64,000 nt of DNA. Origin: Haloarchaeobius amylolyticus. GTDB lineage: Archaea; Halobacteriota; Halobacteria; Halobacteriales; Natrialbaceae. Where the stretch lies: positions 558,001 to 622,000 of the forward strand of contig NZ_JANHDH010000001.1 in the NCBI RefSeq assembly GCF_026616195.1, written 5' to 3'. The position numbers were made by a program, and so were the translations under genes. Shown one piece after another: positions 1-64,000 of this stretch. Positions within the stretch are counted from its first letter, which is position 1; each line of letters opens with the position of its first letter. Below the pieces are notes generated by a model. It was not told where the DNA came from and did no database searches. It saw only the letters and a list, made by a program, of their open reading frames with translations.

Positions 1-786
1 GAGTTCGACCGGGCGTTCTACGAGGTCAAGGACGTGACCGGGCGGGCGGTCGAACCCGTCGCCGAGGCGGTGAACATGGTGTCCTGCTTCGGCGACACGG
101 CCGCCGGTGAGGCGAAACCGGAACTCATCCCCGTCACCGAGGACGGTGAGCAGGCCACGCGGGAGCGCCCGTACTTCGACTGGGGCTACATCTGTCCCTC
201 CCGCGAGCGCTACCGTGAGGGACTGCTGGAGATGATCGAGGACTGCGCGGCCGAGAACGAGGACGTGCGCCTCGACGACGTCGGGTTCCCACGCGAGGAG
301 TACTGCTACTGCGAGCACTGCAACGAGGCCTTCGCCGAGAGCGAGTACGACGACCGCTTCGCGTGGCGCGCCAGCGTCATCACCGAGTTCGTCGCCGAGG
401 CCACCGAGCGCATCCCCGGGAAGACCTACCTCACGCTGTATCCCGACCCGTACCCGGGCCACCTCTACGAGCGCGCGGGGCTCGACCTCGACGCCCTCTC
501 GGAGTACGTGGACGAGTTCGTCGTTCCCCTCTACGACATGGCGTACTCGACGACGTACTGGCTGGAGGTCATCGCGTCTGGGTTCCAGGACGCGCTGTCG
601 AAGCCCTTCTCTATCGAACTGTACGCGGTCGACGTCGACATCGACAGTCTCATCCACGCGACCGAGGTCGCCGACGCCTACGCCGAGGACGTCTACTTCG
701 GCTACGACGCGAGCCAGGCGAGTGCGGCCATCCGCCGGATGAAGGCGGACTCGCAGGACGGGGAGACGTTCGGGGACTTCGAGTAG
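1..786 (+). CDS. Glycosyl-hydrolase-like (GHL-type) protein, 5' truncated
   Basis: The reading frame is open from base 1, so the start lies outside the window; 261 C-terminal residues are visible. The segment with CPSRERYREGLLEMI, then a DDVGFPREEYCYCEHC block around residues 92-107, resembles the putative glycoside-hydrolase-like (GHL) TIM-barrel families, where an aspartate-rich strand precedes a CxC..C cluster. A second barrel-like segment (YLTLYPDPYPG) follows at about residue 142. Substrate and activity cannot be read from the sequence. Cysteine clustering suggests a metal site, which is inference. The next gene downstream is convergent, with a gap of about 20 bp. Confidence 0.6.
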   Translation, partial: EFDRAFYEVKDVTGRAVEPVAEAVNMVSCFGDTAAGEAKPELIPVTEDGEQATRERPYFDWGYICPSRERYREGLLEMIEDCAAENEDVRLDDVGFPREEYCYCEHCNEAFAESEYDDRFAWRASVITEFVAEATERIPGKTYLTLYPDPYPGHLYERAGLDLDALSEYVDEFVVPLYDMAYSTTYWLEVIASGFQDALSKPFSIELYAVDVDIDSLIHATEVADAYAEDVYFGYDASQASAAIRRMKADSQDGETFGDFE

Positions 787-807
787 GCTGCCCAGTCCTG
801 ACGCGGT

Positions 808-1275
808 TCAGAGCTGCATCCGCATCGAGTGGTACTGCTGGGTCATCCCGTAGTCCTCGAAGAACGCCTTCCCGCCGTCGTTGTCGACGTGGACCGAGAG
901 CGAGAAGAACCCGCAGTCGCGCTCGCGACCCCACGCCACGAGCCGGTCGAGAAGGTCGGTCGCGACCCCCGCGCGGCGGTACTCGGGCTTCACGTAGAGG
1001 CCGTCGCAGTAGACCGCGGGTGGCCGGTCGTAGATGGGCGGCGTGGGCGAGACCGCACCGGAGACGTTCCCGGCGAGGTCACCGCTGTCGGTCTCGGCGA
1101 CGAACAGGACGCGGTCGTCCTCCTCGAGCCAGTAGCTGATGTCGGGGTCGGTGCGGGCCTGGTCGGTGAGGTTGCTGTATTCGGGTTCGCGTTCCTCGGC
1201 CGCCTCGTAGGCGGGCACGAGGAGGTCGCGGGCGATTCGTGGCTGGTCGTCGGCTGTGGCCTGTCGGTATCGCAT
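808..1275 (-). CDS. GNAT family N-acetyltransferase
   Basis: 155 residues, the usual size for a single-domain GNAT. The C-terminal half carries the acetyl-CoA pyrophosphate-binding signature YRRAGVATDLLDRL near residue 101, preceded by the beta-4 strand AVYCDGLYVKPEY. It should transfer an acetyl group from acetyl-CoA to an amine, but the substrate is unknown. It is followed by a similarly oriented NUDIX gene 176 bp upstream, which probably has its own promoter. Family assignment is firm; no specific role can be given. Confidence 0.85.
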   Translation of the reverse strand: MRYRQATADDQPRIARDLLVPAYEAAEEREPEYSNLTDQARTDPDISYWLEEDDRVLFVAETDSGDLAGNVSGAVSPTPPIYDRPPAVYCDGLYVKPEYRRAGVATDLLDRLVAWGRERDCGFFSLSVHVDNDGGKAFFEDYGMTQQYHSMRMQL

Positions 1276-1451
1276 GGGTGGTGAGTCGGCTCTGTGAGCC
1301 GTGTGTGGGCCGTCGAAGCGAACGACGGCGTCGCGGCTGGCGGGCGGTGCGGACCGGTGAGGTGGCCGGGAGCGGCCCGACCACCGACTCAGAAGAGGGT
1401 CATCCTACCGTCGACTTCGTGGACGGCCGACAAAAACGTACTCCCGGTGTG

Positions 1452-2021
1452 TCACCCGGTCAGCTCCGGCAGGTTGCGCTCGCGCCACGCGAGGAGGTCC
1501 TCACGGTCGCGGGTGTCCTCGGGCAGGCGGTGGAACCACCGCGCCGCCGAGATCTCGTCGTCGGGGTCCGTGATGTCGGGGTCGGTCGTCTTCGCCCGGG
1601 CGGCGTACACCGGGAGGACGCCGCACATCGACTGCTCGCCGCTGACGATGCGGAGCCGGGTGAGGATGGCCAGCCCGTCGTAGCTCACCTCGACGCCGGC
1701 CTCCTCCCGGAGTTCGCGGGCCGCGGCCTCGCGGTAGCTCTCGTCCCCGTCGATGCCGCCGCCGGGCAGCACCCAGAGGTCGACGCCCTCGTGGCGGACG
1801 AGCAGGACCGCCCCGTCGGTCCGGTAGACGATGGTGTGGGCGCCGTAGGGGGCGCCGGTCCGGTTCGTCCGCTCCGCCAGGGTGCGAAAGCGCCGGCGTG
1901 AGACGTACCGGGTCCGGGTGACCTCCATCGGGTCGTCGTGACGGTCGCGCAGGTCGTGGTACCGCTGCTGGGCGAACTGGTCGGCCTGGTCCGCGAGGTA
2001 CCAGAGGTCGTCGACCCGCAT
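1452..2021 (-). CDS. NUDIX hydrolase
   Basis: 190 residues from the ATG at 2021. A longer frame upstream is possible, but the protein-like sequence begins at MRVDDLWYLADQADQ. The NUDIX box is complete: GGGIDGDESYREAAAREL followed by REEAGV, matching GX5EX7REUXEEXGU. About 60 N-terminal residues with a DLRDRHDDPMEVTR segment precede the NUDIX fold, as in the haloarchaeal members with an N-terminal helical domain. It hydrolyses a nucleoside diphosphate linked to some moiety; the substrate is not predictable. It is divergent from the PfpI-like gene at 2212. Confidence 0.88.
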   Translation of the reverse strand: MRVDDLWYLADQADQFAQQRYHDLRDRHDDPMEVTRTRYVSRRRFRTLAERTNRTGAPYGAHTIVYRTDGAVLLVRHEGVDLWVLPGGGIDGDESYREAAARELREEAGVEVSYDGLAILTRLRIVSGEQSMCGVLPVYAARAKTTDPDITDPDDEISAARWFHRLPEDTRDREDLLAWRERNLPELTG

Positions 2022-2211
2022 CACGCCGACCCGACGGAGGGCGGTCGGTCGGCACCGATACGAGCGAGAGACCGGATAGCGAGGGGAATCATTGTGATGA
2101 CCTATCGTATCGAGGAGCAAAATCGCTTCGACACGGGAGAACCCTTCGGTGCCGGCACGCCCGACGGTTGGCACGGGGTTTAGGAACGGGACGCCCCGAT
2201 TCCGAGGTGCA

Positions 2212-2904
2212 ATGACTTCCGCACTGTTCGTCGTCAGCGAGGAGGGCTACTGGGCCGAAGAATGCATCGAGCCGCTCACGACGCTCGACGAGGCCGGCGT
2301 GGACGTGACCGTCGCGACACCGACCGGCGAGCCGCCGGTCGTCGACGAGGCTTCCCTCGACCCCGACGACGTGGGCGAGGAGACGGCCGAGCACTACCGC
2401 GAGTTCGACGAGACGGACGACCGACTGAACGACCCGGTCCCGGTCGCGGGCGAGGAGGCGGCCGATTACGAGGCGGTCGTCTTCCCCGGCGGCCACGGGA
2501 CCGAGTGGGACGTGAACCAGGACAGCGACGCCCGGCGGCTCCTCCGGGACGCCGTGGCCGGTGACGACGGGGTCGCGCTCGTGGTCTGTCACGCCGTCGG
2601 AATCCTCGCGTTCACCCGTGACGACGCGGGCGAGTTCGTCGTCGAGGGCCGGGACGTGACCGGCTTCCCGAACGCGTGGGAGCAGGACATCGTCGACGAG
2701 TACGACCGGATGCCCGACGGGCGCAAGCTCCCGTACTGGGTCGAGGACGAGGTCGTCGCCGCGGGCGGGAACTGGGACGCCGAACTCGACAGCGACACCA
2801 GCGTCACGGTCGACGGCGACCTCGTGACCGCCCGCGGTCCCGGGTCGTCCGCCGCGGCGGCACGGACGCTGCTCGACGAACTCGGCATCGAGGCGCCGGC
2901 CTGA
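2212..2904 (+). CDS. DJ-1/PfpI family protein (type 1 glutamine amidotransferase-like)
   Basis: 230 residues from the ATG at 2212; an in-frame upstream start at 2149 would add low-quality sequence and is rejected. It begins with a Rossmann-like strand MTSALFVVSEEGYWAEE. FPGGHGTEWD contributes the oxyanion and glutamate region, and ALVVCHAVGIL near residue 125 is the nucleophile elbow with cysteine. The arrangement resembles the Hsp31/YDR533C-type DJ-1 proteins, which act as glyoxalase III/deglycase or chaperones. Which of these activities applies here is not known. Confidence 0.85.
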   Translation: MTSALFVVSEEGYWAEECIEPLTTLDEAGVDVTVATPTGEPPVVDEASLDPDDVGEETAEHYREFDETDDRLNDPVPVAGEEAADYEAVVFPGGHGTEWDVNQDSDARRLLRDAVAGDDGVALVVCHAVGILAFTRDDAGEFVVEGRDVTGFPNAWEQDIVDEYDRMPDGRKLPYWVEDEVVAAGGNWDAELDSDTSVTVDGDLVTARGPGSSAAAARTLLDELGIEAPA

Positions 2905-2964
2905 GCCGGTTCGTCACGACGACGACCAGCCGCCAGCGACCGGGGCCGGGCGCGAATCAGTCCC

Positions 2965-2972
2965 TTTTTAAT
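2965..2972 (+). promoter_or_regulatory. TATA box for the small KOW-like gene
   Basis: TTTTTAAT sits 23-30 nt upstream of the ATG at 2995. This is the spacing expected for haloarchaeal transcription starting at or next to the start codon, so a leaderless mRNA is inferred. Confidence 0.6.
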
Positions 2973-2994
2973 CGGTCCGTGGGTACGCCGAGGT

Positions 2995-3192
2995 ATGAGC
3001 TTCGAGGAAGACGACCGCGTCGTCCTGCACGACAAGCACAGCGAGTACGACGGCCAGACCGGCAAGATCACACAGGTCATGGAGACCATGTTCGGCGACG
3101 CCACGTACACCATCCAGTTCGAGGACGGCCAGGAGCAGGGCATCCCGGAGGACCAGCTCGAGGCCGCCGCCGACGAAGACGACGAAGAGTAA
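2995..3192 (+). CDS. Small acidic KOW/SH3-like protein
   Basis: 65 residues. The segment DRVVLHDKHSEYDGQTGKITQVMETMFGDATY followed by IQFEDGQEQGIPEDQL has the look of a KOW/SH3-like beta-barrel: a hydrophobic strand, a G-x-x-G-x-I turn and a second strand with a charged tail. Such small barrels often bind RNA or ribosomal partners, but no specific function can be assigned. It sits 12 nt ahead of the COG1325 gene, so it is probably the first gene of the RNase P/proteasome block and driven by the TATA box at 2965. Confidence 0.7.
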   Translation: MSFEEDDRVVLHDKHSEYDGQTGKITQVMETMFGDATYTIQFEDGQEQGIPEDQLEAAADEDDEE

Positions 3193-3204
3193 TCCACTTC
3201 TCAG

Positions 3205-3639
3205 ATGCCGAAGGTTCCGTTCCACTACGTCGACCTGCGCGCGTTCTGCTACGCGACCGAGGACGAGAAACGCGTCGAGGAGGCACTGCGCTACTACCTC
3301 CCCGAGGACTACGAGATCGAGCGCATGGTCAACGAGGGGCACCACGGCGACCGCATCGTCGTGCTCTCGGCACGGGTCGAGAACGCCGACGACGTTCGCC
3401 ACGTGCTCGCGAAGGTGGCGGAACTGGCGGACATCGAGTCCGTCATCGGCGAACTCGACGACCGGGTGACCGAGAACTGCGAACTGTTCATGCGGCTCGA
3501 CAAGCAGGCCGCCTTCGCCGGCGAGACCGCCCTCGGTGAGGGCATCACCTTCCGGGCGAAGGTCGAGGCCTACCCCGCCAAGAAGGCGGCCGCGGTCGAG
3601 AACGCCCGCGACACGCTCGAATCGCTGCGCGAGCAGTGA
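3205..3639 (+). CDS. RNA-binding protein of the COG1325 family (predicted exosome-associated)
   Basis: 144 residues. The sequence MPKVPFHYVDLRAFCYATEDEKRVEEALRYYLP is characteristic of COG1325, a family predicted from gene neighbourhoods to be an RNA-binding partner of the archaeal exosome/RNase P machinery. The C-terminal half has a conserved FMRLDKQAAFAGE segment. It lies directly upstream of rnp3, as in many archaea. No catalytic residues are evident, so a binding role is the reasonable inference. Confidence 0.82.
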   Translation: MPKVPFHYVDLRAFCYATEDEKRVEEALRYYLPEDYEIERMVNEGHHGDRIVVLSARVENADDVRHVLAKVAELADIESVIGELDDRVTENCELFMRLDKQAAFAGETALGEGITFRAKVEAYPAKKAAAVENARDTLESLREQ

Positions 3640-3700
3640 GTCGAGCGCCCCGGGTGACCGAATCGGAAGCGTAAGGTGCCTGCTGGCGGGAGCACGTTCT

Positions 3701-4405
3701 ATGTACGAGGCCGTCCACGCCCACCCCGACGGTGAGACGACAGTCGCCCGGTTCGCACACACCGCCGCCGAGTACGGGTACGACGGCATCGTGGTCCGCA
3801 ACCACGGGGATGCTCGCGCCGAGTACGACGCCGAGCGCATCGCCGAGGAGTACGGCATCGACGTGGTCCGCGGCCTCGAGGTCCGCGCCGACGACCAGAA
3901 CCAGGCGTCGGGGTACGTGGGCAACTACCGCCGCCAGTACACGCTCTTGCTGCTACACGGCGGCTCGAAGTCCCTGAACCGCTTCGCGGTCGAGCAGCCC
4001 CGCATCGACGTGCTTGCCCACCCGATGCGTGGGCAGGGGGACTTCAACCACGTCCTCGCGAAGGCGGCCGCCGAGAACGGTGTCCGCGTCGAGTTCAACC
4101 TGCACCACGTGCTCCGGCAGACGGGCGGCCAGCGCGTCCAGAGCCTCCAGTCGCTGCGCAAGTTGCGCGAACTCGTCGAGAAGTACGACGTGCCCTACGT
4201 CGTCAGTGGCGACCCGTCCTCGCACCTCCAGTTGCGGGCCGCCCGCGAACTGCTCGCGGTCGGGGAGACCATCGGTTTCGACCGCGAGCAGATCGCCGAG
4301 GGGCTGCGCGAGTGGGGTCGGCTCGCGTCGCGGAACCGCGAGCGCGACTCCGACGCTTTCATCGAACCCGGCGTGCGTAGAGGTCGCTATGAAGAGACCG
4401 ATTGA
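3701..4405 (+). CDS. rnp3: Ribonuclease P protein component 3 (Rpp30 homologue)
   Basis: 234 residues from the ATG at 3701. A PHP-like TIM-barrel protein subunit of RNase P, which removes 5' leaders from pre-tRNA together with the catalytic RNA and Pop5, Rpp29 and Rpp21. Recognisable segments are DGIVVRNHGD, IDVVRGLEVRADD, RIDVLAHPM, and VRVEFNLHHVLRQTG, a typical order for Rpp30. The 3' end overlaps the following methyltransferase start by 17 nt, indicating co-transcription. The partner gene rnp2 is one gene further down. Confidence 0.93.
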   Translation: MYEAVHAHPDGETTVARFAHTAAEYGYDGIVVRNHGDARAEYDAERIAEEYGIDVVRGLEVRADDQNQASGYVGNYRRQYTLLLLHGGSKSLNRFAVEQPRIDVLAHPMRGQGDFNHVLAKAAAENGVRVEFNLHHVLRQTGGQRVQSLQSLRKLRELVEKYDVPYVVSGDPSSHLQLRAARELLAVGETIGFDREQIAEGLREWGRLASRNRERDSDAFIEPGVRRGRYEETD

Positions 4406-5015
4406 GGAACACGCCGCCCGCTTCGACGAGATGGCCGGTCGCTACGACGACGAGGTCAACCAGACGGACGAGTACAAGGCCTGCGTCTCGTTCGTCCTCG
4501 ACCACGCGAAGGAGGACCTGACAGCCGAGGACACCGTCCTCGACCTCGGCTGTGGCACCGGTGCCATCGGCCTCGCGCTCGCCGAGCACGCCGGCAGAGT
4601 CGTCGGCCGCGACATCAGCGAGGGCATGCTGGAACAGGCCCGCGAGAAGGCCGCCGAGGCTGGACTCGACAACACCGAGTTCGGCGAGGGCACCTTCCGG
4701 GAACCGAACTTCGAGGGAGACGTCGACGTCGTCGTCTCGAACTTCGCCATGCATCACCTCTCCGACGAGGAGAAGCGCGAGGCCATCCAGGCCATCGCCG
4801 ACCTCGGCCCCCGCAAGTTCGTCCTCGGCGACGTGATGTTCTTCGGCGAGCCCGACCCCGACGAGCCGTTCTACTCGCCGGAGGTCGACGACCCCTCGAC
4901 GGTCGGCCACCTCGCCGACGCCTTCACCGACGCCGGCTTCGTCCTGACCGCGGTCGAACCGGTCCACGACCAGGTCGGCGTCCTCGTCGGCGAGCGCGTG
5001 GCCGTGGACGAATGA
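4389..5015 (+). CDS. Class I SAM-dependent methyltransferase
   Basis: 208 residues from the ATG at 4389. Motif I is VLDLGCGTGAIGLALAEH near residue 48, followed by the acidic residue of motif II (VVGRDISEGMLEQA) and motif IV VVVSNFAMHHLSDEE, all typical of the class I Rossmann fold. The substrate is unknown. Its position between two RNase P subunit genes, overlapping rnp3 by 17 nt and 13 nt before rnp2, suggests an RNA- or translation-related target; that is inference from context only. Confidence 0.88.
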   Translation: MKRPIEEHAARFDEMAGRYDDEVNQTDEYKACVSFVLDHAKEDLTAEDTVLDLGCGTGAIGLALAEHAGRVVGRDISEGMLEQAREKAAEAGLDNTEFGEGTFREPNFEGDVDVVVSNFAMHHLSDEEKREAIQAIADLGPRKFVLGDVMFFGEPDPDEPFYSPEVDDPSTVGHLADAFTDAGFVLTAVEPVHDQVGVLVGERVAVDE

Positions 5016-5028
5016 GCCCCATAAGTCG

Positions 5029-5508
5029 ATGAAGCACCTCCCGAAGCATCTCCGGCCGAAGCGGCGCTACCTCGCCGTCGGCATCGAGTCGACGCCCGAC
5101 GCGTCGTTCGCCCGCGGCGACTTCCAGCGCGAGCTGTGGTACGCCGCCCAGAACCTCGTCGGCGACGTGGGCAGTGCCGACGCCGACCTCACCGTCATCC
5201 AGTTCCACTTCGAGGACGGCGCCGGCGAGGCCATCGTCCGCGTGCGCCACGGCCACACCGAGCCGGCCCGGGCCGCCATCGCCTGCATCGCCCGCATCAA
5301 CGGGGCCGACTGCGGCCTCCACGTCCGGGGAATCTCGGGCACGATACGGGCCTGTGAAGAAAAGTATTTAGGACGCCCGTCGGAAGGTGCGAGACAGAGA
5401 ACCGTCGCGTTCGAGCACGACGACCGGGCCGCTATCGAGCGAGAATCCGTTCTCGACGTGCGGGTCGACGGCGAGTACATCGGCGCGACGCACCTCGATT
5501 TCGAGTGA
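5029..5508 (+). CDS. rnp2: Ribonuclease P protein component 2 (Pop5 homologue)
   Basis: 159 residues. MKHLPKHLRPKRRYLAVGIE is a typical archaeal Pop5 start, followed by an RRM-like fold with VIQFHFEDGAGEAIVRVRHGH and the segment VRGISGTIRACEEKYLG. Pop5 pairs with Rpp30 (rnp3, two genes upstream) in the RNase P holoenzyme. An acidic C-terminal extension of roughly 35 residues follows the core. It ends 6 nt before psmA. An AT-rich AGTATTTA at 5363-5370 within the gene could be an internal promoter for psmA. Confidence 0.92.
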   Translation: MKHLPKHLRPKRRYLAVGIESTPDASFARGDFQRELWYAAQNLVGDVGSADADLTVIQFHFEDGAGEAIVRVRHGHTEPARAAIACIARINGADCGLHVRGISGTIRACEEKYLGRPSEGARQRTVAFEHDDRAAIERESVLDVRVDGEYIGATHLDFE

Positions 5509-5514
5509 TCTACA

Positions 5515-6297
5515 ATGCAGGGACAAGCGTCACAACAGGCGTACGACCGGGGTATCACCATCTTCTCCCCGGACGGTCGCCTCTACCAGGTCGAGTACGC
5601 TCGCGAAGCGGTGAAGCGAGGGACCGCCAGCATCGGCGTCCGAACGAACGAGGGGGTCGTCCTCTGTGTGGACAAGCGCATCCGCTCGCCGCTGATGGAA
5701 CGGTCGAGCGTCGAGAAGATCCACAAGGCCGACGACCACATCGGCATCGCCAGCGCGGGCCACGTCGCCGACGCCCGCCAGCTCATCGACTTCGCGCGCC
5801 GTGACTCGCAGGTCAATCAGCTGCGTTACGGCGAGCCCATCGGCGTCGAGACGCTGACGAAGGACGTCACCGACCACATCCAGCAGTACACGCAGGTCGG
5901 TGGCGCCCGCCCCTTCGGCGTCGCGCTCATCATCGGCGGCATCGAGAACGGCGAACCGCGCCTGTTCGAGACCGACCCGTCGGGCACGCCCTACGAGTGG
6001 AAGGCGCTGGCCGTCGGCGCCGACCGCGGCGAGATACAGGACTACCTCGAGACGAACTACGACGACGCTGCCGACCTCGACGGCGGCATCGAACTCGCCC
6101 TGCGCGCACTCGGCGAGGTGAACGAGGAGGGCCTCCGCCCCGAGAGCCTCGGGATGGCCACGGTCGACGTGGAGTCCGAGCGCTTCGTCTCGCTCACCGA
6201 CGAGGAGGTCGAGGAGTACCTCGACGACCTCGACCTGCTCGCGCCCGAGGAGAGCGAGGACGCCGACGAATCTGCCGACGAGTCGACCGAGGAGTAA
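5515..6297 (+). CDS. psmA: 20S proteasome subunit alpha
   Basis: 260 residues. The N-terminal gate helix (QAYDRGITIFSPDGRLYQ followed by VEYAREAVKRG) is the classic alpha-type proteasome signature. Alpha subunits form the outer heptameric rings of the 20S core, control the entry pore and dock AAA ATPases such as PAN or Cdc48. The C-terminal tail (PEESEDADESADESTEE) is strongly acidic, as in haloarchaeal alpha1 proteins. No beta subunit gene is in the window. It is tightly linked to rnp2 (6 nt) and followed by SBDS, a conserved archaeal order. Confidence 0.96.
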   Translation: MQGQASQQAYDRGITIFSPDGRLYQVEYAREAVKRGTASIGVRTNEGVVLCVDKRIRSPLMERSSVEKIHKADDHIGIASAGHVADARQLIDFARRDSQVNQLRYGEPIGVETLTKDVTDHIQQYTQVGGARPFGVALIIGGIENGEPRLFETDPSGTPYEWKALAVGADRGEIQDYLETNYDDAADLDGGIELALRALGEVNEEGLRPESLGMATVDVESERFVSLTDEEVEEYLDDLDLLAPEESEDADESADESTEE

Positions 6298-6325
6298 CCC
6301 CACCGCCCCCGGTTCGGGAAACACC

Positions 6326-6332
6326 TTTTTAA
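6326..6332 (+). promoter_or_regulatory. TATA box for SBDS
   Basis: TTTTTAA lies 23-29 nt upstream of the ATG at 6355, consistent with a leaderless transcript that lets the SBDS gene be expressed separately from the psmA operon. Confidence 0.55.
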
Positions 6333-6354
6333 CCACACCGCGTAAGTTTCGCGT

Positions 6355-7080
6355 ATGATTTCACTTGACGAAGCGGTGACGGCGCGACTGGAGAGCCACG
6401 GCGCACGCTTCGAGGTCCTCGTGGACCCTGACGCCGCGCTGGCCATCAAGCGCGGCGAGTTCGAGGGCGACCTCGAGGACGTCATCGCGGCCGAGGACGT
6501 GTTCGAGGACGCCTCGCGCGGGGACCGACCCGCCGAGGACGACCTCGAGAAGGTCTTCGAGACGACAGACCCGATGGCGATCATCCCCGAGGTCATCAAG
6601 CGCGGGGAGATACAGATCACGGCCGAGCAGCGCCGCGAGATGCAAGAACAGAAGCGCAAACAGCTCATCCAGAAGATCGCCCGGAACGCGGTCAACCCGC
6701 AGATGGACAACGCCCCGCACCCGCCGGACCGCATCGAGTCCGCGCTGGAGCAGGCGGGCTTCCAGGTCGACCCGATGGAGCCGGTCGAGAGCCAGGTCGA
6801 CGACGCCCTCGACGCGCTCCGCCCGGTCATCCCCATCCGGTTCGACGAGGTGACCATCGCGGTCCACGTCCCCGCCGACTACGCGGGCAGCACGCAGGCG
6901 AAGGTCCGCAACTACGGCGACCTCGAGCGCGAGGAGTGGCAGAACGACGGCTCGTGGGTCGGCGTCGTCACCTTCCCGGCCGGGATGCAGAACGACTTCT
7001 ACGACATGGTCAACGACATGACCAGCGGGGAGGCCGAGACGCGCATCATCAAGGACGAGGACGACCTGAGCACGCGGTAA
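6355..7080 (+). CDS. SBDS/Sdo1 ribosome maturation factor
   Basis: 241 residues, the normal length of archaeal SBDS. Domain I (FYSH, residues about 1-90) includes [17 protein letters not shown] and the VFETTD segment. Domain II (about 90-165) carries [20 protein letters not shown] and [14 protein letters not shown]. Domain III (about 170-235) is a ferredoxin-like fold starting [14 protein letters not shown]. The eukaryotic homologue releases the anti-association factor eIF6 from 60S subunits together with EFL1. In archaea the gene is commonly next to psmA and RNase P genes, as here. Confidence 0.95.
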
Positions 7081-7176
7081 CGGTCGGGGTCTCGGCGGCT
7101 CGACGCCCCACCAGCTGTTCCTCCGGCGGTGATTTGGCCCGCACTGTAAGGACCCACGGGGCGACCGTTCGACCAC

Positions 7177-8217
7177 ATGGAAACCAGCGACGACAGCGAC
7201 GCCGAACGCGACGACCCCGTCACCGACCCCGCTGGCGCCGCCGACTCGACGGCACCGTCCTCGTGGCAGGGGCTGCGCCACTCGGTCCTCCTCGAAGCCG
7301 ACCGCCGACTGGTCGCGGGGGCCTTCGTCCTCCTCGTCTTCGGCCTCGTCCTCGCACTGGGGGTCCTCGGAATCATCGGGACGGCGAAGGGGAGTGCGGT
7401 GATTCCGGTCTTCGGGGCGACCATCACGGGCGTGTTCACCATCGTGAGCGTCGTCCTCTCCATCAACCAGCTCGTCCTCTCGCGCGTGCTCGGGTCGCCG
7501 GGGGAGATCGCCGAGAAGATGGACGGCTCTATCGACTTCCGGGAGCGCATCGAGGACCGGAGCGACGTGAGCGCGCCGCCGACCGACCCGGCCGAGTTCA
7601 CCCGGCTGGTCGTCGACACCCTGCAGGACCGGGCCGAGAACCTGGAGTCGGGTATCGCCGAGTCCGACGACGAGGACGTCGACGACGCGGTCACCGAGTT
7701 CGCGTCCGACATCGAGGACTACGCCGACGGCGTCGACGAGAAACTCGACGAGCGCGGCGCCGAGACGTTCGACGTGCTCTCGGCCGTCATGATGGACAAC
7801 TACTCCCAGAACATGCGGTCGGCGCGTCACCTCCGCGAGGCACATGCTGACGCGCTCTCGGAGTCAGCGCGCTCGACGCTCGAGGACGTACGCGGGCTGC
7901 TCCGGGCCGTCGGCGTGACGAGACAGTACCTGAAGACGCTGTACGTCCACCAGGAACTCGCGCGGCTCTCCCGGCTGTTGCTCTACGTCGGTGCGCCGTC
8001 GCTGCTGGCGATGGCGCTGGTCGTGCTGGCGTACGCGCTGTCGACGGGGCCGCCGGTCGCGGGGACCGCCCTGCTGGTGGTGGTGGCCGCGGCGCTGGCA
8101 CTCGGGTTCGCGCCCTTCGCGGTGCTGTTCGCCTACGTGTTGCGCATCGCCACCATCGCCCGCCTGTCGGCCTCTATCGGGCCGTTCACGCCGAAAGAAG
8201 AGTCGCCGGGAGCCTGA
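7177..8217 (+). CDS. Haloarchaeal four-helix membrane protein of unknown function
   Basis: 346 residues. An acidic N-terminal cytoplasmic tail of about 40 residues leads into two predicted transmembrane helices (around residues 46-68 and 75-100). A charged, probably helical, soluble segment of about 160 residues (DFRERIEDRSDV through LSESARSTLEDVRG) separates these from a second pair of helices near residues 265-325. No signal peptide or catalytic motif is seen. The layout resembles channel- or sensor-like haloarchaeal membrane proteins, but I cannot assign a family. It converges on the FUN14 gene with a 4 bp gap. Confidence 0.75.
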   Translation: METSDDSDAERDDPVTDPAGAADSTAPSSWQGLRHSVLLEADRRLVAGAFVLLVFGLVLALGVLGIIGTAKGSAVIPVFGATITGVFTIVSVVLSINQLVLSRVLGSPGEIAEKMDGSIDFRERIEDRSDVSAPPTDPAEFTRLVVDTLQDRAENLESGIAESDDEDVDDAVTEFASDIEDYADGVDEKLDERGAETFDVLSAVMMDNYSQNMRSARHLREAHADALSESARSTLEDVRGLLRAVGVTRQYLKTLYVHQELARLSRLLLYVGAPSLLAMALVVLAYALSTGPPVAGTALLVVVAAALALGFAPFAVLFAYVLRIATIARLSASIGPFTPKEESPGA

Positions 8218-8221
8218 AGAA

Positions 8222-8548
8222 CTACCCTTTCTTGAAGCCGACGAGGAAGCCGCCGGTGAAGCCCGCGCCGACCGAGAGCGTCGAGAGGATGGGCTCGATC
8301 CAGCCGGCCTGGATGTCCTGGGTGTTCTGGGCGGCCCCGAGGATGCCCCCGGACAGCTCGTCCCACTTGACGGTGATGTAGCCCTTCGATTCGAGGAACT
8401 TGAACAGTGCCAGCTCCAGCCCGACCAGGACCGCGATGATCTTGGCTATCTTCTTCGCAGCGAATCCGATGATGCCACCGATGACGGCACCCGAACCGAA
8501 CTCGAGGCCGAGTTGTTGCGGATTCAGCTCCAGCGGAATCATACACAT
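8222..8548 (-). CDS. FUN14 family membrane protein
   Basis: 108 residues if translation starts at the ATG at 8548; a start two codons later is equally possible. The sequence LELNPQQLGLEFGSGAVIGG followed by IIGFAAKKIAKI matches the FUN14 family, with glycine-rich helix packing motifs, and the C-terminus ends in GAGFTGGFLVGFKKG. Eukaryotic FUNDC1 is a mitophagy receptor; prokaryotic members are small membrane proteins of unknown function. Two to three membrane segments are predicted by eye. Confidence 0.75.
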   Translation of the reverse strand: MCMIPLELNPQQLGLEFGSGAVIGGIIGFAAKKIAKIIAVLVGLELALFKFLESKGYITVKWDELSGGILGAAQNTQDIQAGWIEPILSTLSVGAGFTGGFLVGFKKG

Positions 8549-8725
8549 AGAGGTATGCCGCTTTCTGATAAGTCTTTTGGGGCGTTCTACCGCCGTCACC
8601 GCCACCGTCCCCGACTGGCCCGCCCCCTCGCCAGCAAACATATCACGAAGATGGAACGCGCAACAAGAGATTCAAGAGGACGGGGCGGCAATGTGCGAGT
8701 ATGACAGCACGACGACCAACAGAGG

Positions 8726-8789
8726 TGCAGGCCCGGCGAGGCTGAGACCGCCCGCCGGCCGGGATGGCGCCCGGTCGGAGCGACCTGCA
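8726..8789 (+). ncRNA. Candidate structured RNA or leader upstream of hflX
   Basis: Between the divergent FUN14 and hflX genes the sequence can fold into a closed three-way junction. P1 is TGCAGG (8726-8731) with CCTGCA (8784-8789), P2 is CCGGCG (8733-8738) with CGCCGG (8753-8758), and P3 is CCGGG (8759-8763) with CCCGG (8770-8774). The helices abut almost without gaps. GC-rich sequence folds easily, so this is only a candidate. It could be part of the hflX 5' leader or an independent RNA. Confidence 0.25.
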
Positions 8790-8826
8790 GCCGGAGATAC
8801 AGTAGTCACAACGCCGGATACGTCTC

Positions 8827-10119
8827 ATGAAGGCACTCATCGCGAAACGCGTCGATTCAGGTACCGCCGACGTCACGGAGATCCGAGAACTCGCACGAGC
8901 CGCCGGCTACGAGGTAGTCGGTGAACTGACACAGTCCCGGAAGGCCGACCCCGGCCTGCAGTTCGGAGAGGGGAAGGCGGACGAACTCGCCGAGTGCGCC
9001 CACCGCGAGGACGCCGCGGTCGTCATCTTCGACAACCGCCTCGGCCCCTACCAGACGTACAACCTGGGCCAGAAGCTCCCCGAGGGCTGTGAGGTGATGG
9101 ACCGCTTCACGCTCATCCTGGAGATATTCGGCCAGCGTGCCCAGACCCGGAAGGCACAGCTCCAGGTCGAACTCGCCGAACTCAGGTACGAACTCCCGCG
9201 CGCCGAGGCGAAGACCAGCCTCGCCAAGCGCGACGAGCACCCCGGCTTCATGGGCCTGGGTGAGTACGACGAGAGCCGCGAGCAGGACATCAAAGACCAG
9301 ATCAGCCGCATCCGGGACGAGCTGAAACGCATCGAGCAGACCGAGGAGAAGCGCCGCGAGCGCCGCCACGAGGCCGGCTTCGACCTCGTCGCCCTCGCCG
9401 GCTACACCAACGCCGGCAAGTCGACGCTGATGCGCCAGATGGCGGCCGACCTCGACGTGGACGAGAACGAGGACCTCCACCCGGACCTCGACGCGACCGC
9501 CGAGTCCGAGGACCGGCTGTTCACCACGCTCGGGACGACCACCCGCCGGATGGACCTCGACACCCGCGACGTGTTGCTGACCGACACGGTCGGGTTCATC
9601 TCGGACCTGCCCCACTGGCTGGTCGAGTCGTTCAAGTCCACGCTGGATTCGGTGTACCGCGCCGACCTCGTCCTCCTCGTCGTGGACGTCTCCGAGCCCA
9701 TCGAGGAGATCCGCGAGAAGCTCGTCACCAGCCACGACACGCTGTACGAGCGCAACGAGGCACCCATCGTCACGGTGCTGAACAAGATCGACTCGGTCGA
9801 CGACGAGGAACTCGCGGAGAAGCGCGAGGCGCTCTCCGCGCTCGCGCCGAACCCGGTTGCCGTCTCCGGCCAGGAGGCCCTCAACGTCGACCAGCTGCGC
9901 GAGCGCATCGTCGACGAGCTCCCGGACTGGGAGCGCGAGCGCCTCGTCCTCCCGATGACCGACGACACGATGAGCGTCGTCTCGTGGATCCACGACAACG
10001 CGAACGTCGAGGAGGTGAACTACGGCGACGACGACGTGCTCGTCGACTTCGAGGCACGGCCCGCCGTGGTCGAGAAGGCGCGCTCGCGGGCGGCAGACCT
10101 CTCGACGCCGTTACAGTAG
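8827..10119 (+). CDS. hflX: GTPase HflX
   Basis: 430 residues. The N-terminal HflX domain contains GLQFGEGKADELAE and DNRLGPYQTYNLGQKL, followed by a coiled-coil linker (ISRIRDELKRIEQTEEKRRE). The G domain has Walker A GYTNAGKST at about residue 192, the G3 motif DTVGFI and the NKID G4 motif. HflX binds the large ribosomal subunit and splits or rescues stalled ribosomes under stress. An insertion rich in acidic residues after the G1 region (DVDENEDLHPDLDATAES) is typical of haloarchaeal versions. The 3' end overlaps the convergent TrkA gene by 9 nt. Confidence 0.94.
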   Translation: MKALIAKRVDSGTADVTEIRELARAAGYEVVGELTQSRKADPGLQFGEGKADELAECAHREDAAVVIFDNRLGPYQTYNLGQKLPEGCEVMDRFTLILEIFGQRAQTRKAQLQVELAELRYELPRAEAKTSLAKRDEHPGFMGLGEYDESREQDIKDQISRIRDELKRIEQTEEKRRERRHEAGFDLVALAGYTNAGKSTLMRQMAADLDVDENEDLHPDLDATAESEDRLFTTLGTTTRRMDLDTRDVLLTDTVGFISDLPHWLVESFKSTLDSVYRADLVLLVVDVSEPIEEIREKLVTSHDTLYERNEAPIVTVLNKIDSVDDEELAEKREALSALAPNPVAVSGQEALNVDQLRERIVDELPDWERERLVLPMTDDTMSVVSWIHDNANVEEVNYGDDDVLVDFEARPAVVEKARSRAADLSTPLQ

Positions 10120-10809
10120 GCCCGCGTGGCCCGTCGCGATCTGATCTTCTGCCCCGAACGTCTCCAGTACGTCGTCGGCGAAGCCACGCTCCGAGAACAC
10201 GGCCACGGAGTCTCCCGCCCGGATGGTCGTCCCGCCCTTCGGCGTGACGACGCCGCCATCACGCTCGATGGCGACGACCAGCACGTCGGGGGCGAGCAGC
10301 CCGGACTCGTCGGCCTCCGAGAGCCGACGGCCGGCGATGGGGGCCTCCTCGTCCACTCGCACCTCGAACACCTCGGCGTCGTCCGCGAGGTGCATCCAGT
10401 CCGAGACCGAGGGGCGCTGGACGGCCCGGAAGAGGTGCTCCGAGATGAGCTTCTGGGGGTTCTCGACCACGTTCGCGCCGGACCGCCGGAACAGTGACAT
10501 GTGGTCCGTGTTGTGGACGACCGAGACACGCGAGGGGACGTCGTACTCCTCGGCGAGCAGCATCACCATGATGTTGGTGGCGTCGGACTCCGCCGTGGAG
10601 ATGATGGCGTCGGCCCGGCGTGCCCCCGCCTCTTCGAGCGTGTCTGCCTCGGTCGCGTCGTCGTTGATGGCGAGGCAGTCGAACTCGCGGGCGACCTCGG
10701 ACGCGGTCTGCTCGTCGGCGTCCACGACGACGACCTCGTGGCCGGCGCCTGTCGCCATGTCGACGAGCGGCCAGCCGATGTCGCCCGCACCCACGACGAT
10801 GACGTACAT
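10111..10809 (-). CDS. trkA: TrkA-type potassium uptake regulatory protein (RCK_N + RCK_C)
   Basis: 232 residues. The N-terminal RCK_N domain has the NAD-binding motif VGAGDIGWPLVDMA and the acidic strand end VVVDAD. The C-terminal RCK_C domain (about residues 140-220) includes APIAGRRLSEAD and VLVVAIERDGGVVTPKG. Such proteins gate Trk/Ktr K+ transporters in response to nucleotides. No transporter gene is adjacent. It is the second gene of an operon: its ATG overlaps the TGA of the UspA gene by one base. Its RCK_C domain closely resembles that of the divergent Lrp-type regulator. Confidence 0.9.
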   Translation of the reverse strand: MYVIVVGAGDIGWPLVDMATGAGHEVVVVDADEQTASEVAREFDCLAINDDATEADTLEEAGARRADAIISTAESDATNIMVMLLAEEYDVPSRVSVVHNTDHMSLFRRSGANVVENPQKLISEHLFRAVQRPSVSDWMHLADDAEVFEVRVDEEAPIAGRRLSEADESGLLAPDVLVVAIERDGGVVTPKGGTTIRAGDSVAVFSERGFADDVLETFGAEDQIATGHAGLL

Positions 10810-11585
10810 CAGTGGTCACCCCGGAGGCTGTCGTCGGCCGCCCAGACGGTCAGCGTGAGCGTGTCCGACTCCTCGCGGAGCCGCCGGCTGGTCGACCCGA
10901 ACGCGAGCTGGCGGAGGTGGTCGTGACTCGGCCCCCCGATGACCAGGGCGTCCGCGTCCGATGCGGCATCGGAGAGCGCCTCGTGGACCGTCCCCGACAG
11001 CAGCCGGGTCTCGAGGGGGACGTCGTCCACGCAGGCCGCCGCCGCGTCGAGGAGGCCGTCCTCGTCGCCGACGTGGGCCAGTTCCGCGTCCGCCGCTGCG
11101 ATGTGCGCGAGCGCGCCGACGGTCTCGGCGACGCTTCCTCCGTAGGGGCCGGTCCCGACCGCGCCGAGGACCGTCTCGACGCGGTCGAGTCGCCAGTCGT
11201 TCGGGGCGAGGACGACGGTCGCGCCGGTGGCCTCGAACACGCTCTCGGCGACCGCGGCGCCGAGGTCGTCGGACACCACGACGATGCCGGGTTCCTCGGC
11301 CGTCGCCGTCGTCTCCAGCGCGTCGGCAGGCGTCTCGGCCTCGACGGTGTGCCACTCGACGGTCACCGAGTCGTCGACGAGCTCCCGGACGTGCAGTGCA
11401 GTCGAGGCCGTGTGCCTGGCTGTCTCGGCCGGGAACGTCTCCTGCTGGTCGGCCGCGACGACCTCGATGGTCGGCTCGAACCCTGGTGGGAGTCCGTCGC
11501 CGGCCAGTTCGACGGCGAGTTCGACGATTCCGTCGGCGATCTTCCCATCGGTTCTGACGACCAGTGCGTGGTGTGCGTTGGACAT
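10809..11585 (-). CDS. Universal stress protein (UspA)-family protein
   Basis: 258 residues from the ATG at 11585; an in-frame start at 11648 would add 21 residues. The C-terminal half has the UspA nucleotide-binding pattern in VIGGPSHDHLRQLAFGSTS (G-x2-G-x9-GST-like), and the N-terminal half (MSNAHHALVVRTDGKIADG) is a more divergent Usp-like unit, so this is a tandem Usp protein. Usp proteins are ATP- or AMP-binding stress modulators that sometimes control transporters. Coupling by a one-base stop/start overlap to TrkA suggests a role in ion transport control. Confidence 0.82.
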   Translation of the reverse strand: MSNAHHALVVRTDGKIADGIVELAVELAGDGLPPGFEPTIEVVAADQQETFPAETARHTASTALHVRELVDDSVTVEWHTVEAETPADALETTATAEEPGIVVVSDDLGAAVAESVFEATGATVVLAPNDWRLDRVETVLGAVGTGPYGGSVAETVGALAHIAAADAELAHVGDEDGLLDAAAACVDDVPLETRLLSGTVHEALSDAASDADALVIGGPSHDHLRQLAFGSTSRRLREESDTLTLTVWAADDSLRGDH

Positions 11586-11664
11586 GGTTCTCTCCCGAAC
11601 GACGGTCGTTCGGCGTTGCTGTCCGTGTCCGAACCGCCCCTCGAACATAAACGCACCGATTAAA

Positions 11665-11679
11665 TTACTGATTCAGTAA
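11665..11679. promoter_or_regulatory. Palindromic operator candidate between uspA-trkA and the Lrp regulator
   Basis: TTACTGATTCAGTAA is a perfect inverted repeat (TTACTGA / TCAGTAA, 1 nt spacer). A third half-site, CAGTAA, is at 11704-11709. The palindrome is embedded in the only AT-rich stretch of this 174 bp divergent intergenic region and abuts an ATATATTT element (11677-11686 on the minus strand) that could be the uspA TATA box. Lrp/AsnC regulators bind such palindromes and often autoregulate, so the adjacent regulator is the likely ligand; this is inference. Confidence 0.45.
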
Positions 11680-11759
11680 ATATATTGCTCTATATTTCGC
11701 ATCCAGTAATCTCGTCGCGGGCAGGAAGATTGTAGGTCGTCGCGCCCACCAGCCAGTGT

Positions 11760-12503
11760 ATGAGCGACCGCATCGACGAGATCGACCGTCGCATCATCTA
11801 CCGGCTGATGGGGGACGCCCGGAACGTCTCGGCGCCGATGATCGCCGAGGAGATGAATGTCTCGGCGGGCACCATCCGGAACCGCATCGCCCAACTGGAA
11901 GAACGCGGCGTCATCCAGGGGTACCACGCCAGCGTGGACTTCGAGCGAACCGGCGCGCCACTGACGAACCTCTTCATCTGTCGGGCACCCGTCCCGGAGC
12001 GCGAGACCATCGCGGAGAAGGCCCTCCAGGTGCCCGGGGTCGTCAACGTCCGCCAGTTGATGACCGGCGGCGCGAACCTCCACGTCGTCGCGGTCGGCGG
12101 CGACATGGCCACCGTGACGCGGATCGCCCGCGCTCTCACGGAACTTGGGGTCGAAATCGAAGACGAGCAACTGGTCCAGAAGGAGCGCACGCGGCCCTAC
12201 GAACCGTTCGGCCCCCAGGAGGACGCACGCCGGAGCGCCCTCGCGGACATGATGCAACTCGCCGGCGGCGCCGAGGTCGTGGAGGTGTCGGTCGCGGACG
12301 ACGCCCCGATCGCGGGCCTGACCCTGACCGAGGCGGCGGACGAGGGGCTCATCGGGGAGAACGTGCTCGTCGTCGCCATCGAGCGCGACGGGTCGGTCAT
12401 CACGCCGAAGGGCGACGTGACCGTCGAACCGGACGACCTCGTGACGGTGTTCTCGCGCTCGGGGGCGTCACCGGCCGTGCTGGAGACGTTCACCGGCGAG
12501 TGA
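11760..12503 (+). CDS. Lrp/AsnC-type transcriptional regulator fused to an RCK_C (TrkA-C) domain
   Basis: 247 residues. Residues 1-60 form an AsnC-type winged helix (IDRRIIYRLMGDARNVSA, then IRNRIAQLEERGVIQGY). Residues about 65-145 are an Lrp ligand-binding (RAM)-like region (VVNVRQLMTGGANLHVV). The C-terminal 80 residues are an RCK_C domain (APIAGLTLTEAADEG, VLVVAIERDGSVITPKG). RCK_C domains bind small ligands, including c-di-AMP in some bacterial K+ systems. It is divergent from uspA-trkA, whose TrkA carries a very similar RCK_C, so it probably senses the same ligand and controls that operon. Confidence 0.9.
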   Translation: MSDRIDEIDRRIIYRLMGDARNVSAPMIAEEMNVSAGTIRNRIAQLEERGVIQGYHASVDFERTGAPLTNLFICRAPVPERETIAEKALQVPGVVNVRQLMTGGANLHVVAVGGDMATVTRIARALTELGVEIEDEQLVQKERTRPYEPFGPQEDARRSALADMMQLAGGAEVVEVSVADDAPIAGLTLTEAADEGLIGENVLVVAIERDGSVITPKGDVTVEPDDLVTVFSRSGASPAVLETFTGE

Positions 12504-12524
12504 GGGTGGCCGGCCGGGGGCGGC

Positions 12525-12968
12525 CTACGCCGGTATCGACACCTCGTCGCCGGCCTCGCCCAGGTTCGCCCACAGGTCACCGCTCTCCTGGACGACCACC
12601 TCGAACTGGAGGGGGCCGGCACCGACGGCGGCCCCGTGGGAGTTGAACGAGACGACCTCGTGGGTGTGGTGTCGGTCCGAGACGGCGGTCAGGCTGTAGA
12701 AGCCTGGGTCCCCCTCGAAGTCGGTGACTGCGCGGGGCTCGTCGGCGGCCGGGGCCTCGAACGTCCCCCAGATGGGACGCTCGTTTGACCCGTCCCGGGG
12801 CGCGTACACGAGCGTCAGCGAGAGCAGTTCGGGCTCGCCGGTGTCAGACCGGAGAAGCATGCGGTCGAGGGTCGCGGGGTCGTCGTCGTCATCGTCCATC
12901 GCCGAGCAACCGGCGAGTCCGACTGTCGCGGCCGCGGTCAGGCCGGAGAGGAGGGCACGTCGTCGCAT
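12525..12968 (-). CDS. Predicted lipoprotein, haloarchaeal
   Basis: 147 residues. The N-terminus MRRRALLSGLTAAATVGLAGC combines an arginine-rich start, a hydrophobic stretch and a lipobox (LAGC), so it is exported, possibly by Tat, and lipid-anchored at the cysteine. A run of aspartates (DDDDDD) follows the anchor. The mature part has strand-rich features (LLSLTLVYAPRDGSNER, LQFEVVVQESGDLW) suggesting a beta-sandwich, but no family is recognised. Downstream of the convergent Lrp-RCK_C gene. Confidence 0.72.
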   Translation of the reverse strand: MRRRALLSGLTAAATVGLAGCSAMDDDDDDPATLDRMLLRSDTGEPELLSLTLVYAPRDGSNERPIWGTFEAPAADEPRAVTDFEGDPGFYSLTAVSDRHHTHEVVSFNSHGAAVGAGPLQFEVVVQESGDLWANLGEAGDEVSIPA

Positions 12969-13012
12969 GGCTCGACAGTCTGTCTGAAAACGGATAGTTT
13001 CTTGGGTGGCCG

Positions 13013-13489
13013 CTACAGTTCCCGTTTCTCCTTCGAGACCACCTGCACGCCCTCGATTCTGGTGTCGGGGTACTGGCCGTCGGCATCCTTCTCGGCAGCC
13101 TTCACCATGTCCCAGACGACGTTGAGGCCGGTTGTGACGCCCTCCAGGGCCTCCATCTCGCAGCCGGTCTTGCCCGTCGTCTCGACCGCGACCCGCAGGG
13201 TGACGTGGTCGTCGGCCACGTCGAAGTCGGTGTCGACGTTGGTCACGGGAATCTGGTGGCACATCGGGATGGTCTCCCAGGTGTGCTTGACCGCCTGGAT
13301 GGCCCCGATGCGGGCGGTCGCCAGCACGTCGCCCTTCGCGACCTCGTTGTCGCGGATGGCCTGAATGGTCGACGGCTGGAGGTGGATCGTCCCCTCGGCG
13401 ACGGCCCGCCGGGCCGTGTCTGGTTTGTCACCCACGTCGACCATCTGGGCTTCACCTGCATCGTCGGTGTGGGTCAACTCGTCACTCAT
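13013..13489 (-). CDS. moaC: Cyclic pyranopterin monophosphate synthase MoaC
   Basis: 158 residues from the ATG at 13489. It converts the MoaA product to cyclic pyranopterin monophosphate in molybdenum cofactor synthesis. Diagnostic segments are MVDVGDKPDTARRAVAEG, the IPMCHQIPVT motif, TGCEMEALEGVTTGLN, and the WDMVKAAEKD stretch with the catalytic aspartate and lysine. Its start overlaps the end of nnr by 8 nt, so the two are co-transcribed. Other moa genes are not in the window. Confidence 0.95.
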   Translation of the reverse strand: MSDELTHTDDAGEAQMVDVGDKPDTARRAVAEGTIHLQPSTIQAIRDNEVAKGDVLATARIGAIQAVKHTWETIPMCHQIPVTNVDTDFDVADDHVTLRVAVETTGKTGCEMEALEGVTTGLNVVWDMVKAAEKDADGQYPDTRIEGVQVVSKEKREL

Positions 13490-14924
13490 CGCGACCACCC
13501 CACATGGCGTGGGGAATCTCGGGCAGCAGGTCCGAGGCGAGCAGGCCGTACCCCTGCTCGTCGACGACTGCGTCGCCCGCGGCGCCATTCACGTAGGCCG
13601 CGATACCGCCGGCCTCGACGGGGTCGTGGGTGCTCGCGAGCGCGCCGCAGATGCCCGCGAGCACGTCGCCGGTCCCGCCGACGGTCATGCCCGGGTTCCC
13701 GGTCCGGTTCACCCGGGTCGTCTCGCCGTCGGAGACCACGTCGTAGGCACCCTTCACGAGGAGCGTCTGGTCGAGGTCGCCGGCGAACGATTCCACGAGG
13801 TCCATGCGTGTCTCCCAGTCCTCGTCGGTCTCGCCGCCCATCGCGGCGAGTTCGCCCTGGTGGGGCGTACACAGGAGGTCGGCCTCGGTGTCGGCGTCGG
13901 GGACGACCCGGAGCGCGTCGGCGTCGACCACGGCCCGGCCGTCGTAGCTCTCGAGGAACTCCCGGACCGCGTCGAGGGTCCCGCTGGCCCGGCCGAGGCC
14001 CGGTCCGAGGATGACACAGTCGGCGTCGAGGGCGCGGTCGAGCAACTCGTCGACGTGCCGGGGTCGGAGCAGGTCGCCCGCGAGTTCGTGGACGATGAGC
14101 CCCTCCTCGTAGCCCTGGACCTCCCCGGCGACGTTCTCGGGGCAGGCGACGTGGACGAGGTCGCAGCCGGCCCGCATCGCGGCCTGGCCGGCGAGGGCGG
14201 GCGCGCCGGTGTAGGGACCGCCCCCGACCACGAGGACCTCGCCGAAGTCGCCCTTGTGCGCCTGCGGGTCGCGCGAGAGTGCGAGCAGGTCGCCCTGCTC
14301 GACGAACAGCTCTGCGGCATCCGGGATACCGATGTCCGCGACGGTGATGATGGGGGCGTCGACCGCCTCCAGCCCGGGCTTGTCGTCGTGGAAGGTGACG
14401 ACGTGGTCGGCGTGGACCGCCACGCCCGCGGACTCGCCGGTGTCCGCGTCGACGCCAGAGGGCACGTCGACCGAGACGACGTAGGCCGAGGAGTCGTTGA
14501 TGGCCTCGGCCGCGGTCGCCTCCGGTTCGCGAAGCGCCCCCGTCACGCCGGTTCCGAGCATCGCGTCGACCACGAGGTCGCAGTCGGGGAGCGAGAAGTC
14601 GGCCGAGTCCCGCACCTCGCGGGCGTCGTACTCGCCCTGCTGGAGGGCGTCCCAGTTCTCCCGGGCGATGTCGGTCGTGATGGTCTCGGCCCGCCCGAGC
14701 AGGATGGTCTCGACGTCGAACTCGTCGAGAAAGCGCGCCGCCACGAAGGCGTCGCCGCCGTTGTTCCCGCGGCCCGCGACGACGACGACCTGGTCACCGG
14801 GGTCGGCGTGCTCGCGGACCACCCGGGCGACCGCGTTCCCGCTCGACTCCATGAGCTGCTTCCGGGGGACGCCGAGCGCCTCGGCGTTCCGGTCGACCTG
14901 TGCCATCCGGTCGCTCGTTATCAT
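13482..14924 (-). CDS. nnr: Bifunctional NAD(P)H-hydrate epimerase / ADP-dependent NAD(P)H-hydrate dehydratase
   Basis: 480 residues from the ATG at 14924. The N-terminal YjeF_N epimerase domain (about 1-210) has MESSGNAVARVV and VVVAGRGNNGGDAFVAARFL. The C-terminal ribokinase-like dehydratase domain (about 220-480) has CDLVHVACPENVAGEV, GPGLGRASGT and NPGMTVGGTGDVLAGI, with the catalytic GTGD aspartate. It repairs damaged hydrated NADH/NADPH. The fused two-domain form is normal in archaea. Upstream, on the divergent side, is a 363 bp non-coding stretch containing a dispersed repeat. Confidence 0.95.
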   Translation of the reverse strand: MITSDRMAQVDRNAEALGVPRKQLMESSGNAVARVVREHADPGDQVVVVAGRGNNGGDAFVAARFLDEFDVETILLGRAETITTDIARENWDALQQGEYDAREVRDSADFSLPDCDLVVDAMLGTGVTGALREPEATAAEAINDSSAYVVSVDVPSGVDADTGESAGVAVHADHVVTFHDDKPGLEAVDAPIITVADIGIPDAAELFVEQGDLLALSRDPQAHKGDFGEVLVVGGGPYTGAPALAGQAAMRAGCDLVHVACPENVAGEVQGYEEGLIVHELAGDLLRPRHVDELLDRALDADCVILGPGLGRASGTLDAVREFLESYDGRAVVDADALRVVPDADTEADLLCTPHQGELAAMGGETDEDWETRMDLVESFAGDLDQTLLVKGAYDVVSDGETTRVNRTGNPGMTVGGTGDVLAGICGALASTHDPVEAGGIAAYVNGAAGDAVVDEQGYGLLASDLLPEIPHAMWGGRDE

Positions 14925-15287
14925 GGCCGGTGGTTCGGGCGGTGGCAGGTAAAGAGTGGCGTCGCGTCCGTCGAACCCAGAGGTGGAGTCGAGTATCGAA
15001 CAACCGGGTGGCGCGTGCTGGTTCGCGTGCTGAACGAAGTGAAGCCGCGAGGCGGAGCCGCGCGAGGGATGAGACGCGCAGTGTAGTGGAGCGCAGCGAC
15101 ACGGAACGAGCATCCAGTCGGCTGGGGAGGGCGAGGCTGCTGTCACGACGCAAGCTCGAGTGAACCTGTTCTCGAAATCGCTGCCGCCAGCGACAACCGA
15201 CACAGGGACTCTCGACGCAACTCCGCAACCGACGACCACCGGCCCACCACACAGAAGAACTTCGTACTCGGCGCCGAGTTACCATCT
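14925..15287. other. Non-coding divergent intergenic region with repeat copy A
   Basis: The 363 bp between nnr and the aldo/keto reductase gene hold no credible gene: open frames here are arginine-rich shadows without conserved features. The central part (15009-15143) matches a second region at 32110-32220. The segment nearest the reductase (15240-15287) should contain its promoter, but I see no strong TATA box. Confidence 0.6.
15009..15143 (+). repeat. Dispersed non-coding repeat, copy A
   Basis: Shares ordered blocks with 32110-32220: TGGCGCG..CTGGT, GTGCTGA.CGA, GAAGCC.CGAG, GCGAGGGA.GA, and an exact 18-nt block AGTCGGCTGGGGAGGGCG at the 3' end (15116-15133). Copy A has about 25 extra bases of GC-rich filler between the GCGAGGGA and AGTCGGCT blocks. 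Both copies lie in divergent intergenic regions in the same orientation. No terminal inverted repeats or target duplication are obvious. Confidence 0.6.
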
Positions 15288-16052
15288 ATGACACTCCCGC
15301 TGGTCGGCCTCGGTACCATGGGTATCGACGACCCGGACGCCATCGCGTCCGCCCTCGATGCCGGCTACCGCCACCTCGACACCGCACAGATATACGAGAA
15401 CGAAGGCGTCGTTGGCGAGGGACTCGCAAAGAGCGACGTGCCCAGAGAAGACGTCTTCCTCGCGACGAAGGTCTGGGCGACCAACCTCGCACCCGAGGAC
15501 GTCCGCGAGAGCACGGCGGCGAGTCTCGACCGCCTCGGCGTCGATTCGGTGGACCTGCTCTACGTCCACCGGCCCATCGAAGCCTACGACCCGGCGACGA
15601 CCCTCCCGGCGTTCGACGACCTGGTCGAGGACGGCCTCACGAAGCACGTCGGCGTCTCGAACTTCACGAAAGCCGAACTCGCAACCGCCCGCGAGCACCT
15701 CGACGCCCCCATCTTCGCCCACCAGATCGAGTACCATCCGTTCTTCCAGACGCCGGAGCTGCTCGCGGACAACCGCGCCCACGACGAGACCGTGGTCGCG
15801 TACTCGCCGCTGGCGCAGGGCAAGGTGTTCGACGACCCGACGCTGCAGGACATCGCGGATTCCCACGACGCGACCCCGGCCGACGTGGCCATCGCGTGGC
15901 TCTGCCAGAAGGAAGGCGTCGTGACGATTCCGAAGGCCGCCGGTCGGACGCACCAGGAGGGCAACCTCGCCGCGGCCGACATCGGCCTCAGCGAAGCCGA
16001 GTGCGCCCGCATCGACGACCTCGACCGCGGCGAGGAACTGTTCCCGGAATAG
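15288..16052 (+). CDS. Aldo/keto reductase
   Basis: 254 residues. The catalytic tetrad of the family is visible: Asp and Tyr in HLDTAQIYENEGVVGEGL, Lys in FLATKVW and His in LLYVHRPIEAY. The NADPH-binding C-terminal part includes VAYSPLAQGKV and VVTIPKAAGRTHQEGNL. It reduces aldehydes or ketones in the cytoplasm, with unknown physiological substrate. It converges on the acylphosphatase gene with 6 bp between the two stops. Confidence 0.93.
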   Translation: MTLPLVGLGTMGIDDPDAIASALDAGYRHLDTAQIYENEGVVGEGLAKSDVPREDVFLATKVWATNLAPEDVRESTAASLDRLGVDSVDLLYVHRPIEAYDPATTLPAFDDLVEDGLTKHVGVSNFTKAELATAREHLDAPIFAHQIEYHPFFQTPELLADNRAHDETVVAYSPLAQGKVFDDPTLQDIADSHDATPADVAIAWLCQKEGVVTIPKAAGRTHQEGNLAAADIGLSEAECARIDDLDRGEELFPE

Positions 16053-16058
16053 CTGCTC

Positions 16059-16343
16059 TTACCGGCGAATCCGGAAGCCGTCCTCGCCCTCCGGCTCCTC
16101 GTACTCCGCCTCGACAGACTCGACCTCGGCGGCGGGACTGCCCTCGTGACACCACTCCACCATCGACTCGACCTTTTCTTCAGGCCCCTCGAAGACGGCC
16201 TCGACGCGGCCATCGCGGAGGTTCTGGACCCAGCCGTCGATGTCCTTCTCCTGGGCGGTGTCGCGAGTGTTGGCCCGGTAGTAGACCCCCTGGACCCGAC
16301 CCGAGACGAAGACGTGTGCGCGAGTGCGGTCATCCCCTGACAT
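16059..16343 (-). CDS. acyP: Acylphosphatase
   Basis: 94 residues from the ATG at 16343. The acylphosphatase loop is [16 protein letters not shown] with the substrate-binding arginine, and the catalytic asparagine lies in [18 protein letters not shown]. It hydrolyses the carboxyl-phosphate bond of acyl phosphates. Single-domain enzyme of standard length, divergent from the conserved gene at 16418. Confidence 0.95.
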
Positions 16344-16417
16344 ACGTTCACGTTCGGTCGGGAGCCGGAAAAACGTTCTTCGGCGCGCTTTTCCCACCCG
16401 ACGCCCAAGCCTCGCGC

Positions 16418-16840
16418 ATGTCCCAGCATCGCAGCAACGTCGCGCCCAGCACCCTGGGCATCGAGCTCCAGGACGGCGGTATCGCCGTCGAGTACACCGA
16501 CGGGCGCTCTGTCTTCTACCACGGCGTCCCCGACAAACAGGAGGGGAGCGTCGAGTGCCCGCCCGGCAAGCTCGTGCAGGTCCTCGTGACGGACCCGACC
16601 GAGACGGAGGGCGTACTCGTCTACGTCAACGACCGCAAGACCAGCGACGACATCCTCGAATCGACCGGTGTCGGCCGCCTGCTGCTCGACACCGGCGAGG
16701 AGGAGGAGCTGTTCCCCGGCGTGACGGTCAAGCGCGGCGGCGTCCGCGTCACCGTCGAGGCCGACCCGGAGGAGGCCCGCGGGCGGGTCTTCGTCTTCGC
16801 CGAGGACGAGATGAGCGAGCACTCCTACGAGATCGTCTGA
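16418..16840 (+). CDS. Conserved haloarchaeal protein (DUF5796-like)
   Basis: 140 residues from the ATG at 16418. Recognisable conserved stretch: [20 protein letters not shown] followed by VFYHGVP. This matches my recollection of a Halobacteria-specific domain family (DUF5796), whose function is unknown. The sequence is strand-rich and acidic, with no signal peptide or catalytic motif. Its TGA overlaps the ATG of the next gene by one base, so the two are translationally coupled. Confidence 0.75.
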
Positions 16841-17082
16841 TGCCCCTCCCGAAGCGCTGGCACGACTTCGACCGCTCGGTCCTCGGGACGGTCCCCGACC
16901 GGCTCGGGATGTACGAACTCGGCGACGAGGACGGGACCGTCGTCGCGGTCGGCCACGGCGTCCTCCACGACGAGCTGAAGTCGGCGCTCTCCTACCGCGA
17001 CGCGGCGAAGGTCCGCTGGGAGGTCGTCCAGACCCGCGAGCAGGCCGCCGAACTGGCCGAGACACACCGCGAGCGTCTCTGA
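16840..17082 (+). CDS. Small haloarchaeal protein resembling a degenerate GIY-YIG domain
   Basis: 80 residues. After a basic/aromatic N-terminus (PLPKRWHDFDRSV), GMYELGDEDGTVVAVGHG looks like a GIY-YIG core in which the second motif is reduced to VAVG. The downstream WEVVQTREQAAELAETHRER resembles the helix that usually carries the catalytic glutamate. Loss of the tyrosine/isoleucine of YIG suggests a non-catalytic, binding-only version; this is inference. Coupled to the preceding gene through a one-base stop/start overlap. Confidence 0.65.
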   Translation: MPLPKRWHDFDRSVLGTVPDRLGMYELGDEDGTVVAVGHGVLHDELKSALSYRDAAKVRWEVVQTREQAAELAETHRERL

Positions 17083-17095
17083 GCTGTCGAGACGG

Positions 17096-17230
17096 CTACT
17101 GGATATACCCCGGCTCCTCGCCGGTACACGCCGATTCGTGTGCCTTCGCGTCGTCCCGGTCGTCGAGCATGAGGCCGCAGTCCTCGCACTCGTACCAGGT
17201 CTCGCCGTCTCGTTCTCGTTTCACGACCAT
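17096..17230 (-). CDS. 44-residue zinc-finger microprotein
   Basis: From the ATG at 17230 the product is 44 residues with the spacing CEDCGLMLDDRDDAKAHESAC, that is C-x2-C-x12-H-x3-C, a compact C2HC zinc finger. A longer start at 17296 would add 22 basic residues that overlap the promoter region of cdc48. Haloarchaea contain many such zinc-finger microproteins with regulatory roles in the few cases studied. It is convergent with the gene ending at 17082 and divergent from cdc48. Confidence 0.7.
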   Translation of the reverse strand: MVVKRERDGETWYECEDCGLMLDDRDDAKAHESACTGEEPGYIQ

Positions 17231-17328
17231 GCTGGAACCATGCCGGCCGACACCTTTCAACCTCACCCGGAGTTTCGAGGCATGCCCAGAGGACAATTCT
17301 CAAGTCACGTCGATGAAAAGAAACCGGT

Positions 17329-19500
17329 ATGAGTTCCCAGGCAGGGACCGACCTGGTCATGACGGTACGAGCCGCCGAGAAGCGCGACGCCGGTCGCGGT
17401 GTCGCACGCATCCCCGAATCGGCCCGCAAGGCTCTCGGGGTGCTGAGCGGCGACACCGTCGTCATCGAAGGGTCCCGCCGGAGCGTCGCGAAGGTCTGGC
17501 CCGCCGGCCCCGACGTCCCCGACGGCGTCATCCAGATCGACGCCGACACGCGGGCCAACGCGGGCGCGAAGGTCGGCGAGAGCGTCACCGTCTCCGCCCG
17601 CGAGGTCGAGGACGCCGAGGTCATCCACCTCGCCCCGCCGGAGACCCTCGAACGCGTCCCCACCGGCATCATCCAGCGCGCCATCACCCGCGACCTCGAG
17701 GGCCGGCCGGTCAGCGTCAACGAGCGCATCCGGCTGGAGCGCATCTCCTCGACGCCCTTCCGCATCGTCTCGACCACGCCCGACTCGCCGGTCCGCATCA
17801 CGAGCGCCACCGAGATCGTCGTCGAGGGTGAGGCCTACGACCCCGAGCGACGCGCCCCCGCCGGGACCGACGGCCAGCCGAAGACCGCCGACGGCACGCA
17901 GTCGCCACCCCCGGAGAAGCCCAGCGGCGTCACCTACGAGGACATCGGCGGGCTGGACGACGAGCTCGAACTCGTCCGCGAGATGGTCGAACTCCCGCTC
18001 TCCGAGCCGGAGCTGTTCCAGAAGCTCAACATCGACCCGCCCCGCGGCGTGTTGCTCTACGGGCCGCCGGGCACCGGGAAGACACTCATCGCGAAGGCGG
18101 TCGCCAACGAGGTCAACGCCTCGTTCATCAACATCTCCGGCCCGGAGGTGATGTCGAAGTACAAGGGCGAGTCCGAGGAGAAGATCCGGGAGACGTTCGA
18201 GCGAGCCCGCAAGGAGGCGCCAGCCATCGTCTTCTTCGACGAGATCGACTCCATCGCGGGCAAGCGCGACGACGAGAGCGACGTGGAGAACCGCGTCGTC
18301 GCCCAGTTGCTCTCGCTGATGGACGGCCTCGAATCGCGCGGCGACGTGGTCGTCATCGGCGCGACCAACCGTGTCGACGCCCTCGACCCCGCGCTCCGTC
18401 GCGGCGGCCGGTTCGACCGCGAGATCGAGATCGGCGTCCCGGACGAGCGTGGCCGCCGCGAGATCCTCGACGTCCACACCCGCGGGATGCCCCTGGCCGA
18501 CGACGTGAGCCTCGACAAGATCGCCAGCCGGACCCACGGCTTCGTCGGGGCCGACCTCGACAGCGTCGTGAGCGAGGCCGCGATGGTCGCCATCCGGAAC
18601 CGCCCCGCCGAGGGCGAGGAGCGCGAGGCGTGGAACCGCAATCCCTCCGTCTCGAAGAGCGACTTCGAGTCCGCGCTCGCGTCGGTCGAACCCTCCGCGA
18701 TGCGCGAGTACATCGCCGAGCAGCCCAACGTCGACTTCTCGGACGTGGGCGGGCTGGAGGACGCCAAGCAGACGCTCCGGGAGGCCATCGAGTGGCCGCT
18801 GAGCTACGGCCCGCTGTTCGAGGCTGCCAACACCAGCCCGCCCTCTGGTGTCCTCCTCCACGGCCCGCCGGGGACCGGGAAGACCCTGCTCGCACGCGCC
18901 CTCGCCGGCGAGTCGGGCGTGAACTTCATCCGGGTCGACGGCCCGGAACTGCTCGACCGCTACGTCGGCGAGTCCGAGAAGGCGGTCCGGAAGGTGTTCG
19001 AGCGCGCCCGCCAGTCCGCGCCCTCCATCATCTTCCTCGACGAGCTCGACGCCATCGCGGGCGAGCGCGACGGCGACACCAACGAGGTGACCGAACGCGT
19101 CGTCTCCCAGCTCCTGACCGAACTCGACGGCCTCGCCGAGAACCCGAACCTCGTCGTCCTCGCGGCGACGAACCGGATGGAGTTCATCGACCGCGCCCTG
19201 CTCCGGCCGGGCCGCCTCGACACCCACATCATGGTGCCCGAACCCGACGAGGCGGGCCGCCGGAAGATACTCGAGGTCAAGACCGAAGGCAAGCCCCTCG
19301 GCGAGGACGTGGACCTCGACGAACTCGCCAGCGAGACGGCGGGCTACACCGGGGCCGACGTGGAGGCTCTCGTCAGGGACGCCTCGATGCGGGCCATCCG
19401 CGAGCTGGCCGACGGGCTCTCACCGGAGGAGGCCAACGCGAAGACGGACGAGCTCGTCATCGAGCCGCGCCACTTCGAGGCCGCCAAGAAGCGACTGTAG
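17329..19500 (+). CDS. cdc48: AAA+ ATPase Cdc48/VCP-like
   Basis: 723 residues, the usual size of archaeal Cdc48. The N domain (about 1-190) has the double-psi barrel start [20 protein letters not shown] and GDTVVIEG. D1 has Walker A GPPGTGKT near residue 245 and Walker B FFDEIDS near 302. D2 has Walker A GPPGTGKT near 511 and Walker B FLDELDA near 568, with arginine fingers in the RPGRLD-type segments. It unfolds protein substrates and can feed the 20S proteasome; psmA lies about 11 kb upstream. An acidic/proline-rich linker ([13 protein letters not shown]) separates N and D1. Confidence 0.97.
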
Positions 19501-19570
19501 CGAGGCGGTACCGGCCGACCGGTGTCTCGCACCCGAACTTCCTTGTGACTGGTTCCCGAACTGTTCGGCC

Positions 19571-20476
19571 ATGAGTGACGTCGTCGTCGACCAGCTCCCA
19601 CCAGACGAAGCGTTCGCCCTCATCTCTCACGAGACGCGCTTTCGCATCCTCGAGGAACTCAACGAGGCCGACGAACCCCTCGCCTTCGCCCGGCTCCGCG
19701 AGCGCGTCGGCATGCGCGACACCGGCCAGTTCAACTACCACCTCGGGAAACTGACAGACCGGTTCGTCCGGAAGGTCGAGGACGACGACGGGTCGGCGGG
19801 GCGGTACAAGCTCACCGCCGCGGGCAAGCGCGTCGTCGGCGGGGTCCTCTCCGGCGGCCTGACCAAGACCATCGATGGCGAGACCGTCCCCGTCGGGTCG
19901 GGCTGTCTGTTCTGCGGCGAGGAGATGGAACTCGCCTTCGAGACCGACCGCATCCGCGTCCAGTGCCCAGAGTGCGGCGAGATGTTCACCGACATCGAGG
20001 TGCCCGCCGGCGTGATGGAGGGCCACGCCCGCGAGGATGCCCCCGCGGTCGTCGACCGCTGGCTGAAACGCTACATCCACATCGACGAGTTCGGGTTCTG
20101 TGGGACGTGTGACGGCCCGCTCTCGCGCCGGGTGCTCTCCAGCGGGGACCCGGACCCCCCGGACTGGCTGACCGAGGACGACGGCTGGGAGGTCGCGGTC
20201 CGGAACGAGTGCGAGCGCTGTGGGGACAGCTCGTACAGCGACCTCGGCGCGGCGCTGCTCTCGCACCCGGCCATCGTCGCGTTCCACCACGACCACGGCA
20301 TCGACGTCCGGGAGACGCCCCTGTGGGAGCACGACTGGCTGTCGACGAAGACGGCTGACGTGGTCGAGGAAGACCCACTCCGGGTCGAACTCTCCTTCTC
20401 GCTGGACGACGAGCGACTCGTCCTCGTTGTCGACCGGGGGCTTACCGTGGTCGAGGAGCACCGCGAAGCGGTCTGA
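19571..20476 (+). CDS. ArsR-like winged-helix regulator with C-terminal zinc-ribbon domain
   Basis: 301 residues. The N-terminal winged helix (DEAFALISHETRFRILEEL then QFNYHLGKLTDRFV) is ArsR-like. A central zinc ribbon pairs CLFCGEEM with CPECGEMF (about residues 115-140). A second C-x2-C pair set, CGTCDG and CERCGDS, lies near 178 and 216. The remainder is a haloarchaeal-specific effector region ending in a strand-rich tail (LVLVVDRGLTVVEE). DNA-binding transcription factor; effector and targets unknown. It converges with the membrane hydrolase gene. Confidence 0.85.
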   Translation: MSDVVVDQLPPDEAFALISHETRFRILEELNEADEPLAFARLRERVGMRDTGQFNYHLGKLTDRFVRKVEDDDGSAGRYKLTAAGKRVVGGVLSGGLTKTIDGETVPVGSGCLFCGEEMELAFETDRIRVQCPECGEMFTDIEVPAGVMEGHAREDAPAVVDRWLKRYIHIDEFGFCGTCDGPLSRRVLSSGDPDPPDWLTEDDGWEVAVRNECERCGDSSYSDLGAALLSHPAIVAFHHDHGIDVRETPLWEHDWLSTKTADVVEEDPLRVELSFSLDDERLVLVVDRGLTVVEEHREAV

Positions 20477-20482
20477 GCAGAA

Positions 20483-21448
20483 TCAGGGCGTCAGCACGAC
20501 GTACGCGACGAGGTAGCCCGTGATGGCGAAGGTCACCGTCGCCAGACTGGTGCCGAGGCCCTGCAGGACCGTCTCGCGGTCGTAGCCACGTGCGACGACC
20601 AGCGAGGGCATCGCGCCGACGGCCACGCCGACGCCGATGGTCCCCAGCGCGAAGTGGTACGCGAGGTCGAGCGTCGGCGGCGGGATGACGAGCGCGGCCG
20701 CGGCGAACCCGCCGCCGAGGACGGCCCGCGGGGTGACGTAGCTCAGTAGCCGACGTTCGGTGAGGCCCATCGCGGTCCAGATGGCGGCCCACGCGAGGCC
20801 GACCTCCAGTGCGAACAGCGATACGAGGTTGACCGTCGGGTCGGGCGCGATGGCGAGTTTCTCGGCGGGGCCGATGGCGGAGAGGGGATAGAGGAACGAC
20901 GGCGGCGTCCCCATGAACACGTCGCCGAAGGGGTGCGAGAGCAGGCCGACGGCGGCCGCGGCCGCCACGAGTCGCGTCGCGAGGTCGCGCCGGACCGCCC
21001 AGACGGTGATGCCTGCAGCCGCGAGCACGTACAGCGAGAGCGTCATGAGACCGATGAGTTCGTGCGAGGAGAGGACGACGGCGAACAGCGCGGCGAGTGT
21101 GGCCCCGAGGCCGCCGAACGCGAGTGCGGGGTGGGCGTCGTCGCGGAGCGCCGCGGCGAGGGAGCCGACGACGGCCACGCCGAGGGCGCCGACCACGAGC
21201 GAGTGTGTCAGTTTGCGGTGGACCGCCCACGACCCGGCCTCGGCCCAGACGTACTCGGTGGTCGGGAAGACGTTCTGCGGCCCGGCCTTGACGACGACGT
21301 AGACCGTGTAGGCGAGGTCCACGTCCGGGACCATCCCGAAGGCGCCGGCGACGAACGCGAGCGCCAGTGCTCGCGAGCGACTCAGGTCGAGGTGCCGCCC
21401 CAGGGCACCGCCGAGTGCGAACGCCAGGAGCCCATGCCCGATGTACAC
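20483..21448 (-). CDS. Membrane-bound metal-dependent hydrolase (YdjM/DUF457 type)
   Basis: About 321 residues from a GTG at 21448 (MYIGHGLLAFALGG). A TTG at 21475 would add nine residues; the GTG is preferred because a T-rich element sits about 27 nt upstream. Family signatures are FGMVPDVDLAY, HRKLTHSLVVGAL and LSHPFGDVFMGT, which supply the Asp/His metal ligands. Seven or more transmembrane helices are evident through the rest. Known relatives are uncharacterised membrane hydrolases of the LexA-regulated YdjM group. Downstream gene order gives no specific hint. Confidence 0.82.
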   Translation of the reverse strand: MYIGHGLLAFALGGALGRHLDLSRSRALALAFVAGAFGMVPDVDLAYTVYVVVKAGPQNVFPTTEYVWAEAGSWAVHRKLTHSLVVGALGVAVVGSLAAALRDDAHPALAFGGLGATLAALFAVVLSSHELIGLMTLSLYVLAAAGITVWAVRRDLATRLVAAAAAVGLLSHPFGDVFMGTPPSFLYPLSAIGPAEKLAIAPDPTVNLVSLFALEVGLAWAAIWTAMGLTERRLLSYVTPRAVLGGGFAAAALVIPPPTLDLAYHFALGTIGVGVAVGAMPSLVVARGYDRETVLQGLGTSLATVTFAITGYLVAYVVLTP

Positions 21449-21507
21449 GCCCCAGTATCTGGAGGGGTCGACCAAAAACCCGATGGGTTCGTGAGGTGTC
21501 GGCCGCC

Positions 21508-22635
21508 CTACACCCTGGCGTAGGCGTTCCAGTAGATCTCGCCCGCCCGGTGGCGGTCGTCGTAGGCGCGCAGCCCCCGGCCGAGCACCCCGGTCGCCAG
21601 CAGGTCGTCGTACAGCGTCGAGTGCGTGTAGTCGACGAAGGTGACCGGAATCACCAGGTCGCCGTCCTCGCGGAGGACGCTCCCGACCGTCGTGTAGGCG
21701 TGCTTGTGGCGGGCGTCGGTGACGACGCCGCCGAAGACGGGCGCGGTCTGTGCGTGGGCGGGGACGGCGTGCAGCGCCTCGATGGACCGGTGGACGAACT
21801 CGTAGCAGAACAGGCCGGTGTTGCGCCCGTCGAGCAGCGCGTCGAAGGAGGTCGGCGACTCGAAGTGCCGGCGCAAATCGCCGTGGCCCATGAGGACGTT
21901 GTCCTCGAGCGAGCCGGCGGCGTACCGCGGGATGTCGTACCCGGAGTACTCGCGGAACCCGCCGACGAGGCCCTCGATGACCGCCTTCGGGTCCGCGGGG
22001 TCGGCGTCGGTGAAGGTCCGGACCGTCTCGGTGCTGACCGGGCGGTACCGGCTCCCGCGGAGCCGCATCACGCTGAAGGGGCGGGCCTCCGCGTTCCGGA
22101 CGCGCTCGAAGAAGTCCTCGTACTGGTGGAACTCGAACCGGACGTTCTCGACCTCGCTCGCGTTGGCCTCCCCGAGCATCGCTGCGAGCTGGGGGTCGTC
22201 ACGGACGAGTTCCGTGGCGACGCCGGGCAGGCCGTACTCCTCGTCGATGCTCGCTGCGTCGGCTGGAGACGCTGCCAGCGAGAGGACGGGGTCGGGGTCG
22301 CCCTCGGGGGAATCCGCGACGTGTATCTCCCCGCCCTCGACCGCGACGCCCCGGTCCGTGACCGTCGTCTCGAAGGGACTCGGGCCGAGGCGTTCGCCCG
22401 CGAGCGTGGGCAGGTCCTGCGTCAGGAGGTTGGTCCCTACGAGGACGCCGTACCCGAGGAAGATGTTGTCGACGGCCTTGCCCGCGCCGAGGGCCCCGAG
22501 CCCGCCCATACCGGCCACGAGCCGGCGGCGGGTGAGCGTCGGGGTCTCGCGGCTCTCCGCGTCCTCACCGTCGGTAGCGTCCCCGGTGCCGTCACTCGGC
22601 GTCGGCAAGCGTCGGCGGACCGCCTCCCAGTTCAC
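21508..22635 (-). CDS. Haloarchaeal hypothetical protein with Tat-like N-terminus
   Basis: 375 residues. A 35-residue charged leader is followed by TRRRLVAGMGGLGALGAGKA, which has a twin-arginine and hydrophobic stretch, but no clear signal-peptidase site is seen, so it may be a Tat-type or single-span anchor. The rest contains alternating strands and helices (VRFEFHQYEDFFERVRNAEA, GLFCYEFVHRSIEAL, DLVIPVTFVDYTHSTLYDD). I do not recognise a family. Same orientation as, and 61 bp downstream of, the decarboxylase gene. Confidence 0.6.
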   Translation of the reverse strand: MNWEAVRRRLPTPSDGTGDATDGEDAESRETPTLTRRRLVAGMGGLGALGAGKAVDNIFLGYGVLVGTNLLTQDLPTLAGERLGPSPFETTVTDRGVAVEGGEIHVADSPEGDPDPVLSLAASPADAASIDEEYGLPGVATELVRDDPQLAAMLGEANASEVENVRFEFHQYEDFFERVRNAEARPFSVMRLRGSRYRPVSTETVRTFTDADPADPKAVIEGLVGGFREYSGYDIPRYAAGSLEDNVLMGHGDLRRHFESPTSFDALLDGRNTGLFCYEFVHRSIEALHAVPAHAQTAPVFGGVVTDARHKHAYTTVGSVLREDGDLVIPVTFVDYTHSTLYDDLLATGVLGRGLRAYDDRHRAGEIYWNAYARV

Positions 22636-22696
22636 ACGAGACGCTTCACGGGCGTGAGGGTAAACCTTGTGTCACCGGTCGACTGCCCGGGCGTCC

Positions 22697-23302
22697 TCAG
22701 CGGTCCACCAGCACCGTCTCGCCCGCCCGGACGGTGTCGCCCTTCGACACCCGGAGGTCCGATTCCTCGACCGCGGGCGGGAACAGCACGTCGGCGCGAC
22801 TCCCGAACGCGATGTGACCGAGGCGCTCGCCGCGGGCGAGCTGTTCGCCACCGTCGACCCACGGGTGGATGCGGCGGGCGAACGCGCCCGCGATGAGCGT
22901 GACCTCGGTCGGCCCGTCGTCTGTGGCCAGTTCGATGTGGACCTTCTCGTTCCGGTCCGAGTCCTTCGAGAACGCGGGGCGGTGCAGGCCCGGCGAGTGC
23001 TCGACCGACTCGACCGTGCCGGCGACCGGCGCGCGGTTCACGTGCACGTCGGTGACGTTCATGAACACACCGACGCGGAGGCGGCCGTCGTCCTCCTCGC
23101 GGACGACCGAGACGCGGCCGTCGGCTGGCGAGACGACGCCCGACTCGGGTGGCGACCGCGGCGGGTCGCGGAAGAAGTGCAGCGTCGCGGCCCCGAGCAG
23201 GACACAGACGAGGCCCGCGATGGGCGTGGCCACGACGGTGGCGATGGGTGCGAGCGCGAGCGGGACGGCGGCGAAGCGGCGGCCCTGGGGAACGAAGCGC
23301 AT
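22697..23302 (-). CDS. pssD: Archaetidylserine decarboxylase (phosphatidylserine decarboxylase family)
   Basis: 201 residues. Two N-terminal membrane segments precede PSD-family blocks: VVSPADGRVSVV, VGVFMNVTDVHVNRAPVAG, and the C-terminal HIAFGSRADVLFP. The GS of FGSR is the autocleavage site generating the pyruvoyl prosthetic group. In haloarchaea, PssA/PssD make archaetidylethanolamine from archaetidylserine and are needed with archaeosortase ArtA for processing PGF-CTERM proteins. Two predicted PGF-CTERM proteins occur in this window (40432 and 56945). No pssA partner is adjacent, unlike in many relatives. Confidence 0.88.
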   Translation of the reverse strand: MRFVPQGRRFAAVPLALAPIATVVATPIAGLVCVLLGAATLHFFRDPPRSPPESGVVSPADGRVSVVREEDDGRLRVGVFMNVTDVHVNRAPVAGTVESVEHSPGLHRPAFSKDSDRNEKVHIELATDDGPTEVTLIAGAFARRIHPWVDGGEQLARGERLGHIAFGSRADVLFPPAVEESDLRVSKGDTVRAGETVLVDR

Positions 23303-23412
23303 CGGTCTCGTCTGGGAAGCAGGCGGCGAGTGGTTTCAGCGTTTCGGGGTCGGGATACCCTAATTGGTATGAGTACGCTGGCGAGTGACGCATACAGATT
23401 AGAGCGCAGGGC

Positions 23413-23419
23413 TATACAT
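23413..23419 (+). promoter_or_regulatory. TATA box for 36-residue zinc protein
   Basis: TATACAT lies 22-28 nt upstream of the ATG at 23441, supporting that start and a leaderless mRNA rather than the longer in-frame start at 23368. Confidence 0.45.
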
Positions 23420-23440
23420 TCGGATGTTGATACTACCAGT

Positions 23441-23551
23441 ATGCAGTACTCCCCCAACTGCCCATACTGTGGCACGGCGAACACCGTCTCGACGCCCCTC
23501 GCGGGGCCGTCGTCGGATTACTACTGTCCACTGTGTGACCGGGCGTTCTGA
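23441..23551 (+). CDS. 36-residue double-CxxC zinc microprotein
   Basis: From the ATG at 23441 the product is 36 residues: MQYSPNCPYCGTANTV, a short linker, then YYCPLCDRAF. Two CxxC knuckles about 22 residues apart form a minimal zinc ribbon. An upstream in-frame ATG at 23368 would give a 61-residue form, but the extra part is not protein-like and the TATA box fits the short start. Small haloarchaeal zinc proteins of this kind are mostly uncharacterised. Its end faces a strong hairpin terminator. Confidence 0.65.
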   Translation: MQYSPNCPYCGTANTVSTPLAGPSSDYYCPLCDRAF

Positions 23552-23567
23552 GGCTGCATACTCCCCA

Positions 23568-23611
23568 CCCCGCCGACACCCCCCAACTCCCCCCCTTCCC
23601 CGTCGGCGGGG
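23568..23611. terminator. Bidirectional hairpin terminator
   Basis: CCCCGCCGAC (23568-23577) and GTCGGCGGGG (23602-23611) form a perfect 10-bp stem around a pyrimidine-rich loop, followed on the plus strand by TTTT (23614-23617). It lies between the convergent zinc microprotein (ends 23551) and the Lhr helicase (ends 23623), so it may serve both strands. Confidence 0.55.
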
Positions 23612-23622
23612 CCGTTTTCGAC

Positions 23623-26439
23623 CTACCAGAAGCTCTGCGTGCGGGCGTACTGGCGCTCCTGCGTGAGGATGTCCCGGTAGAAGTCCTGCTCGTCCTCGCG
23701 GAGCCTGTTGATGATGCGGGCCGCGTTGTGCGGGCCGACGCCACGCGCCGCGAGCGCGATGACGGCCTGCTTGCCGTGGCTCTGGACGAGACTCGCCGCC
23801 CGGTAGGCGCGTTCGGTCTGTTTCTCCTGTTCCTCGTCCTTCTCGCTCGCCCGGACCGCCGTCACGACCTCGTCGGCCCACGGGTTCAGCGCCGCGATCT
23901 GCGTCGACCCGCACTTCGGGCACTCGGGCTGGTCGCGGACCCGCCGGACCTTCTTCGTGCGCTCGTACTCCTGGCAGTGCAGGCAGAACAGGATGACGCG
24001 GTCGTTCTGGATGCGCTCCTTGACCGTCTCGATGACGCTCGCGTCCGCGTTCTCCGGCGAGAGCAGCTCCTTGCCGGCCGAGCGCCCGTCGGTCCCGATG
24101 GGGCTCAGGTCGCCGTGGAGGACGACCTCGAGGTCGTCGGCCTGGATGGCCTCGAGGACCGCACTGGTCGCCTCGACCGCCAGGTCCTCGTGGAACACCT
24201 CTCTCACTGCTTCGTCGTACATCGGTGTGTCCCGCAGGGCCGCGAGCAGACGGTCCCCGGAGATGCCCGAGCCCTCCCAGCGTTTGAGCGCGCCGAACTT
24301 CGCGGCGACCTGCGAGAGCCGGAACTTCAGCGAGTCGGAGTTCTTCAGACTGAGTTCGATGAGTGGCTCGACGTGGTCCGGGTCGGTGGTCCGCAGGACC
24401 TCCTCGACCTCGCCGAGGGCGACGCCCGAGGGGACCTCCAGTTCGATGCGATACGGGTCCGTATCCAGCCCGACTGTCGAGCCGGTGCGCTGGCCGAGCA
24501 GCGCCGAGAGCAGCCGCCCGAGGGTCGCGTTCACCTTGTGGCCGAAGGGGGCGTTCACGACGAAGGTGGTCGCCCGGCCCTCGACGACGAGGCGGTCCGC
24601 GGTCGGCATCGGCGCCTCGGCCTCGACCTGGCGCTCGAACTGTTCGAGGGCGGAACTCGCCGTGTGCTCGTCGGTGGGGTAGCGGGAACAGAACTCCCGG
24701 GCCACGGACTCGCGGGGCGCGCCGCGGGCGAACTGCGGTTCCGCGACCGCCCGCATCTCGCCCACCTCTCGGGCCACCGACTCGGGCACCGGAATCTCCT
24801 GGCCGACCCACGTCGGCACCTCGCCGGCGGGGTCCTCGATGGGCGAGACCTTCACCTTCGACGTCTCGTCGTCGACCTCGACGATGCGCCACATCTCCCC
24901 GCGCTGGATGAACACCTCGCCGGGGGAGGCGAAGGTGGTGACGAACCGCTCGTCGAGGGTCCCGACCTGCTGGCCGGCGGCCATGTCGTACACCTCGTAG
25001 GTCTCCTCGTCGGGGATCATCGAGAGGTTCGCGTAGACGTACTGCCAGGTGCCGCCGGTCTTCTCGATGGTGTCGGCCTGCTCGTCCAGCCAGACGACGC
25101 GGTTCCCGTGGAGTTCGCGGACGACCGCCCTGAAGTCGTCCTCCGAGAGGTCCCGGAAGGGGTAGGCGCGGGTGACGAGGTCGTACGCCTTCCGGCCGGA
25201 TATCTCGCCGAAGTCCATCGCCAGCCCGGGGATCTGGTTGGCGACCACGTCCAGACTGCCCTCGTGGATGCCCGCCGGCTCGACCTCGCCGGCCTTCGCC
25301 TGCCGGGTGATGGCCAGCGCCTCGAAGGTGTCGTCGGCGCGGGTCGTGACGATGGTCCCGGCCGAGACCTCGTCCCGGCGGTGGCCGGCCCGCCCGACGC
25401 GCTGGAGCAGGCGGGCGACCTGCCGCGGGCTCTGGTACTGGACGACGTGGTCGATGCGCCCCACGTCGATACCCAGTTCCATCGAGGAGGTACACAGCAG
25501 GGCGTCGATGTCGCCGGCCTTGAACGCGTCCTCGACCTCGATGCGGGCCTGCTTCGAGAGCGACCCGTGGTGGACGCCGATGGGGAGGTCGAGTTCCTTG
25601 AACCGCGAGCCCAGCGCCTCGGCGGTCTGGCGGGTGTTCACGAAGATGAGGGTGGACTCGTTCTCGGCGACGATGTCCCGGATGGTGCGGACGTGACTCG
25701 CCACCGACGCGTCGGTCATCAGCTCGCTGGCGAGCGTCCCGTCCTCGTCGGTGACGTCGGGCTCGACCACGCGCAGGTCGAGGTTGCTGCCCACGTCGAC
25801 CTGCCGGATGGCGCAGTCCGCCCCACCCGTCAGGAACGCGCCGACCGCGTCGGGGTCGCCGACCGTCGCCGAGAGGCCGATACGCTGGAAGTCGCCGGCG
25901 AGTTCGCGCAGGCGCTCCATCGCGATGGTCAACTGCGCGCCGCGCTTGGAGGCCGCGAGTTCGTGCACCTCGTCGACCACGATGTGCTGGACGTCCTCCA
26001 GCGCGACTCGCAGTTTCGACCCCGTCAGCATCGCCTGTACCGTCTCGGGCGTCGTCACCAGCACGTCAGGCGGGTCGTTGGCCTGCTTGCTGCGCTGGTA
26101 GTCGCTGGTGTCGCCGTGGCGCACGTCGATGTCCAGCCCCAGTTCCTCGCCCCACCAGTCGAGGCGCTCGCGCATGTCGCGGTTCAGCGCCCGCAGCGGC
26201 GTCACGTACAGCGCGCCGATGCCGAATCGCTCCTCGCCGACGAGCGCGTCGAACACCGGCAGCATCGCCGTCTCCGTCTTGCCCGTCCCGGTCGGCGCGA
26301 CGACGAGGGTGTGTCGACCCTCGGCGATGGCCGGGATGGCGCGCGCCTGCGTCTCGGTCGGGGTCCTGAAGCCCCGCTCGGAGAGCGCCCCCCGGACGAC
26401 GTCGCCGAGCACCGTGAACGCGGCTGCGTCCGCTGTCAT
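23623..26439 (-). CDS. Lhr-type superfamily 2 ATP-dependent helicase
   Basis: 938 residues from the ATG at 26439; a start three codons earlier is possible. Motif I is VVAPTGTGKTETA near residue 46, motif II is the DEVH box (IVVDEVHELA), and motif VI is LQRVGRAGHRRDEV, with the Lhr-type winged helix and DEAD-associated region following. A zinc-ribbon-like CLHCQEYERTKKVRRV...CPKCG block occurs near residue 820. Lhr-like helicases act in DNA repair and RNA transactions in archaea. The C-terminal end ARTQSFW and an HhH-like segment (IALAARGVGPHNAARII) are typical of the haloarchaeal version. Confidence 0.92.
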   Translation of the reverse strand: MTADAAAFTVLGDVVRGALSERGFRTPTETQARAIPAIAEGRHTLVVAPTGTGKTETAMLPVFDALVGEERFGIGALYVTPLRALNRDMRERLDWWGEELGLDIDVRHGDTSDYQRSKQANDPPDVLVTTPETVQAMLTGSKLRVALEDVQHIVVDEVHELAASKRGAQLTIAMERLRELAGDFQRIGLSATVGDPDAVGAFLTGGADCAIRQVDVGSNLDLRVVEPDVTDEDGTLASELMTDASVASHVRTIRDIVAENESTLIFVNTRQTAEALGSRFKELDLPIGVHHGSLSKQARIEVEDAFKAGDIDALLCTSSMELGIDVGRIDHVVQYQSPRQVARLLQRVGRAGHRRDEVSAGTIVTTRADDTFEALAITRQAKAGEVEPAGIHEGSLDVVANQIPGLAMDFGEISGRKAYDLVTRAYPFRDLSEDDFRAVVRELHGNRVVWLDEQADTIEKTGGTWQYVYANLSMIPDEETYEVYDMAAGQQVGTLDERFVTTFASPGEVFIQRGEMWRIVEVDDETSKVKVSPIEDPAGEVPTWVGQEIPVPESVAREVGEMRAVAEPQFARGAPRESVAREFCSRYPTDEHTASSALEQFERQVEAEAPMPTADRLVVEGRATTFVVNAPFGHKVNATLGRLLSALLGQRTGSTVGLDTDPYRIELEVPSGVALGEVEEVLRTTDPDHVEPLIELSLKNSDSLKFRLSQVAAKFGALKRWEGSGISGDRLLAALRDTPMYDEAVREVFHEDLAVEATSAVLEAIQADDLEVVLHGDLSPIGTDGRSAGKELLSPENADASVIETVKERIQNDRVILFCLHCQEYERTKKVRRVRDQPECPKCGSTQIAALNPWADEVVTAVRASEKDEEQEKQTERAYRAASLVQSHGKQAVIALAARGVGPHNAARIINRLREDEQDFYRDILTQERQYARTQSFW

Positions 26440-26566
26440 CGCCAGCACTAGCGAGGCGAGGGGGTTAATCCTCTCGGACGACGGCCGTCACCTTTATTTC
26501 ACGCCTTCCAGTTGGCGAGTTGAGCAAAGCGACTATCTCCTCCTGTCTCGGTCTCTGATACACGAA

Positions 26567-28279
26567 ATGAGTGTATCCGGATGGTATGGGGGATACACCA
26601 TCGACGCCACCAGGGATGGCGTGACGGTGCGGAAGGGGCTCGACTTGGAAACGTTACCGCTGCCGGCCATCAAGTTCGCGTTCGAGTCGGCGCGCGAGGC
26701 ACCCGTGGGCGTCCGGTTGACCGAACAGCTCCCGGAGGACGTGACGTTCGACGACGTGGCGGTCCACACCGACCACGACGGCGTGAACTGGACCGGGTTC
26801 GAGGACGGCCGGCTGGTCTACACCGGCTCGGTCCCGCCCGGCGAGACCGTCGTCACGCTCTACATGGTGTGGCTGCAGCGACCCGAGCACATCTATCGGT
26901 TCCTGACCGAACCGTACCTCCGGGTCACCTCGGACCCGAACGCGCCGTCGCTCCGGCCCGTCGGCGTGGAGACCGACGTCCGCAGCGTCGACCGGGGGTT
27001 CTCGCGGGCCGACCGGTTCACCCGCGTCCTCGACGACGTGGAGCGGTCCCTCGGGACGCCGGTCGCCCCGGCACAGCCCGAGAGCCCCGGTGAGGACCAG
27101 CCGCCCGAGACGGAGGTCCAGGTCGACCACGGGACGACGGCGTGGCCCCACCCGGTCCATCGGGCCGGCGAGGGCGACCTCGACCTGCCGACGAGCGACG
27201 ACATCGACGACCTCGCCGAAGCCTCGGGCGGCCCCGGCGACCACCTCGTCCGCGTCGAGACGACCGACACCTACCACGGCGGCGGCGCCGTCGTCGTGGT
27301 CCAGGAGCTGGCGAACGCCTTCGACATCCGGGGGCGCCGCCTCGCCGGCGAGGGCAACGTCGACGTGGTGGAGGCCGTCGTCAGGACCGACCAGCCGACC
27401 GAGCGCATCGTCTCCGCGCTGGCCGACCGCTCGCAGGTCTCGGACGTGCTCGTCTCGCCGCTGTTCGAGTCCGACGCGCCCGAGCCCCTGCCCGCGGCGG
27501 AGGGCGAGTCCGAGTCCCAGTCCGAGGACGCCGCCGCCGAGTTCGCGGCGATGCAGGCCGAGTTCGACCCGGTCGACGCGGCCGAACTCGAGGCCGAACT
27601 CGACGAGGTCTCGTTCCCCGGGCTGAGCGACGACGACGAGCTGAGCATCGACGAACTGGTCGCGTCGGTCGAGGACGACGGGTCTGGCGACGAGGAGACG
27701 GCGGTCGAGGAGCCGGCAGTCGAGGAGGGCACGAGCGACGACGTAGAAGCAACCGACGAGGCCGGGGCGACCGCCATGCCTGCCGCCCCGGACGCGTCCA
27801 GCGCCGAGGGCTCGGCGGCCGACGTCGCAACTGTCGACACGGCCGACACAGAGACTCCCACTGCCGACGGGGGGACAACCAGCACCGCCAGCGCAGATGT
27901 CTCGACCGAACCCGACGACATGGTCTGGGTGACCGAAAGCGAGCCGACCGCGGGTGGCGAACCGGCCGCCGAGAGCGAGGCGCCGACAGCAGCGTCGGCT
28001 ACTGAGTCGGGGACAAAGGACGAGAACAGCGTCGACACGAACACCGACGAAGACGCCGACTCGAGCGACGGGCCGCCCGCGTGGGGGAGCACGTTCGAAC
28101 CCTTCGCGGAGCCGCCGGCCACCGCTGCCGAGCGTCGCCGGGACGCAGAGCCGTCCGAGGACCTTGAGGTCCTGCGCGAGGAGATCGCGCGGCTCACCGA
28201 CCGCATCGCGGAACTCGAGGCAGAACTCGAGACGGCCCGGTCGGAACAGCAGCCCGAGACCGGCCGTCAGACGCGCTGA
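26567..28279 (+). CDS. Large acidic haloarchaeal protein with C-terminal coiled coil
   Basis: 570 residues from the ATG at 26567. Residues about 1-165 form a strand-rich globular part (IDATRDGVTVRKGLDLETL, VTLYMVWLQRPEHIYRFL). A second globular segment near 220-305 (LVRVETTDTYHGGGAVVVVQ, IVSALADRSQVSDVLVSPLF) follows a proline-rich linker. Residues about 310-515 are an acidic, low-complexity, probably disordered region rich in Glu, Asp, Ala, Ser and Thr. The last 40 residues (LREEIARLTDRIAELEAELE) are a heptad coiled coil. No family recognised. Tail-to-tail with the phosphoesterase of the rpa1 operon, overlapping by 13 nt. Confidence 0.7.
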   Translation: MSVSGWYGGYTIDATRDGVTVRKGLDLETLPLPAIKFAFESAREAPVGVRLTEQLPEDVTFDDVAVHTDHDGVNWTGFEDGRLVYTGSVPPGETVVTLYMVWLQRPEHIYRFLTEPYLRVTSDPNAPSLRPVGVETDVRSVDRGFSRADRFTRVLDDVERSLGTPVAPAQPESPGEDQPPETEVQVDHGTTAWPHPVHRAGEGDLDLPTSDDIDDLAEASGGPGDHLVRVETTDTYHGGGAVVVVQELANAFDIRGRRLAGEGNVDVVEAVVRTDQPTERIVSALADRSQVSDVLVSPLFESDAPEPLPAAEGESESQSEDAAAEFAAMQAEFDPVDAAELEAELDEVSFPGLSDDDELSIDELVASVEDDGSGDEETAVEEPAVEEGTSDDVEATDEAGATAMPAAPDASSAEGSAADVATVDTADTETPTADGGTTSTASADVSTEPDDMVWVTESEPTAGGEPAAESEAPTAASATESGTKDENSVDTNTDEDADSSDGPPAWGSTFEPFAEPPATAAERRRDAEPSEDLEVLREEIARLTDRIAELEAELETARSEQQPETGRQTR

Positions 28280-29010
28280 TACGCGCCGAGGCGCGTCCCG
28301 TCGAGCAGGTACGCCTGCCCGTCGGCGAGCCCGGTGGGGAGGAACGGCGCGAGGAACTCGTTCTCCGTGTTGACCCACGTGCCACCGCAGAGGTCGTTGA
28401 ACGCCGGGAAGACGACCAGCTCCGGGTGTCGCCAGTCGGCCACGAGCGCCTCGTCGCGCGCCGCGAACGGCTCGCGGGCGAGGTCGCCCCGGAGCCAGAC
28501 GCGCTCGATGCGTCGGCCACCGACCTCGTCGGTCAGGCGGACGCAGGGGTGTTCGTGGCCCATGCAGACGACCGCCGCGCCCAGCACCTCGGCCGACGGC
28601 CAGGTGTGGCCGTGGGTGAACCCCACGTCCCCGAGCCTGACGCCGGTCCCGTCGGTGACCTCGGCGTCGATCCACGACTCGACCTCGCCGTCGTGGTTCC
28701 CCTTGACGACGGTGGTCGGCAGGCCGAGTTCCTCCAGCAGGACCTCTATCTCGCCGCGTTCCGCGCCGCCGGGCCCCCCGATGGAGTGCATGATGTCGCC
28801 CAGGACGAGGAAGCGGTCCGGGTCGGTCTCGGCCGCGAGGTCGAGCAACTGCTCGCGGCGGTCGCTCGCCTGGCTCCGGACGTGGACACCGCGCTCGACA
28901 CGGAGGGCGTCTTCGATGCCGGCGTGGAGGTCCGCGACGACGAGGAGTCGCTCCTCGCCCGTCTCGACCACGGCGGCCGGGCTGTTCGGGATCGGTTCGA
29001 CCGCGGCCAT
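28267..29010 (-). CDS. rpe: ICC-like metallophosphoesterase of the RPA1 operon
   Basis: 247 residues from the ATG at 29010. Metallophosphoesterase motifs are present: VVADLHAGIE (D-x-H), FLVLGDIMHS (GD), VVKGNHDGEVE (GNHD) and FTHGHTWPS plus MGHEHP (GH.H), which bind a dinuclear metal centre. In Haloferax volcanii this gene is co-transcribed with rpa1 and rpap1 and is thought to be linked to single-stranded DNA metabolism. Here its ATG overlaps the stop of rpap1 by one base, the same three-gene arrangement. Confidence 0.9.
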   Translation of the reverse strand: MAAVEPIPNSPAAVVETGEERLLVVADLHAGIEDALRVERGVHVRSQASDRREQLLDLAAETDPDRFLVLGDIMHSIGGPGGAERGEIEVLLEELGLPTTVVKGNHDGEVESWIDAEVTDGTGVRLGDVGFTHGHTWPSAEVLGAAVVCMGHEHPCVRLTDEVGGRRIERVWLRGDLAREPFAARDEALVADWRHPELVVFPAFNDLCGGTWVNTENEFLAPFLPTGLADGQAYLLDGTRLGAYQRV

Positions 29011-30737
29011 CAGATGGGCTTGAGCGTGTCGTCGTCGGGCTCGTAGCACTGCCCCCCGATGAGGGCGTTCTGGATGGCGTCCTCGACGTCGGCCTCGGCC
29101 GACCCGGTGTCGGCGACGACCTGCTCGACGAGTTCCTCGCGGTCCGCGCCGTCGCCGTCGTCGAGCTCTTTCATGACCTCCATGACGTAGTCGTCGAGGT
29201 CGACGTCCTCGGCGGGTTCCTCGTCGGCGTCGGTGTCGTCGGCTTCAGACTCGGCCTCGTCCGCGGATGCCGCCGCGGTCTCGGCTTCCGCCGGCTCCGA
29301 ATCCGGCTCGGCAGCTGCATCGGCTTCGTCGTCGGCTTCCTCCTCGGCCAGTTCGTCGGGCGACGGCGTGTCGATGTCGGCGTTCCCCGGCTCGTCGACC
29401 TCGGAGCCGGAGGTGAAGTCGGTGCCGAACTCCTCTTCGATCTGCTGGCGCTCCTCGTCGTCCATCTGGTACATGCCCTCGGAACCGGTGTCGGCGGCCG
29501 CCGGCTCCTCGGTGGCCGGTTCGTCAGCAGTCGGTTCCGGCTCCTCGGTCGCCGGCTCGGCGGCCGCGTCGTCGCCGCCGAGGTCGCCCGGTTCGAAGTC
29601 GCCGATATCGTCGTCGTCGGCCGAGTCGAGGCTCGATGCTGGCTCGGGCTCTTGCTCGGGTTCGGCCTCGACTTCTGGTTCCGATTCGGGCTCTGCCTCG
29701 GCCTCGACTTCCGGTTCGGACTCGGTGTCGGCGGTCGCTGGCTCCGTCTCCGGTTCGGGTTCCGACGTGGTGTCGTCCGTACCGGCCGGTTCGGGCTCTG
29801 ATTCCGGTTCGGCATCGACCGAGGCATCGGTAGATTCGGCCTCTGCGTCGCTGGTGCCGGAGTCCACTCCCGCGCTCGCGGCAGCGACCTCGGCGTCGGC
29901 TTCCTCGGTCGGCTCGCTCTCGCTTGCCTCGTCCGCCGCAGCGTCGCCCTCGGCCGGTTCCGGCGGCTCGACACCGGCGCCCGGGTCGACGGGCATCACG
30001 CCGAAGGCGGCACGCTCCGAATCCCGGAGGTCGCCCCAGGTGACGGTCCCGTCGCCCTGGTCGCCGGGGGCGAGGCTGCTTCCCGAGACCTCGTCCTGCT
30101 CGCCCGCGACGACGCGGGTCGCCTCGATGGCGGTCTGGCGCAGGCCGTCGAGGTACGCCGGGGTGGTCTCGTAGTGCTGCATCGCGAGGGGGATGCCCTT
30201 CGAAAGCCCCTCGGGGACGCCCTCGGCCTCGAGTGCACCCGCGAGGGCCTCGCCGTGTTCGTCCATCGCGGCGGCCTCGGCGTAGGTCGCGACGCGCTGG
30301 AGGGTCTGCTCGGCGGTGCCGACGACCCAGCGGTCGCGGGTCTCGGCGTCGACCACGTTGATGCTCTCCGGGCGGATGGAGGTGTAGACGCGGTCGGAGT
30401 CGTCCGGCGAGAAGGTGCGGGCCTTGCCCGTCACGGCGACGAACTGCGGCGGCTGGGCCTGTTCGAGCGCGGCCATCTCGTCGGGCTGGTACTGCCCGGC
30501 GTAGACGACGAACGCGCCGGTCGGGTCGACGATGCGCCCCCGGAGCACGTCCTCGTTGACCGATTCGACCTCGGTCAGGACGCCCACGACGAAGATGCGG
30601 TTGACCCGGGCGCCCGAGGGCGTGACGACGTAGTTCGGGGCGCGCTCCTCGTCGGACTCCTGGTGCGAGAGCGTCGCGTCGTCGAACTCGCTGGCGAAGA
30701 GGCGGTAGGCAACCTCGCGGCGCTGGATGCCACTCAT
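29010..30737 (-). CDS. rpap1: RPA-associated protein RPAP1 (COG3390)
   Basis: 575 residues. The N-terminal part (about 1-165) is OB-fold-like: RREVAYRLFASEFDD, VNRIFVVGVLTEVESVNEDV, VYAGQYQPDEMAALEQ. Residues about 240-510 are a very long acidic, repetitive linker dominated by Glu, Ser, Pro, Ala and Asp (for example EPESEPEVEAEAEPESEP). A C-terminal 60-residue helical domain (DVDLDDYVMEVMKELDDGDG) resembles a winged-helix module. It forms a complex with RPA1 in Haloferax. The start overlaps the rpa1 stop by 4 nt (ATGA). Confidence 0.9.
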   Translation of the reverse strand: MSGIQRREVAYRLFASEFDDATLSHQESDEERAPNYVVTPSGARVNRIFVVGVLTEVESVNEDVLRGRIVDPTGAFVVYAGQYQPDEMAALEQAQPPQFVAVTGKARTFSPDDSDRVYTSIRPESINVVDAETRDRWVVGTAEQTLQRVATYAEAAAMDEHGEALAGALEAEGVPEGLSKGIPLAMQHYETTPAYLDGLRQTAIEATRVVAGEQDEVSGSSLAPGDQGDGTVTWGDLRDSERAAFGVMPVDPGAGVEPPEPAEGDAAADEASESEPTEEADAEVAAASAGVDSGTSDAEAESTDASVDAEPESEPEPAGTDDTTSEPEPETEPATADTESEPEVEAEAEPESEPEVEAEPEQEPEPASSLDSADDDDIGDFEPGDLGGDDAAAEPATEEPEPTADEPATEEPAAADTGSEGMYQMDDEERQQIEEEFGTDFTSGSEVDEPGNADIDTPSPDELAEEEADDEADAAAEPDSEPAEAETAAASADEAESEADDTDADEEPAEDVDLDDYVMEVMKELDDGDGADREELVEQVVADTGSAEADVEDAIQNALIGGQCYEPDDDTLKPI

Positions 30738-32008
30738 GCGTCCACCTCCGAAAGCAGCGCCTTCGCACGGTCGGCCGGGTCGTCCTCCGTGCGGCCGAAC
30801 TCGGTCGCGTCGAGGTTCGCGCCGTAGTCGTCGACCGAGAAGTGCCCGCGGACCCGGAACTCCGGGCCGACGATGGCGTCACGGATGCTGTCGGCGACGA
30901 CCTCCTTGTCCATCGCGTCCCGGGCCTGTTGCTTCGCGTCCTCCAGGGTGCCGTCGTACACCTCCTCGGTGAGGTCGCGGTCGAGGACCACGGTCACGGT
31001 CCCCGTCCCGTCGTCGAGGATGGCCTTCACGCGCAGGTCGTCGACGCCCTCGACGTCGCCGTGGGCGCGACACTGGCCGTTCTGGACGACGCGGTTGCAC
31101 TCGGGGCAGCGCTCGATGAGCCCGGAGCCGTCCCGGACTGCGATGATGTTGCCCACGAGTGCGACGTCGTAGATACCGCCGGAGGCGACCGCCTCCGCGA
31201 TGCTCATCTCGCTGGCCGCGGAGCCGACCTCGACGCTATGGTCGAGCCCGGTGACCGTCGAGAACTCGGAGACGTTCACCTCCGGGACGCCGCGGTACTC
31301 CCGGACGTAGGCGTTCTCGATGCGGACCGTCCCGCCGTTCTCGATGGCCGGGTCGGGCTCCCAGCAGGTGAACGGCAGTCGGCCGGACTCGTCGCCGAAC
31401 ACGCCGCTGAGGATGTCGGTCTCGCCGTTCCGGCCGTCGATGGTCCGGCGTTCGACCTCCTCGACGGCGACCTCGACGGTCACGCCGCGGTCGCCGGACT
31501 GCAGGTCGCGCAGGCGGGCCTCGCCGCCGATCTCGTAGGCCACCTCGAGGTCCTCGTCGAGGAACGAGAGCGAGGTGCTCTCGCCGAGGTTGAGTTCGGG
31601 CCGGCCGTCCCACTCGCGCACGCCGGCGTTGCCGATCTGGACGGTGTCTCCGGCCGAGAGGCCGAAGTCGGTCCAGGCCGTGTAGGATATCTTCCCCGTG
31701 TCGTCGGCGAGTTCGCCCTCGAAGATGACCTGCTCCTCGCCCTGGGTCTGGATGGACCGCTTGCCCACCGTCAGGACGCGGGCGGTGACGCTGACGTTGC
31801 TGTCGTCGGGCGTCACGTCGCCGATGGTCTTCTCGGATGGCGCGGAACTGCCGCCGCCGGAGTCGTCGCCGTACTTCCGGCGAAGGCTCTGGACGGCTTC
31901 GTCCATCGGGACGCTGTACGACACCAGGTTCTCAAGGTCGGATTTGACCTCCTCTTTGTCGACACCGAGGTCGGAGGCGAGCTCCTCGGCGCGGTCGTCG
32001 AGACTCAT
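30734..32008 (-). CDS. rpa1: Replication protein A, RPA1 type (single-strand DNA binding)
   Basis: 424 residues from the ATG at 32008. The N-terminal helical region (LASDLGVDKEEVKSDLENL) is followed by three OB folds: VSVTARVLTVGKRSIQ, VTVEVAVEEVERRTIDG, and IYDVALVGNIIAVRDG. A zinc-finger-like CPECNRVVQNGQCRAHG sits near residue 320. It coats single-stranded DNA in replication and repair. Gene order rpa1-rpap1-rpe matches the haloarchaeal RPA1 operon, which separates it from RPA3. A TATA box lies about 27 nt upstream of the ATG. Confidence 0.95.
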   Translation of the reverse strand: MSLDDRAEELASDLGVDKEEVKSDLENLVSYSVPMDEAVQSLRRKYGDDSGGGSSAPSEKTIGDVTPDDSNVSVTARVLTVGKRSIQTQGEEQVIFEGELADDTGKISYTAWTDFGLSAGDTVQIGNAGVREWDGRPELNLGESTSLSFLDEDLEVAYEIGGEARLRDLQSGDRGVTVEVAVEEVERRTIDGRNGETDILSGVFGDESGRLPFTCWEPDPAIENGGTVRIENAYVREYRGVPEVNVSEFSTVTGLDHSVEVGSAASEMSIAEAVASGGIYDVALVGNIIAVRDGSGLIERCPECNRVVQNGQCRAHGDVEGVDDLRVKAILDDGTGTVTVVLDRDLTEEVYDGTLEDAKQQARDAMDKEVVADSIRDAIVGPEFRVRGHFSVDDYGANLDATEFGRTEDDPADRAKALLSEVDA

Positions 32009-32030
32009 GCGAGAGCGTTCGGCGGCATCG

Positions 32031-32037
32031 TTTAAAA
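32031..32037 (-). promoter_or_regulatory. TATA box of the rpa1 operon
   Basis: TTTTAAA, read on the minus strand, lies 23-29 nt upstream of the rpa1 ATG at 32008. This fits a leaderless transcript of rpa1-rpap1-rpe. Confidence 0.55.
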
Positions 32038-32109
32038 GGATTCGTGGGCGTGTGGGCGAGAATTCGGTGTTGGAGTCGGGTCGCTCCGTCGGAATCCAAC
32101 CACCCACCC

Positions 32110-32220
32110 TGGCGCGCACTGGTGAGGGTGCTGAGCGACAGCGAAGCCCCGAGCCGGAACTGTGCGAGGGACGACCGAAGCGAAGCGGAGGGAGTCGGCT
32201 GGGGAGGGCGTGGTGCTGTG
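32110..32220 (+). repeat. Dispersed non-coding repeat, copy B
   Basis: Second copy of the element at 15009-15143, same orientation, sharing the ordered blocks TGGCGCG..CTGGT, GTGCTGA.CGA, GAAGCC.CGAG, GCGAGGGA.GA and the exact 18-nt AGTCGGCTGGGGAGGGCG (32193-32210). It is about 25 nt shorter, lacking the GC-rich filler of copy A. Like copy A it lies between divergent genes. Confidence 0.6.
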
Positions 32221-32385
32221 CGGGGCGGTGGCGGTCTTCCACTGCCATCGGCACGAGCGGGCTGCTTGTCGCCACCAGAGACACCAACAACCGCTGTACC
32301 AACATCCAACTCGACGACTCCGAAGCCACCCACCAGAACCGACAGCACCGAAACCAGTTTCCCCTCCTGCCACCCAACCCGAACC

Positions 32386-33048
32386 ATGCACGTCCACGTC
32401 AACGCCGCGATGAGCGCCGATGGCAAGCTCGCCTCGCGCACGCGAGCGCAGTTGCGCATCAGTGGCCCGCAGGACTTCGAGCGCGTCGACCACGTCCGGG
32501 CGCAGAACGACGGCGTGATGGTCGGGGTCGGGACGGTGCTGGCCGACGACCCGTCGCTGACGCTGGACGACGAGGAGCGCATCGGGAAGCGCGAGTCGAC
32601 GGGCCAGCGCCCGCACCCGGCCCGGGTCGTCGCGGACTCGAAGGCGCGCACACCCACCGACGCCCGAATCCTCGACGACACCGCGACGACCTACGTCTGC
32701 GTGAGCGAGGCGGCGCCCGACGACAGAATCGCAGCCCTGGAGGACGCCGGTGCAGAGGTCGTCGTCGCGGGCGAAGAGCGCGTCGACCTCGCGGGTGCGC
32801 TCGCCGAACTCGAATCCCGCGGCATCGAGCGCCTGATGGTCGAGGGCGGCGGCGAACTCATCTACTCGCTGTTCGCGGCCGGTCTCGTGGACCAGCTGAC
32901 GGTGTACGTCGGCGCGATGGTCGTCGGCGGGCGCGACGCGCCCACACTGGCCGACGGCGAGGGGTTCACCGCGGACTTCCCCGAACTGGAGCTGACCGGC
33001 GTCGAGCGCGTGGACGACGGCGTGCTGCTGCGCTGGCGGGTCGCCTGA
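32386..33048 (+). CDS. arfC: 2,5-diamino-6-(ribosylamino)-pyrimidinone 5'-phosphate reductase (RIB7/ArfC type)
   Basis: 220 residues from the ATG at 32386. RibD-C-like (dihydrofolate-reductase-like) fold: NAAMSADGKLASRTRAQL, NDGVMVGVGTVLADDPSLT, RPHPARVVADSKARTP and MVEGGGELIYSLFAAGLVD are diagnostic. The archaeal enzyme reduces the ribosylamino side chain before deamination in riboflavin and F420 precursor synthesis, the reverse order to bacteria. It stands alone here; no other rib/arf genes are adjacent. Confidence 0.92.
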   Translation: MHVHVNAAMSADGKLASRTRAQLRISGPQDFERVDHVRAQNDGVMVGVGTVLADDPSLTLDDEERIGKRESTGQRPHPARVVADSKARTPTDARILDDTATTYVCVSEAAPDDRIAALEDAGAEVVVAGEERVDLAGALAELESRGIERLMVEGGGELIYSLFAAGLVDQLTVYVGAMVVGGRDAPTLADGEGFTADFPELELTGVERVDDGVLLRWRVA

Positions 33049-33136
33049 GCCGGGTCCCGATGGTGTCGGCGTGTCAGGAACTGGCGAGGAACCGCCGAAC
33101 CAGTTAAGGCAACTGTGGTCCTAGATATCGTCTGTC

Positions 33137-33325
33137 ATGGGAGACACGAAGCGCGGACGCGAACGCAAGCACCTCGGCAAGGAATCCCAGATCATCGAAG
33201 AGGACCTGGAGTACGCGAAGAAGGTCCAGATGGGCGAGGTCAGTGAGGAACCGCCGCGCACCGAAGAAGAGGAGGAGGTCATCGACATCGAGGTCGACCT
33301 CGAGCTCGAAGCGGACGACGACTGA
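33137..33325 (+). CDS. Small acidic conserved haloarchaeal protein
   Basis: 62 residues. The N-terminal third is basic (GDTKRGRERKHLGKESQ), the C-terminal part is highly acidic (EEEEEVIDIEVDLELEADDD), and a helix (IIEEDLEYAKKVQMGEV) lies between. No motif or family is recognised; such bipolar charge suggests a binding or chaperone-like adaptor, which is speculative. 12-15 bp from the convergent nucleotidyltransferase gene. Confidence 0.65.
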   Translation: MGDTKRGRERKHLGKESQIIEEDLEYAKKVQMGEVSEEPPRTEEEEEVIDIEVDLELEADDD

Positions 33326-33339
33326 CCTCCGGCAGGCGG

Positions 33340-34233
33340 CTACAACTCGAACGTTTCTTCGACGAACCGGTTCACCCGAGCAGTGGCGATGCCGCGAACC
33401 GCGTGCTCGGCCGGCGGAATCTCCTCGGGGAGGGCGACCTCGTCGGGCGTGAACACCTGCCCGACGACCACATCGCCCTCACCGGCACGCTTGCGCGCGA
33501 CGAGGTCACGGGCTCGCGCCAGCACGGACGGGTCCTCGCGGCCATCCGCCTCGCACTCGTCGAGGAACGACGGGAAGTCGAGGGCGGGGAACGCGTGCGT
33601 GTCCCGGACGTACCGCGCGTAGAGGACCGCCCGGATGACGTACAGGGTTCGCTTGACCGTCTGGTCGCAGGTCCCCTCGGCGTAGCGGTCGTCGGCTTTC
33701 GGGACCTTCGACGGCCCGTCCCCGACCGGCTCGCCGACCCAGTGGGTGTCGGTCTCGTCGGTGACGACCAGCGCGGGCTCGCCGTCTCGCAGCACCCGGC
33801 GCTCGATGTACTTGCGGTACTGGTGCTCGGCGAGCGACCGGTAGTGGTGGTACAGCCGGATGGGCCGGAAGTCGCCGGCCACGTCGGCCTCGAGACGCGC
33901 CAGGGCGTCGCACTCGCGGTAGCGCAGGGGCGAGTGCAGGAACTCGAGGGTCGAGGGGTTCGAGTCCGCGAGCAACTCGCCGAAGCGCCTGACGTTCCAG
34001 CCCGTCAGCTCGAGGTCGGGCCCGTGTTCCGTCTCGACGCTCGGGACGTACTCGCCGAGGGTCGCGTACCGGACGGGCGACTGCCGGAACAGGACCGCCA
34101 CGTCGTAGTCGCTGTCCTCGCTGGCGAGCCCCCACGCCCGGCTCCCCACGTCGCGGGCCGCGAGGACGGTGCAGTCGTGGGTCGCTTCCAGCTCGTCGAT
34201 GGCGGCCGCGAGACTGGGCGGGGCGGTGGTCAT
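33340..34233 (-). CDS. RlaP-like nucleotidyltransferase (DNA polymerase beta superfamily)
   Basis: 297 residues. The nucleotidyltransferase signature is GSRAWGLASEDSDYDVAVLF near residue 28, giving GS and the metal-binding DxD. A later YSLAEHQYRKYIERRVL-type stretch matches the RlaP/YcgL family (PF10127), which is grouped with RNA repair proteins in bacteria. The target (RNA, protein or small molecule) is unknown. Convergent with the small acidic gene and upstream of nothing obviously related. Confidence 0.85.
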   Translation of the reverse strand: MTTAPPSLAAAIDELEATHDCTVLAARDVGSRAWGLASEDSDYDVAVLFRQSPVRYATLGEYVPSVETEHGPDLELTGWNVRRFGELLADSNPSTLEFLHSPLRYRECDALARLEADVAGDFRPIRLYHHYRSLAEHQYRKYIERRVLRDGEPALVVTDETDTHWVGEPVGDGPSKVPKADDRYAEGTCDQTVKRTLYVIRAVLYARYVRDTHAFPALDFPSFLDECEADGREDPSVLARARDLVARKRAGEGDVVVGQVFTPDEVALPEEIPPAEHAVRGIATARVNRFVEETFEL

Positions 34234-34300
34234 ACTGAGAAGCTATCGGACCCGGTACTTGGGTCTGTGTGGGCCGTGGTCGCAGGCGCCGTTCGCCGGG

Positions 34301-34588
34301 TCAGTGCTGGTGGCCGGTCGCCTCGCCGAAGGTGACGCCGAAGCGCTCCTCGAAGAGGTCCATCGCGGCCTGCTCGACGGCGTCGAGTTCGGGGTCGTCG
34401 CCCTCGCCGTGGTGGACGATGTGGTGGGCACGGGAGGCGAAGGAGAGCATCGCGATGTCGCCGACGACCTCGGCGGGGCTCTGGTCGCCCTCCGCGAGGA
34501 GGTCGAGGAGGTCCGCGGGGAGTGTGACCTCGTCGCTGTCGTCGTCGGACTCGATGGTGAACGTGATCGTCTCGATGTCGTCTGCCAT
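34301..34588 (-). CDS. Conserved haloarchaeal small acidic protein
   Basis: 95 residues from the ATG at 34588. Strand-like start (IETITFTIESDDD), then helices DLLDLLAEGDQSPAEVVGDI and ELDAVEQAAMDLFEERFG, ending in a histidine-containing GEATGHQH tail. The HHIVHHGEGDDPE segment is notable for histidines and could bind a metal. No family recognised with confidence. Lies between two genes in the same orientation. Confidence 0.6.
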   Translation of the reverse strand: MADDIETITFTIESDDDSDEVTLPADLLDLLAEGDQSPAEVVGDIAMLSFASRAHHIVHHGEGDDPELDAVEQAAMDLFEERFGVTFGEATGHQH

Positions 34589-34688
34589 ACTGCAGGAGTC
34601 GGCCTTGGCACGTAAAGCCTCTATGGGTTCCGTGCCCGGTGCATGCACGGGCGGCCGGCACAGCGCCGGCCGCAAGGCGCGCCCGTCG

Positions 34689-36218
34689 CTACTCGTTCAG
34701 TGGCGCGGACCGCTGCTGGACCGGGATGGCCCCGTGGAACTCGAAGCGCGCCCCGCCATCGGCGGACTCGGTGAGGTCGACCGCCCAGCCGTGGGCGTCG
34801 GCGACCCGCTGGACGATGGCCAGCCCGAAGCCGGTCCCGTCGGCGTCGGTGGTGAACCCGCGCTCGAAGACGGTCTCGCGCTTCTCGGGTGGGATGCCCG
34901 GGCCGTCGTCGGCGACGAAGAAGCAGTCGTCGGTCACCCCCACCGTGATGTGGACGTCGTCGGGGCCGTGGTCGAGGGCGTTCCGGAACAGGTTCTCGAA
35001 GAGCGTCTGGAAGCGCTCCGGGTCGGCCTCGACCGTGGTGTCCGCCGTGACCTCGAGGGTGGCGTCGGGAGCCGGAATCGAACTCCACGCCAGCGTGGCG
35101 ACGGTCGCCAGTGAGACGGGTTCGACCGCCCCGATGTCCTGGCCCTCCCGCGAGAGCGTCAGCAGTTCGTCGATGAGGCGGTCCATGCGCCGGGCCGCCC
35201 GCTCGACGTCGTCGAGGTACGAGACCTCCGCCGTCTCCCGGGCGAGTTCCGTGTTCGCGATGATGACCGAGAGCGGACTGCGCAGGTCGTGGCTGACGAT
35301 GCTGGTGAACTCGTCGAGGCGCTCGTTGCGCTCTCTGAGTTCGCGCCGCTGGGACGCCTGTTCGAGGGCGGCCCCCGCGTTCCGGCCGAGGATGGTGAGC
35401 AACTCGACGGACGGGTCCCCGAACTGCCCGGAGTGTGGGACCCCCGCCACGAGCAGGCCGCGGTCGCCGAGTGGGACCAGCAACACGACCGACAGCGGGA
35501 GTTCGGGATGCGCCCGGTTCGCGGTCGACCCGAAGTCCTCGACGAGGACGCGTTCGCGTCGCTCGAAGACCGACATCTCGAACGTCCCCTGCTTGATGTC
35601 CGGGAGCGTGAGCGACTCGTGGCCGGTGAGGACGCGGAGCCCGTCGGTGCCGGCGAGTGGTTCGAGCGGGCCGGTGTCGCCATCGCGCGTCCAGACGCCG
35701 ACGAACGACTGGTCGAAGACGTTCTGTGCGACGTTCACCGTCGTCTTCGCGATGACCTTGGGGTCCTCCGCCTCGAACAGGTCGCGACTCGCCTCGCTCA
35801 GGGCGGCGAGCTGTGTCTCGTGGTCCAGCGGCCCCCGCCCCGACCTGACGACGAGGATGGTCTCGCCGGTCGACGCCCGGACGATGGTCACGCGGCGGCT
35901 CTCGGGGTAGTCCTCGGCGGCGCGCCCCGAAGCCGCCGTGTCTTCACCGCCGTCGCTCGCCGGCGTCTCGACGCGGATGCGGCCGAACCAGCGACCGGTC
36001 CGGCCGACCGCCTCCAGTCCCTCCTCGACGACGCCGTGCTCGACCGGTGGCAGACACTCCCGCCAGTGCGCACCGAGCAGGTCCGCCGGGTCGTCGTACC
36101 CGTACATCGCCCCGTAGGTCCCGTTCGCGAAGACGTACCGCCCGTCCGGGTCGAGCGCGGCCACCCCTACCGCGCACTCGTCGACCGGCGGCACCGTCTC
36201 TGTGTCCGCAGCCCCCAT
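34689..36218 (-). CDS. PAS-GAF sensor histidine kinase
   Basis: 509 residues. An N-terminal PAS domain (about 10-110, YVFANGTYGAMYGYDDP) is followed by a GAF-like domain (about 150-290, with VFDQSFVGVWTRDG and VVLLVPLGDRGLLV). HisKA carries the phospho-acceptor histidine in FTSIVSHDLRSPL near residue 310, and HATPase_c has NLFRNALDHGPDDV, DDGPGIP and GTGFGLAI. No transmembrane helix is seen, so it is a cytoplasmic sensor. No response regulator gene is adjacent, as is common for haloarchaeal orphan kinases. Confidence 0.93.
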   Translation of the reverse strand: MGAADTETVPPVDECAVGVAALDPDGRYVFANGTYGAMYGYDDPADLLGAHWRECLPPVEHGVVEEGLEAVGRTGRWFGRIRVETPASDGGEDTAASGRAAEDYPESRRVTIVRASTGETILVVRSGRGPLDHETQLAALSEASRDLFEAEDPKVIAKTTVNVAQNVFDQSFVGVWTRDGDTGPLEPLAGTDGLRVLTGHESLTLPDIKQGTFEMSVFERRERVLVEDFGSTANRAHPELPLSVVLLVPLGDRGLLVAGVPHSGQFGDPSVELLTILGRNAGAALEQASQRRELRERNERLDEFTSIVSHDLRSPLSVIIANTELARETAEVSYLDDVERAARRMDRLIDELLTLSREGQDIGAVEPVSLATVATLAWSSIPAPDATLEVTADTTVEADPERFQTLFENLFRNALDHGPDDVHITVGVTDDCFFVADDGPGIPPEKRETVFERGFTTDADGTGFGLAIVQRVADAHGWAVDLTESADGGARFEFHGAIPVQQRSAPLNE

Positions 36219-36317
36219 GGTACAGAGTGATACACCACAGGAACCCGTAAAAAACAGTAGGTAGAGTATTCAGGTCGGTGAGTTCTCACCGCGCTGAGTT
36301 GTCGCCCCAGCGGGTAC

Positions 36318-37643
36318 TCAGTCGTCGGCCTCGGCCGTGGACTCGGCGCCCGCGGCCTTCGTCGCCACGTGGCTCTCGAGGTACTCGTCGGCGTCGAGTG
36401 CGGCCTTACAGCCCATCCCGGCCGCGGTGACCGCCTGCTGGTAGTGGTAGTCGACGACGTCGCCCGCGCCGAAGATGCCCTCGACGTGGGTCTCGGTCTG
36501 GCCGCCGCCGAAGCCGCCCTTCGTCTTCAGGTAGCCCTCGTCGTCCATCTCGACGCCGGTGCCCTCGAGGTAGCCCGTGTTCGGCGTGTGGCCGATGGCG
36601 TAGAACACCGCGCCGACGTCCATGTCGTACTCCTTCGTCTCTGGGTCGTCGAGCTTGGCCGTCGGGTGGCCCTCGGGGTGCTCGACCAGCGTGACGTGGT
36701 CCATCCCCTCCTCCTGGGAGCCGTGGAGTTCGGTGACCTCCGTGTTCCAGAGGACCTCGATCTCGCCGGCGTCGGCCTTGTCCATGACGCGGTCGATCCA
36801 GACGTCCTCGGCGCGGAACTCGTCGCGGCGGTGGGCGATGTACACCTTGTTCGCGAACTTCGTGAGGAAGGAGGCCTCCTCCATGGCGGCGTCGCCCCCG
36901 CCGACGACGAGCATGTCCTCGCCGCGGAAGAACGCGCCGTCACAGGTCGCACACGTGGAGAGCCCGTAGCCCATCAGCTCGTCCTGTCCGGGGATGTCGA
37001 GCGTTCGGGCGGACGCGCCGGAGGCCGCGATGACGCTGTCGGCCGTGTAGACCGTCCCGTCCTTGAGTTCGACGCGGAACGGGCGCGAGGAGTCGTCGAC
37101 GTCCGTGATGATGCCGTTCTTCGTCTCGGCGCCGAACTTCTTGGCCTGCTCTTTCATGTTGTTGATGAGCTCGGGCCCGGAGATGCCCTCGGGGAAGCCG
37201 GGGTAGTTCTCCACGTCGGTCGTCAGGGTGAGCTGGCCACCCGGCTCGTCGCCCTCGATGACGAGGGGCTCGTTGTTCGAGCGCGCCGCGTAGATGGCCG
37301 CCGTCAGGCCGGCGATGCCGGTCCCGGCGACGATCATCTTCCGGTGCTCGGCGACGTCGCCGCCGCCGTCGGCTGCGACCAGTCCGAGCTTCTCGTCGAG
37401 CTCGCCGGTCTCGTTCAGGGCGCAGGTGTCGTCCCAGCCGCCGATGAGTTCGTCGTCGATGAACACCTCGGGCGCGGTCTTGCGGCCGTTCGCGCGCTCG
37501 ACCATCTCCTCGAACAGCTCGTCGTCGCCGGTCACGTTGTACGTGACGTACTCGACACCCTTCTCGTCGAAGAGCGCCTTCGCTTTGTCACAGTACGGGC
37601 AGTTCTCCTTGGTGTAGATCTCCACGTGCGGCGAGTCTGTCAT
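36318..37643 (-). CDS. trxB: Glutaredoxin-thioredoxin reductase fusion
   Basis: 441 residues from the ATG at 37643. Residues about 1-85 are a glutaredoxin with a CPYC active site (YTKENCPYCDKAKALF) and the TAPEVFIDDELIGG loop. Residues about 105-430 are a thioredoxin reductase: FAD motif GTGIAGLTAAIYAAR, redox CATCDG, NADPH motif VVGGGDAAMEEA and GIFGAGDVVDYHYQQ. The reductase may reduce its own fused glutaredoxin. Haloarchaea use gamma-glutamylcysteine rather than glutathione. Transcription is likely leaderless from the TATA box at 37668-37674. Confidence 0.93.
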   Translation of the reverse strand: MTDSPHVEIYTKENCPYCDKAKALFDEKGVEYVTYNVTGDDELFEEMVERANGRKTAPEVFIDDELIGGWDDTCALNETGELDEKLGLVAADGGGDVAEHRKMIVAGTGIAGLTAAIYAARSNNEPLVIEGDEPGGQLTLTTDVENYPGFPEGISGPELINNMKEQAKKFGAETKNGIITDVDDSSRPFRVELKDGTVYTADSVIAASGASARTLDIPGQDELMGYGLSTCATCDGAFFRGEDMLVVGGGDAAMEEASFLTKFANKVYIAHRRDEFRAEDVWIDRVMDKADAGEIEVLWNTEVTELHGSQEEGMDHVTLVEHPEGHPTAKLDDPETKEYDMDVGAVFYAIGHTPNTGYLEGTGVEMDDEGYLKTKGGFGGGQTETHVEGIFGAGDVVDYHYQQAVTAAGMGCKAALDADEYLESHVATKAAGAESTAEADD

Positions 37644-39078
37644 GCCTGTTCCTACCGCCTGTACTGCTTTTATAGTTGCGTTGTGCTGCACGACTTGCGC
37701 CATCCTGTCTTGCACTAGCATGGCACGACTGTCCGGGTGGACAGGCCGCGCCCGTCACGCCGGCACTCGTCGTCCCGTTCCGTCGCTCGGACGACTGGAC
37801 CTCGTTGAACTCGACGTCGACCGACACGTTCGTCCGCGTCTGCTGTTCGATGGCCCGTTCGAACGTCGAGGCGAGTCGGGGGAACTCCTGGTCGACGGGC
37901 CGGTTGACGACCACGGTGACCGACCGCGCCGGGTCGGTCCCGGCGACGTCCAGCCCCGTCATCTCCGTCTCGACGGCGACCAGTTCGAGGGCGGCGTACT
38001 CCTCCTTCTCGAGTACGTCGGTGACGGCCTCGTTGGTCTGCGTGTCGAAGGACGCCTTGCCGGCGAGGACGGTACCCGCGGCGGTCACGATGAGCAGGAG
38101 CACGACGAGCGTGACGAACGTCGGCCAGTGCTTGCGGGGCGCCCGCAGGCTGGACAGCCCCTCCCAGTCGTCGGGGCGGTAGCCGAGGTACCACAGCACC
38201 GCGAAGCCCGAGAGGTTCACCGCGACCGCGTTCGCCACGAGGAGGACGAACGCGCCGATGGCGACCATCGGTTCGCCCCACGCGATGCCGATGCCGACCG
38301 CGGCCGCGGCCGGGATGAGCGCCGCGGCGATCATGACGCCGACGAGCGAGACGGGGAGCGCGGTCGCGAGCCCGAACGCGCCGGCCGCCCCCGAACAGAC
38401 CGCGACCGCGAGCGACAGCAGGCCCGGCGAGACGCGCTTGGCCACCTGCCCGACGCCGGCGACGTGCAGACTCACGGGCAGTAGCTGGCCGAACCGGATA
38501 CCGACCCCGAGCAGGGTCGCGCCCACGACGGCCATCGCGTAGCCCGCGAGCTGGGTCCGCACGCCGAGTTTCACCATCCGGCGGTCGCCGAGGGCCATGC
38601 CGACGCTCGTGATGAGCGCCCGCCCGACCTGTGGCGCGATGACCATCGCCCCGACCACGATGGCCGGCGAGTCCAGCAACAGGCCGATGGCGGCGACGAC
38701 CGCGCTCAGGCCGGTCATCGAGTAGTAGGTGAGCGCGTTCCGGTGCATGCCCAGCGCCTTCCCGCGTATCTCCTCGCTGGCGACCGTGTCGTCCTCCTCG
38801 ACGCCCGCGACGAACCGGTCCTCAAGCTCGTCGTAGTGGTTCGTCTTGGCCGTCTCGGCCGTCGAGATGACGGTGTAGCGTTCGTCGTCCAGCCCCGCCT
38901 CGCGCAACTGGTCGAGGACGTAGTCGACGGCCTGGATGGGGATGGGGAACTCGATGACGACCGCGTCGTCGTCCTGGCGGGCCTCCGACGTGATGACGTG
39001 GTCGATGTTCTCGTCTTCGAGCACGTCGAGGAGGTCGTCCACCTGCGATTCGTCGACCAGCACGCGTACGAGACGCAT
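37588..39078 (-). CDS. TIGR00341/DUF389 family membrane protein with unusual C-terminal tail
   Basis: 496 residues from the ATG at 39078. An N-terminal ACT-like cytoplasmic domain (about 1-100, MRLVRVLVDESQVDDLL) precedes about six membrane helices with family blocks SPAIVVGAMVIAPQVG and NLSGFAVLWYLGYRP, then a C-terminal soluble domain ending near VSVDVEFNEVQ. The frame continues for about 65 more residues of non-conserved sequence (RRNGTTSAGVTGAACPPG and on) and overlaps the trxB start by 56 nt, running through its promoter. DUF389 proteins are uncharacterised membrane proteins. Confidence 0.87.
   Translation of the reverse strand: MRLVRVLVDESQVDDLLDVLEDENIDHVITSEARQDDDAVVIEFPIPIQAVDYVLDQLREAGLDDERYTVISTAETAKTNHYDELEDRFVAGVEEDDTVASEEIRGKALGMHRNALTYYSMTGLSAVVAAIGLLLDSPAIVVGAMVIAPQVGRALITSVGMALGDRRMVKLGVRTQLAGYAMAVVGATLLGVGIRFGQLLPVSLHVAGVGQVAKRVSPGLLSLAVAVCSGAAGAFGLATALPVSLVGVMIAAALIPAAAAVGIGIAWGEPMVAIGAFVLLVANAVAVNLSGFAVLWYLGYRPDDWEGLSSLRAPRKHWPTFVTLVVLLLIVTAAGTVLAGKASFDTQTNEAVTDVLEKEEYAALELVAVETEMTGLDVAGTDPARSVTVVVNRPVDQEFPRLASTFERAIEQQTRTNVSVDVEFNEVQSSERRNGTTSAGVTGAACPPGQSCHASARQDGASRAAQRNYKSSTGGRNRHDRLAARGDLHQGELPVL
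37668..37674 (-). promoter_or_regulatory. TATA box of trxB
   Basis: TATAAAA on the minus strand lies 25-31 nt upstream of the trxB ATG at 37643. It is located inside the apparent 3' extension of the upstream DUF389 reading frame. Confidence 0.6.
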
Positions 39079-39200
39079 TTCCTCTGGGTTGCGCCGGCCC
39101 CCGGATAACGATGCAGCCAAGTCCTCTCGCGGGTGACCGGTGGGGTTCGCCACAGGTCGACGACGAAGGGCTTACCCCCGGCGCTCGCATCGACTCGGGC

Positions 39201-39485
39201 ATGGCCGCGGACCTGCACGAGAAGACGAACCGGTACCACGACCTGCTCGCCGAGGCCCTCGACGCCGCCGAGGTCGCGCCCCAGACGGACACGCCGATGG
39301 GCGAGGCCGCCCTGGAGTGCCTGGAGATGGCCGAGTCCTACCTCGACGACGGCGAGCACTTCCGCGAGCAGGACGACTGGGTGAACGCGCTGGCCGCGTT
39401 CTCCTACGGGCACGCGTGGCTCGACGCCGGCGCGCGCATCGGGCTGTTCGAGGTGCCGCGGGAGGGCCACCTGTTCACGGTGTAG
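39201..39485 (+). CDS. DUF357 family protein
   Basis: 94 residues from the ATG at 39201. Helical protein with AADLHEKTNRYHDLLAEALD, ALECLEMAESYLDDGEHF and DDWVNALAAFSYGHAWLD, a pattern known as DUF357 in archaea, probably a helical bundle. Function is unknown; relatives are small standalone proteins often near repair or RNA genes. Followed by an HTH gene in the same orientation 97 bp downstream. Confidence 0.8.
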   Translation: MAADLHEKTNRYHDLLAEALDAAEVAPQTDTPMGEAALECLEMAESYLDDGEHFREQDDWVNALAAFSYGHAWLDAGARIGLFEVPREGHLFTV

Positions 39486-39582
39486 CTCGCTCGCACTCGC
39501 GCCCGAGACCGCCGGGACCGCGGCGGATCTCGCCGCCCGTTGGCGATGGAATTACATGAGGGGCCCGTGTCGGGGGTAGACG

Positions 39583-39858
39583 ATGGAGGCGGTCCTGTGG
39601 TACGTGTTGACCGGGACGCGCGGTGGCGAGAACCGCGTCCGCATCCTGCGGGCGCTGGACGAGCGCCCACGGAACGCCAACCAGCTCGCCGAGGACCTCG
39701 ACCTGGACTACAAGACGGTGCGACACCACCTCGACGTCCTCGCGGAGAACGACATCGTGAAAGACAGTGGCGACGACTACGGGGCCATCTACCTGCCGAC
39801 CGACCAGGCCCGCCACCACTGGGACACCGTCGAAGACATCATGGACAAGGTGGACTGA
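39583..39858 (+). CDS. Small ArsR-like winged-helix transcriptional regulator
   Basis: 91 residues. RIlRALDERPRNANQLAEDL (capital core RILRALDERPRNANQ) and the recognition helix DYKTVRHHLDVLAENDIV are typical of small haloarchaeal wHTH regulators. No sensor domain is visible, so it may respond through its partner. It is 55 bp upstream of a three-helix membrane protein in the same orientation, a pairing seen in other haloarchaea, suggesting a small membrane-regulated unit. Confidence 0.85.
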   Translation: MEAVLWYVLTGTRGGENRVRILRALDERPRNANQLAEDLDLDYKTVRHHLDVLAENDIVKDSGDDYGAIYLPTDQARHHWDTVEDIMDKVD

Positions 39859-39879
39859 GTATGGCCGAAATTGGGAAAG

Positions 39880-39887
39880 AGTATAAC
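39880..39887 (+). promoter_or_regulatory. TATA box for the three-helix membrane protein
   Basis: AGTATAAC lies 27-34 nt upstream of the ATG at 39914. A GGAGGA Shine-Dalgarno-like sequence at 39904-39909 also precedes the start, so translation could be leaderless or SD-dependent depending on the transcript. Confidence 0.5.
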
Positions 39888-39913
39888 CACGGTTGCAGCA
39901 AACGGAGGAATAG

Positions 39914-40225
39914 ATGAGCATCTGGGTCGACCTGGCGAAGGCCGCGACGGTGGCCAACGTCGTGTTGCTGCTCTCCCTCGGGTACGTCTGGGGTCGGAAC
40001 TTCGTGAAGTTCCGCTCGAAGCACACGATGGGCCTGCTGGTCTTCTCCGCGCTGTTGCTCATGGAGAACCTGCTGATCCTCTACTACTACCTCATCGACC
40101 CGGACCTCTCGGCGTGGTGGCACAACGAGAGCCTGGTGCCGACCGTCGTCTGGCAGTGGCAGATGGCCATCCACGCGCTCCAGACCATCGGCCTCGGGTT
40201 CCTCGCCTGGGTCACCTGGGACTGA
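39914..40225 (+). CDS. Small three-helix membrane protein
   Basis: 103 residues. Hydrophobic segments at about residues 11-28 (TVANVVLLLSLGYVWG), 37-58 (LLVFSALLLMENLLILYYYL) and 80-101 (WQMAIHALQTIGLGFLAW) predict three membrane spans with an amphipathic linker. Similar small membrane proteins occur next to wHTH regulators in haloarchaea (the DUF7521-like group, by recollection). Function is unknown. Confidence 0.7.
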   Translation: MSIWVDLAKAATVANVVLLLSLGYVWGRNFVKFRSKHTMGLLVFSALLLMENLLILYYYLIDPDLSAWWHNESLVPTVVWQWQMAIHALQTIGLGFLAWVTWD

Positions 40226-40277
40226 CGCGGTCGACACGTCCTGCCGCCCCGGCCTGCACCGTTCTCCGCGACCCGCC

Positions 40278-40285
40278 TTTTTATA
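40278..40285 (+). promoter_or_regulatory. Strong TATA box with no matching gene start
   Basis: TTTTTATA is the best TATA match in this stretch. It would place a transcription start near 40310, 120 nt ahead of the next credible start codon (40432). It could drive a short RNA or a longer leader of the surface protein gene. Confidence 0.4.
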
Positions 40286-40403
40286 CACCTCCGCGTTTCC
40301 TCCCCGATTCTAGTCATAGTGTCGCCGAACCCAGAAACCGCAACACTGCGACGAGACTGTGGTCAGAATTGGGTGAGCGTTGGGTCGCAGTTCGGCAAAT
40401 CGG

Positions 40404-40410
40404 TTTTAAT
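40404..40410 (+). promoter_or_regulatory. TATA box of the DUF7282 repeat protein
   Basis: TTTTAAT lies 22-28 nt upstream of the ATG at 40432, consistent with a leaderless mRNA for the surface repeat protein. Confidence 0.5.
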
Positions 40411-40431
40411 ACCCTGTCCGACGTCCTGTGT

Positions 40432-42468
40432 ATGCGGCAACGCATCACCACGCTGGTGGTCGTCGCGATGCTCGTCAGCACGGGGCTGGCGGGCACGGCG
40501 GCCGCCGGTCAGGGCACGACCGCGGCAGACGCAGCGGTACAGTTCAGCGGACAGACCTCCGGCGGCTCGACCGTCGTGGTCGACGAGGTGACCCTCCCCG
40601 AGGGTGGCTTCGTCACCATCCACGACGCGACGCTGGGTGACGGGAAGACGCTCGAGAGCGTGCGGGGGACCTCCCAGTACCTCGAACCGGGCACGCACGA
40701 GGACGTCACCGTCCACCTCGACGACACGCTCTCGTCGGACGCCACGCTGTTCGCGATGGCGCACCAGGACACGAACGACGACCGGACCTACTCCTTCGTC
40801 GCGTCGAGTGGCTCGGTCGACGGGCCGTACACGGCCGGCGGTGACATCGTGATGCAGTCCGCCGACGTGGCGGTCTCCGCGACCGTCTCGATGGCCGACG
40901 GCCCGGTCGCGAACGACACCGTCGTCGTCGACCGCGTCGAGTTGAGCGAGGGCGGCTTCGTGACGGTCCACGACGCGACCGTGACCGAGGGCGCCGTCTT
41001 CGAGAGCATCCGCGGGACCTCCCAGTACCTGAGCGCAGGCGTGCACGAGAACGTGCGCATCACGCTGGAGCAGCCCCTGACGGAGAACACGACGCTGGTC
41101 CCGATGGCGCACAGGGACACCGACGGTGACCAGACGTACACCTTCGACACGTCCGAGGGTGAGGCCGACGGGCCCTACACCGCCGACGGGAGCGCGGTCG
41201 TCGACACGGCCGCGGTGACGCTCGCCGACGAGGCGACCGCGACGTTCGACGCGCAGGCCGCCGGCGGCCACCGCGTCGTCGTCGACTCGGTCTTCCTGCC
41301 CGAGGGCGGCTTCGTGACGATGCACGACGCGAGCCTGCAGGACGGCGCGGTCTTCGACAGCGTCCGTGGCACCTCGCAGTACCTCGCCCCGGGCTACCAC
41401 GAGGACGTCGCGGTCGTCCTCGACGAGCCGATGACCGAGGACGGCTCCCTCATCGCGATGCCGCACATGGACACCGACGGTGACCAGGCCTACGACTTCG
41501 TCGAGAGCGAAGGCGGCGACGACGGCCCCTACACCGCCGACGGTGGCGCCGTGGTCGACGCGGGCAACGTCACCATCTCCGCGAGCGTCTCGATGGCCGA
41601 CCAGCCCTCCGACGGGCACACGGTCGTCGTGCAGGACGTCGACCTCTCCGAGGGCGGTTTCGTGACGGTCCACGACAGCTCGCTGTTCGCGGGGGCGACC
41701 TTCGACAGCGTGGTCGGCACCTCCGCGTACCTCGAGGCCGGCCACCACGAGAACGTGACCGTCACGCTCGACAGCCCGATCCGGTCCACGCAGACGCTGG
41801 TCCCGATGGCGCACCAGGACACGAACGACGACCAGACGTACTCCTTCGTCGAGGACGAGGGCGGCGCTGATGGGCCCTACACCGCAGACGGCGGTGCCGT
41901 GGTCGACACGGCCCGCGCCTCGGTCCAGGCGACCGTGACGTTCCAGGCACAGGAGACGATGGGTGAGACGGTCGTGGTCGACTCGGTGACGCTCCACGAC
42001 GGCGGCTTCGTCACCATCCACGACGCGAGCCTGCAGGACGGCGCGGTCTTCGACAGCGTCCGCGGCACCTCCGCGTACCTCGCACCGGGCACGCACGAGA
42101 ACGTGACGGTCACGCTCGACCAGCCGGTCGAGGAGGACTCCACGCTCATCGCGATGCCCCACCGCGACACGAACGACGACCAGACGTACGCCTTCGTCGA
42201 GAGCGAGGGCGGTGCTGACGGCCCCTACGTCGCGAACGGTGCGGTCGTCTCCGGCGCGTCCGTGACCTACACGGGCGAGTCGATGACGGAGACGACGATG
42301 ACGACGACCATGGACGAGGGAACCACCATGGGCGAGGGGACCACGATGATGGACGACGGCACGGGTGACGACGCCGACAGCGGCGGCTCGCCCGGCTTCG
42401 GCATCGTCGCGGTCGCGCTCGCACTGGTTGGCACGCTGGCATTCGGTATCCGGCGCGCCGGTCGCTGA
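40432..42468 (+). CDS. Surface protein with five DUF7282-like repeats and PGF-CTERM sorting tail
   Basis: 678 residues. A Sec-type signal peptide (MRQRITTLVVVAMLVSTGLA) precedes five tandem repeats with a 116-118 residue period, each with EGGFVT(I/V/M)HDA, a (R)GTS.YL block, and an acidic HxDTN/DxD.TY segment. A Thr/Met-rich linker (ETTMTTTMDEGTT) precedes the C-terminal GGSPGFGIVAVALALVGTLAF and basic tail, a PGF-CTERM archaeosortase signal, so it is predicted to be processed and lipid-anchored at the cell surface. No enzyme motif is seen; adhesion or matrix function is a guess. Confidence 0.85.
   Translation: MRQRITTLVVVAMLVSTGLAGTAAAGQGTTAADAAVQFSGQTSGGSTVVVDEVTLPEGGFVTIHDATLGDGKTLESVRGTSQYLEPGTHEDVTVHLDDTLSSDATLFAMAHQDTNDDRTYSFVASSGSVDGPYTAGGDIVMQSADVAVSATVSMADGPVANDTVVVDRVELSEGGFVTVHDATVTEGAVFESIRGTSQYLSAGVHENVRITLEQPLTENTTLVPMAHRDTDGDQTYTFDTSEGEADGPYTADGSAVVDTAAVTLADEATATFDAQAAGGHRVVVDSVFLPEGGFVTMHDASLQDGAVFDSVRGTSQYLAPGYHEDVAVVLDEPMTEDGSLIAMPHMDTDGDQAYDFVESEGGDDGPYTADGGAVVDAGNVTISASVSMADQPSDGHTVVVQDVDLSEGGFVTVHDSSLFAGATFDSVVGTSAYLEAGHHENVTVTLDSPIRSTQTLVPMAHQDTNDDQTYSFVEDEGGADGPYTADGGAVVDTARASVQATVTFQAQETMGETVVVDSVTLHDGGFVTIHDASLQDGAVFDSVRGTSAYLAPGTHENVTVTLDQPVEEDSTLIAMPHRDTNDDQTYAFVESEGGADGPYVANGAVVSGASVTYTGESMTETTMTTTMDEGTTMGEGTTMMDDGTGDDADSGGSPGFGIVAVALALVGTLAFGIRRAGR
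40570..42233 (+). repeat. Five tandem 116-118-codon repeats in a surface protein gene
   Basis: Equivalent positions (the VVVD strand) begin at 40570, 40918, 41272, 41620 and 41968, giving periods of 348, 354, 348 and 348 nt. Units 3 and 5 share a near-identical DNA stretch encoding HDASLQDGAVFDSVRGTS, suggesting recent copying between units. Confidence 0.85.
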
Positions 42469-42568
42469 CATCCCTCAGCGGCCGCCAGCGTTATATTCTT
42501 TGGAGTGTCGAAAGTGATATCAACCTTTTTTCGATTACCGATGGCCTGATAAGCTTTGAACTCATGAG

Positions 42569-42595
42569 TATTTAAACCCACCAATAACTTTAAGT
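42569..42595 (+). promoter_or_regulatory. AT-rich promoter region of tfb
   Basis: Two TATA-like elements, TATTTAA (42569-42575) and CTTTAAGT (42588-42595), lie about 100-130 nt upstream of the tfb ATG at 42697. This predicts a 5' leader of roughly 75-100 nt, unusual among the mostly leaderless genes here. Confidence 0.4.
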
Positions 42596-42696
42596 AGTTT
42601 GCGGTCTTACTTAGAGTGAGGACGGGTCCCCGTCTGGGCGTGAATTTTTCCACCCATACCGGCACCTGCCCGCGGCCATCACGAGGGAGATACATC

Positions 42697-43662
42697 ATGA
42701 GCGACACCACCACCCGAACGACCACCACTGGCGAGGCAGAGAAACAGGTCCAGCGCGAGCAGACCGACTGCCCCGAGTGCGGCGGCGACCTGATCACCGA
42801 CAGCGACCACGGCGAGGTCGTCTGTGGCGAGTGCGGGCTCGTCGTCGAGGAGGTCAACATCGACCACGGCCCCGAGTGGCGCGCGTTCGACTCCAAGGAG
42901 AAGGACGAGAAATCGCGCGTCGGCGCCCCGACGACGAAGATGATGCACGACGACGGCCTGTCGACCAACATCGGCTGGCAGGACAAGGACGCCTACGGGC
43001 GTGCCCTGAGCGCCCGCCAGCGCCAGAAGATGCAGCGCCTCCGCACCTGGAACGAGCGCTTCCGCACCCGCGACTCGAAAGAGCGCAACCTGAAGCAGGC
43101 GCTCGGCGAGATCGACCGCATGGCGAGTTCGCTGGGCCTCCCGGCCAACGTCCGCGAGACCGCGTCGGTCATCTACCGCCGCGCGCTCAACGAGGACCTC
43201 CTGCCCGGCCGCTCCATCGAGGGTGTGGCGACCGCGGCCCTGTACGCCTCCGCGCGACAGGCCGGGACGCCCCGCAGCCTCGACGAGATGGCCATGGTCA
43301 GCCGCGTCGACAAGATGGAGCTGACCCGGACGTACCGCTACATCGTCCGCGAGCTCAAACTCGAGATCAAGCCGGCGGACCCCGAGAACTACGTCCCCCG
43401 GTTCGCCAGCGAACTCGGCCTCTCCGACGAGGCAGAGCGCCGCGCGCGCCAGCTCCTCGAGAACGCCCGCGAGGCGGGCATCCACTCCGGGAAGTCCCCC
43501 GTCGGCCTCGCGGCCGCCGCGGTGTACGCCGCCGCCCTGCTGACCAACGAGAAGGTCACGCAGAACCAGGTCTCGGACGTGGCGAACATCTCCGAGGTCA
43601 CCATCCGCAACCGGTACAAGGAGCTGCTCGACGCCTCCGACACCTCGCTGACGTCCCTCTAG
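42697..43662 (+). CDS. tfb: Transcription initiation factor IIB (TFB)
   Basis: 321 residues from the ATG at 42697. The N-terminal zinc ribbon pairs CPECGGDL and CGECGLVVEE, the B-finger/linker region contains GPEWRAFDSKEKDEKSRVG, and two cyclin repeats follow (starting near LKQALGEIDRMASSLGLP and RFASELGLSDEAERRA). TFB recruits RNA polymerase to TBP-bound TATA boxes; the second repeat contacts the BRE. Haloarchaea usually have several tfb paralogues with different promoter preferences; this is one copy. A long AT-rich leader lies upstream. Confidence 0.97.
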   Translation: MSDTTTRTTTTGEAEKQVQREQTDCPECGGDLITDSDHGEVVCGECGLVVEEVNIDHGPEWRAFDSKEKDEKSRVGAPTTKMMHDDGLSTNIGWQDKDAYGRALSARQRQKMQRLRTWNERFRTRDSKERNLKQALGEIDRMASSLGLPANVRETASVIYRRALNEDLLPGRSIEGVATAALYASARQAGTPRSLDEMAMVSRVDKMELTRTYRYIVRELKLEIKPADPENYVPRFASELGLSDEAERRARQLLENAREAGIHSGKSPVGLAAAAVYAAALLTNEKVTQNQVSDVANISEVTIRNRYKELLDASDTSLTSL

Positions 43663-43749
43663 GCGCCCCCTCGCCGACGATGGCTGGCTGACGGACGGTA
43701 CCGCTTACCGCGACAAAGTTTTTCACACCCACCTGTGTTAGGTACGGCC

Positions 43750-43929
43750 ATGGTGGAAACCTACGTCCGCCTCATGTGTCCGGAATGCCGGAAAGACTGG
43801 GAGTCGAACCCCGGCTCCTTGCCCGGACCGCGGAAGAATTTCAGTTGTCCGAACTGCCACGCGACGCGTCGCACCGCGGAGTTCATGCGGACAGAACACG
43901 ACCTCGACGCGCTCCGGCAGCTCCAGTAG
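43750..43929 (+). CDS. Zinc-ribbon microprotein
   Basis: 59 residues from the ATG at 43750 (a five-codon longer form is possible). C-x2-C pairs in LMCPECRKDWESNPG and NFSCPNCHATRRTAEF form a short zinc ribbon, ending in a helix DLDALRQLQ. Resembles small haloarchaeal zinc ribbon proteins of unknown function. Convergent with the aIF2-beta gene, with 6 bp between stops. Confidence 0.8.
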   Translation: MVETYVRLMCPECRKDWESNPGSLPGPRKNFSCPNCHATRRTAEFMRTEHDLDALRQLQ

Positions 43930-43935
43930 CGGTTT

Positions 43936-44343
43936 CTAGCCCTGACTGACCGACGACAGCGCGCCACAGGCGTCGCACTTCAGGACGGTGGTGCCCTGTC
44001 GCTCCTGGAGATGGGTGTCGGGCGACCCGCACTCGCTACAGGTGACGTATCCCTCGACGTACGCGTCCAGCGCGTCCGCGACGCGGGACTGTCGGAACGA
44101 CCCGGTGAGGCGTGCGCGCCCGCTCTCGTCGATGTGGCCGCTCGTCCCCAGCTCGTTCTGGAGGAACTTCATGACGTGGTTCGCGTCGCGGTTGAGCACG
44201 TCGACGGTGCCGTCGAAGTTCTCGTAGACGGTCATCTTCCCCTCCTGGCGGACCTCGGGGTCCGGGACGCTGAAGCGGTCACCTGACGCCTCGACGTCGG
44301 CGGACTCCTCGATCGCTCGGTCCAGGTGGTCTTCGTAATCCAT
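43936..44343 (-). CDS. Translation initiation factor aIF2 subunit beta
   Basis: 135 residues from the ATG at 44343. The central fold contains VYENFDGTVDVLNRDANHVM and KFLQNELGTSGHIDESG, and the C-terminal zinc ribbon pairs CSECGSPDTHLQ with LKCDACGALSSV. aIF2-beta assists aIF2-gamma and -alpha in delivering initiator tRNA. The N-terminal extension found in some archaea is short here. A TATA-like ATATTT (44369-44375, minus strand) lies about 28 nt upstream. Confidence 0.95.
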   Translation of the reverse strand: MDYEDHLDRAIEESADVEASGDRFSVPDPEVRQEGKMTVYENFDGTVDVLNRDANHVMKFLQNELGTSGHIDESGRARLTGSFRQSRVADALDAYVEGYVTCSECGSPDTHLQERQGTTVLKCDACGALSSVSQG

Positions 44344-44510
44344 GGGGGAACGTTCGGGCCGAGCGGATGAAATATCTTGATACTCCACCGAACTGGGTTC
44401 TTCTATCGCAAATATTGCTTAATTCAACCCCGAAAACGTATTTTCGGTGTGCTCTACCCATTCAGACCGCCAATCTACTGACGCCGTGTGTTAACGCGAC
44501 TCAGGATAAT

Positions 44511-44517
44511 AATATAA
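44511..44517 (+). promoter_or_regulatory. TATA box of the UPF0058 gene
   Basis: AATATAA lies 28-34 nt upstream of the ATG at 44545, suggesting a leaderless or very short-leader mRNA. Confidence 0.5.
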
Positions 44518-44544
44518 CCCTTGAACCGGTAGACCAGTTTGGTT

Positions 44545-44784
44545 ATGAAGAAGCAGGAGCTCATTCACCTTCACGGCCTGCTGGCAGAGGTAAGCAATCA
44601 CTACGACACACGGACAGAGGACGACCTTAGTCTCGACGAGTACGAGTCTCTTGGTATTCGCCCAACGTCCATCCACAAATCGAAAACCGACCACAAGGCA
44701 GCAGTCTTTGCACTGGCGACCGGAATCACTTCGGACATGCACGAGGAGCAGACCGAAGAGACCGTCGCCATCTCCGCAGACTGA
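44545..44784 (+). CDS. UPF0058 family protein
   Basis: 79 residues from the ATG at 44545. The conserved start MKKQELIHLHGLLAEV and the segment SIHKSKTDHKAAVFALATGI are diagnostic for UPF0058, a small archaeal family with conserved histidines of unknown function. AT content is higher than in neighbouring genes. It lies next to the UPF0212 gene, as in other haloarchaea. Confidence 0.9.
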   Translation: MKKQELIHLHGLLAEVSNHYDTRTEDDLSLDEYESLGIRPTSIHKSKTDHKAAVFALATGITSDMHEEQTEETVAISAD

Positions 44785-44850
44785 CGACGGCGCGCAGTCC
44801 TACGCTGTAACTTACCCCGAAAAGAATCCTCCCTACCGACCGGTCTCGCG

Positions 44851-45333
44851 TTACTCTATCAGGTCCTCGAACTCCGGGAGGACGTCCTCTTCCTCGTCGT
44901 CCGCCTCGCCCTCGTCGCCGACAGCCTCGCCGCCGTCAGGTGAACTGACCTCCGGTTCGACCTCGGCCTCGTCGTCGGTCTCCTCGTCGAGTTCCTCCTC
45001 CTCGATGACCTCGACCTCGAGGACCTCGAGCGGGATGTTGGTCAGGCGCTGGCCGATCTCCTTGCGCGCGATGCGCGAGGCGTGCTCCTCGCGCTCGACG
45101 TTGAAGACCGTCATCTCCAGTTCCAGGGCGACGAGTGCTTCGTCGGCTGCGATGAAGGCGGGCGGGAGTTCTTCGCCACCGGGGGAGGTCCGCGACCCCA
45201 TGTTGATCTCGACGTAGTTGAGGTCGGGATTCAGCATCTCGCCCGTCTTCGAGATGGCGATGCGGATCGCCTCGTCCTCTGTCTCGACGTCGTAAACCGG
45301 CACTGCAGCCTCGACGACCACTCTGCAGTTCAT
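44851..45333 (-). CDS. UPF0212 (DUF555) family protein
   Basis: 160 residues from the ATG at 45333. Conserved core NCRVVVEAAVPVYDVETEDE, FIAADEALVALELEMTVF and ASRIARKEIGQRLTNIPLEV mark the DUF555/UPF0212 archaeal family, of unknown function. The C-terminal 50 residues are an acidic low-complexity tail (EEEELDEETDDEAEVE), a haloarchaeal extension. Convergent with UPF0058. Confidence 0.9.
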   Translation of the reverse strand: MNCRVVVEAAVPVYDVETEDEAIRIAISKTGEMLNPDLNYVEINMGSRTSPGGEELPPAFIAADEALVALELEMTVFNVEREEHASRIARKEIGQRLTNIPLEVLEVEVIEEEELDEETDDEAEVEPEVSSPDGGEAVGDEGEADDEEEDVLPEFEDLIE

Positions 45334-45440
45334 AGTCGTTTTTTCATTCCCGGGCAAGTAGTATCAAGGTTGGCCCTGACACGGTACCCCGCCCGCTGCG
45401 ACCCGAAAGCCAGAAACGTCCCCACGCCAACGCCCGGGTG

Positions 45441-46379
45441 ATGGAAACCGGGACGATACCGCTGTCGTCGCTCTCCGGCGGGTTCGACGCACACGTCACC
45501 CTCGAGAGCGGCCAGTCCTACCTCTGGCGACGCGAGGACGGCCGGATGTACGAGGGCGACGACGACGGCTCGCCGTGGTACTACACCGTCCTCGACCTCG
45601 ACGAGAAGGACCGCGACGCGACGCCCGTCCCAGACGACGCCGGCGACGACCCGACCGTCGTCCGGGTGCGGGTGACCGACGAGGCCGTCGAGTGGGAGTC
45701 CTCGGTCGACGCCCACGACCTCGTCACCCACCTCCTGCGGCTCGACGACGACCTCGACCGCATCATCGCCGACGCGCCGGACCGCGACCTCGTCCACGAG
45801 GCGTACGAGGCCCACCGGGGGCTGCGACTGGTGCGTGACCCGCCATTCGGTTGCCTGATATCGTTCATCTGCTCGGCGCAGATGCGCGTCGAGCGCATCC
45901 ACGAGATGGTCTCCTCGCTGGCGCGCGCCTACGGCGACGAGGTCGAGTTCGACGGGCGGACCTACCACGCCTTCCCGCGGCCCGAGCAACTCGCCGCCAC
46001 GACCGAGCAGGACCTGCGCGACCTCGGACTGGGCTACCGCGCGCCCTACGTCCAGCGCACCGCCGAGATGGTCGCGTCGGGCGAGGCCCACCCCGCGGAC
46101 TTCTTCGACATGGCCTACGAGGACGCCCGCGACGCGATGACGACGTTCGTCGGTGTCGGCGACAAGGTGGCCGACTGCATCCTCCTGTTCTCGCTGGGCT
46201 ACCTCGAGGCCATCCCGCTCGACACCTGGATGCAGACGGTCGTGGCCGACTACTACCCCGAGTGCGACCGCGGCAACTACGCCGAGACCTCGCGCGCGCT
46301 CCGGGAGACCTTCGGCGGGCAGTACGCCGGCTACGTCCAGACGTACGTCTTCCACCTGCTCCGGACTCGCGGGGAGTGA
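45441..46379 (+). CDS. ogg: 8-oxoguanine DNA glycosylase (OGG1-like)
   Basis: 312 residues from the ATG at 45441 (a GTG lies immediately before). The HhH-GPD signature is FVGVGDKVADCILLFSLGYL with the catalytic lysine in GDK, and the aspartate in AIPLDTWM. The N-terminal OGG domain begins SGGFDAHVTLESGQSYLW. Removes oxidised guanine and nicks the strand in base excision repair. The paired Cys or zinc cluster seen in some relatives is absent. Followed by an epimerase gene. Confidence 0.93.
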   Translation: METGTIPLSSLSGGFDAHVTLESGQSYLWRREDGRMYEGDDDGSPWYYTVLDLDEKDRDATPVPDDAGDDPTVVRVRVTDEAVEWESSVDAHDLVTHLLRLDDDLDRIIADAPDRDLVHEAYEAHRGLRLVRDPPFGCLISFICSAQMRVERIHEMVSSLARAYGDEVEFDGRTYHAFPRPEQLAATTEQDLRDLGLGYRAPYVQRTAEMVASGEAHPADFFDMAYEDARDAMTTFVGVGDKVADCILLFSLGYLEAIPLDTWMQTVVADYYPECDRGNYAETSRALRETFGGQYAGYVQTYVFHLLRTRGE

Positions 46380-46441
46380 GCCGGCGAGGATGAGCCGGTG
46401 GCGAGTGAAAGCTTGATGTAGCAGGCAACGGAGCACCGCGT

Positions 46442-47422
46442 ATGCACTACTTTTGCACCGGCGCGACGGGCTTCGTCGGCGGGAGACTCGCCCGCCGGCT
46501 CGTCGACGACGGCCACGAGGTGACGGCCCTCGTCCGCTCGCCCGGCGAGGCGGCCGACCTGGAGGAGTACGGGGTCGAACTCGTCGCCGGGGACGTCACC
46601 GAGCAGGCGAGCATGCGCGAGGCCATGGCCGGCACCGACGGCGTGTTCCACCTCGCCGCGCTGTACCGACTCGGCGTCGACGACCCGGGCCTGCTCGAGC
46701 AGGTCAACGTCGAGGGCACCCGCAAGGTCCTCGAACTCGTCGACAAACTCGACATCCCGAAGGCCGTCTACACCAGCACGCTGGCCGTCAACTCGGACAC
46801 GCACGGGGCGCGCGTCGACGAGGACTACCGCTTCGAGGGCGACCACCTCTCGGTGTACGACGAGACGAAGTGGCGCGCCCACCACGAGGTCGCCGCACCG
46901 ATGGCCGCGGGAGGGGTCCCCATCGTCACGGTCATGCCGGGCGTGGTCTACGGGCCGGGCGACACCAGCCAGCTGCGCGACCTCTGGGTCGACTGGCTGC
47001 AGGGCGACCTGCCCGTCATTCCCCGCGAGACCGCCTACTGCTGGGCACACGTCGACGACGTCGTGGACGCCCACGTCGCCGCCATGGAGCAGGGCGACCC
47101 GGGCGAGGACTACATCGTCGCGGGCGAACCGTACACGCTGGTCGAGGCGTTCGCCATCGCCAGCGACATCGTGGGCCGGGACCCGCCCCGGGCCGTCTCG
47201 CCGACGTGGTTCCGGGCGCTGTCGGTGCTCGCGGGCGCCGCGGAACACGTCGTCTCGCTGCCCGACGCGTACAGTTCGGAGGCCCTGCGCGTGCTCGCCG
47301 GGACGACCTACCTCGGGGACAACGCGAAGGCCAGGCGCGAACTCGGCATCGAGCACCGGCCCTTCGACGAGGGCCTGCGCGAGGTACTCGAACACGAGCA
47401 GGCCCTGCTCGGGCAGTCCTGA
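46442..47422 (+). CDS. NAD-dependent epimerase/dehydratase, intact paralogue
   Basis: 326 residues. Extended SDR fold: dinucleotide motif GATGFVGGRL (Gly7, Gly10, Gly13), VFHLAALYRLG, the catalytic pair in SVYDETKWR (Tyr139, Lys143), and VYTSTLAVNSDT supplying Ser/Thr. C-terminal part includes AFCWAHVDD-like YCWAHVDDVVDAHVAA and YSSEALRVLAG. Likely acts on a nucleotide sugar or related metabolite; the substrate is unknown. Its tandem neighbour at 47666 is a paralogue that lacks the catalytic lysine. Confidence 0.92.
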   Translation: MHYFCTGATGFVGGRLARRLVDDGHEVTALVRSPGEAADLEEYGVELVAGDVTEQASMREAMAGTDGVFHLAALYRLGVDDPGLLEQVNVEGTRKVLELVDKLDIPKAVYTSTLAVNSDTHGARVDEDYRFEGDHLSVYDETKWRAHHEVAAPMAAGGVPIVTVMPGVVYGPGDTSQLRDLWVDWLQGDLPVIPRETAYCWAHVDDVVDAHVAAMEQGDPGEDYIVAGEPYTLVEAFAIASDIVGRDPPRAVSPTWFRALSVLAGAAEHVVSLPDAYSSEALRVLAGTTYLGDNAKARRELGIEHRPFDEGLREVLEHEQALLGQS

Positions 47423-47665
47423 GTCGCGCGCCAGAAACAGTTCGGCGCGTGCAACAGTGATTCGACCCGTCACCGCGAGACCACCCTGAGCGACCGGTAA
47501 CGACGCGTTATGCGGGCTTAGGGGCGGTGAAATGCCACCGCCGGCGGCGTGTGTCACCGGCGCCGCGTCGGCGGTCGGGACGGGTGCGTCGCCGCCACCG
47601 TTCCAGCGCGGGAGCGACCGGGAGGACCAGCGGGGTTGATGGCCGACCTTGCTCTGCAATGGTGT

Positions 47666-48679
47666 ATGCGGTACCTCGTCACGGGTGAAACCGGGTTCGT
47701 CACGCACCGACTGGTCGACAGACTCCTCGTCGGGGGGCACGAGGTGACAGTGCTGGTGCAGAACCCCGAGGAGGCCATCGACCTGGCGGAGTCCGGCTGC
47801 ATGGTCTGTGGCGGGCACGTCGCTGCCAAGGAGCGCATCCGCCACGCCTTCGAGGACGTGGACAGGGTGTTCCACCTCGGCGGGCGGTCCCTCGCCGACC
47901 ACCGTGACCCGGCAGCCATCGCACGCGTCAACGTCAGGGGAACCCGGAACGTCCTCGAACTCGCCCGCGAGCACGACGTGGAGAAGGTGGTCTACCGGGG
48001 GAGCCTCGCCGCGAACTCGGACACCGGCGGCATGCTCGTCGGCGAGGACTACCGGTTCGAGGGACCACATCGCTCCGTCTACGACGAGACGATGTGGCGG
48101 GCACGCCACGAGGTCGCGGAACCCATGGCCGCCGAGGGGGTGCCGGTCGTGACGGTCCTGCCCGGCGCCATCTACGGCCCCGATGGCAGGCTCTCGCTGC
48201 GCGACCGGACGGTCGACTGGCTCGACGGGACCCTGCCGGTGGTCCCCCGCAAGACGGCCTTCTGCTGGGCGCACGTCGACGACGCCGTCGAGGGCTACGT
48301 CGCCGCCATGGACCGCGGCGTGCCGGGCGAGACGTACATCACCGCGGGCGAGCCCCACACCCTCGCCGAGGCCGTCCAGCGCGCCAGCGAGGTCCTCGGT
48401 CGTGACCCGCCGCGGACCGTGCCGGCGGCGTGGTTCATGGGGGTGTCGCGACTGGCCGAACTCGCGGAGCGAGTCGTCTCGCTGCCCGACGAGTACAGTT
48501 CGGAGGCCCTGCGCGTGCTCGCCGGGGCGACCTACCTCGGGGACAACGCGAAGGCCAGGCGCGAACTCGGCATCGAGCACCGCCCCCTCGCGGAGGGCCT
48601 GCAGCAGGTGCTGGCGCCCGAGCAGTTGACGCCCGGCCCGGCCTCAGACGGGCCCAGGTCGGCCACGTACCAGGGCTGA
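47666..48679 (+). CDS. NAD-dependent epimerase paralogue with degraded catalytic motifs
   Basis: 337 residues from the ATG at 47666. Colinear with the preceding epimerase, but the third glycine of the nucleotide-binding motif is replaced (GETGFVTHRL, Gly13 to Thr) and the catalytic Lys143 is methionine in SVYDETMWR (AAG to ATG). Other family parts remain (FHLGGRSLADH, YCWAHVDD-like FCWAHVDDAVEG). It may be a non-catalytic partner or a decaying duplicate; a different substrate cannot be excluded. The 3' 110 bp of the C-terminal region is almost identical to the first copy. Confidence 0.88.
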   Translation: MRYLVTGETGFVTHRLVDRLLVGGHEVTVLVQNPEEAIDLAESGCMVCGGHVAAKERIRHAFEDVDRVFHLGGRSLADHRDPAAIARVNVRGTRNVLELAREHDVEKVVYRGSLAANSDTGGMLVGEDYRFEGPHRSVYDETMWRARHEVAEPMAAEGVPVVTVLPGAIYGPDGRLSLRDRTVDWLDGTLPVVPRKTAFCWAHVDDAVEGYVAAMDRGVPGETYITAGEPHTLAEAVQRASEVLGRDPPRTVPAAWFMGVSRLAELAERVVSLPDEYSSEALRVLAGATYLGDNAKARRELGIEHRPLAEGLQQVLAPEQLTPGPASDGPRSATYQG

Positions 48680-48804
48680 CCACGCTGGCGGGAGCGGCTG
48701 GAGAGACCTCTCGCGGTCGCCCGCCGTCTGCCGCACCCGCCGAAGCACTGGCCGAATTCGCACCCACCGCAACCCCCAAGTTCACGTCCGTAGTCCGGAC
48801 TGAC

Positions 48805-49665
48805 ATGGACGGTCACGGTCGCGCCACCGCCCCGGCCGCGGGCACGGTGCTCAACGCGCTCGCCAACGGACGAGGCTGTGCCTTCGCGATAGACCTCGAG
48901 ACGACCGCAGAGGTCACCCTCGACGACTCGGGGGCGTTCCGCGGCGAGGTCGCGGAGGCTGCCGACGCCGACACCGGCCTCGTCGAGCGCTGCGCGGAGC
49001 TCGCGGTGGCCCGGTGGGGCGACGACGCTGCGACGACCGGCGCACACGTGCGGACCGAGAGCGAGGTGCCGATGGCCGCCGGGCTCAAATCCTCGAGCGC
49101 CGCGGCCAACGCCACCGTACTGGCCACCTGCGACGCGCTCGGGGTCGACCCGGACCCACTCGACGCCTGCCGGCTGGGCGTGCAGGCCGCCCGCGACGCC
49201 GGCGTCACGGTCACCGGCGCGTTCGACGACGCCAGCGCCAGCATGCTCGGCGGCATCACCGTCACCGACAACACGCAGGACGAACTGCTCGCCCGCGAGG
49301 CGGTCGACTGGGACGTGCTGGTCTGGTGGCCCGACCAGCAGGCATTCAGCGCCGACGCCGATACGGAGCGGTGCAGACGGGTCGCGCCGATGGCCGACCT
49401 CGTCGCGGAACTCGCCCTCGACGGGCGCTACGGCGAGGCCATGACGGTCAACGGTTTCGCCTTCTGTGGCGCGCTCGGCTTCCCGACCGACCCGATGCTC
49501 GAAGCCCTGCCCGACGTGGACGGCGTCTCCCTGTCGGGCACCGGCCCCAGCTACGTCGCGGTGGGCGACCGCGACACGCTCGAATCGCTCGCAGACACCT
49601 GGAACCAACGAGACGGACACACATGGCTTACGACGACACGACAGACCGGCTGCCGGACGACATGA
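48805..49665 (+). CDS. aroK: Shikimate kinase, archaeal GHMP type
   Basis: 286 residues from the ATG at 48805. GHMP kinase fold: motif II VPMAAGLKSSSAAANATVLA near residue 92 and motif III GVSLSGTGPSYVAVG near residue 247. Archaeal shikimate kinases are unrelated to the bacterial AroK P-loop enzyme and belong to this family. Phosphorylates shikimate in the aromatic amino acid pathway. The last 43 nt overlap the chorismate mutase start, linking two steps of the same pathway. Confidence 0.93.
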   Translation: MDGHGRATAPAAGTVLNALANGRGCAFAIDLETTAEVTLDDSGAFRGEVAEAADADTGLVERCAELAVARWGDDAATTGAHVRTESEVPMAAGLKSSSAAANATVLATCDALGVDPDPLDACRLGVQAARDAGVTVTGAFDDASASMLGGITVTDNTQDELLAREAVDWDVLVWWPDQQAFSADADTERCRRVAPMADLVAELALDGRYGEAMTVNGFAFCGALGFPTDPMLEALPDVDGVSLSGTGPSYVAVGDRDTLESLADTWNQRDGHTWLTTTRQTGCRTT

Positions 49666-49928
49666 CCCTCGACGAGCTCCGCGAGGAGATCGAGGAGATA
49701 GACCGCGACATCGTCGAACTCATCGCGAGACGGACGTACGTCGCCGACACCATCGCGCAGGTCAAGGCGGACCAGGACCTCCCGACCACCGACGAACAGC
49801 AGGAGCAGGCGGTGATGGACCGCGCCGGCGCGAACGCCGAGCGCTTCGAGGTCGACGCGAACCTCGTGAAGGCCATCTTCCGGCTGCTCATCGAGTTGAA
49901 CAAGGTCGAACAGCGCCAGAACCGCTGA
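49623..49928 (+). CDS. aroQ: Chorismate mutase (AroQ fold)
   Basis: 101 residues from the ATG at 49623. All-helical AroQ sequence: LDELREEIEEIDRDIVELIA, RRTYVADTIAQVKADQDLP, and the C-terminal FRLLIELNKVEQRQNR. Converts chorismate to prephenate for Phe/Tyr synthesis. Stand-alone monofunctional form, as in other archaea. Overlaps the shikimate kinase gene by 43 nt, unusually long for a functional overlap but consistent with an operon. Confidence 0.93.
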   Translation: MAYDDTTDRLPDDMTLDELREEIEEIDRDIVELIARRTYVADTIAQVKADQDLPTTDEQQEQAVMDRAGANAERFEVDANLVKAIFRLLIELNKVEQRQNR

Positions 49929-50010
49929 CGAAGCCCGTCTTCTACTCGGGGCGTCACAAGTTCACACGCCCGGGGAACCGTTTTCCCACGCGCCCGAGTC
50001 GCTCTTAGCC

Positions 50011-50643
50011 ATGCTCGACGCAACCGAAGAGCCGGTGCCGTCCACACGCGTCCTCAACGGGGTCGCGGTCCCCGGCACCGAGTTCGACGAGGAGGCCGAC
50101 CACTACCCGGACCACGAGGGCACCGTCGTCCGGGCGCTCCGGCGCCACGTCCGCCGCGGCGACCGCGTGGTCGTCGTGGGTGGCGGCTGGGGCACCACCT
50201 CGGTCGTCGCGGCGCGGATGACACACTTCGAGGGGGCGGTGACGACGTACGAGCCGAGTCCGAGGATGCTCGCCATCCTCCGGCGAACCATCGACGTGAA
50301 CCGCGTCGCCGACGTGGTGAGCGTCGAACACGCCGCGGTGGGGACCGTCTCGGCGAACAGCGAGCGCATCTTCGGGGAGGCAGACGGCGAGCAGGTCCCG
50401 CCCGACGAACTGCCCGACTGCGACGTGCTGGACCTCGACTGCGAAGGGGCCGAACTGGAGATACTTCGCGGGATGCCCTGCCGGCCCCGCCTCCTGACCG
50501 TCGAGGCGCACCCACACGTCGGCTGCTCGCAGGCGGCGGTCGAGGCCGAACTCGACGCGCTCGGCTACGAGGTGCTGTGGAAGGAACCGATACGCCCCGG
50601 CGACGACATCGTGAACTACGTCGCGATGCTGGAATCGGCGTGA
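50011..50643 (+). CDS. FkbM-like SAM-dependent methyltransferase
   Basis: 210 residues. Motif I is VVVVGGGWGTTSVVAARM, followed by the acidic end of strand 2 (TTYEPSPRMLAILR) and DVLDLDCEGAELEILRGM, characteristic of FkbM-type methyltransferases. These methylate sugars, polyketides or proteins, and in archaea may act on glycans; the substrate here is unknown. Spaced 82 bp after chorismate mutase and convergent with the kinase gene. Confidence 0.85.
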   Translation: MLDATEEPVPSTRVLNGVAVPGTEFDEEADHYPDHEGTVVRALRRHVRRGDRVVVVGGGWGTTSVVAARMTHFEGAVTTYEPSPRMLAILRRTIDVNRVADVVSVEHAAVGTVSANSERIFGEADGEQVPPDELPDCDVLDLDCEGAELEILRGMPCRPRLLTVEAHPHVGCSQAAVEAELDALGYEVLWKEPIRPGDDIVNYVAMLESA

Positions 50644-50653
50644 GCTATCGTCG

Positions 50654-52030
50654 TCACGCCTCCTCCGCCAGCGGGAGCCACACCGAGAACACGGCCCCTT
50701 CCGGGTCGTTGTCCGCGACGGTGACCCGGCCGTCGTAGCTCTCGACGAGCGTCCTGACGAGGTAGAGTCCGATACCGGTCCCCGGGCTCCCGAGGCCCCG
50801 CTCGCCTTTCCCGAACACCGTCTCCTTGTGGTCGTCCGGGATGCCCGGCCCGTTGTCGGCGACGCGAACGACGACCTCGTCGTCATGGACCGCGGTCGAG
50901 ACGGTCACATCGGCGACCTCCTTGTCGTTGTGGATGACGGCGTTCTTCAGCAGGTTCCGGAACACCGAGTTCACCAGGTCGTTGGCCGGGACGGTCACGT
51001 CGGCGACCGGGGTCTCCACGGCGATGGCGGCGCCCGGGTTCCCCGCCCGGACGGCCCCGACCTCGCGCTCGAGGACCGGACGGAGGTTCACCTGTTCGGT
51101 CTCTCCGACGTCGGCCAGCAGCACGTCGGAGATCTCTCTCGCGGTGGTCGTCAGATCGACCGCGTGGTCGGCGCTGTCGCAGATGGCCTCGACGTACTCC
51201 CGGTGCTCCTCGTCGAGGTCGTCCACGATGGATTCCGCGTACGCCAGCACGAGCTGGAGGTCGTTCCGGATGTCGTGTCTGAGCACCTGGTTCAGGAGGT
51301 CGAGGGTGTCGCGCTGGCGCTCGATGCGCTGTTCGTGTTCGACCCGGTCGGTGATGTCGCGCGAGTAGACCGAGAGCCCGTCGTCGTCGGCGAACACCCG
51401 TATCTCGACCCAGTAGTCGTACGGTTCGGGCAGGTACTGCTCCAGTCTGGCCGGCTCGCCGGTGTCCATCGTCTCGCGGTATCGCGTCGCGAGTTCGTCC
51501 GGTATCGAGTCGCCGAAGGCGTCCCAGAGGTTCCGGCCGACGACCGTCTCGGGGTCGACGCCCGTTCGCTCCGTGATGCGCTCGTCCCAGAAGGTTATCT
51601 CCCAGTCGGAATCCACCGTGAAGACCGCGTCCGTCGTCCGTTCGAGGAACTGGTAGCGCTCGGAGAGGTCGATGGCCGTGAACATCGCCCCCTCGGCCGC
51701 GCCGGACTCGTCGTAGAGCGGTTCGGCCGCGGCCCGGTAGCGGTGCTGGCCCCACGGCTCGACCAGGGTGAACTCGCGTTCGACCCGTGACTCCGTCTCC
51801 ATCGCCTCTCGCTTGATGTCCATGGTCGGGGCCGCTACCTCCTCGGAGAACAACTCGGCGTCGCTCTTCCCGATGACCTCCTCGGGCGCAGGTTCTGGCC
51901 CCGAGTTGTGTACCCACGTGTGCCGGAGGTCGGTATCCACGAAGGCCCCGTTCATCTCCCCGGTGTCGAGTACGAGTTCGAGGAACCGCTCGATTCGCTC
52001 CGGGTCCCGCCGTCGCTCGTCCGCATCCAT
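50654..52030 (-). CDS. PAS sensor histidine kinase
   Basis: 458 residues from the ATG at 52030. Two PAS domains (about 15-125 and 135-245; FLERTTDAVFTVDSDWEI and IFADDDGLSVYSRDITDR), a HisKA-like helix with phospho-acceptor histidine in QVLRHDIRNDLQLV near residue 252, and an HATPase_c domain with NLLKNAVIHND, DNGPGIP and GTGIGLYL. Cytoplasmic, with no membrane helices seen. Orphan kinase without an adjacent receiver. A longer frame upstream overlaps the divergent GNAT gene and is rejected. Confidence 0.93.
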   Translation of the reverse strand: MDADERRRDPERIERFLELVLDTGEMNGAFVDTDLRHTWVHNSGPEPAPEEVIGKSDAELFSEEVAAPTMDIKREAMETESRVEREFTLVEPWGQHRYRAAAEPLYDESGAAEGAMFTAIDLSERYQFLERTTDAVFTVDSDWEITFWDERITERTGVDPETVVGRNLWDAFGDSIPDELATRYRETMDTGEPARLEQYLPEPYDYWVEIRVFADDDGLSVYSRDITDRVEHEQRIERQRDTLDLLNQVLRHDIRNDLQLVLAYAESIVDDLDEEHREYVEAICDSADHAVDLTTTAREISDVLLADVGETEQVNLRPVLEREVGAVRAGNPGAAIAVETPVADVTVPANDLVNSVFRNLLKNAVIHNDKEVADVTVSTAVHDDEVVVRVADNGPGIPDDHKETVFGKGERGLGSPGTGIGLYLVRTLVESYDGRVTVADNDPEGAVFSVWLPLAEEA

Positions 52031-52141
52031 TCCGCTTCGACACTCGTCGTGCTCGCACTTAGAGACTCCTGCCGAATCGTTCTGGGGTGCCCTCCCGCAC
52101 CGGGGCAAGACCGATAACCCAGTACACTGGAGTACAGGAAC

Positions 52142-52609
52142 GTGCAACTCATCGAAGCGACCGAGGACGACCTCGACACGCTCGTCGAGTGCTGGTACAC
52201 CCTCGCGTCGGGGATGGAGCAGTACTCGGCGTTCAACGAACTGTCCTACGACGACCCCGACGAGGTCCCCGCGGACGGCTTCAGGCGCCACCTCGAGAGC
52301 GACGACGTGACCGAGTTCCTCGTCGAGGACGGCGGTGAGCTCGTCGGCTGGGTCACGACCCGCGAGGGCGAGCACCCGTCGCGCGAGTACACGCGCTTCA
52401 CCAAGATCGTCAACCTGCTCGTCAGGGAGCCATACCGGAACCAGGGCTACGGTGCGGAGGTCGTCTCCCGCGTCGAGGCCATCGCCAGGGAGAACGGCTG
52501 TGACCACCTGAAGGTCGCCTGCGAGTGGGAGAACGACGGTGCCCGCCGGTTCTACCGTGACACCGGCTTCGAGCCGAAGCAGGTGACGTTCGTGCAGGAC
52601 CTCGAGTGA
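52142..52609 (+). CDS. GNAT family N-acetyltransferase
   Basis: 155 residues from a GTG at 52142, supported by a GATAAC element about 27 nt upstream. The acetyl-CoA motif is REPYRNQGYGAEVVSRV near residue 98 and NGCDHLKVACEWENDGARRF forms the C-terminal strand-helix. Substrate unknown; divergent from the sensor kinase. Confidence 0.88.
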   Translation: MQLIEATEDDLDTLVECWYTLASGMEQYSAFNELSYDDPDEVPADGFRRHLESDDVTEFLVEDGGELVGWVTTREGEHPSREYTRFTKIVNLLVREPYRNQGYGAEVVSRVEAIARENGCDHLKVACEWENDGARRFYRDTGFEPKQVTFVQDLE

Positions 52610-52697
52610 CCGGCGGGAGAGCCGCGGCCGACCCGACGTTCTCTCCGTGCGAGAACCTCGCATACGTTGATATCTCCAGCACGCCTCTCTAGCCCCC

Positions 52698-53570
52698 ATG
52701 CCGACAGTACGGACGAACGACATCGAGACCTACTACGAACGACGAGGGGACGGTCCCGCCATCGTGTTCGTCCACGGGTCCATCGTCGATTCGGGGATGT
52801 GGGCCGACCAGGTGGCCGCCCTGCGTGGGGACTTCACGACCGTGGTCTACGACGTTCGCGGGCACGGCCGGACCGGGGGGTCGAGTCGCGACCGCTACGA
52901 CGTGGCCCTCTACGCGAGCGACCTGCACGAACTCGTCACGGCGCTCGGCCTGGAGCGGCCCATCGTCTGCGGGCACTCGATGGGTGGCCTCGTGGCGCAG
53001 GCCTACGCCGTCCGGTATCCCGACCGGCTCTCCGGGCTGGTACTCGTGGATACCTTCGCGCCCACCATCCACACCCGGAGCGAGTGGTTCCTCCGGCGGG
53101 TCGCGATGAACGCCTTCGTCCCGCTGGTCCGTGTGCTGGGTATCGAGCGACTGGAGCGACTCAACGTCTGGGTCTCCGAACGGGTCTCGACGGGCGCGAG
53201 TGGCGACTACGAGGCGGTCGAGCGACTGCGCGAGGACGGCCCGACCATCACCACCCCGGAGTTCACGAAGGTCATCAGGTCGATGTCGCGGGCACACGAG
53301 TACCCGCTCGACCTCGAGACGGTCACGGTCCCGACGCTCGTCATCTACGGCGAGCAGGAACTGGGGTTCGTAAAGCGCCACGCGAAGGAGTTCGCCGAGA
53401 CGCTCGCGGACTGCGAGGTCGACGTGGTCCCGGGTGCGGGGCACGCGTCGAACCTCGACGACCCGGAGTACTTCACGGCCGCAGTGCGGGAGTTCGCGGC
53501 CCGGGTGTCCCGGCGGGACGACCGGGCCGGCCCGGAGGCGGGAGACGATGCCGCGTCGGCGGCCGGGTGA
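52698..53570 (+). CDS. Alpha/beta hydrolase
   Basis: 290 residues. The nucleophile elbow GHSMGG near residue 95, the oxyanion-hole HG in IVFVHGSIVDSGMW, a DXRGHGRT-type segment (VYDVRGHGRTGG) and the catalytic His in GAGHASNLDDPEYF are all visible. Belongs to the esterase/haloperoxidase-like group; substrate unknown. A TTGATATC element about 27 nt upstream is a plausible TATA box. A disordered C-terminal tail of about 20 residues follows the hydrolase fold. Confidence 0.9.
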   Translation: MPTVRTNDIETYYERRGDGPAIVFVHGSIVDSGMWADQVAALRGDFTTVVYDVRGHGRTGGSSRDRYDVALYASDLHELVTALGLERPIVCGHSMGGLVAQAYAVRYPDRLSGLVLVDTFAPTIHTRSEWFLRRVAMNAFVPLVRVLGIERLERLNVWVSERVSTGASGDYEAVERLREDGPTITTPEFTKVIRSMSRAHEYPLDLETVTVPTLVIYGEQELGFVKRHAKEFAETLADCEVDVVPGAGHASNLDDPEYFTAAVREFAARVSRRDDRAGPEAGDDAASAAG

Positions 53571-53599
53571 GGCCGTCCGAGCCTCGATAGCGACGCTGC

Positions 53600-54283
53600 T
53601 CAGTACTCCCAGAGCCGCTGGATGCGCCCCTCGAGGGCCGGTTCGGACTCGCAGAGTTCCCCCGCACGTCGCTCCCCGTTGACGTTGACGACGTGGACCT
53701 CGCCGCGCTTGCCGTCGTAGACGTCCTGGAAGTCGTAGACCACGCCGACCACGTCGACGTCGTCGGGGACGTCGTCGCTGTCGAGGAGGAACTGGACCTG
53801 CTGGTCGACGTTGTACTCGACGAGCGAGTTGATGGACTCGGCGCGGCCACGGTCGTCGGGCAGCGACTCGACGCCCTCCTCCAGGTGCGGTGCGAGGATA
53901 CCGATACAGTGCTCGATACCGGCCGGCTCGGACCCGCCCTTCCCGGCGAGGAAGTCGTAGGTGGCCGTGACCGCGCCACAGCCGGTGTGGCCCACGACGA
54001 TGACCGTCTCCGTCCCGGTGTGTGCGACCGGGTAGAGCACGTCGCCGGCGACGACCTCGCCCGCCTCGGTCCGCTGGATCACGCGGTTGCCGATGTTGCC
54101 ACAGGTGAAGAGGCGCCCGGGCTGGTCGTTGCCCCACATGTGGTCCTGCAGGACCCGTGAGTCCGAACAACAGACCGTGACGGCGTCCGGGAACTGGGCG
54201 TCCTGTACCTCGTCGAAGCGTGACTCGAACTCCCTGGCGTGCTCGAGATTGTCCGCCAGGAGGTCCACGACCGTCTCGTTCAT
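53600..54283 (-). CDS. Beta-carbonic anhydrase
   Basis: 227 residues from the ATG at 54283. The zinc ligands are in TVCCSDSRV (Cys with the Asp/Arg dyad, CxDxR) and VVGHTGCGAVTATY (His and Cys, HxxC). Interconverts CO2 and bicarbonate. The 54283 start is preferred over 54292 because a TATAAC element (54306-54311 on the minus strand) sits about 26 nt upstream. Divergent from the ferredoxin gene, with a 138 bp spacer. Confidence 0.92.
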   Translation of the reverse strand: MNETVVDLLADNLEHAREFESRFDEVQDAQFPDAVTVCCSDSRVLQDHMWGNDQPGRLFTCGNIGNRVIQRTEAGEVVAGDVLYPVAHTGTETVIVVGHTGCGAVTATYDFLAGKGGSEPAGIEHCIGILAPHLEEGVESLPDDRGRAESINSLVEYNVDQQVQFLLDSDDVPDDVDVVGVVYDFQDVYDGKRGEVHVVNVNGERRAGELCESEPALEGRIQRLWEY

Positions 54284-54358
54284 GCCACACATGAGACGCG
54301 TCCGGGTTATAGCACCTGCCCTTCCCGTTAAACGTTGCGCAGGTCTTTTTTAAAGAGT

Positions 54359-54382
54359 CCGGCAGGGTACGAGCCGTGCCGG
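54359..54382. promoter_or_regulatory. Inverted repeat in the carbonic anhydrase/ferredoxin divergent promoter
   Basis: CCGGCA (54359-54364) and TGCCGG (54377-54382) form a 6-bp inverted repeat with a 12-nt spacer, just upstream of the likely ferredoxin TATA element (TTTAAG, 54393-54398). It could be an operator or just a hairpin; only six paired bases support it. Confidence 0.25.
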
Positions 54383-54421
54383 GTGAGAGCGATTTAAGGG
54401 GCTGTTGTCGCTACTGTGGCT

Positions 54422-55075
54422 GTGGACTCTCCCTTCGAGATCCTCGGTGTCAGCCAGGAGGCCGACGAGGACGAGGTCCGCCAGGCCTACCGGCAGCGGG
54501 CGATGGAGACCCACCCGGACCAGGGCGGGTCGAAACGCGAGTTCCAGCGCGTGAAGGACGCCTACGAGGCCATCTCGTCCGGGGAGGTCGAGGCCTGGCA
54601 GAAGGAGAACGGGAAGCGCGGGCCGCGCCCGCGCCCGGAGCCCGAGCCCGAGCCGGCCGCGCCCGAGGAGTTCCAGACCGAGGTCGAGTACCTCGAGTAC
54701 CAGGTGCTCGACGACTACGGCTGGTCGCTGGACGACGAGGACCTCTTCGAGAAGGCGCGCAAGGCGGGGCTGGACGATTCGGACCACGGCTACTTCGTCG
54801 TGACCGGCGACGACTCCCTCCTCGAGGCCGCCGAGGACGCCGACCGGTCGTGGCCGTTCTCCTGTCGCGGCGGCGCCTGCGCGAACTGCGCGGTCGCGGT
54901 CGTCGAGGGCGAGATGGAGGTGTTCGTCGACCACGTCATCCCGCCCGAACTCTCGGAGAAGGGCATCGTCCTCTCCTGCATCGGGACCCCGACCACGGAG
55001 ACGATGCAGGTCGTCTTCAACGTCAAGCACCTGCCCGAACTCGAGGACCTCTGGCTCCCGCCCCGGCCGAACTGA
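54422..55075 (+). CDS. fer: J-domain 2Fe-2S ferredoxin
   Basis: 217 residues from the GTG at 54422 (a GTG six nt earlier is possible). Residues about 1-55 are a DnaJ-type domain with the HPDQGG motif (HPD) inside ILGVSQEADEDEVRQAYRQR. The C-terminal part (about 85-215) is a plant-type 2Fe-2S ferredoxin with SCRGGACANCAVAVVEGEM (C-x4-C-x2-C) and the fourth cysteine in IVLSCIGTP. The J-domain should recruit DnaK. Haloarchaeal ferredoxins carry electrons for oxoacid oxidoreductases; this fused form is reported in haloarchaea. Confidence 0.92.
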   Translation: MDSPFEILGVSQEADEDEVRQAYRQRAMETHPDQGGSKREFQRVKDAYEAISSGEVEAWQKENGKRGPRPRPEPEPEPAAPEEFQTEVEYLEYQVLDDYGWSLDDEDLFEKARKAGLDDSDHGYFVVTGDDSLLEAAEDADRSWPFSCRGGACANCAVAVVEGEMEVFVDHVIPPELSEKGIVLSCIGTPTTETMQVVFNVKHLPELEDLWLPPRPN

Positions 55076-55099
55076 GGACGAGGAAACCGCCGAACCGGG

Positions 55100-56542
55100 T
55101 CAGTGCGACGCGTCCGTACGCGGCTGAACGTTCTGGTTGAGGCGGAACAGGTTCTCCGGGTCGTACCGCGTCTTGACGGCGACCAGTCGGTCGAGGTTGT
55201 CCCCGAACAGCGTCTGGGACGGGTCCTCGTGGAAGCCCGGGAAGTTCCCGTACCCGCCGACCGCCCCCGCCAGCCGCCGGACCGCGTCGATGCTCTCGCG
55301 CGCCCAGGCGACGTTCGCGTCGGTGTCGGCCGGGTCCTCCCAGTTCGCCTCGAAGGTGAGCAGGTAGCTCCTGTCCCGGTGCCAGAACGCGCTCGCGTCC
55401 TGGGGCCGGTCCGCGATGGCACCGCCGAGTTGCCAGACGTCGACGGTCGAGAGCGTCGAGGGACTCGCCCGCCAGCGCTCCACCAGCAGGTCGACGAGTT
55501 CGTCGTCCAGGTCGTCGAGGTACGTCGCCTTCCAGTAGTAGTTGAGCCCGTCGGGGTAGTCCTCGTCGAGCATCGACTGGAGGTCGGTGTAGGCCATCGG
55601 GCCACTCAGGTCGGCGATGGGCGTCCCGACCTCGCGGAAGGGTTCGAGGACGGCCGCGCCAGCGTCGCCCGGGTCGAGGTGGCAGCCGAGGACGGCGACC
55701 ATCGGGTCGCCCCACTGCTCGGGCGGGACCGCCTCGAGTTCCGGCACGAACCCGAGGAAGGGGATGACGGCCGCCTCCTCGGGTGCGTCGGCCGCGAACT
55801 CGCGCAGGAGCTGGAACACCTCCGTCGCGTGGTCGGCGGCGTGGAGGACGAACAGCCCGGAGACCTCGGGGCCGACCTCGTGGCAGGCGAACTCGAACGA
55901 GGTGACGACGCCGAAGTTCCCGCCGCCACCCTGCAGTGCCCAGAAGAGGTCCGGGTGCTCGGCCGCGCTGGCGGTCAGGACCTCGCCGGCGGCCGTGACG
56001 ACCTCGGCCGAGACGAGGTTGTCACATGATAGGCCGAACTGCCGGCGCAGGTGCCCGAGCCCGCCGTTGAGCGTCAGGCCGGCGATGCCGGTCTTGCTGA
56101 CGACCCCGAGGGGCGTGGCCAGCCCGAACAGCTGCGTCTCCCGGTCGACGTCACCCAGCGTCGCCCCGCCCTCGGCGCGGACCGTCTGCGCGTCAGGGTC
56201 GACGTGGACGCCGGTCATCGCCGAGAGGTCCACGACGAGGCCGTCGTCGCAGACGGCGGTCCCGGCGACGTTGTGGCCGCCGCCGCGGACCGCCAGCGAC
56301 AGTCCCTCCTCGCGGGCGAACCCCACGGCTGCGACCACATCGGCGACGCCCGAACAGCGCACGATGACGGCCGGCCGTCGGTCGATCATCCCGTTCCAGA
56401 CCCGGCGTGCTTCCTCGTACGCCTCGTCGCCGGGAGCCAGTACTGCACCGCGAACGGTCGCCGCGAACGACTCCAGCGCACCCGCGGGGACCGAGGTCGT
56501 CGGCTCCCTGTCGGGGTCTGGAGTCCGTCGTTTGACGGGCAT
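55100..56542 (-). CDS. FAD-linked oxidoreductase of the BBE/glucooligosaccharide oxidase type
   Basis: 480 residues. The N-terminal FAD-binding PCMH-type domain has VRGGGHNVAGTAV, whose histidine is the usual site of 8alpha-histidyl FAD attachment, and FGLSCDNLVSAEVV, whose cysteine matches the second, 6-S-cysteinyl attachment site of BBE-type enzymes. The C-terminal substrate domain ends with the BBE motif FGDNLDRLVAVKTRYDPENL. Predicted oxidase of sugars or alkaloid-like substrates; unknown here. N-terminus shows no clear signal, so the protein may be cytoplasmic or use a non-obvious export route. Confidence 0.9.
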   Translation of the reverse strand: MPVKRRTPDPDREPTTSVPAGALESFAATVRGAVLAPGDEAYEEARRVWNGMIDRRPAVIVRCSGVADVVAAVGFAREEGLSLAVRGGGHNVAGTAVCDDGLVVDLSAMTGVHVDPDAQTVRAEGGATLGDVDRETQLFGLATPLGVVSKTGIAGLTLNGGLGHLRRQFGLSCDNLVSAEVVTAAGEVLTASAAEHPDLFWALQGGGGNFGVVTSFEFACHEVGPEVSGLFVLHAADHATEVFQLLREFAADAPEEAAVIPFLGFVPELEAVPPEQWGDPMVAVLGCHLDPGDAGAAVLEPFREVGTPIADLSGPMAYTDLQSMLDEDYPDGLNYYWKATYLDDLDDELVDLLVERWRASPSTLSTVDVWQLGGAIADRPQDASAFWHRDRSYLLTFEANWEDPADTDANVAWARESIDAVRRLAGAVGGYGNFPGFHEDPSQTLFGDNLDRLVAVKTRYDPENLFRLNQNVQPRTDASH

Positions 56543-56655
56543 ACGCGAATCTAGGGGACGGTCGCGAATCAGGGTCCGCCCTTACGACAGGACAGAATCA
56601 GACAGAAAACTGTCTGGAACCGTGGAAAAACGCAGGAGAGAGGCCGTCTCGTCGC

Positions 56656-56784
56656 TCAGTCCGCGGCGTGACGGGGGGCGTAGCCGCACGCTTCGCACTT
56701 CAGGTAGTTGTCTACGATACTGACGCTGCCAGCACAGTCCGGGCAATCGAAGACCGGTTCTGCGGGGGGTTGTCGAACTGCCAT
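56656..56784 (-). CDS. 42-residue zinc-ribbon microprotein
   Basis: Read on the minus strand from the ATG at 56784: MAVRQPPAEPVFDCPDCAGS, then a short strand, then LKCEACGYAPRH. Two CxxC knuckles (CPDC and CEAC) 13 residues apart form a minimal zinc ribbon. A GGTTTATC element at 56810-56817 lies 26-33 nt upstream of the start, so it is likely expressed leaderless. Too small for most gene finders. Function unknown. Confidence 0.65.
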   Translation of the reverse strand: MAVRQPPAEPVFDCPDCAGSVSIVDNYLKCEACGYAPRHAAD

Positions 56785-56944
56785 TACCTGAGAGAGTCCA
56801 GACAAGGTAGATAAACCTTCTTATTACGACGACAAAACAATATTATCGAGTATTATTGTCATTGGGTGTGGTCGCAGATAGCCCCGGGAAGCACATCACG
56901 ATGGGTCGGCAGTGAAGAAGGCAGGCCAGCAGGCGTCGCAGCAG

Positions 56945-57940
56945 TCAGTCCCGTCGTCGCCAGACCAGCGCCCCGGCGACGAGGGCGACTACGGTCGCGA
57001 TACCGGTGAAGCCGGGAACCGCGCTCTGGGAGTCGCCGCCAGCGCCACCGGTCTCCGCGGTGGGGCCCGTGGCGGTCGCCGACGACTGGCCGGTCGTGGC
57101 ACCCGTCGTCGTGGGTTCGGGCGTGTTGATGAGCGGTTGCGTGGTCGCCTGCGCGTTCTGGACCTTCTTGACGTCGAACCGGGAGCTGACCGTCTCCTCG
57201 CCGACGCGGATGGGCTGGTCCCCGTCGACAGTGAACTCGCCGTCACCGTCGGCCGCGTGGAGGATGGCCTCGAGTTCCGCGGTCTCGCCGGTCGCGAGCG
57301 AGCCGAAGAACGACTCCGAGACGGCCACGCTCACGTTGTCGTGCGAGCCCGCATCGAGGCGCTTCGTGCCGACGACCTCGCCGGTCGTGCCGTCGTCGGT
57401 GACGTTCCGGAGGGCGACGTAGCCGGGCCGGTCGAGGTCGACGCCACGGACCGTCACGGCGGCGCTGTCGACGCGCTGGGTGGTGAACCCGCCGGTGACG
57501 ACCCGGACCGCGCCGTCGGCGCTCTTGCCGACGGTGACCTGCTGGCCGGCGTACTGGCCGGCGATGCCCTGGATGGGCGTGTCGCTGCCGGGCTCGAACT
57601 CGCCGTCGCCGTCGTCGCGGTGCAGGACGAGCCAGTACGTGCGGGTGCCGTTCTGGTCGGCCCAGTACTCGTCGTCGACGGCGACCTCGAAGTCCGAGTG
57701 GAAGCCCTGCGAGACGCTGGCGTGGCCGAGTGGCGGGCCGATGGACCCGTCGCGGTCCTGGTGGACGACGAGGTGACCGGGGTTGGTCATGAACATCGAT
57801 TCGACGACGATGGTGCCGTCGCTGGAGACCTGCGCGTCGACGCTCAGGTGGTTCCCGTGGGCGGCCGCCGGCGTCACGACGGCCGTGACCGCTGCGGCGA
57901 CCACCACCAGACCGAGGAGGAGGGCGAGGGGGCGGCGCAT
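56945..57940 (-). CDS. Surface protein with DUF7282-like domains and PGF-CTERM tail
   Basis: 331 residues from the ATG at 57940. A Sec signal peptide (LALLLGLVVVAAAVTAVV) is followed by two DUF7282-like units (about 35-140 and 140-250) related to those of the protein at 40432, a Thr/Ala-rich linker (TPEPTTTGATTGQSSATA) and a C-terminal VPGFTGIATVVALVAGALVW with a basic end, the PGF-CTERM sorting signal. It should be anchored at the cell surface after archaeosortase processing. It is the last gene of the envelope cluster, 37 nt after the lipoprotein gene. Confidence 0.85.
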   Translation of the reverse strand: MRRPLALLLGLVVVAAAVTAVVTPAAAHGNHLSVDAQVSSDGTIVVESMFMTNPGHLVVHQDRDGSIGPPLGHASVSQGFHSDFEVAVDDEYWADQNGTRTYWLVLHRDDGDGEFEPGSDTPIQGIAGQYAGQQVTVGKSADGAVRVVTGGFTTQRVDSAAVTVRGVDLDRPGYVALRNVTDDGTTGEVVGTKRLDAGSHDNVSVAVSESFFGSLATGETAELEAILHAADGDGEFTVDGDQPIRVGEETVSSRFDVKKVQNAQATTQPLINTPEPTTTGATTGQSSATATGPTAETGGAGGDSQSAVPGFTGIATVVALVAGALVWRRRD

Positions 57941-57977
57941 GCTCGCACCTGCGGATTCCACGAAAAAAGGGTTATCG

Positions 57978-59063
57978 CTAGACGCGCAGGGTCGCGCCGT
58001 CCATCTGGAGGAACGCGCGCTCGTACCCCTCGTGTCGGGCGACCTGCGGCGGCACGGTGACGGTCAGCTGGACCTCGTCGCCCGATTCGACCACGGGCAT
58101 CGTGGCGCCGTAGTGGTAGTGGAGCTCGGGGTCGATGGCCCGGGCGAGCTTGCCCTCGTACAGTGTCTCGCCGTCCCGGGTGACGGTCGCGTCGAGGCCC
58201 ATCATCGGCAACAGCAGGTCGTTGTAGGGCGTCCGCGCGGAGACGTAGAGGTACGCCTGGTCCGAGTCGGCGAAGCGGCCGCCCACGACGGCCTTCGTGA
58301 CGAGGTCGGCGTCGTCGACCCGCTTCGTCCCGATGGTCATCCCGGGGAGGTCCTCGGGTTCCGGGGCGATGCCGATGGGCATCATCCCCATCTCCATCGG
58401 CCGGATGGCGCCCTTTTGGCCGGCGGCCTCGAGGTCCGTGACGGTCATCTTCTCCCGGACCTGCTCGTCGAACTCGAAGTCGACCTCGGCGGTCGCGGGC
58501 TCGCCGAACTTGTCCGCGAACGAGCCCATGCGCCCGATCTGGACGCCAGCGACGGACAGTCTCGCGGTGTAGCTGCCGTCGCCGGGGAGCGAGAAGTTGC
58601 CGCCGTAGTGGAATCCCATCCGCTGGGAGAGCATCGGGTAGATGACCTCCTCGCTGACGAGTTCGCCGTCCTGGAGGAGCTCGACGGAGAGGCTGGTGTC
58701 GGCGAGGACCTGCCCGCTCTCCTCGTGCCAGACCTGTGCCATCAGGTGGACGGCGTGCTCGTCGGACTTCTTCTTGGGGGAGCGCTCGGTGCCGGTGACG
58801 GTCCAGAAGTCGTGGGGGACCGCGAGCAGGAGGGCGAAGGTGTAGTCGCCCTCGGTCACTGGCCCGAACGTGGCCATGCCCTCGCGGAAGGACTGGACGT
58901 AGACGCCGGCGGGACCGTCCGGCGCGCTCGTCGTCGGCGGGCTGGTCGTCGGGGGACTGGTCGTGGTTGCCGTCTCGGTCCCGGTGGAACCGTCACCGAG
59001 ACAGCCGGCCACACCGGGGAGTGCGGCCGCGGGGAGGGCGCGGAGGAGTCGGCGGCGTCGCAT
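57978..59063 (-). CDS. Predicted lipoprotein with Tp34/P19-like metal-binding domain
   Basis: 361 residues. N-terminal MRRRRLLRALPAAALPGVAGC has a twin-arginine-like start and lipobox, then a Thr/Pro-rich spacer. The block YPMLSQRMGFHYGGNFSLPG followed by a strand resembles the Tp34/P19 family (iron or copper binding periplasmic proteins), where the pattern is PM....G.HYGAN. A methionine-rich PMEMGMMPIGI and a HYHYGATMP segment add possible metal ligands. Located between the multi-TM gene and the DUF7282 protein, which supports a metal or redox role; this is inference from motif and context. Confidence 0.75.
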   Translation of the reverse strand: MRRRRLLRALPAAALPGVAGCLGDGSTGTETATTTSPPTTSPPTTSAPDGPAGVYVQSFREGMATFGPVTEGDYTFALLLAVPHDFWTVTGTERSPKKKSDEHAVHLMAQVWHEESGQVLADTSLSVELLQDGELVSEEVIYPMLSQRMGFHYGGNFSLPGDGSYTARLSVAGVQIGRMGSFADKFGEPATAEVDFEFDEQVREKMTVTDLEAAGQKGAIRPMEMGMMPIGIAPEPEDLPGMTIGTKRVDDADLVTKAVVGGRFADSDQAYLYVSARTPYNDLLLPMMGLDATVTRDGETLYEGKLARAIDPELHYHYGATMPVVESGDEVQLTVTVPPQVARHEGYERAFLQMDGATLRV

Positions 59064-59149
59064 GGTGCGGTGTAGCGAGAAGTTGCAAAAAACCGTTGTG
59101 GTTCACGGGTCGAACTGCCGGAAGCGGGCGGGAACGGCCAGCCTGCGGG

Positions 59150-60514
59150 TCAGGCGACCGTCGTGACCACGGGGCGGGAGAACACCCACAGCGACAGCAC
59201 GGTGTACCCGAGCATCAGGACGACCATGGGGGCGTGCCCGCGTCGCGCCAGGTCGAGCGAGCCGAACACCCGGAGCGACACCGCGTGGGCGGCGAGTACG
59301 GCAGCGACGTGGCCAGCGACGACCAGCACCACCTCGGTCCCCCAGATGGCGGCCGGCGGGACGAGTGCGAGGGGCGTCGCGGCCACCGGCTGCTGGGTCG
59401 CCAGTTCGACGAACGTCAGCAGGTTCCGGAGGACGTAGGGGTAGTTGTGTGCGAGGTCGTAGCCGACCGCGATGGGCAGCAGGGTCGCGCCGAAGGCCAG
59501 CGTCGCCCGCCGGGGATTCCCGTCGCCGAGGCCGGCCGCGACCCGGACCGTGAACCAGAACAGCGCGAGGAACGCGACGAAGCCGCCGACGTAGAGCAGG
59601 AGCTTCGTGTAGACGCCGAGCCCGAGCGTCTCCAGCGTCCAGAACCGGAGTTGCTGGTACTCGGGCGTCGCCTCCAGCCCGTCGAAGCTCACGGTGTAGA
59701 CCGCCGCGACCGCGAGGGCGGCCGAACCGCGGTCCGGGAGGGCCTCGCTGCAGGCACGCCACGGCGAGGTCTGGACGACGTGGAACGCCTCGCCCGAGTC
59801 GGCCCGGCGGATCGAGAGCGGGGCGACCCGCCCCACGAGTCGGTAGAACGCGGCCAGCGGGTCGGCCTTCGCGAACCACTCGCGACCCCAGACCACGCCC
59901 CCGACCAGCATGACTGTCGCGTACAGGGCGACGGTGACCGCGGTCAGCCGGGGGCTCGTCGGCACCGCGCTGAGGTTCTCCGCGAAGCCGACGAGGACGA
60001 GGAAGCCGAAGGCCGCCGGCCAGGTCCCCAACGTGGCAGGGTACTCGCCGAGGGCGGGCTCGTCGCCCTCCAGTCGCGCGAGCAGGTCGTACAGCGTCTC
60101 CCACGGCGAGAGCGACCGCCAGGGGCTCCCGACCACTGCCGAGACGACGAGCAGGCCCTTGAACCAGACCGGCCAGACGAACACGGTCGCGAACTCCTGT
60201 GGGGTCTGGGGCCCGGTCAGGCCGGTGTAGATGGCCACGAGGAACCCGACGAGGAAGGCGGTGCGAGCCACCAGTCGGAGTCCCTCGCCGATTCCGGCGG
60301 GGACCCGGACCAGCACGTCCTCGCCCCCCACGGGTTCCGTGTCCAGCCGGCTCACGACGACCGCGGTCGCCAGGACGGCACCGCCGGCCCCCAGGAACAG
60401 CAGCATCGGGGGAATCGGCGGCGCGACCGACGTGTTCCCGTGGGCGCTGACCGGCGCGACGAGCGCCAGCGACGCGACCACCACGGCGGTCAGCAGACGG
60501 GTGAGCCGACTCAT
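59150..60514 (-). CDS. Multi-TM membrane protein resembling the fenitrothion hydrolase (FedA) family
   Basis: 454 residues from the ATG at 60514. A signal-like first segment ends near SAHGNTSVAPPIPP, then about ten hydrophobic helices follow. The C-terminal segment (VVLVVAGHVAAVLAAHAV, RRGHAPMVVLMLGYTVLSLW) is similar to bacterial membrane proteins labelled fenitrothion hydrolase, whose true role is unclear. Conserved histidines (AHG, AHN, GH, AH) could bind a metal or heme. First gene of the three-gene cluster with the Tp34-like lipoprotein and the surface protein, 86 nt upstream of the lipoprotein. Confidence 0.78.
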   Translation of the reverse strand: MSRLTRLLTAVVVASLALVAPVSAHGNTSVAPPIPPMLLFLGAGGAVLATAVVVSRLDTEPVGGEDVLVRVPAGIGEGLRLVARTAFLVGFLVAIYTGLTGPQTPQEFATVFVWPVWFKGLLVVSAVVGSPWRSLSPWETLYDLLARLEGDEPALGEYPATLGTWPAAFGFLVLVGFAENLSAVPTSPRLTAVTVALYATVMLVGGVVWGREWFAKADPLAAFYRLVGRVAPLSIRRADSGEAFHVVQTSPWRACSEALPDRGSAALAVAAVYTVSFDGLEATPEYQQLRFWTLETLGLGVYTKLLLYVGGFVAFLALFWFTVRVAAGLGDGNPRRATLAFGATLLPIAVGYDLAHNYPYVLRNLLTFVELATQQPVAATPLALVPPAAIWGTEVVLVVAGHVAAVLAAHAVSLRVFGSLDLARRGHAPMVVLMLGYTVLSLWVFSRPVVTTVA

Positions 60515-60619
60515 TGCCAGCGAGTCTGCCCGCACCCCTCAAAATCCCGTTGGTTCGCCGGTCGAATCGCGGCTGCGGACGGGCAACGTTTTTCCAGCGT
60601 GTCCCGAACCGCCAGCACG

Positions 60620-61846
60620 ATGCGCACCCGCACGCTCGTCGCCCTGCTCGTCATCGTCGCCGGCCTCGTCGGGGTCGCCTACGTCGGCCTCTCCGGCGGC
60701 CAGGGCGGCGACCTCACGGTCGCGTGGACGAGCGACACCACGGTCGCGGGCGGGAGCAACCACCACGAGCCGGCGGTCGCGGTCGTCGACGGCGAGCCAC
60801 TGGTCTTCGCGCCGGTCAGTTCGACCAACGCCTACGACAACTGCGCCCTCGTCGCGCTCGACGCCGAGACCGGGACAGAACGGTGGCGCGACCCGGTCCC
60901 CGCCGCGAACTGCACCACCCACTCGGTCGCGGACCCGTCCGTGGTCGACCACGACGGCGACGGCGCCCGGTCGGTCCTCGCGACGACGACCGAGCGAGAC
61001 CTCGTCGCCTACGACCCACTGACGGGGACGGTCGAGGACCGCTACCCGCTGTCGGCCTACGGCTACTCGAAGCCTATCGTGGCGAACGTCACCGGCGACG
61101 CCGCCCCGGAGACGCTGGTCGCGGACGTCCGGGGACTCGTCCAGGCGCGCTCGCAGGCCGGCGCGGTCGTCTGGTCGGTGAACCGCTCGACATACGTCTG
61201 GGCGACGCCCGCCGTCGCCGACCTCGACGGCGACGGCCACACCGAGGTCGCCATCGCGGGCCGGGACGGCGTCCTCGCGGCCTACGACGCCGACGGCGCG
61301 GCCGTCTGGGAGACCACAGTCGCGGACGCGGTCACCTGGATGACGACCGGCCAGCTCGATTCGGACCCGGCCCGCGAACTCGTCGTCGGCACCCAGCAGG
61401 GACAGGTCGCCGCGGTCGACGGCCGGACCGGCGAGCCGGAGTGGCAGCACGACCGGAAGCTCCTCTCGGCGGTCCACGCCGTGGGGGAGGTCGACGGCGT
61501 CCCGACCGTCTTCGCCACCGCGGGCGACGGCTCGCTGGTCGCCCTCGACGGCCGCGACGGCTCGGTCCGGTGGGAGAGCACCGTCGAGACCGAGAAGGTC
61601 ACCATGATGCCGCCGCCGGTGCTGGGCGACGTGGACGGCGACGGCACGGCCGAACTCGTGGTCGCGAGCAACGACGGCGGCGTCTCGGTCGTCGCGCCGG
61701 ACTCGGGCGACGTGCTGGCGAGCCACGGCCGCGACGTGGACGTGCTCGCGCACCCGGTGCTGGCCGACACGGACGACGACGGCCGCGAGGAGATCTACGT
61801 CATCTACACGGACGGGCGGGTGCAGCGACTGGCGTTCGAGGCGTGA
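60620..61846 (+). CDS. FG-GAP/PQQ-type beta-propeller protein
   Basis: 408 residues from the ATG at 60620. A single N-terminal hydrophobic segment (TLVALLVIVAGLVGVAYVGL) acts as signal or anchor. Repeats with VADLDGDGHTEVAIAGRDG, LGDVDGDGTAELVVASNDG and LADTDDDGREEIYVIYTDG carry calcium-binding D-x-D-G-D loops, as in FG-GAP/integrin-like propellers, mixed with PQQ-like VALDAETGTERWRDP blades. Likely extracellular and calcium-stabilised, well suited to high salt. Function unknown. Converges on another beta-propeller gene with a 21 bp gap. Confidence 0.85.
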   Translation: MRTRTLVALLVIVAGLVGVAYVGLSGGQGGDLTVAWTSDTTVAGGSNHHEPAVAVVDGEPLVFAPVSSTNAYDNCALVALDAETGTERWRDPVPAANCTTHSVADPSVVDHDGDGARSVLATTTERDLVAYDPLTGTVEDRYPLSAYGYSKPIVANVTGDAAPETLVADVRGLVQARSQAGAVVWSVNRSTYVWATPAVADLDGDGHTEVAIAGRDGVLAAYDADGAAVWETTVADAVTWMTTGQLDSDPARELVVGTQQGQVAAVDGRTGEPEWQHDRKLLSAVHAVGEVDGVPTVFATAGDGSLVALDGRDGSVRWESTVETEKVTMMPPPVLGDVDGDGTAELVVASNDGGVSVVAPDSGDVLASHGRDVDVLAHPVLADTDDDGREEIYVIYTDGRVQRLAFEA

Positions 61847-61867
61847 CGTCGAGGCGAGCGGCCTCCG

Positions 61868-63115
61868 TCACGACCGACAGCCGGTGTAGACGGCGAGCGC
61901 ATTGGGTTCCGGACTGAAGACGAACCCGTGCTCGACGGGCACGACCGGGACGCCGGAGCTCTCCTCGACAGTCCAGCGCCGCTTCCCGGTCGATACCGAA
62001 CAGCCGACCAGGCCATCGGTCGTCTGGGCGACGACGGTGTCACCCGCGACGACTGGCCTGGCGAACGCTGTCGCGTCCGTCGTGCGCTTCCAGCGTCGCT
62101 TCCCGGTGGCGACGTCGAGGCCGTACAGGCCCGTCTCGTCCGCGACGACGACGGTGTCGTCGGCGACGGTCGGCGGCGAGATGCGGCGGCTGTCCAGTCC
62201 GGTCGACCAGCGGCGCTCGCCCGTCTCGGCGTCGAACGCGGCGACCTCGTAGGAGGGGTAGCTGACCAGGAGCAGGTCGTCGGTCAGCGCCATCACCGAC
62301 TGCACGTCGACCCACTCCTGCTGCCACCTCGTCTGTCCGTCCTCGGGCGACAGGCAGTAGATGCCCTGCTCGCGCGAGGAGGCGACCGGGACGTACACGC
62401 CGGCGTCCCCGACCGTCACCGGGGCGTGGACCGCGCCGCCCTGTCGCTCGTCGCCGAAGGTCCGCTCCCAGCGCGGCGTACCGTCAGCCGCGTCGAGTGC
62501 GAAGACCGTCCCGTCGCTGTCGCCACCGTACACCGTCGACCCGGCGACTGTAGGTGTCGGCTGGGCGTGGGAGCCGCCGCGAGGACGGCGCCACCATTCG
62601 TTCCACGCTCGGTCGTACGCGCGGAGCGTGTTCGTCCCGTCCGGGGCCGTGCAGCAGACGAGGACAATGTCGCCGGTCAGCACGGGCGGGCCGGTCACGC
62701 GGGCGTCCAGGTCTGTCGTTTCCAGCGTCTCCCCGTCGCCGAGCGACCACTGGCCGAGGAAGCCGGCGTTCGGCGCGCGCCGGCCGCCCACGACGACCTT
62801 GTCGCCGTCGACCGCGACGCCCGCCGGGTCGAGGTCGTCACCGAGGTCGGTGCGCCAGTGGACGCCGCCGGCCGGGACGTCCGGAAGCGTGGTGTCGGCT
62901 CCGGTGTGGCGCGCGTCGTGGCCGACCTGTGGCCAGTCACCGGCACCGGGCGTGACGGTCGAGCAGGAGGTGGAAGAGGACAACTGCGAACAGCCGGCGA
63001 GGGCGGTCGTGAGGCCGGCGCCGACGGTGGCGAGGAGGGAGCGACGCGAGAGTGACCGGCGAGGATGTGACCGGCAGGCGGTGGATGGCCGGCGGGCGCG
63101 GGAGGGGATGGACAT
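61868..63115 (-). CDS. PQQ-like beta-propeller lipoprotein
   Basis: 415 residues from the ATG at 63115. The Tat-type signal (SRRSLLATVGAGLTTALAGC) ends in a lipobox cysteine. Mature part has repeated blades of the type WRTDLGDDLDPAGVAVDGD, VFALDAADGTPRWERTFGD and YGLDVATGKRRWKRTTD, as in PQQ enzyme repeats and BamB-like propellers. No evidence for bound PQQ; such proteins in haloarchaea are extracellular scaffolds of unknown role. Faces the propeller gene at 60620. Confidence 0.88.
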   Translation of the reverse strand: MSIPSRARRPSTACRSHPRRSLSRRSLLATVGAGLTTALAGCSQLSSSTSCSTVTPGAGDWPQVGHDARHTGADTTLPDVPAGGVHWRTDLGDDLDPAGVAVDGDKVVVGGRRAPNAGFLGQWSLGDGETLETTDLDARVTGPPVLTGDIVLVCCTAPDGTNTLRAYDRAWNEWWRRPRGGSHAQPTPTVAGSTVYGGDSDGTVFALDAADGTPRWERTFGDERQGGAVHAPVTVGDAGVYVPVASSREQGIYCLSPEDGQTRWQQEWVDVQSVMALTDDLLLVSYPSYEVAAFDAETGERRWSTGLDSRRISPPTVADDTVVVADETGLYGLDVATGKRRWKRTTDATAFARPVVAGDTVVAQTTDGLVGCSVSTGKRRWTVEESSGVPVVPVEHGFVFSPEPNALAVYTGCRS

Positions 63116-63180
63116 AGCACAGCACGCGGCCGGACGGGCCAAAAGTCTTCTCGGATACCGGATGTGTCGGCGGCCGGTGC

Positions 63181-63819
63181 TCAGGCCAGCGGTTCGTCCG
63201 GCCGCGACAGGTCGTAGGTGTCCCGGACCGTATCGGCGAGCAGGCCCTCTTTCGCCAGCGCGATGTAGACCACGACGAACTCCTCGCCGGCGGGCCGCAG
63301 TACGAACACCTCGCGGTCGCCCGGCTCCTCGTTCTCGTTCACCCGGGCCACGAGGGGTTCGATGGGCCGGCGCCCCGAGACGAACTCCTCGTAGAGGTCG
63401 CCGGCGCCCGGCGGTTCCCCGAAGACGTAGAGCACGCCGTTGACCGCGCCGTCGGTGTCGCGGGTGACCTGCGAGGCCATCGACTCGCCCTGGGCGCGGG
63501 CGTTCTGCCAGGCGTCCTGGGCGGCCTCGAACAGGTTGGTCACACCGTCGGCGTGGGCGTAGAGCGTGCGCTTCTCGACGGTGAGCGATTCGACGGTCGG
63601 GTCCTCGGTGGCCCACGAGAGGTCGGCCGCGACGACGTAGCCCGGCCGGAGGTTCGCGACGGTCTCGTCGAGGTCGCCGTGGCCGGCGTGGGCCACGTCG
63701 ACCAGTTCGTAGGCGTCCTCGGTCGGCTCTGTGGGGTCCTCGGGGAGCGAGACGAACGTCCAGACGTCGTCCTCGCGCGGGTTGGCGAGCACCCGGAAGC
63801 GACCGCTGGTGGTGGTCAT
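63181..63819 (-). CDS. Conserved haloarchaeal protein (DUF6663-like)
   Basis: 212 residues from the ATG at 63819. Opening TTSGRFRVLANPREDDVWTF and the strand-helix YVVAADLSWATEDPTVESLT are conserved in a Halobacteria-specific family that I recall as DUF6663; treat the number as tentative. Central helices (NLFEAAQDAWQNARAQGESM) and a C-terminal strand EEFVVVYIALAKEGLLADTV follow. No catalytic motif. Cytoplasmic, function unknown. Confidence 0.7.
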   Translation of the reverse strand: MTTTSGRFRVLANPREDDVWTFVSLPEDPTEPTEDAYELVDVAHAGHGDLDETVANLRPGYVVAADLSWATEDPTVESLTVEKRTLYAHADGVTNLFEAAQDAWQNARAQGESMASQVTRDTDGAVNGVLYVFGEPPGAGDLYEEFVSGRRPIEPLVARVNENEEPGDREVFVLRPAGEEFVVVYIALAKEGLLADTVRDTYDLSRPDEPLA

Positions 63820-63892
63820 ACCCGAGTCGTTGTGTGTCGGGACGGGTAAGCGTCGCGTTCGCGGGCGAGGCGAGCAGCGAGTCGGGGCGTCG

Positions 63893-64000
63893 CTACGCGG
63901 GCGGTTCGCAGGCGATGGCCTCGGCGCCGAGCGCGACCGCGAGCGTCGCGTCCTCGCAGTCCGGCAGGCTCGCATCGTCCGGAACCGCCCAGTCGACCCG
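63893..64000 (-). CDS. 3' end of an unidentified gene, truncated by the window edge
   Basis: On the minus strand a frame runs in from beyond base 64000 and ends with a TAG at 63893-63895. The visible 35 residues end in AVALGAEAIACEPPA. The sequence has haloarchaeal composition, but nothing identifies the product. It precedes the conserved gene starting at 63819 in the same direction, with a gap of 73 bp. Confidence 0.5.
   Translation of the reverse strand, partial: RVDWAVPDDASLPDCEDATLAVALGAEAIACEPPA

Follow-up and report, generated by a model that had tools for sequence, protein, structure and literature searches.

Two tandem SDR genes and their setting

The window, by which we mean the whole stretch of 64,000 nucleotides analysed, is chromosomal DNA, classed as haloarchaeal by its closest relatives, with a G+C content of 69 %, and corresponds to positions 558001-622000 of contig 1 of the source assembly (4.6 Mb, 6 contigs). 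We found two related genes lying in tandem on the plus strand, here called copy 1 and copy 2, at a locus with the following features:

45438-46379, plus strand: OGG-type 8-oxoguanine DNA glycosylase, the upstream neighbour, also found upstream of the single gene of the relative G005
46442-47422, plus strand: copy 1, an intact extended-SDR 'epimerase' (HpnA/Gox2253-like) with an ATG start, 326 aa
47249-47358, plus strand: homogenised tract in copy 1 (gene nt 808-917)
47423-47665, plus strand: spacer between the copies, 243 bases
47666-48679, plus strand: copy 2, a diverged paralog with G13T, R32Q, D51H, A72G, S112G and K143M
48473-48582, plus strand: homogenised tract in copy 2, with 108 of 110 bases the same as in copy 1
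48676-49665, plus strand: archaeal shikimate kinase (TIGR01920), the downstream neighbour

The TIGR01920 match starts near 48829, so the true start of the shikimate kinase lies within the frame 48676-49665. The frame of copy 2 is open over 47549-48679 (plus strand), and its ATG at 47666 is homologous to the start of copy 1 and gives 337 aa up to the stop; other in-frame starts are present at 47636 (ATG) and 47549 (GTG). The two proteins align without a gap over 324 residues, 196 of them identical (60 %). An antisense open frame of 749 residues (46331-48580, minus strand) spans both copies, and such long antisense frames are common here.

Pfam Epimerase (PF01370) matches copy 1 with an E-value of 3.9e-34 (118.6 bits, above the cut-off of 20.9) and copy 2 with an E-value of 2.1e-22 (80.2 bits), which rules out copy 2 being a chance frame. 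The closest named profile is HpnA (TIGR03466), with 203.4 bits for copy 1 and 140.9 bits for copy 2; both are below the NCBI cut-off of 367.65 bits and thus neither is HpnA proper. The solved sequence nearest to copy 1 is PDB 3wj7 (E 3.6e-41), titled gox2253 in the library. Copy 1 has both the TGxxGxxG and the YxxxK motifs of an extended SDR and resembles the NAD-dependent epimerase-dehydratase family in its Rossmann glycines, its YxxxK and its fold, whereas copy 2 departs from the extended SDR, HpnA-like and Gox2253 family in being without catalytic and cofactor residues.

The duplication covers the gene from its start codon to roughly its stop and does not include the upstream region; the spacer is not copied from the region upstream of copy 1. 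Scanning the spacer with a model that is not of the archaeal kind found no sigma-70-like promoter or terminator. A+T-rich stretches are few in the spacer, and the gap before copy 1 has one that is conserved in G005. Towards the C-terminus the copies share the tract of 110 bases listed above, whose segment score was reached in 0 of 10000 permutations. Judged from the alignment, this tract is a product of gene conversion between the copies in the source lineage, which may have run in either direction.

Lost residues and rates of change in copy 2

Residue conservation was assessed on a protein alignment and tree of 48 rows, brought to 53 by five rows added later; L029, L034 and two L079 pieces, all under 300 aa, were left out before the 48-row tree. 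The 52 rows compared with copy 2 contain one duplicate, as L093 is identical to L015. In both alignments copy 2 is the sole row departing at G13, R32, D51, A72 and S112. Position 143 is K in 51 of the 52 other rows, R in one (L030) and Met in copy 2. In SDRs, G13, R32, D51 and A72 line the cofactor and S112 and K143 are part of the active site. The T113S change keeps a hydroxyl beside the lost S112.

The initial annotation had described intact glycine and YxxxK motifs in copy 1 and, in a copy 2 kept open, the changes Gly13 to Thr and Lys143 to Met. The alignment confirms GATGFVG and YDETKW in copy 1 and GETGFVT and YDETMW in copy 2, the latter through a single base (AAG to ATG), and the frame of copy 2 has neither stop nor indel. 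The loss of residues goes further than had been noted, with R32Q, D51H, A72G and S112G in addition.

These losses exceed those of any other family member compared. In a leave-one-out count on 45 rows, for which L062, L035 and L070 were also dropped, copy 2 breaks 5 of the 26 columns in which the 44 other rows do not vary, compared with 3 of 24 for the next worst row and a median of 0. Among 76 low-entropy sites, cofactor and catalytic positions (a list chosen on general SDR background) are changed in 7 of 14 cases versus 13 of 62 for the others (Fisher P 0.033). The combination expected of an active SDR (TGxxGxxG, YxxxK and a conserved S/T) is not found in copy 2, and its catalytic motif is lost as in a pseudoenzyme. 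Going by its sequence, copy 2 is very probably catalytically inactive.

Copy 2 has also changed much faster than its relatives. Its protein branch is 0.85 long against 0.10 and 0.11, and 1.14 against 0.056 and 0.044 when the tract is removed, so that copy 2 has outpaced copy 1 some 8- to 20-fold. A codon model in which saturation is modelled, and which takes no account of rate differences among sites, gives an omega of 0.18 for copy 2 versus 0.05 for the background. The model with one omega is worse by a 2 x dlnL of 5.7, and an omega of 1 for copy 2 is rejected with a 2 x dlnL of 11.0 (F3x4) or 7.3 (F61); with residues 1-125 alone, the branch of copy 2 becomes saturated.

Several other measures point to constraint. 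The changes in copy 2 avoid the sites conserved in the family (P 6e-6), and this holds for the two halves taken separately (P 0.0016 and 2.7e-5). No stop is present where 3 to 5 would be expected, and only 0.5 to 4.4 % of neutral draws are free of stops. Over 201 private substitutions copy 2 has no indel against 25.6 expected, a figure derived from strictly defined intergenic DNA of the source genome and G005 (2936 aligned bases), where 60 gaps accompany 471 substitutions; a looser definition of intergenic DNA gives 0.075 gaps per substitution and about 15 expected indels. The third-position G+C of copy 2 is 0.923, a value reached by 0 to 1.4 % of neutral draws.

Other measures resemble neutral change. 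Copy 2 has 130 protein changes versus 129.9 in the neutral draw, and its net acidity has dropped from 30 to 14, within the neutral range of -6 to 19 and lower than in 26 of the 27 haloarchaeal homologs compared. The private changes fall 58/80/63 on the three codon positions in raw counts, uncorrected for saturation. Taking these counts as proof of neutrality was considered and rejected, since third positions are close to saturation: at fourfold sites the trio formed by the two copies and the G005 gene differ from each other by 0.41, 0.36 and 0.47, and from the outgroups L058 and L056 by 0.46 to 0.59. The excess of protein change must postdate the loss of enzyme constraint, and the constraint that kept the frame therefore also largely postdates that loss. 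We infer that most of the constraint on copy 2 acted after catalysis was lost, since an enzyme gene under constraint until a recent death would not show an 8- to 20-fold excess of protein change.

Distribution and age of the pair

To place the pair among relatives, we looked for both copies in six genomes of the genus. They occur together in the source genome only. The nearest relative, G005, has a single gene whose identity is 85 % with copy 1 and 56 % with copy 2 and which sits, as in the source genome, between the OGG and shikimate kinase genes. In the four other genomes both copies are absent and the OGG and shikimate kinase genes are ~30 kb apart. The single gene of G005 indicates that the copy 1 ortholog there does not depend on copy 2.

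In wider searches, in which part of the candidates of each genome was scored, homologs were found in at least 13 of 125 genomes of the family (E 1e-50 or better), at least 23 of 392 genomes of the order (1e-40; the 392 drawn from a larger group) and at least 7 of 146 genomes of a second family. No ortholog of copy 2 was seen among the scored candidates of these three sets, nor in the family of G148 (3 genomes), and a plasmid collection gave 19 records, all under 60 % identity. The same losses shared across species, which would support a pseudoenzyme, were not observed, copy 2 being present in one of the six genus genomes.

The initial annotation had proposed that copy 2 may be a pseudo-enzyme partner, to be given up if the two genes did not occur together in relatives. 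In the genomes searched they do not: G005 has copy 1 alone and four genomes of the genus have neither. With the pair known from one species, co-occurrence cannot be used as support. The inactivity of copy 2 is supported by the lost motifs; a maintained partnership is not supported, the pair occurring in one genome of six.

G086 and G091 have two matches each, on different contigs. The second homolog of G086 (L079, about 1073-2100) lies in two pieces in different reading frames, with additional bases in between, and is a decaying duplicate in another genus. The homolog L070 of G223 has one in-frame TGA within the matched stretch, reflecting either a pseudogene or an assembly error.

The 48-row protein tree unites the two copies with the G005 gene in a single group (support 100/99). 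Over codons 1-275, at sites where copy 1 and the G005 gene differ, copy 2 shares the state of the one at 46 sites and of the other at 46. The codon model favours ((copy 1, G005), copy 2) by about 13 lnL; in the protein tree, copy 1 and G005 stand together against copy 2 in 23 % of bootstraps, leaving the branching undecided. A duplication after the split from G005 was considered and rejected: copy 1 shows no excess of states in common with copy 2 outside the tract and the arrangement is ~13 lnL worse, while the protein tree leaves it open. These comparisons suggest that the duplication took place around the time when the G005 lineage split off, or before it; in that lineage copy 2 was either lost or never arrived.

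Possible roles and histories of copy 2

We favour, with a probability of about one half, the view that copy 2 is a lineage-restricted pseudoenzyme paralog persisting under relaxed, residual purifying selection. An extended SDR gene would have been duplicated in tandem in one haloarchaeal lineage and copy 2 would then have lost NAD(P) binding and the catalytic lysine, persisting as a non-catalytic protein under purifying selection that is relaxed but not absent. It would still fold and perform some non-catalytic function. Against this reading stand the neutral-looking measures given above, the failure to find an ortholog of copy 2 in the genomes searched and the failure to recognise a promoter for it.

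Structure predictions are consistent with a kept fold. AlphaFold models have a mean pLDDT of 93.5 for copy 1 and 85.7 for copy 2, and the copy 2 model finds 3wj7 first in a fold search (E 1.6e-24); both models were built with a homolog alignment, so that the kept fold is partly built in. The copy 2 model has a low-confidence tail, and in the loop around 171-190 its pLDDT blocks fall to 54 and 64 versus 88 and 94 in copy 1.

In extended SDRs the helix bearing YxxxK makes up half of the dimer bundle. This helix (138-156) is the most protected element of copy 2, with 2 of 19 sites changed where 6.1 would be expected (P 0.018 without correction for the 16 elements). Helix 82-102, presumably the other half of the bundle, is not specially kept (7 of 21 changed versus 7.3 expected). 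The simplest candidate role would be that copy 2 joins copy 1 through the dimer interface of the YxxxK helix, altering the stability or activity of copy 1. Such a heterodimer is possible but has little support, the conservation of helix 138-156 being a weak hint. It is unlikely that copy 2 is in the full sense a prokaryotic SDR 'prozyme' that tunes copy 1 through this helix and has been caught early, during C-terminal gene conversion. Prozymes have been long retained in their clade.

Dead paralogs of active enzymes are a known kind, and copy 2 is a further case. In trypanosomes, catalytically dead paralogs known as prozymes form heteromers with AdoMetDC or deoxyhypusine synthase and thereby activate them (PMC5201418, PMC3663545); as here, a catalytically dead paralog exists beside an active relative. 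They differ from the present pair in that partner activation in the heteromer is reported for them whereas copy 1 and copy 2 are known as genes alone, and in that the copy 1 ortholog stands alone in the nearest relative. In a simulation study, the two products of a duplicated gene for a dimeric enzyme could come to form heteromers without any benefit; the model treats dimers of equal specific activity and not dead copies (PMC11066126). Our literature search found no report on such an SDR pseudoenzyme, or on haloarchaeal tandem gene conversion, touching the present case.

The main rival to the pseudoenzyme reading is that copy 2 is a redundant duplicate in slow decay, on which selection has ended, that has no non-catalytic role and that lacks stops and frameshifts by chance. 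The even distribution over codon positions, the falling acidity, the many invariant sites lost and the failure to find copy 2 in any relative searched all agree with decay, which is seen elsewhere in the family in the split L079 and the TGA of L070. Decay is difficult to reconcile with 0 stops and 0 indels over 201 substitutions where 3 to 5 and about 26 were expected, with the rejection of an omega of 1, with the avoidance of conserved sites or with the third-position G+C being kept, and we consider it a serious but less probable explanation. The earlier suggestion that copy 2 may not simply be decaying is supported insofar as copy 2 does not behave as free DNA. A mixed history is possible, in which a long constrained phase was followed by a recent end of selection, and this would weaken every one of the objections to decay.

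Alternatively, copy 2 may have been neofunctionalised and work by itself, for example in ligand binding without NAD(P), with no contact to copy 1. The cofactor half has given way more (47 % identity to copy 1 over residues 1-125, 65 % over the rest up to 268) in a fold predicted as kept, which speaks for such a role. The contrast may partly reflect gene conversion instead of constraint, and the loop at 171-190 is of low confidence in the copy 2 model; we regard this role as improbable. It is also conceivable that copy 2 did not arise by local duplication but is a diverged ortholog that came from an unsampled haloarchaeon and was inserted next to copy 1, as its equal nearness to copy 1 and the G005 gene outside the tract and the early split preferred by the codon model would suggest. 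The strongly supported grouping of the trio, the failure to find a donor-like sequence in the genomes searched and the loss of six near-invariant residues, unlike an ordinary ortholog, make an import very improbable.

Should copy 2 be retained for a non-catalytic role, it would be a very young pseudoenzyme, with its active parent, a single-gene relative and a homogenised tract readable side by side, and the beginnings of the path from duplicate to dead partner could be tested in archaea of a kind for which laboratory models exist. A decaying copy 2 would be an ordinary duplicate and a warning that an open frame at 69 % G+C is weak evidence alone. The interest of the case is modest unless expression and binding of copy 2 are shown.

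Elsewhere in the window, a 784-residue open frame (40114-42468, plus strand) contains five stretches of DUF7282 (PF23951). The underlying DNA is a tandem repeat with a 348-base unit present 3.7 times (40947-42228), and these repeats produce many cross-matches in the alignment of the window with G005.

Follow-up and report, generated by a model that had tools for sequence, protein, structure and literature searches.

Bacterial P19 systems are iron systems that involve FetM/FTR1 and thioredoxins (PMC10783030, PMC6083913). In H. mediterranei, a survey of copper genes has little more to propose as importers than a CopD-domain protein and transporters of low specificity, and P19 or iron transport proteins are not mentioned there (PMC9240420). 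Two further observations from this organism are relevant. Firstly, its SCO-thioredoxin operon is induced by up to 7.6 log2 under denitrification (PMC11218638). Secondly, a denitrification motif, CGAAYATDKTYG, is known (PMC10062603, PMC11218638).

We analyzed a 64,000-nt stretch of the Haloarchaeobius amylolyticus genome (the window) and propose that three of its genes probably belong to a widespread, previously undescribed envelope gene set, which would handle copper for respiratory enzymes, and not iron as databases say. Little has been described of how copper reaches the extracytoplasmic enzymes of archaea; our analysis contributes a delimited set of genes, candidate ligands specified by residue, and a promoter element by which members can be predicted across whole genomes. 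The three ORFs, designated MEM, LIP and SURF, lie on the minus strand, spaced by 86 nt (MEM/LIP) and 37 nt (from LIP to the start of SURF downstream). Their coordinates, common strand and gaps were all given exactly by the initial annotation. Its general reading of a metal or redox envelope system is supported too, the P19/Tp34-type lipoprotein being genuine and its linkage to MEM recurrent. The features of the locus are as follows.

59150..60514, minus strand: MEM, membrane protein of 454 aa; signal peptide (junction VSA/H25) and 10 predicted TM helices; conserved H25, E179, H356, H402, H410 and M434; no Pfam family.
57978..59063, minus strand: LIP, lipoprotein of 361 aa; P19/FetP-fold domain (residues 60-204) and DUF7350 (237-359); putative copper site H106, M108, M144, H152.
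56945..57940, minus strand: SURF, secreted protein of 331 aa; two DUF7282 domains; signal-peptide junction AAA/H; sub-threshold PGF-CTERM-like tail.
60620..61846, plus strand: PQQ/BamB-like beta-propeller protein, divergent from MEM; the most frequent neighbor of MEM clade A (24/32).
60548..60569, minus strand: promoter element CGATTCGACCGGCGAACCAACG, 33 nt before the MEM start codon.
59096..59117, minus strand: promoter element CAGTTCGACCCGTGAACCACAA, 32 nt before the LIP start codon, with one mismatch to the core.

LIP has a lipobox (AGC) and the P19/Tp34 string YPMLSQRMGFHYGGN. Its score against PF10634 is borderline (21.3, cut-off 21), and DUF7350 (PF24041) is matched with 183 bits against a cut-off of 27 (E 2e-54). 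A profile built from 33 LIP relatives finds FtrA with E 7e-7. In the AlphaFold model, residues 60-204 align with FetP at VIA Z 14.5 (rmsd 2.3 Å, 135 residues), all P19/FtrA/Tp34 entries come next in the structural ranking, and Foldseek gives the P19 fold E 3e-5 and probability 1.0. Judged by its predicted structure, LIP is a genuine FetP/P19/FtrA-fold protein; together with the lipobox and the Met-rich family, this bears out the earlier claim of a Tp34/P19-type lipoprotein.

LIP thus resembles FetP, P19, FtrA and Tp34 (PF10634) in fold, in extracytoplasmic place and in the Met and His of the PM...HYG motif, but departs from them in the metal site, in the additional DUF7350, in richness in methionine and in having no FTR1 partner. 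We placed the sites by the ligand numbering of known P19/FetP proteins. H106 is the His of the HxE pair, and HLM replaces the HLE of P19, so that the Glu becomes a Met (M108). M144 and H152 align with the Met and His of the PM...HYG motif of FtrA, and His is missing from the next (fourth) ligand position. H106, M108, M144 and H152 are invariant in all 33 LIP sequences. A His/Met/Met/His set of this kind is similar to the site with which PCu(A)C binds Cu(I). Since stand-alone archaeal P19-like proteins retain both HLE and the later His, the ligand change is specific to the DUF7350 family. LIP relatives contain on average 4.2% Met, compared with 1.5% in the background, and some of them possess long Met-rich linkers. 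RefSeq names these relatives 'iron transporter', and our results suggest that many haloarchaeal proteins of this name are misnamed. P19 proteins bind both Cu and Fe, which counts against the copper reading.

The association of LIP with MEM is not confined to the window. DUF7350 is present in 120 and MEM in 103 of the 146 genomes of the order. A DUF7350 gene lies no more than 10 kb from at least 39 of the 113 MEM copies, in many cases directly adjacent and in same-strand or convergent orientation, where we estimate about one such case by chance (about two DUF7350 genes per 3.5-Mb genome). The expectation that all three families would co-occur across haloarchaea held for this pair but not for the third gene, as SURF-type genes, counted by HMM hits on all ORFs, adjoin LIP in five loci only; the SURF-type protein is an occasional accessory of the set. 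The conserved neighborhood comprises LIP, MEM, the propeller, DUF7405, DUF7471, an HVO_0163-type HTH protein and another TM protein, the constant partners being the PQQ-like propeller (divergent from MEM), DUF7405, DUF7471 and the HVO_0163-type regulator. A second copy of the set, LIP2-DUF7405-HTH-DUF7471, lies outside the window near C1:2.28 Mb of the same genome, DUF7405 adjoining the second DUF7350 copy. A literature search found no paper on DUF7350, and for DUF7405, DUF7471, DUF7282, DUF7410 and HVO_0163 a single passing mention of HVO_0163.

A FastTree phylogeny of 83 MEM sequences contains three archaeal clades, A (with the window gene), B and C. Within 6 kb of clade A genes (n=32) there are 24 propellers, 18 LIP, 15 DUF7405, and 14 each of DUF7471 and the HTH protein; clade B (n=16) is accompanied by LIP in 15 and DUF7410 in 11 cases, clade C (n=31) by DUF7410 in 27 and COX3 in 16. 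The AlphaFold model of MEM (pLDDT 93.3) shows ten long helices behind a signal-peptide-like segment. By the positive-inside reading of these helices, MEM is predicted to be a 10-TM protein with both ends outside. The initial annotation was right in describing a histidine-containing multi-TM protein, with H25, H356, H402 and H410 conserved. E179, H356, H402, H410 and M434 are kept almost throughout the family, bacteria included, and H356, H402 and M434 are predicted to lie near mid-membrane in three consecutive helices. In clades A and C, as well as in bacteria, H25 is the first residue after the AxA cleavage motif. Such an N-terminal His is found in 31/31 members of clade A, 31/31 of clade C and 4/4 bacterial ones, compared with 6/284 secreted background proteins counted by a crude rule. 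Clade B does not have it, and we count this against the copper model.

The label 'fenitrothion hydrolase' found no confirmation for MEM: no Pfam or NCBIfam model matched the family, and RefSeq labels its members 'hypothetical protein'. A literature search for fenitrothion hydrolase or FedA, the type it had been assigned to, returned only unrelated papers and no reference sequence. At a lax Pfam cut-off there were scattered matches only and no heme motif. The CopD model found none of 68 members at E up to 10, a search in which HMMER filters drop weak matches. Against PDB no convincing fold was obtained (Foldseek best E 0.14, VIA best Z 5.8), which is not proof of a new fold.

Comparison of MEM/propeller intergenic regions revealed a new element, TTCGA-N4-CG-N-ACCA, located 31-34 nt before the start codon. 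A 22-position matrix was built from eight MEM/propeller sites only and then applied to other gene families, whose genes were counted by HMM hits on all ORFs. At a threshold that 23 of 1677 other genes (1.4%) also pass, it picks out the upstream regions of 48/88 LIP (p 1e-51), 25/42 DUF7405 (p 1e-31), 12/33 DUF7471, 7/14 TM7 and 2/4 SCO1 genes. The genomes compared are in part related and not wholly independent; only upstream regions of identical sequence were merged, and one site may serve two divergent genes. No enrichment was seen before COX2, COX3 or P-type ATPases (1/17 for the latter). The signal is lost with column-permuted matrices. Among strong sites before LIP, DUF7405, MEM or SCO1, 89 of 96 face the gene; the distance to the ATG was measured for 84 and is 31-34 nt in 73 of them. 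The exact long form, TTCGANNNNCGNACCAGAA, occurs 30 times in 59 genomes, the reversed pattern once; 27 of the 30 sites precede a gene of the set (DUF7405 12, LIP 9, TM7 2, SCO1 2, f27 1 and a DUF7410-MEM pair 1). The element sits just upstream of a TATA-like stretch, and this position suggests an activator-type site at leaderless promoters. Like the denitrification motif of H. mediterranei, it is a semi-palindromic element upstream of respiratory metal genes. That motif, however, has another sequence and is found 66-79 nt upstream of nirK, nor and nosZ and 319 nt upstream of nar, so that sequence and spacing rule it out as the regulator site here.

In the genome that harbors the window, LIP2, DUF7405 and SCO1 carry the element, as do MEM and LIP of the window. 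Seven sites in this genome have the exact 16-mer core. Three of them precede MEM/propeller, DUF7405 and SCO1, another three fall within genes, and for the seventh no gene is evident. The LIP1 and LIP2 elements have one mismatch each by the mismatch count of the search tool. SCO1/SenC (Pfam E 5e-18) forms a gene pair with thioredoxin that has the element, with a plastocyanin-type gene downstream. SCO1/SenC is a copper chaperone family, and its sharing of the element is the strongest single argument for the copper reading.

Genomic context of relatives points in the same direction. LIP adjoins SCO1/SenC, thioredoxin and CcdA genes in several genomes. The MEM and LIP genes of Halobacterium noricense stand next to one for a NosD/NosL protein, which is accompanied by ABC transporter genes, and plastocyanin is nearby. 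Clade C is linked to COX2/COX3 in cytochrome oxidase gene clusters. On actinobacterial plasmids, relatives of MEM are found inside copper membrane monooxygenase loci (M. dioxanotrophicus, M. chubuense), so that MEM is also a membrane family accompanying copper monooxygenases; others lie near CopC, heme-copper oxidase subunit III, TlpA and a cytochrome oxidase assembly gene. The actinobacterial gene often stands right behind a small lipoprotein that is cupredoxin-like by eye, with a weak Pfam match in only one of four (E 0.033). In Sulfitobacter, MEM adjoins PCu(A)C. Rhizobial and Sulfitobacter MEM genes also occur inside nicotinate catabolism clusters, which counts against the copper model, as do ZntA-like ATPases at some clade B loci. 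With the copper supply systems SCO1/SenC, PCu(A)C and CopC/CopD, the set has in common this context, the N-terminal His of MEM, the His/Met set of LIP and the element shared with SCO1. It differs from PCu(A)C and CopD systems in that LIP has the P19 fold, not that of PCu(A)C, and MEM gave no CopD model match in the filtered search.

From these sequence comparisons, copper appears to be the most likely metal of the set. We put at roughly two in three the probability that the genes form a haloarchaeal regulon supplying copper to extracytoplasmic and respiratory copper enzymes, with LIP handing copper to MEM. A possible course of events is the following. LIP would be a P19-fold protein anchored in the membrane, its metal site changed from His/Glu/Met/His/His to His/Met/Met/His, a set that would suit Cu(I). 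Outside the cell it would capture Cu(I) and pass it to MEM, although we infer both the binding of copper by these two proteins and the order of hand-over. Copper might be accepted at the outward-facing N-terminal His and Glu179 of MEM and then led along intramembrane His356, His402 and Met434. MEM would move it across or within the membrane, passage and direction being likewise presumed. DUF7405, DUF7471, the propeller and SCO1 with thioredoxin may take care of copper redox state and insertion, SCO1 and the redox partners placing the metal into oxidases and related enzymes. Some regulator, for which the HVO_0163-type HTH protein is the first candidate, would act at TTCGA-N4-CG-N-ACCA, directly upstream of the presumed leaderless promoters. 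A bolder version, to which we give somewhat less than even odds, is that copper transporters of a novel membrane type are represented by MEM, with an N-terminal His, a His/His/Met path inside the membrane and no known fold. The type would be common to haloarchaea, actinobacteria and proteobacteria; in haloarchaea it would receive copper from the Cu(I)-retuned P19 lipoprotein and be co-controlled with SCO1 through the newly recognized promoter element.

The initial annotation left the choice between iron and copper open. A metal system it appears to be, but the partner expected of an iron system of the FetMP/FtrABCD type is missing: FTR1 (PF03239) exceeds its cut-off in none of the 146 haloarchaeal genomes, that of the window included, while E. 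coli and B. subtilis, used as positive controls, gave the expected hits. Because FTR1 permeases are absent, the set is not a FetMP/FtrABCD system. Ferrous-iron uptake of this general type would require MEM in place of the permease and DUF7405 in the role of EfeB, an iron-linked DyP heme peroxidase. DUF7405 does barely pass the Dyp_perox_C model (20.1 bits, cut-off 20), and this weak resemblance to DyP peroxidases, counted against the copper reading, adds to the P19 fold of LIP, its RefSeq name and the iron function of bacterial P19 systems (PMC10783030, PMC6083913). As in FetMP, FtrABCD and C. jejuni fetMP-fetABCDEF, a P19 protein is combined with a membrane partner and thioredoxin-like or redox genes. 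Here, however, this partner comes from an unrelated family of 10-TM proteins that gave no match in Pfam or PDB, SCO1 is in the regulon, the key Glu of LIP is a Met and one ligand His is gone, and copper enzymes stand beside MEM relatives in archaea as well as bacteria. We therefore regard iron uptake as unlikely.

About equally improbable is that MEM is a respiratory assembly or electron-transfer factor, not a transporter, whose intramembrane His pair binds heme or copper and which metallates oxidases, LIP being its metallochaperone. The presence of clade C inside cytochrome oxidase gene clusters, the modeled mid-membrane depth of conserved His residues and the linkage to SCO1-Trx-CcdA would fit such a role, but at many loci of clades A and B oxidase genes are lacking from the neighborhood, and MEM has no heme motif or family match. 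This explanation overlaps the copper supply model, the sole difference being whether copper crosses the membrane. A tolerance module for copper/silver or heavy metals in general, in place of supply, is very improbable: heavy-metal P-type ATPases at 6/16 clade B loci, the Met-rich lipoprotein and several copies on plasmids speak for it, but motif and model scores of these ATPases are best for the Zn/Cd type (ZntA-like, not CopA), so we leave them out of the evidence for copper, the element is not enriched before them (1/17), and the regulon consists of SCO1 and DUF7350 proteins with no efflux pumps.

The third gene of the locus was claimed to encode a PGF-CTERM surface protein. SURF is secreted and has a PGF-CTERM-like C-terminal tail, but the match stays below both curated cut-offs (Pfam 13.7 vs 18.8, NCBIfam 21.8 vs 24.5 bits). 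Its upstream region contains no control element of its own, so SURF is probably read from the LIP promoter.

The promoter element of the window's MEM and LIP genes (TTCGA-N4-CG-N-ACCA) recurs elsewhere in the same genome, including these places on contigs C1, C2 and C6:

L009 (G000:C1:2274000-2291000), about 8300-11800: second DUF7350 copy (LIP2), DUF7405, HVO_0163-type HTH and DUF7471 genes
L303:1898-5500 (G000:C2, about 1.046 Mb): paired genes for SCO1 and thioredoxin
L304:1007-1028 (G000:C6): strong copy of the element

At the first of these, LIP2 and the DUF7405 gene are each preceded by the element. The SCO1-thioredoxin pair carries an exact copy 32 nt upstream. After the pair come genes for a protein whose signal peptide is followed by AHS and for a plastocyanin-type lipoprotein. 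No evident gene lies downstream of the strong copy on C6. The element is also present, in some genomes, at the gene of the secreted protein f27 (L113:10554-11558; also L331), which has an AAA|H signal junction and whose C-terminal part, judged by eye, has a ferritin-like look.

The whole genome encodes only two proteins with DUF7282 domains, both within the window:

40531-42267, + strand: five-domain DUF7282 protein
56945-57940, - strand: SURF, with two DUF7282 domains

Further loci (L220, L221, L222, L226, L227, L228, L232, L233, L234 and L242) encode P19-like proteins that stand alone, are about 180 aa long and contain the motifs HLE and WHPGLYHYG. They have no signal peptide and are possibly cytoplasmic, which would be unusual for the P19 family.

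In one genus (L130, L131, L132), the pair of membrane protein (MEM) and lipoprotein (LIP) genes has small SecE/Spt5-like genes on one side and an FtsZ-like gene on the other, which is an oddly housekeeping position. Relatives of MEM also occur in actinobacterial copper membrane monooxygenase loci (L264, L266), preceded there by a small lipoprotein of cupredoxin-like look.
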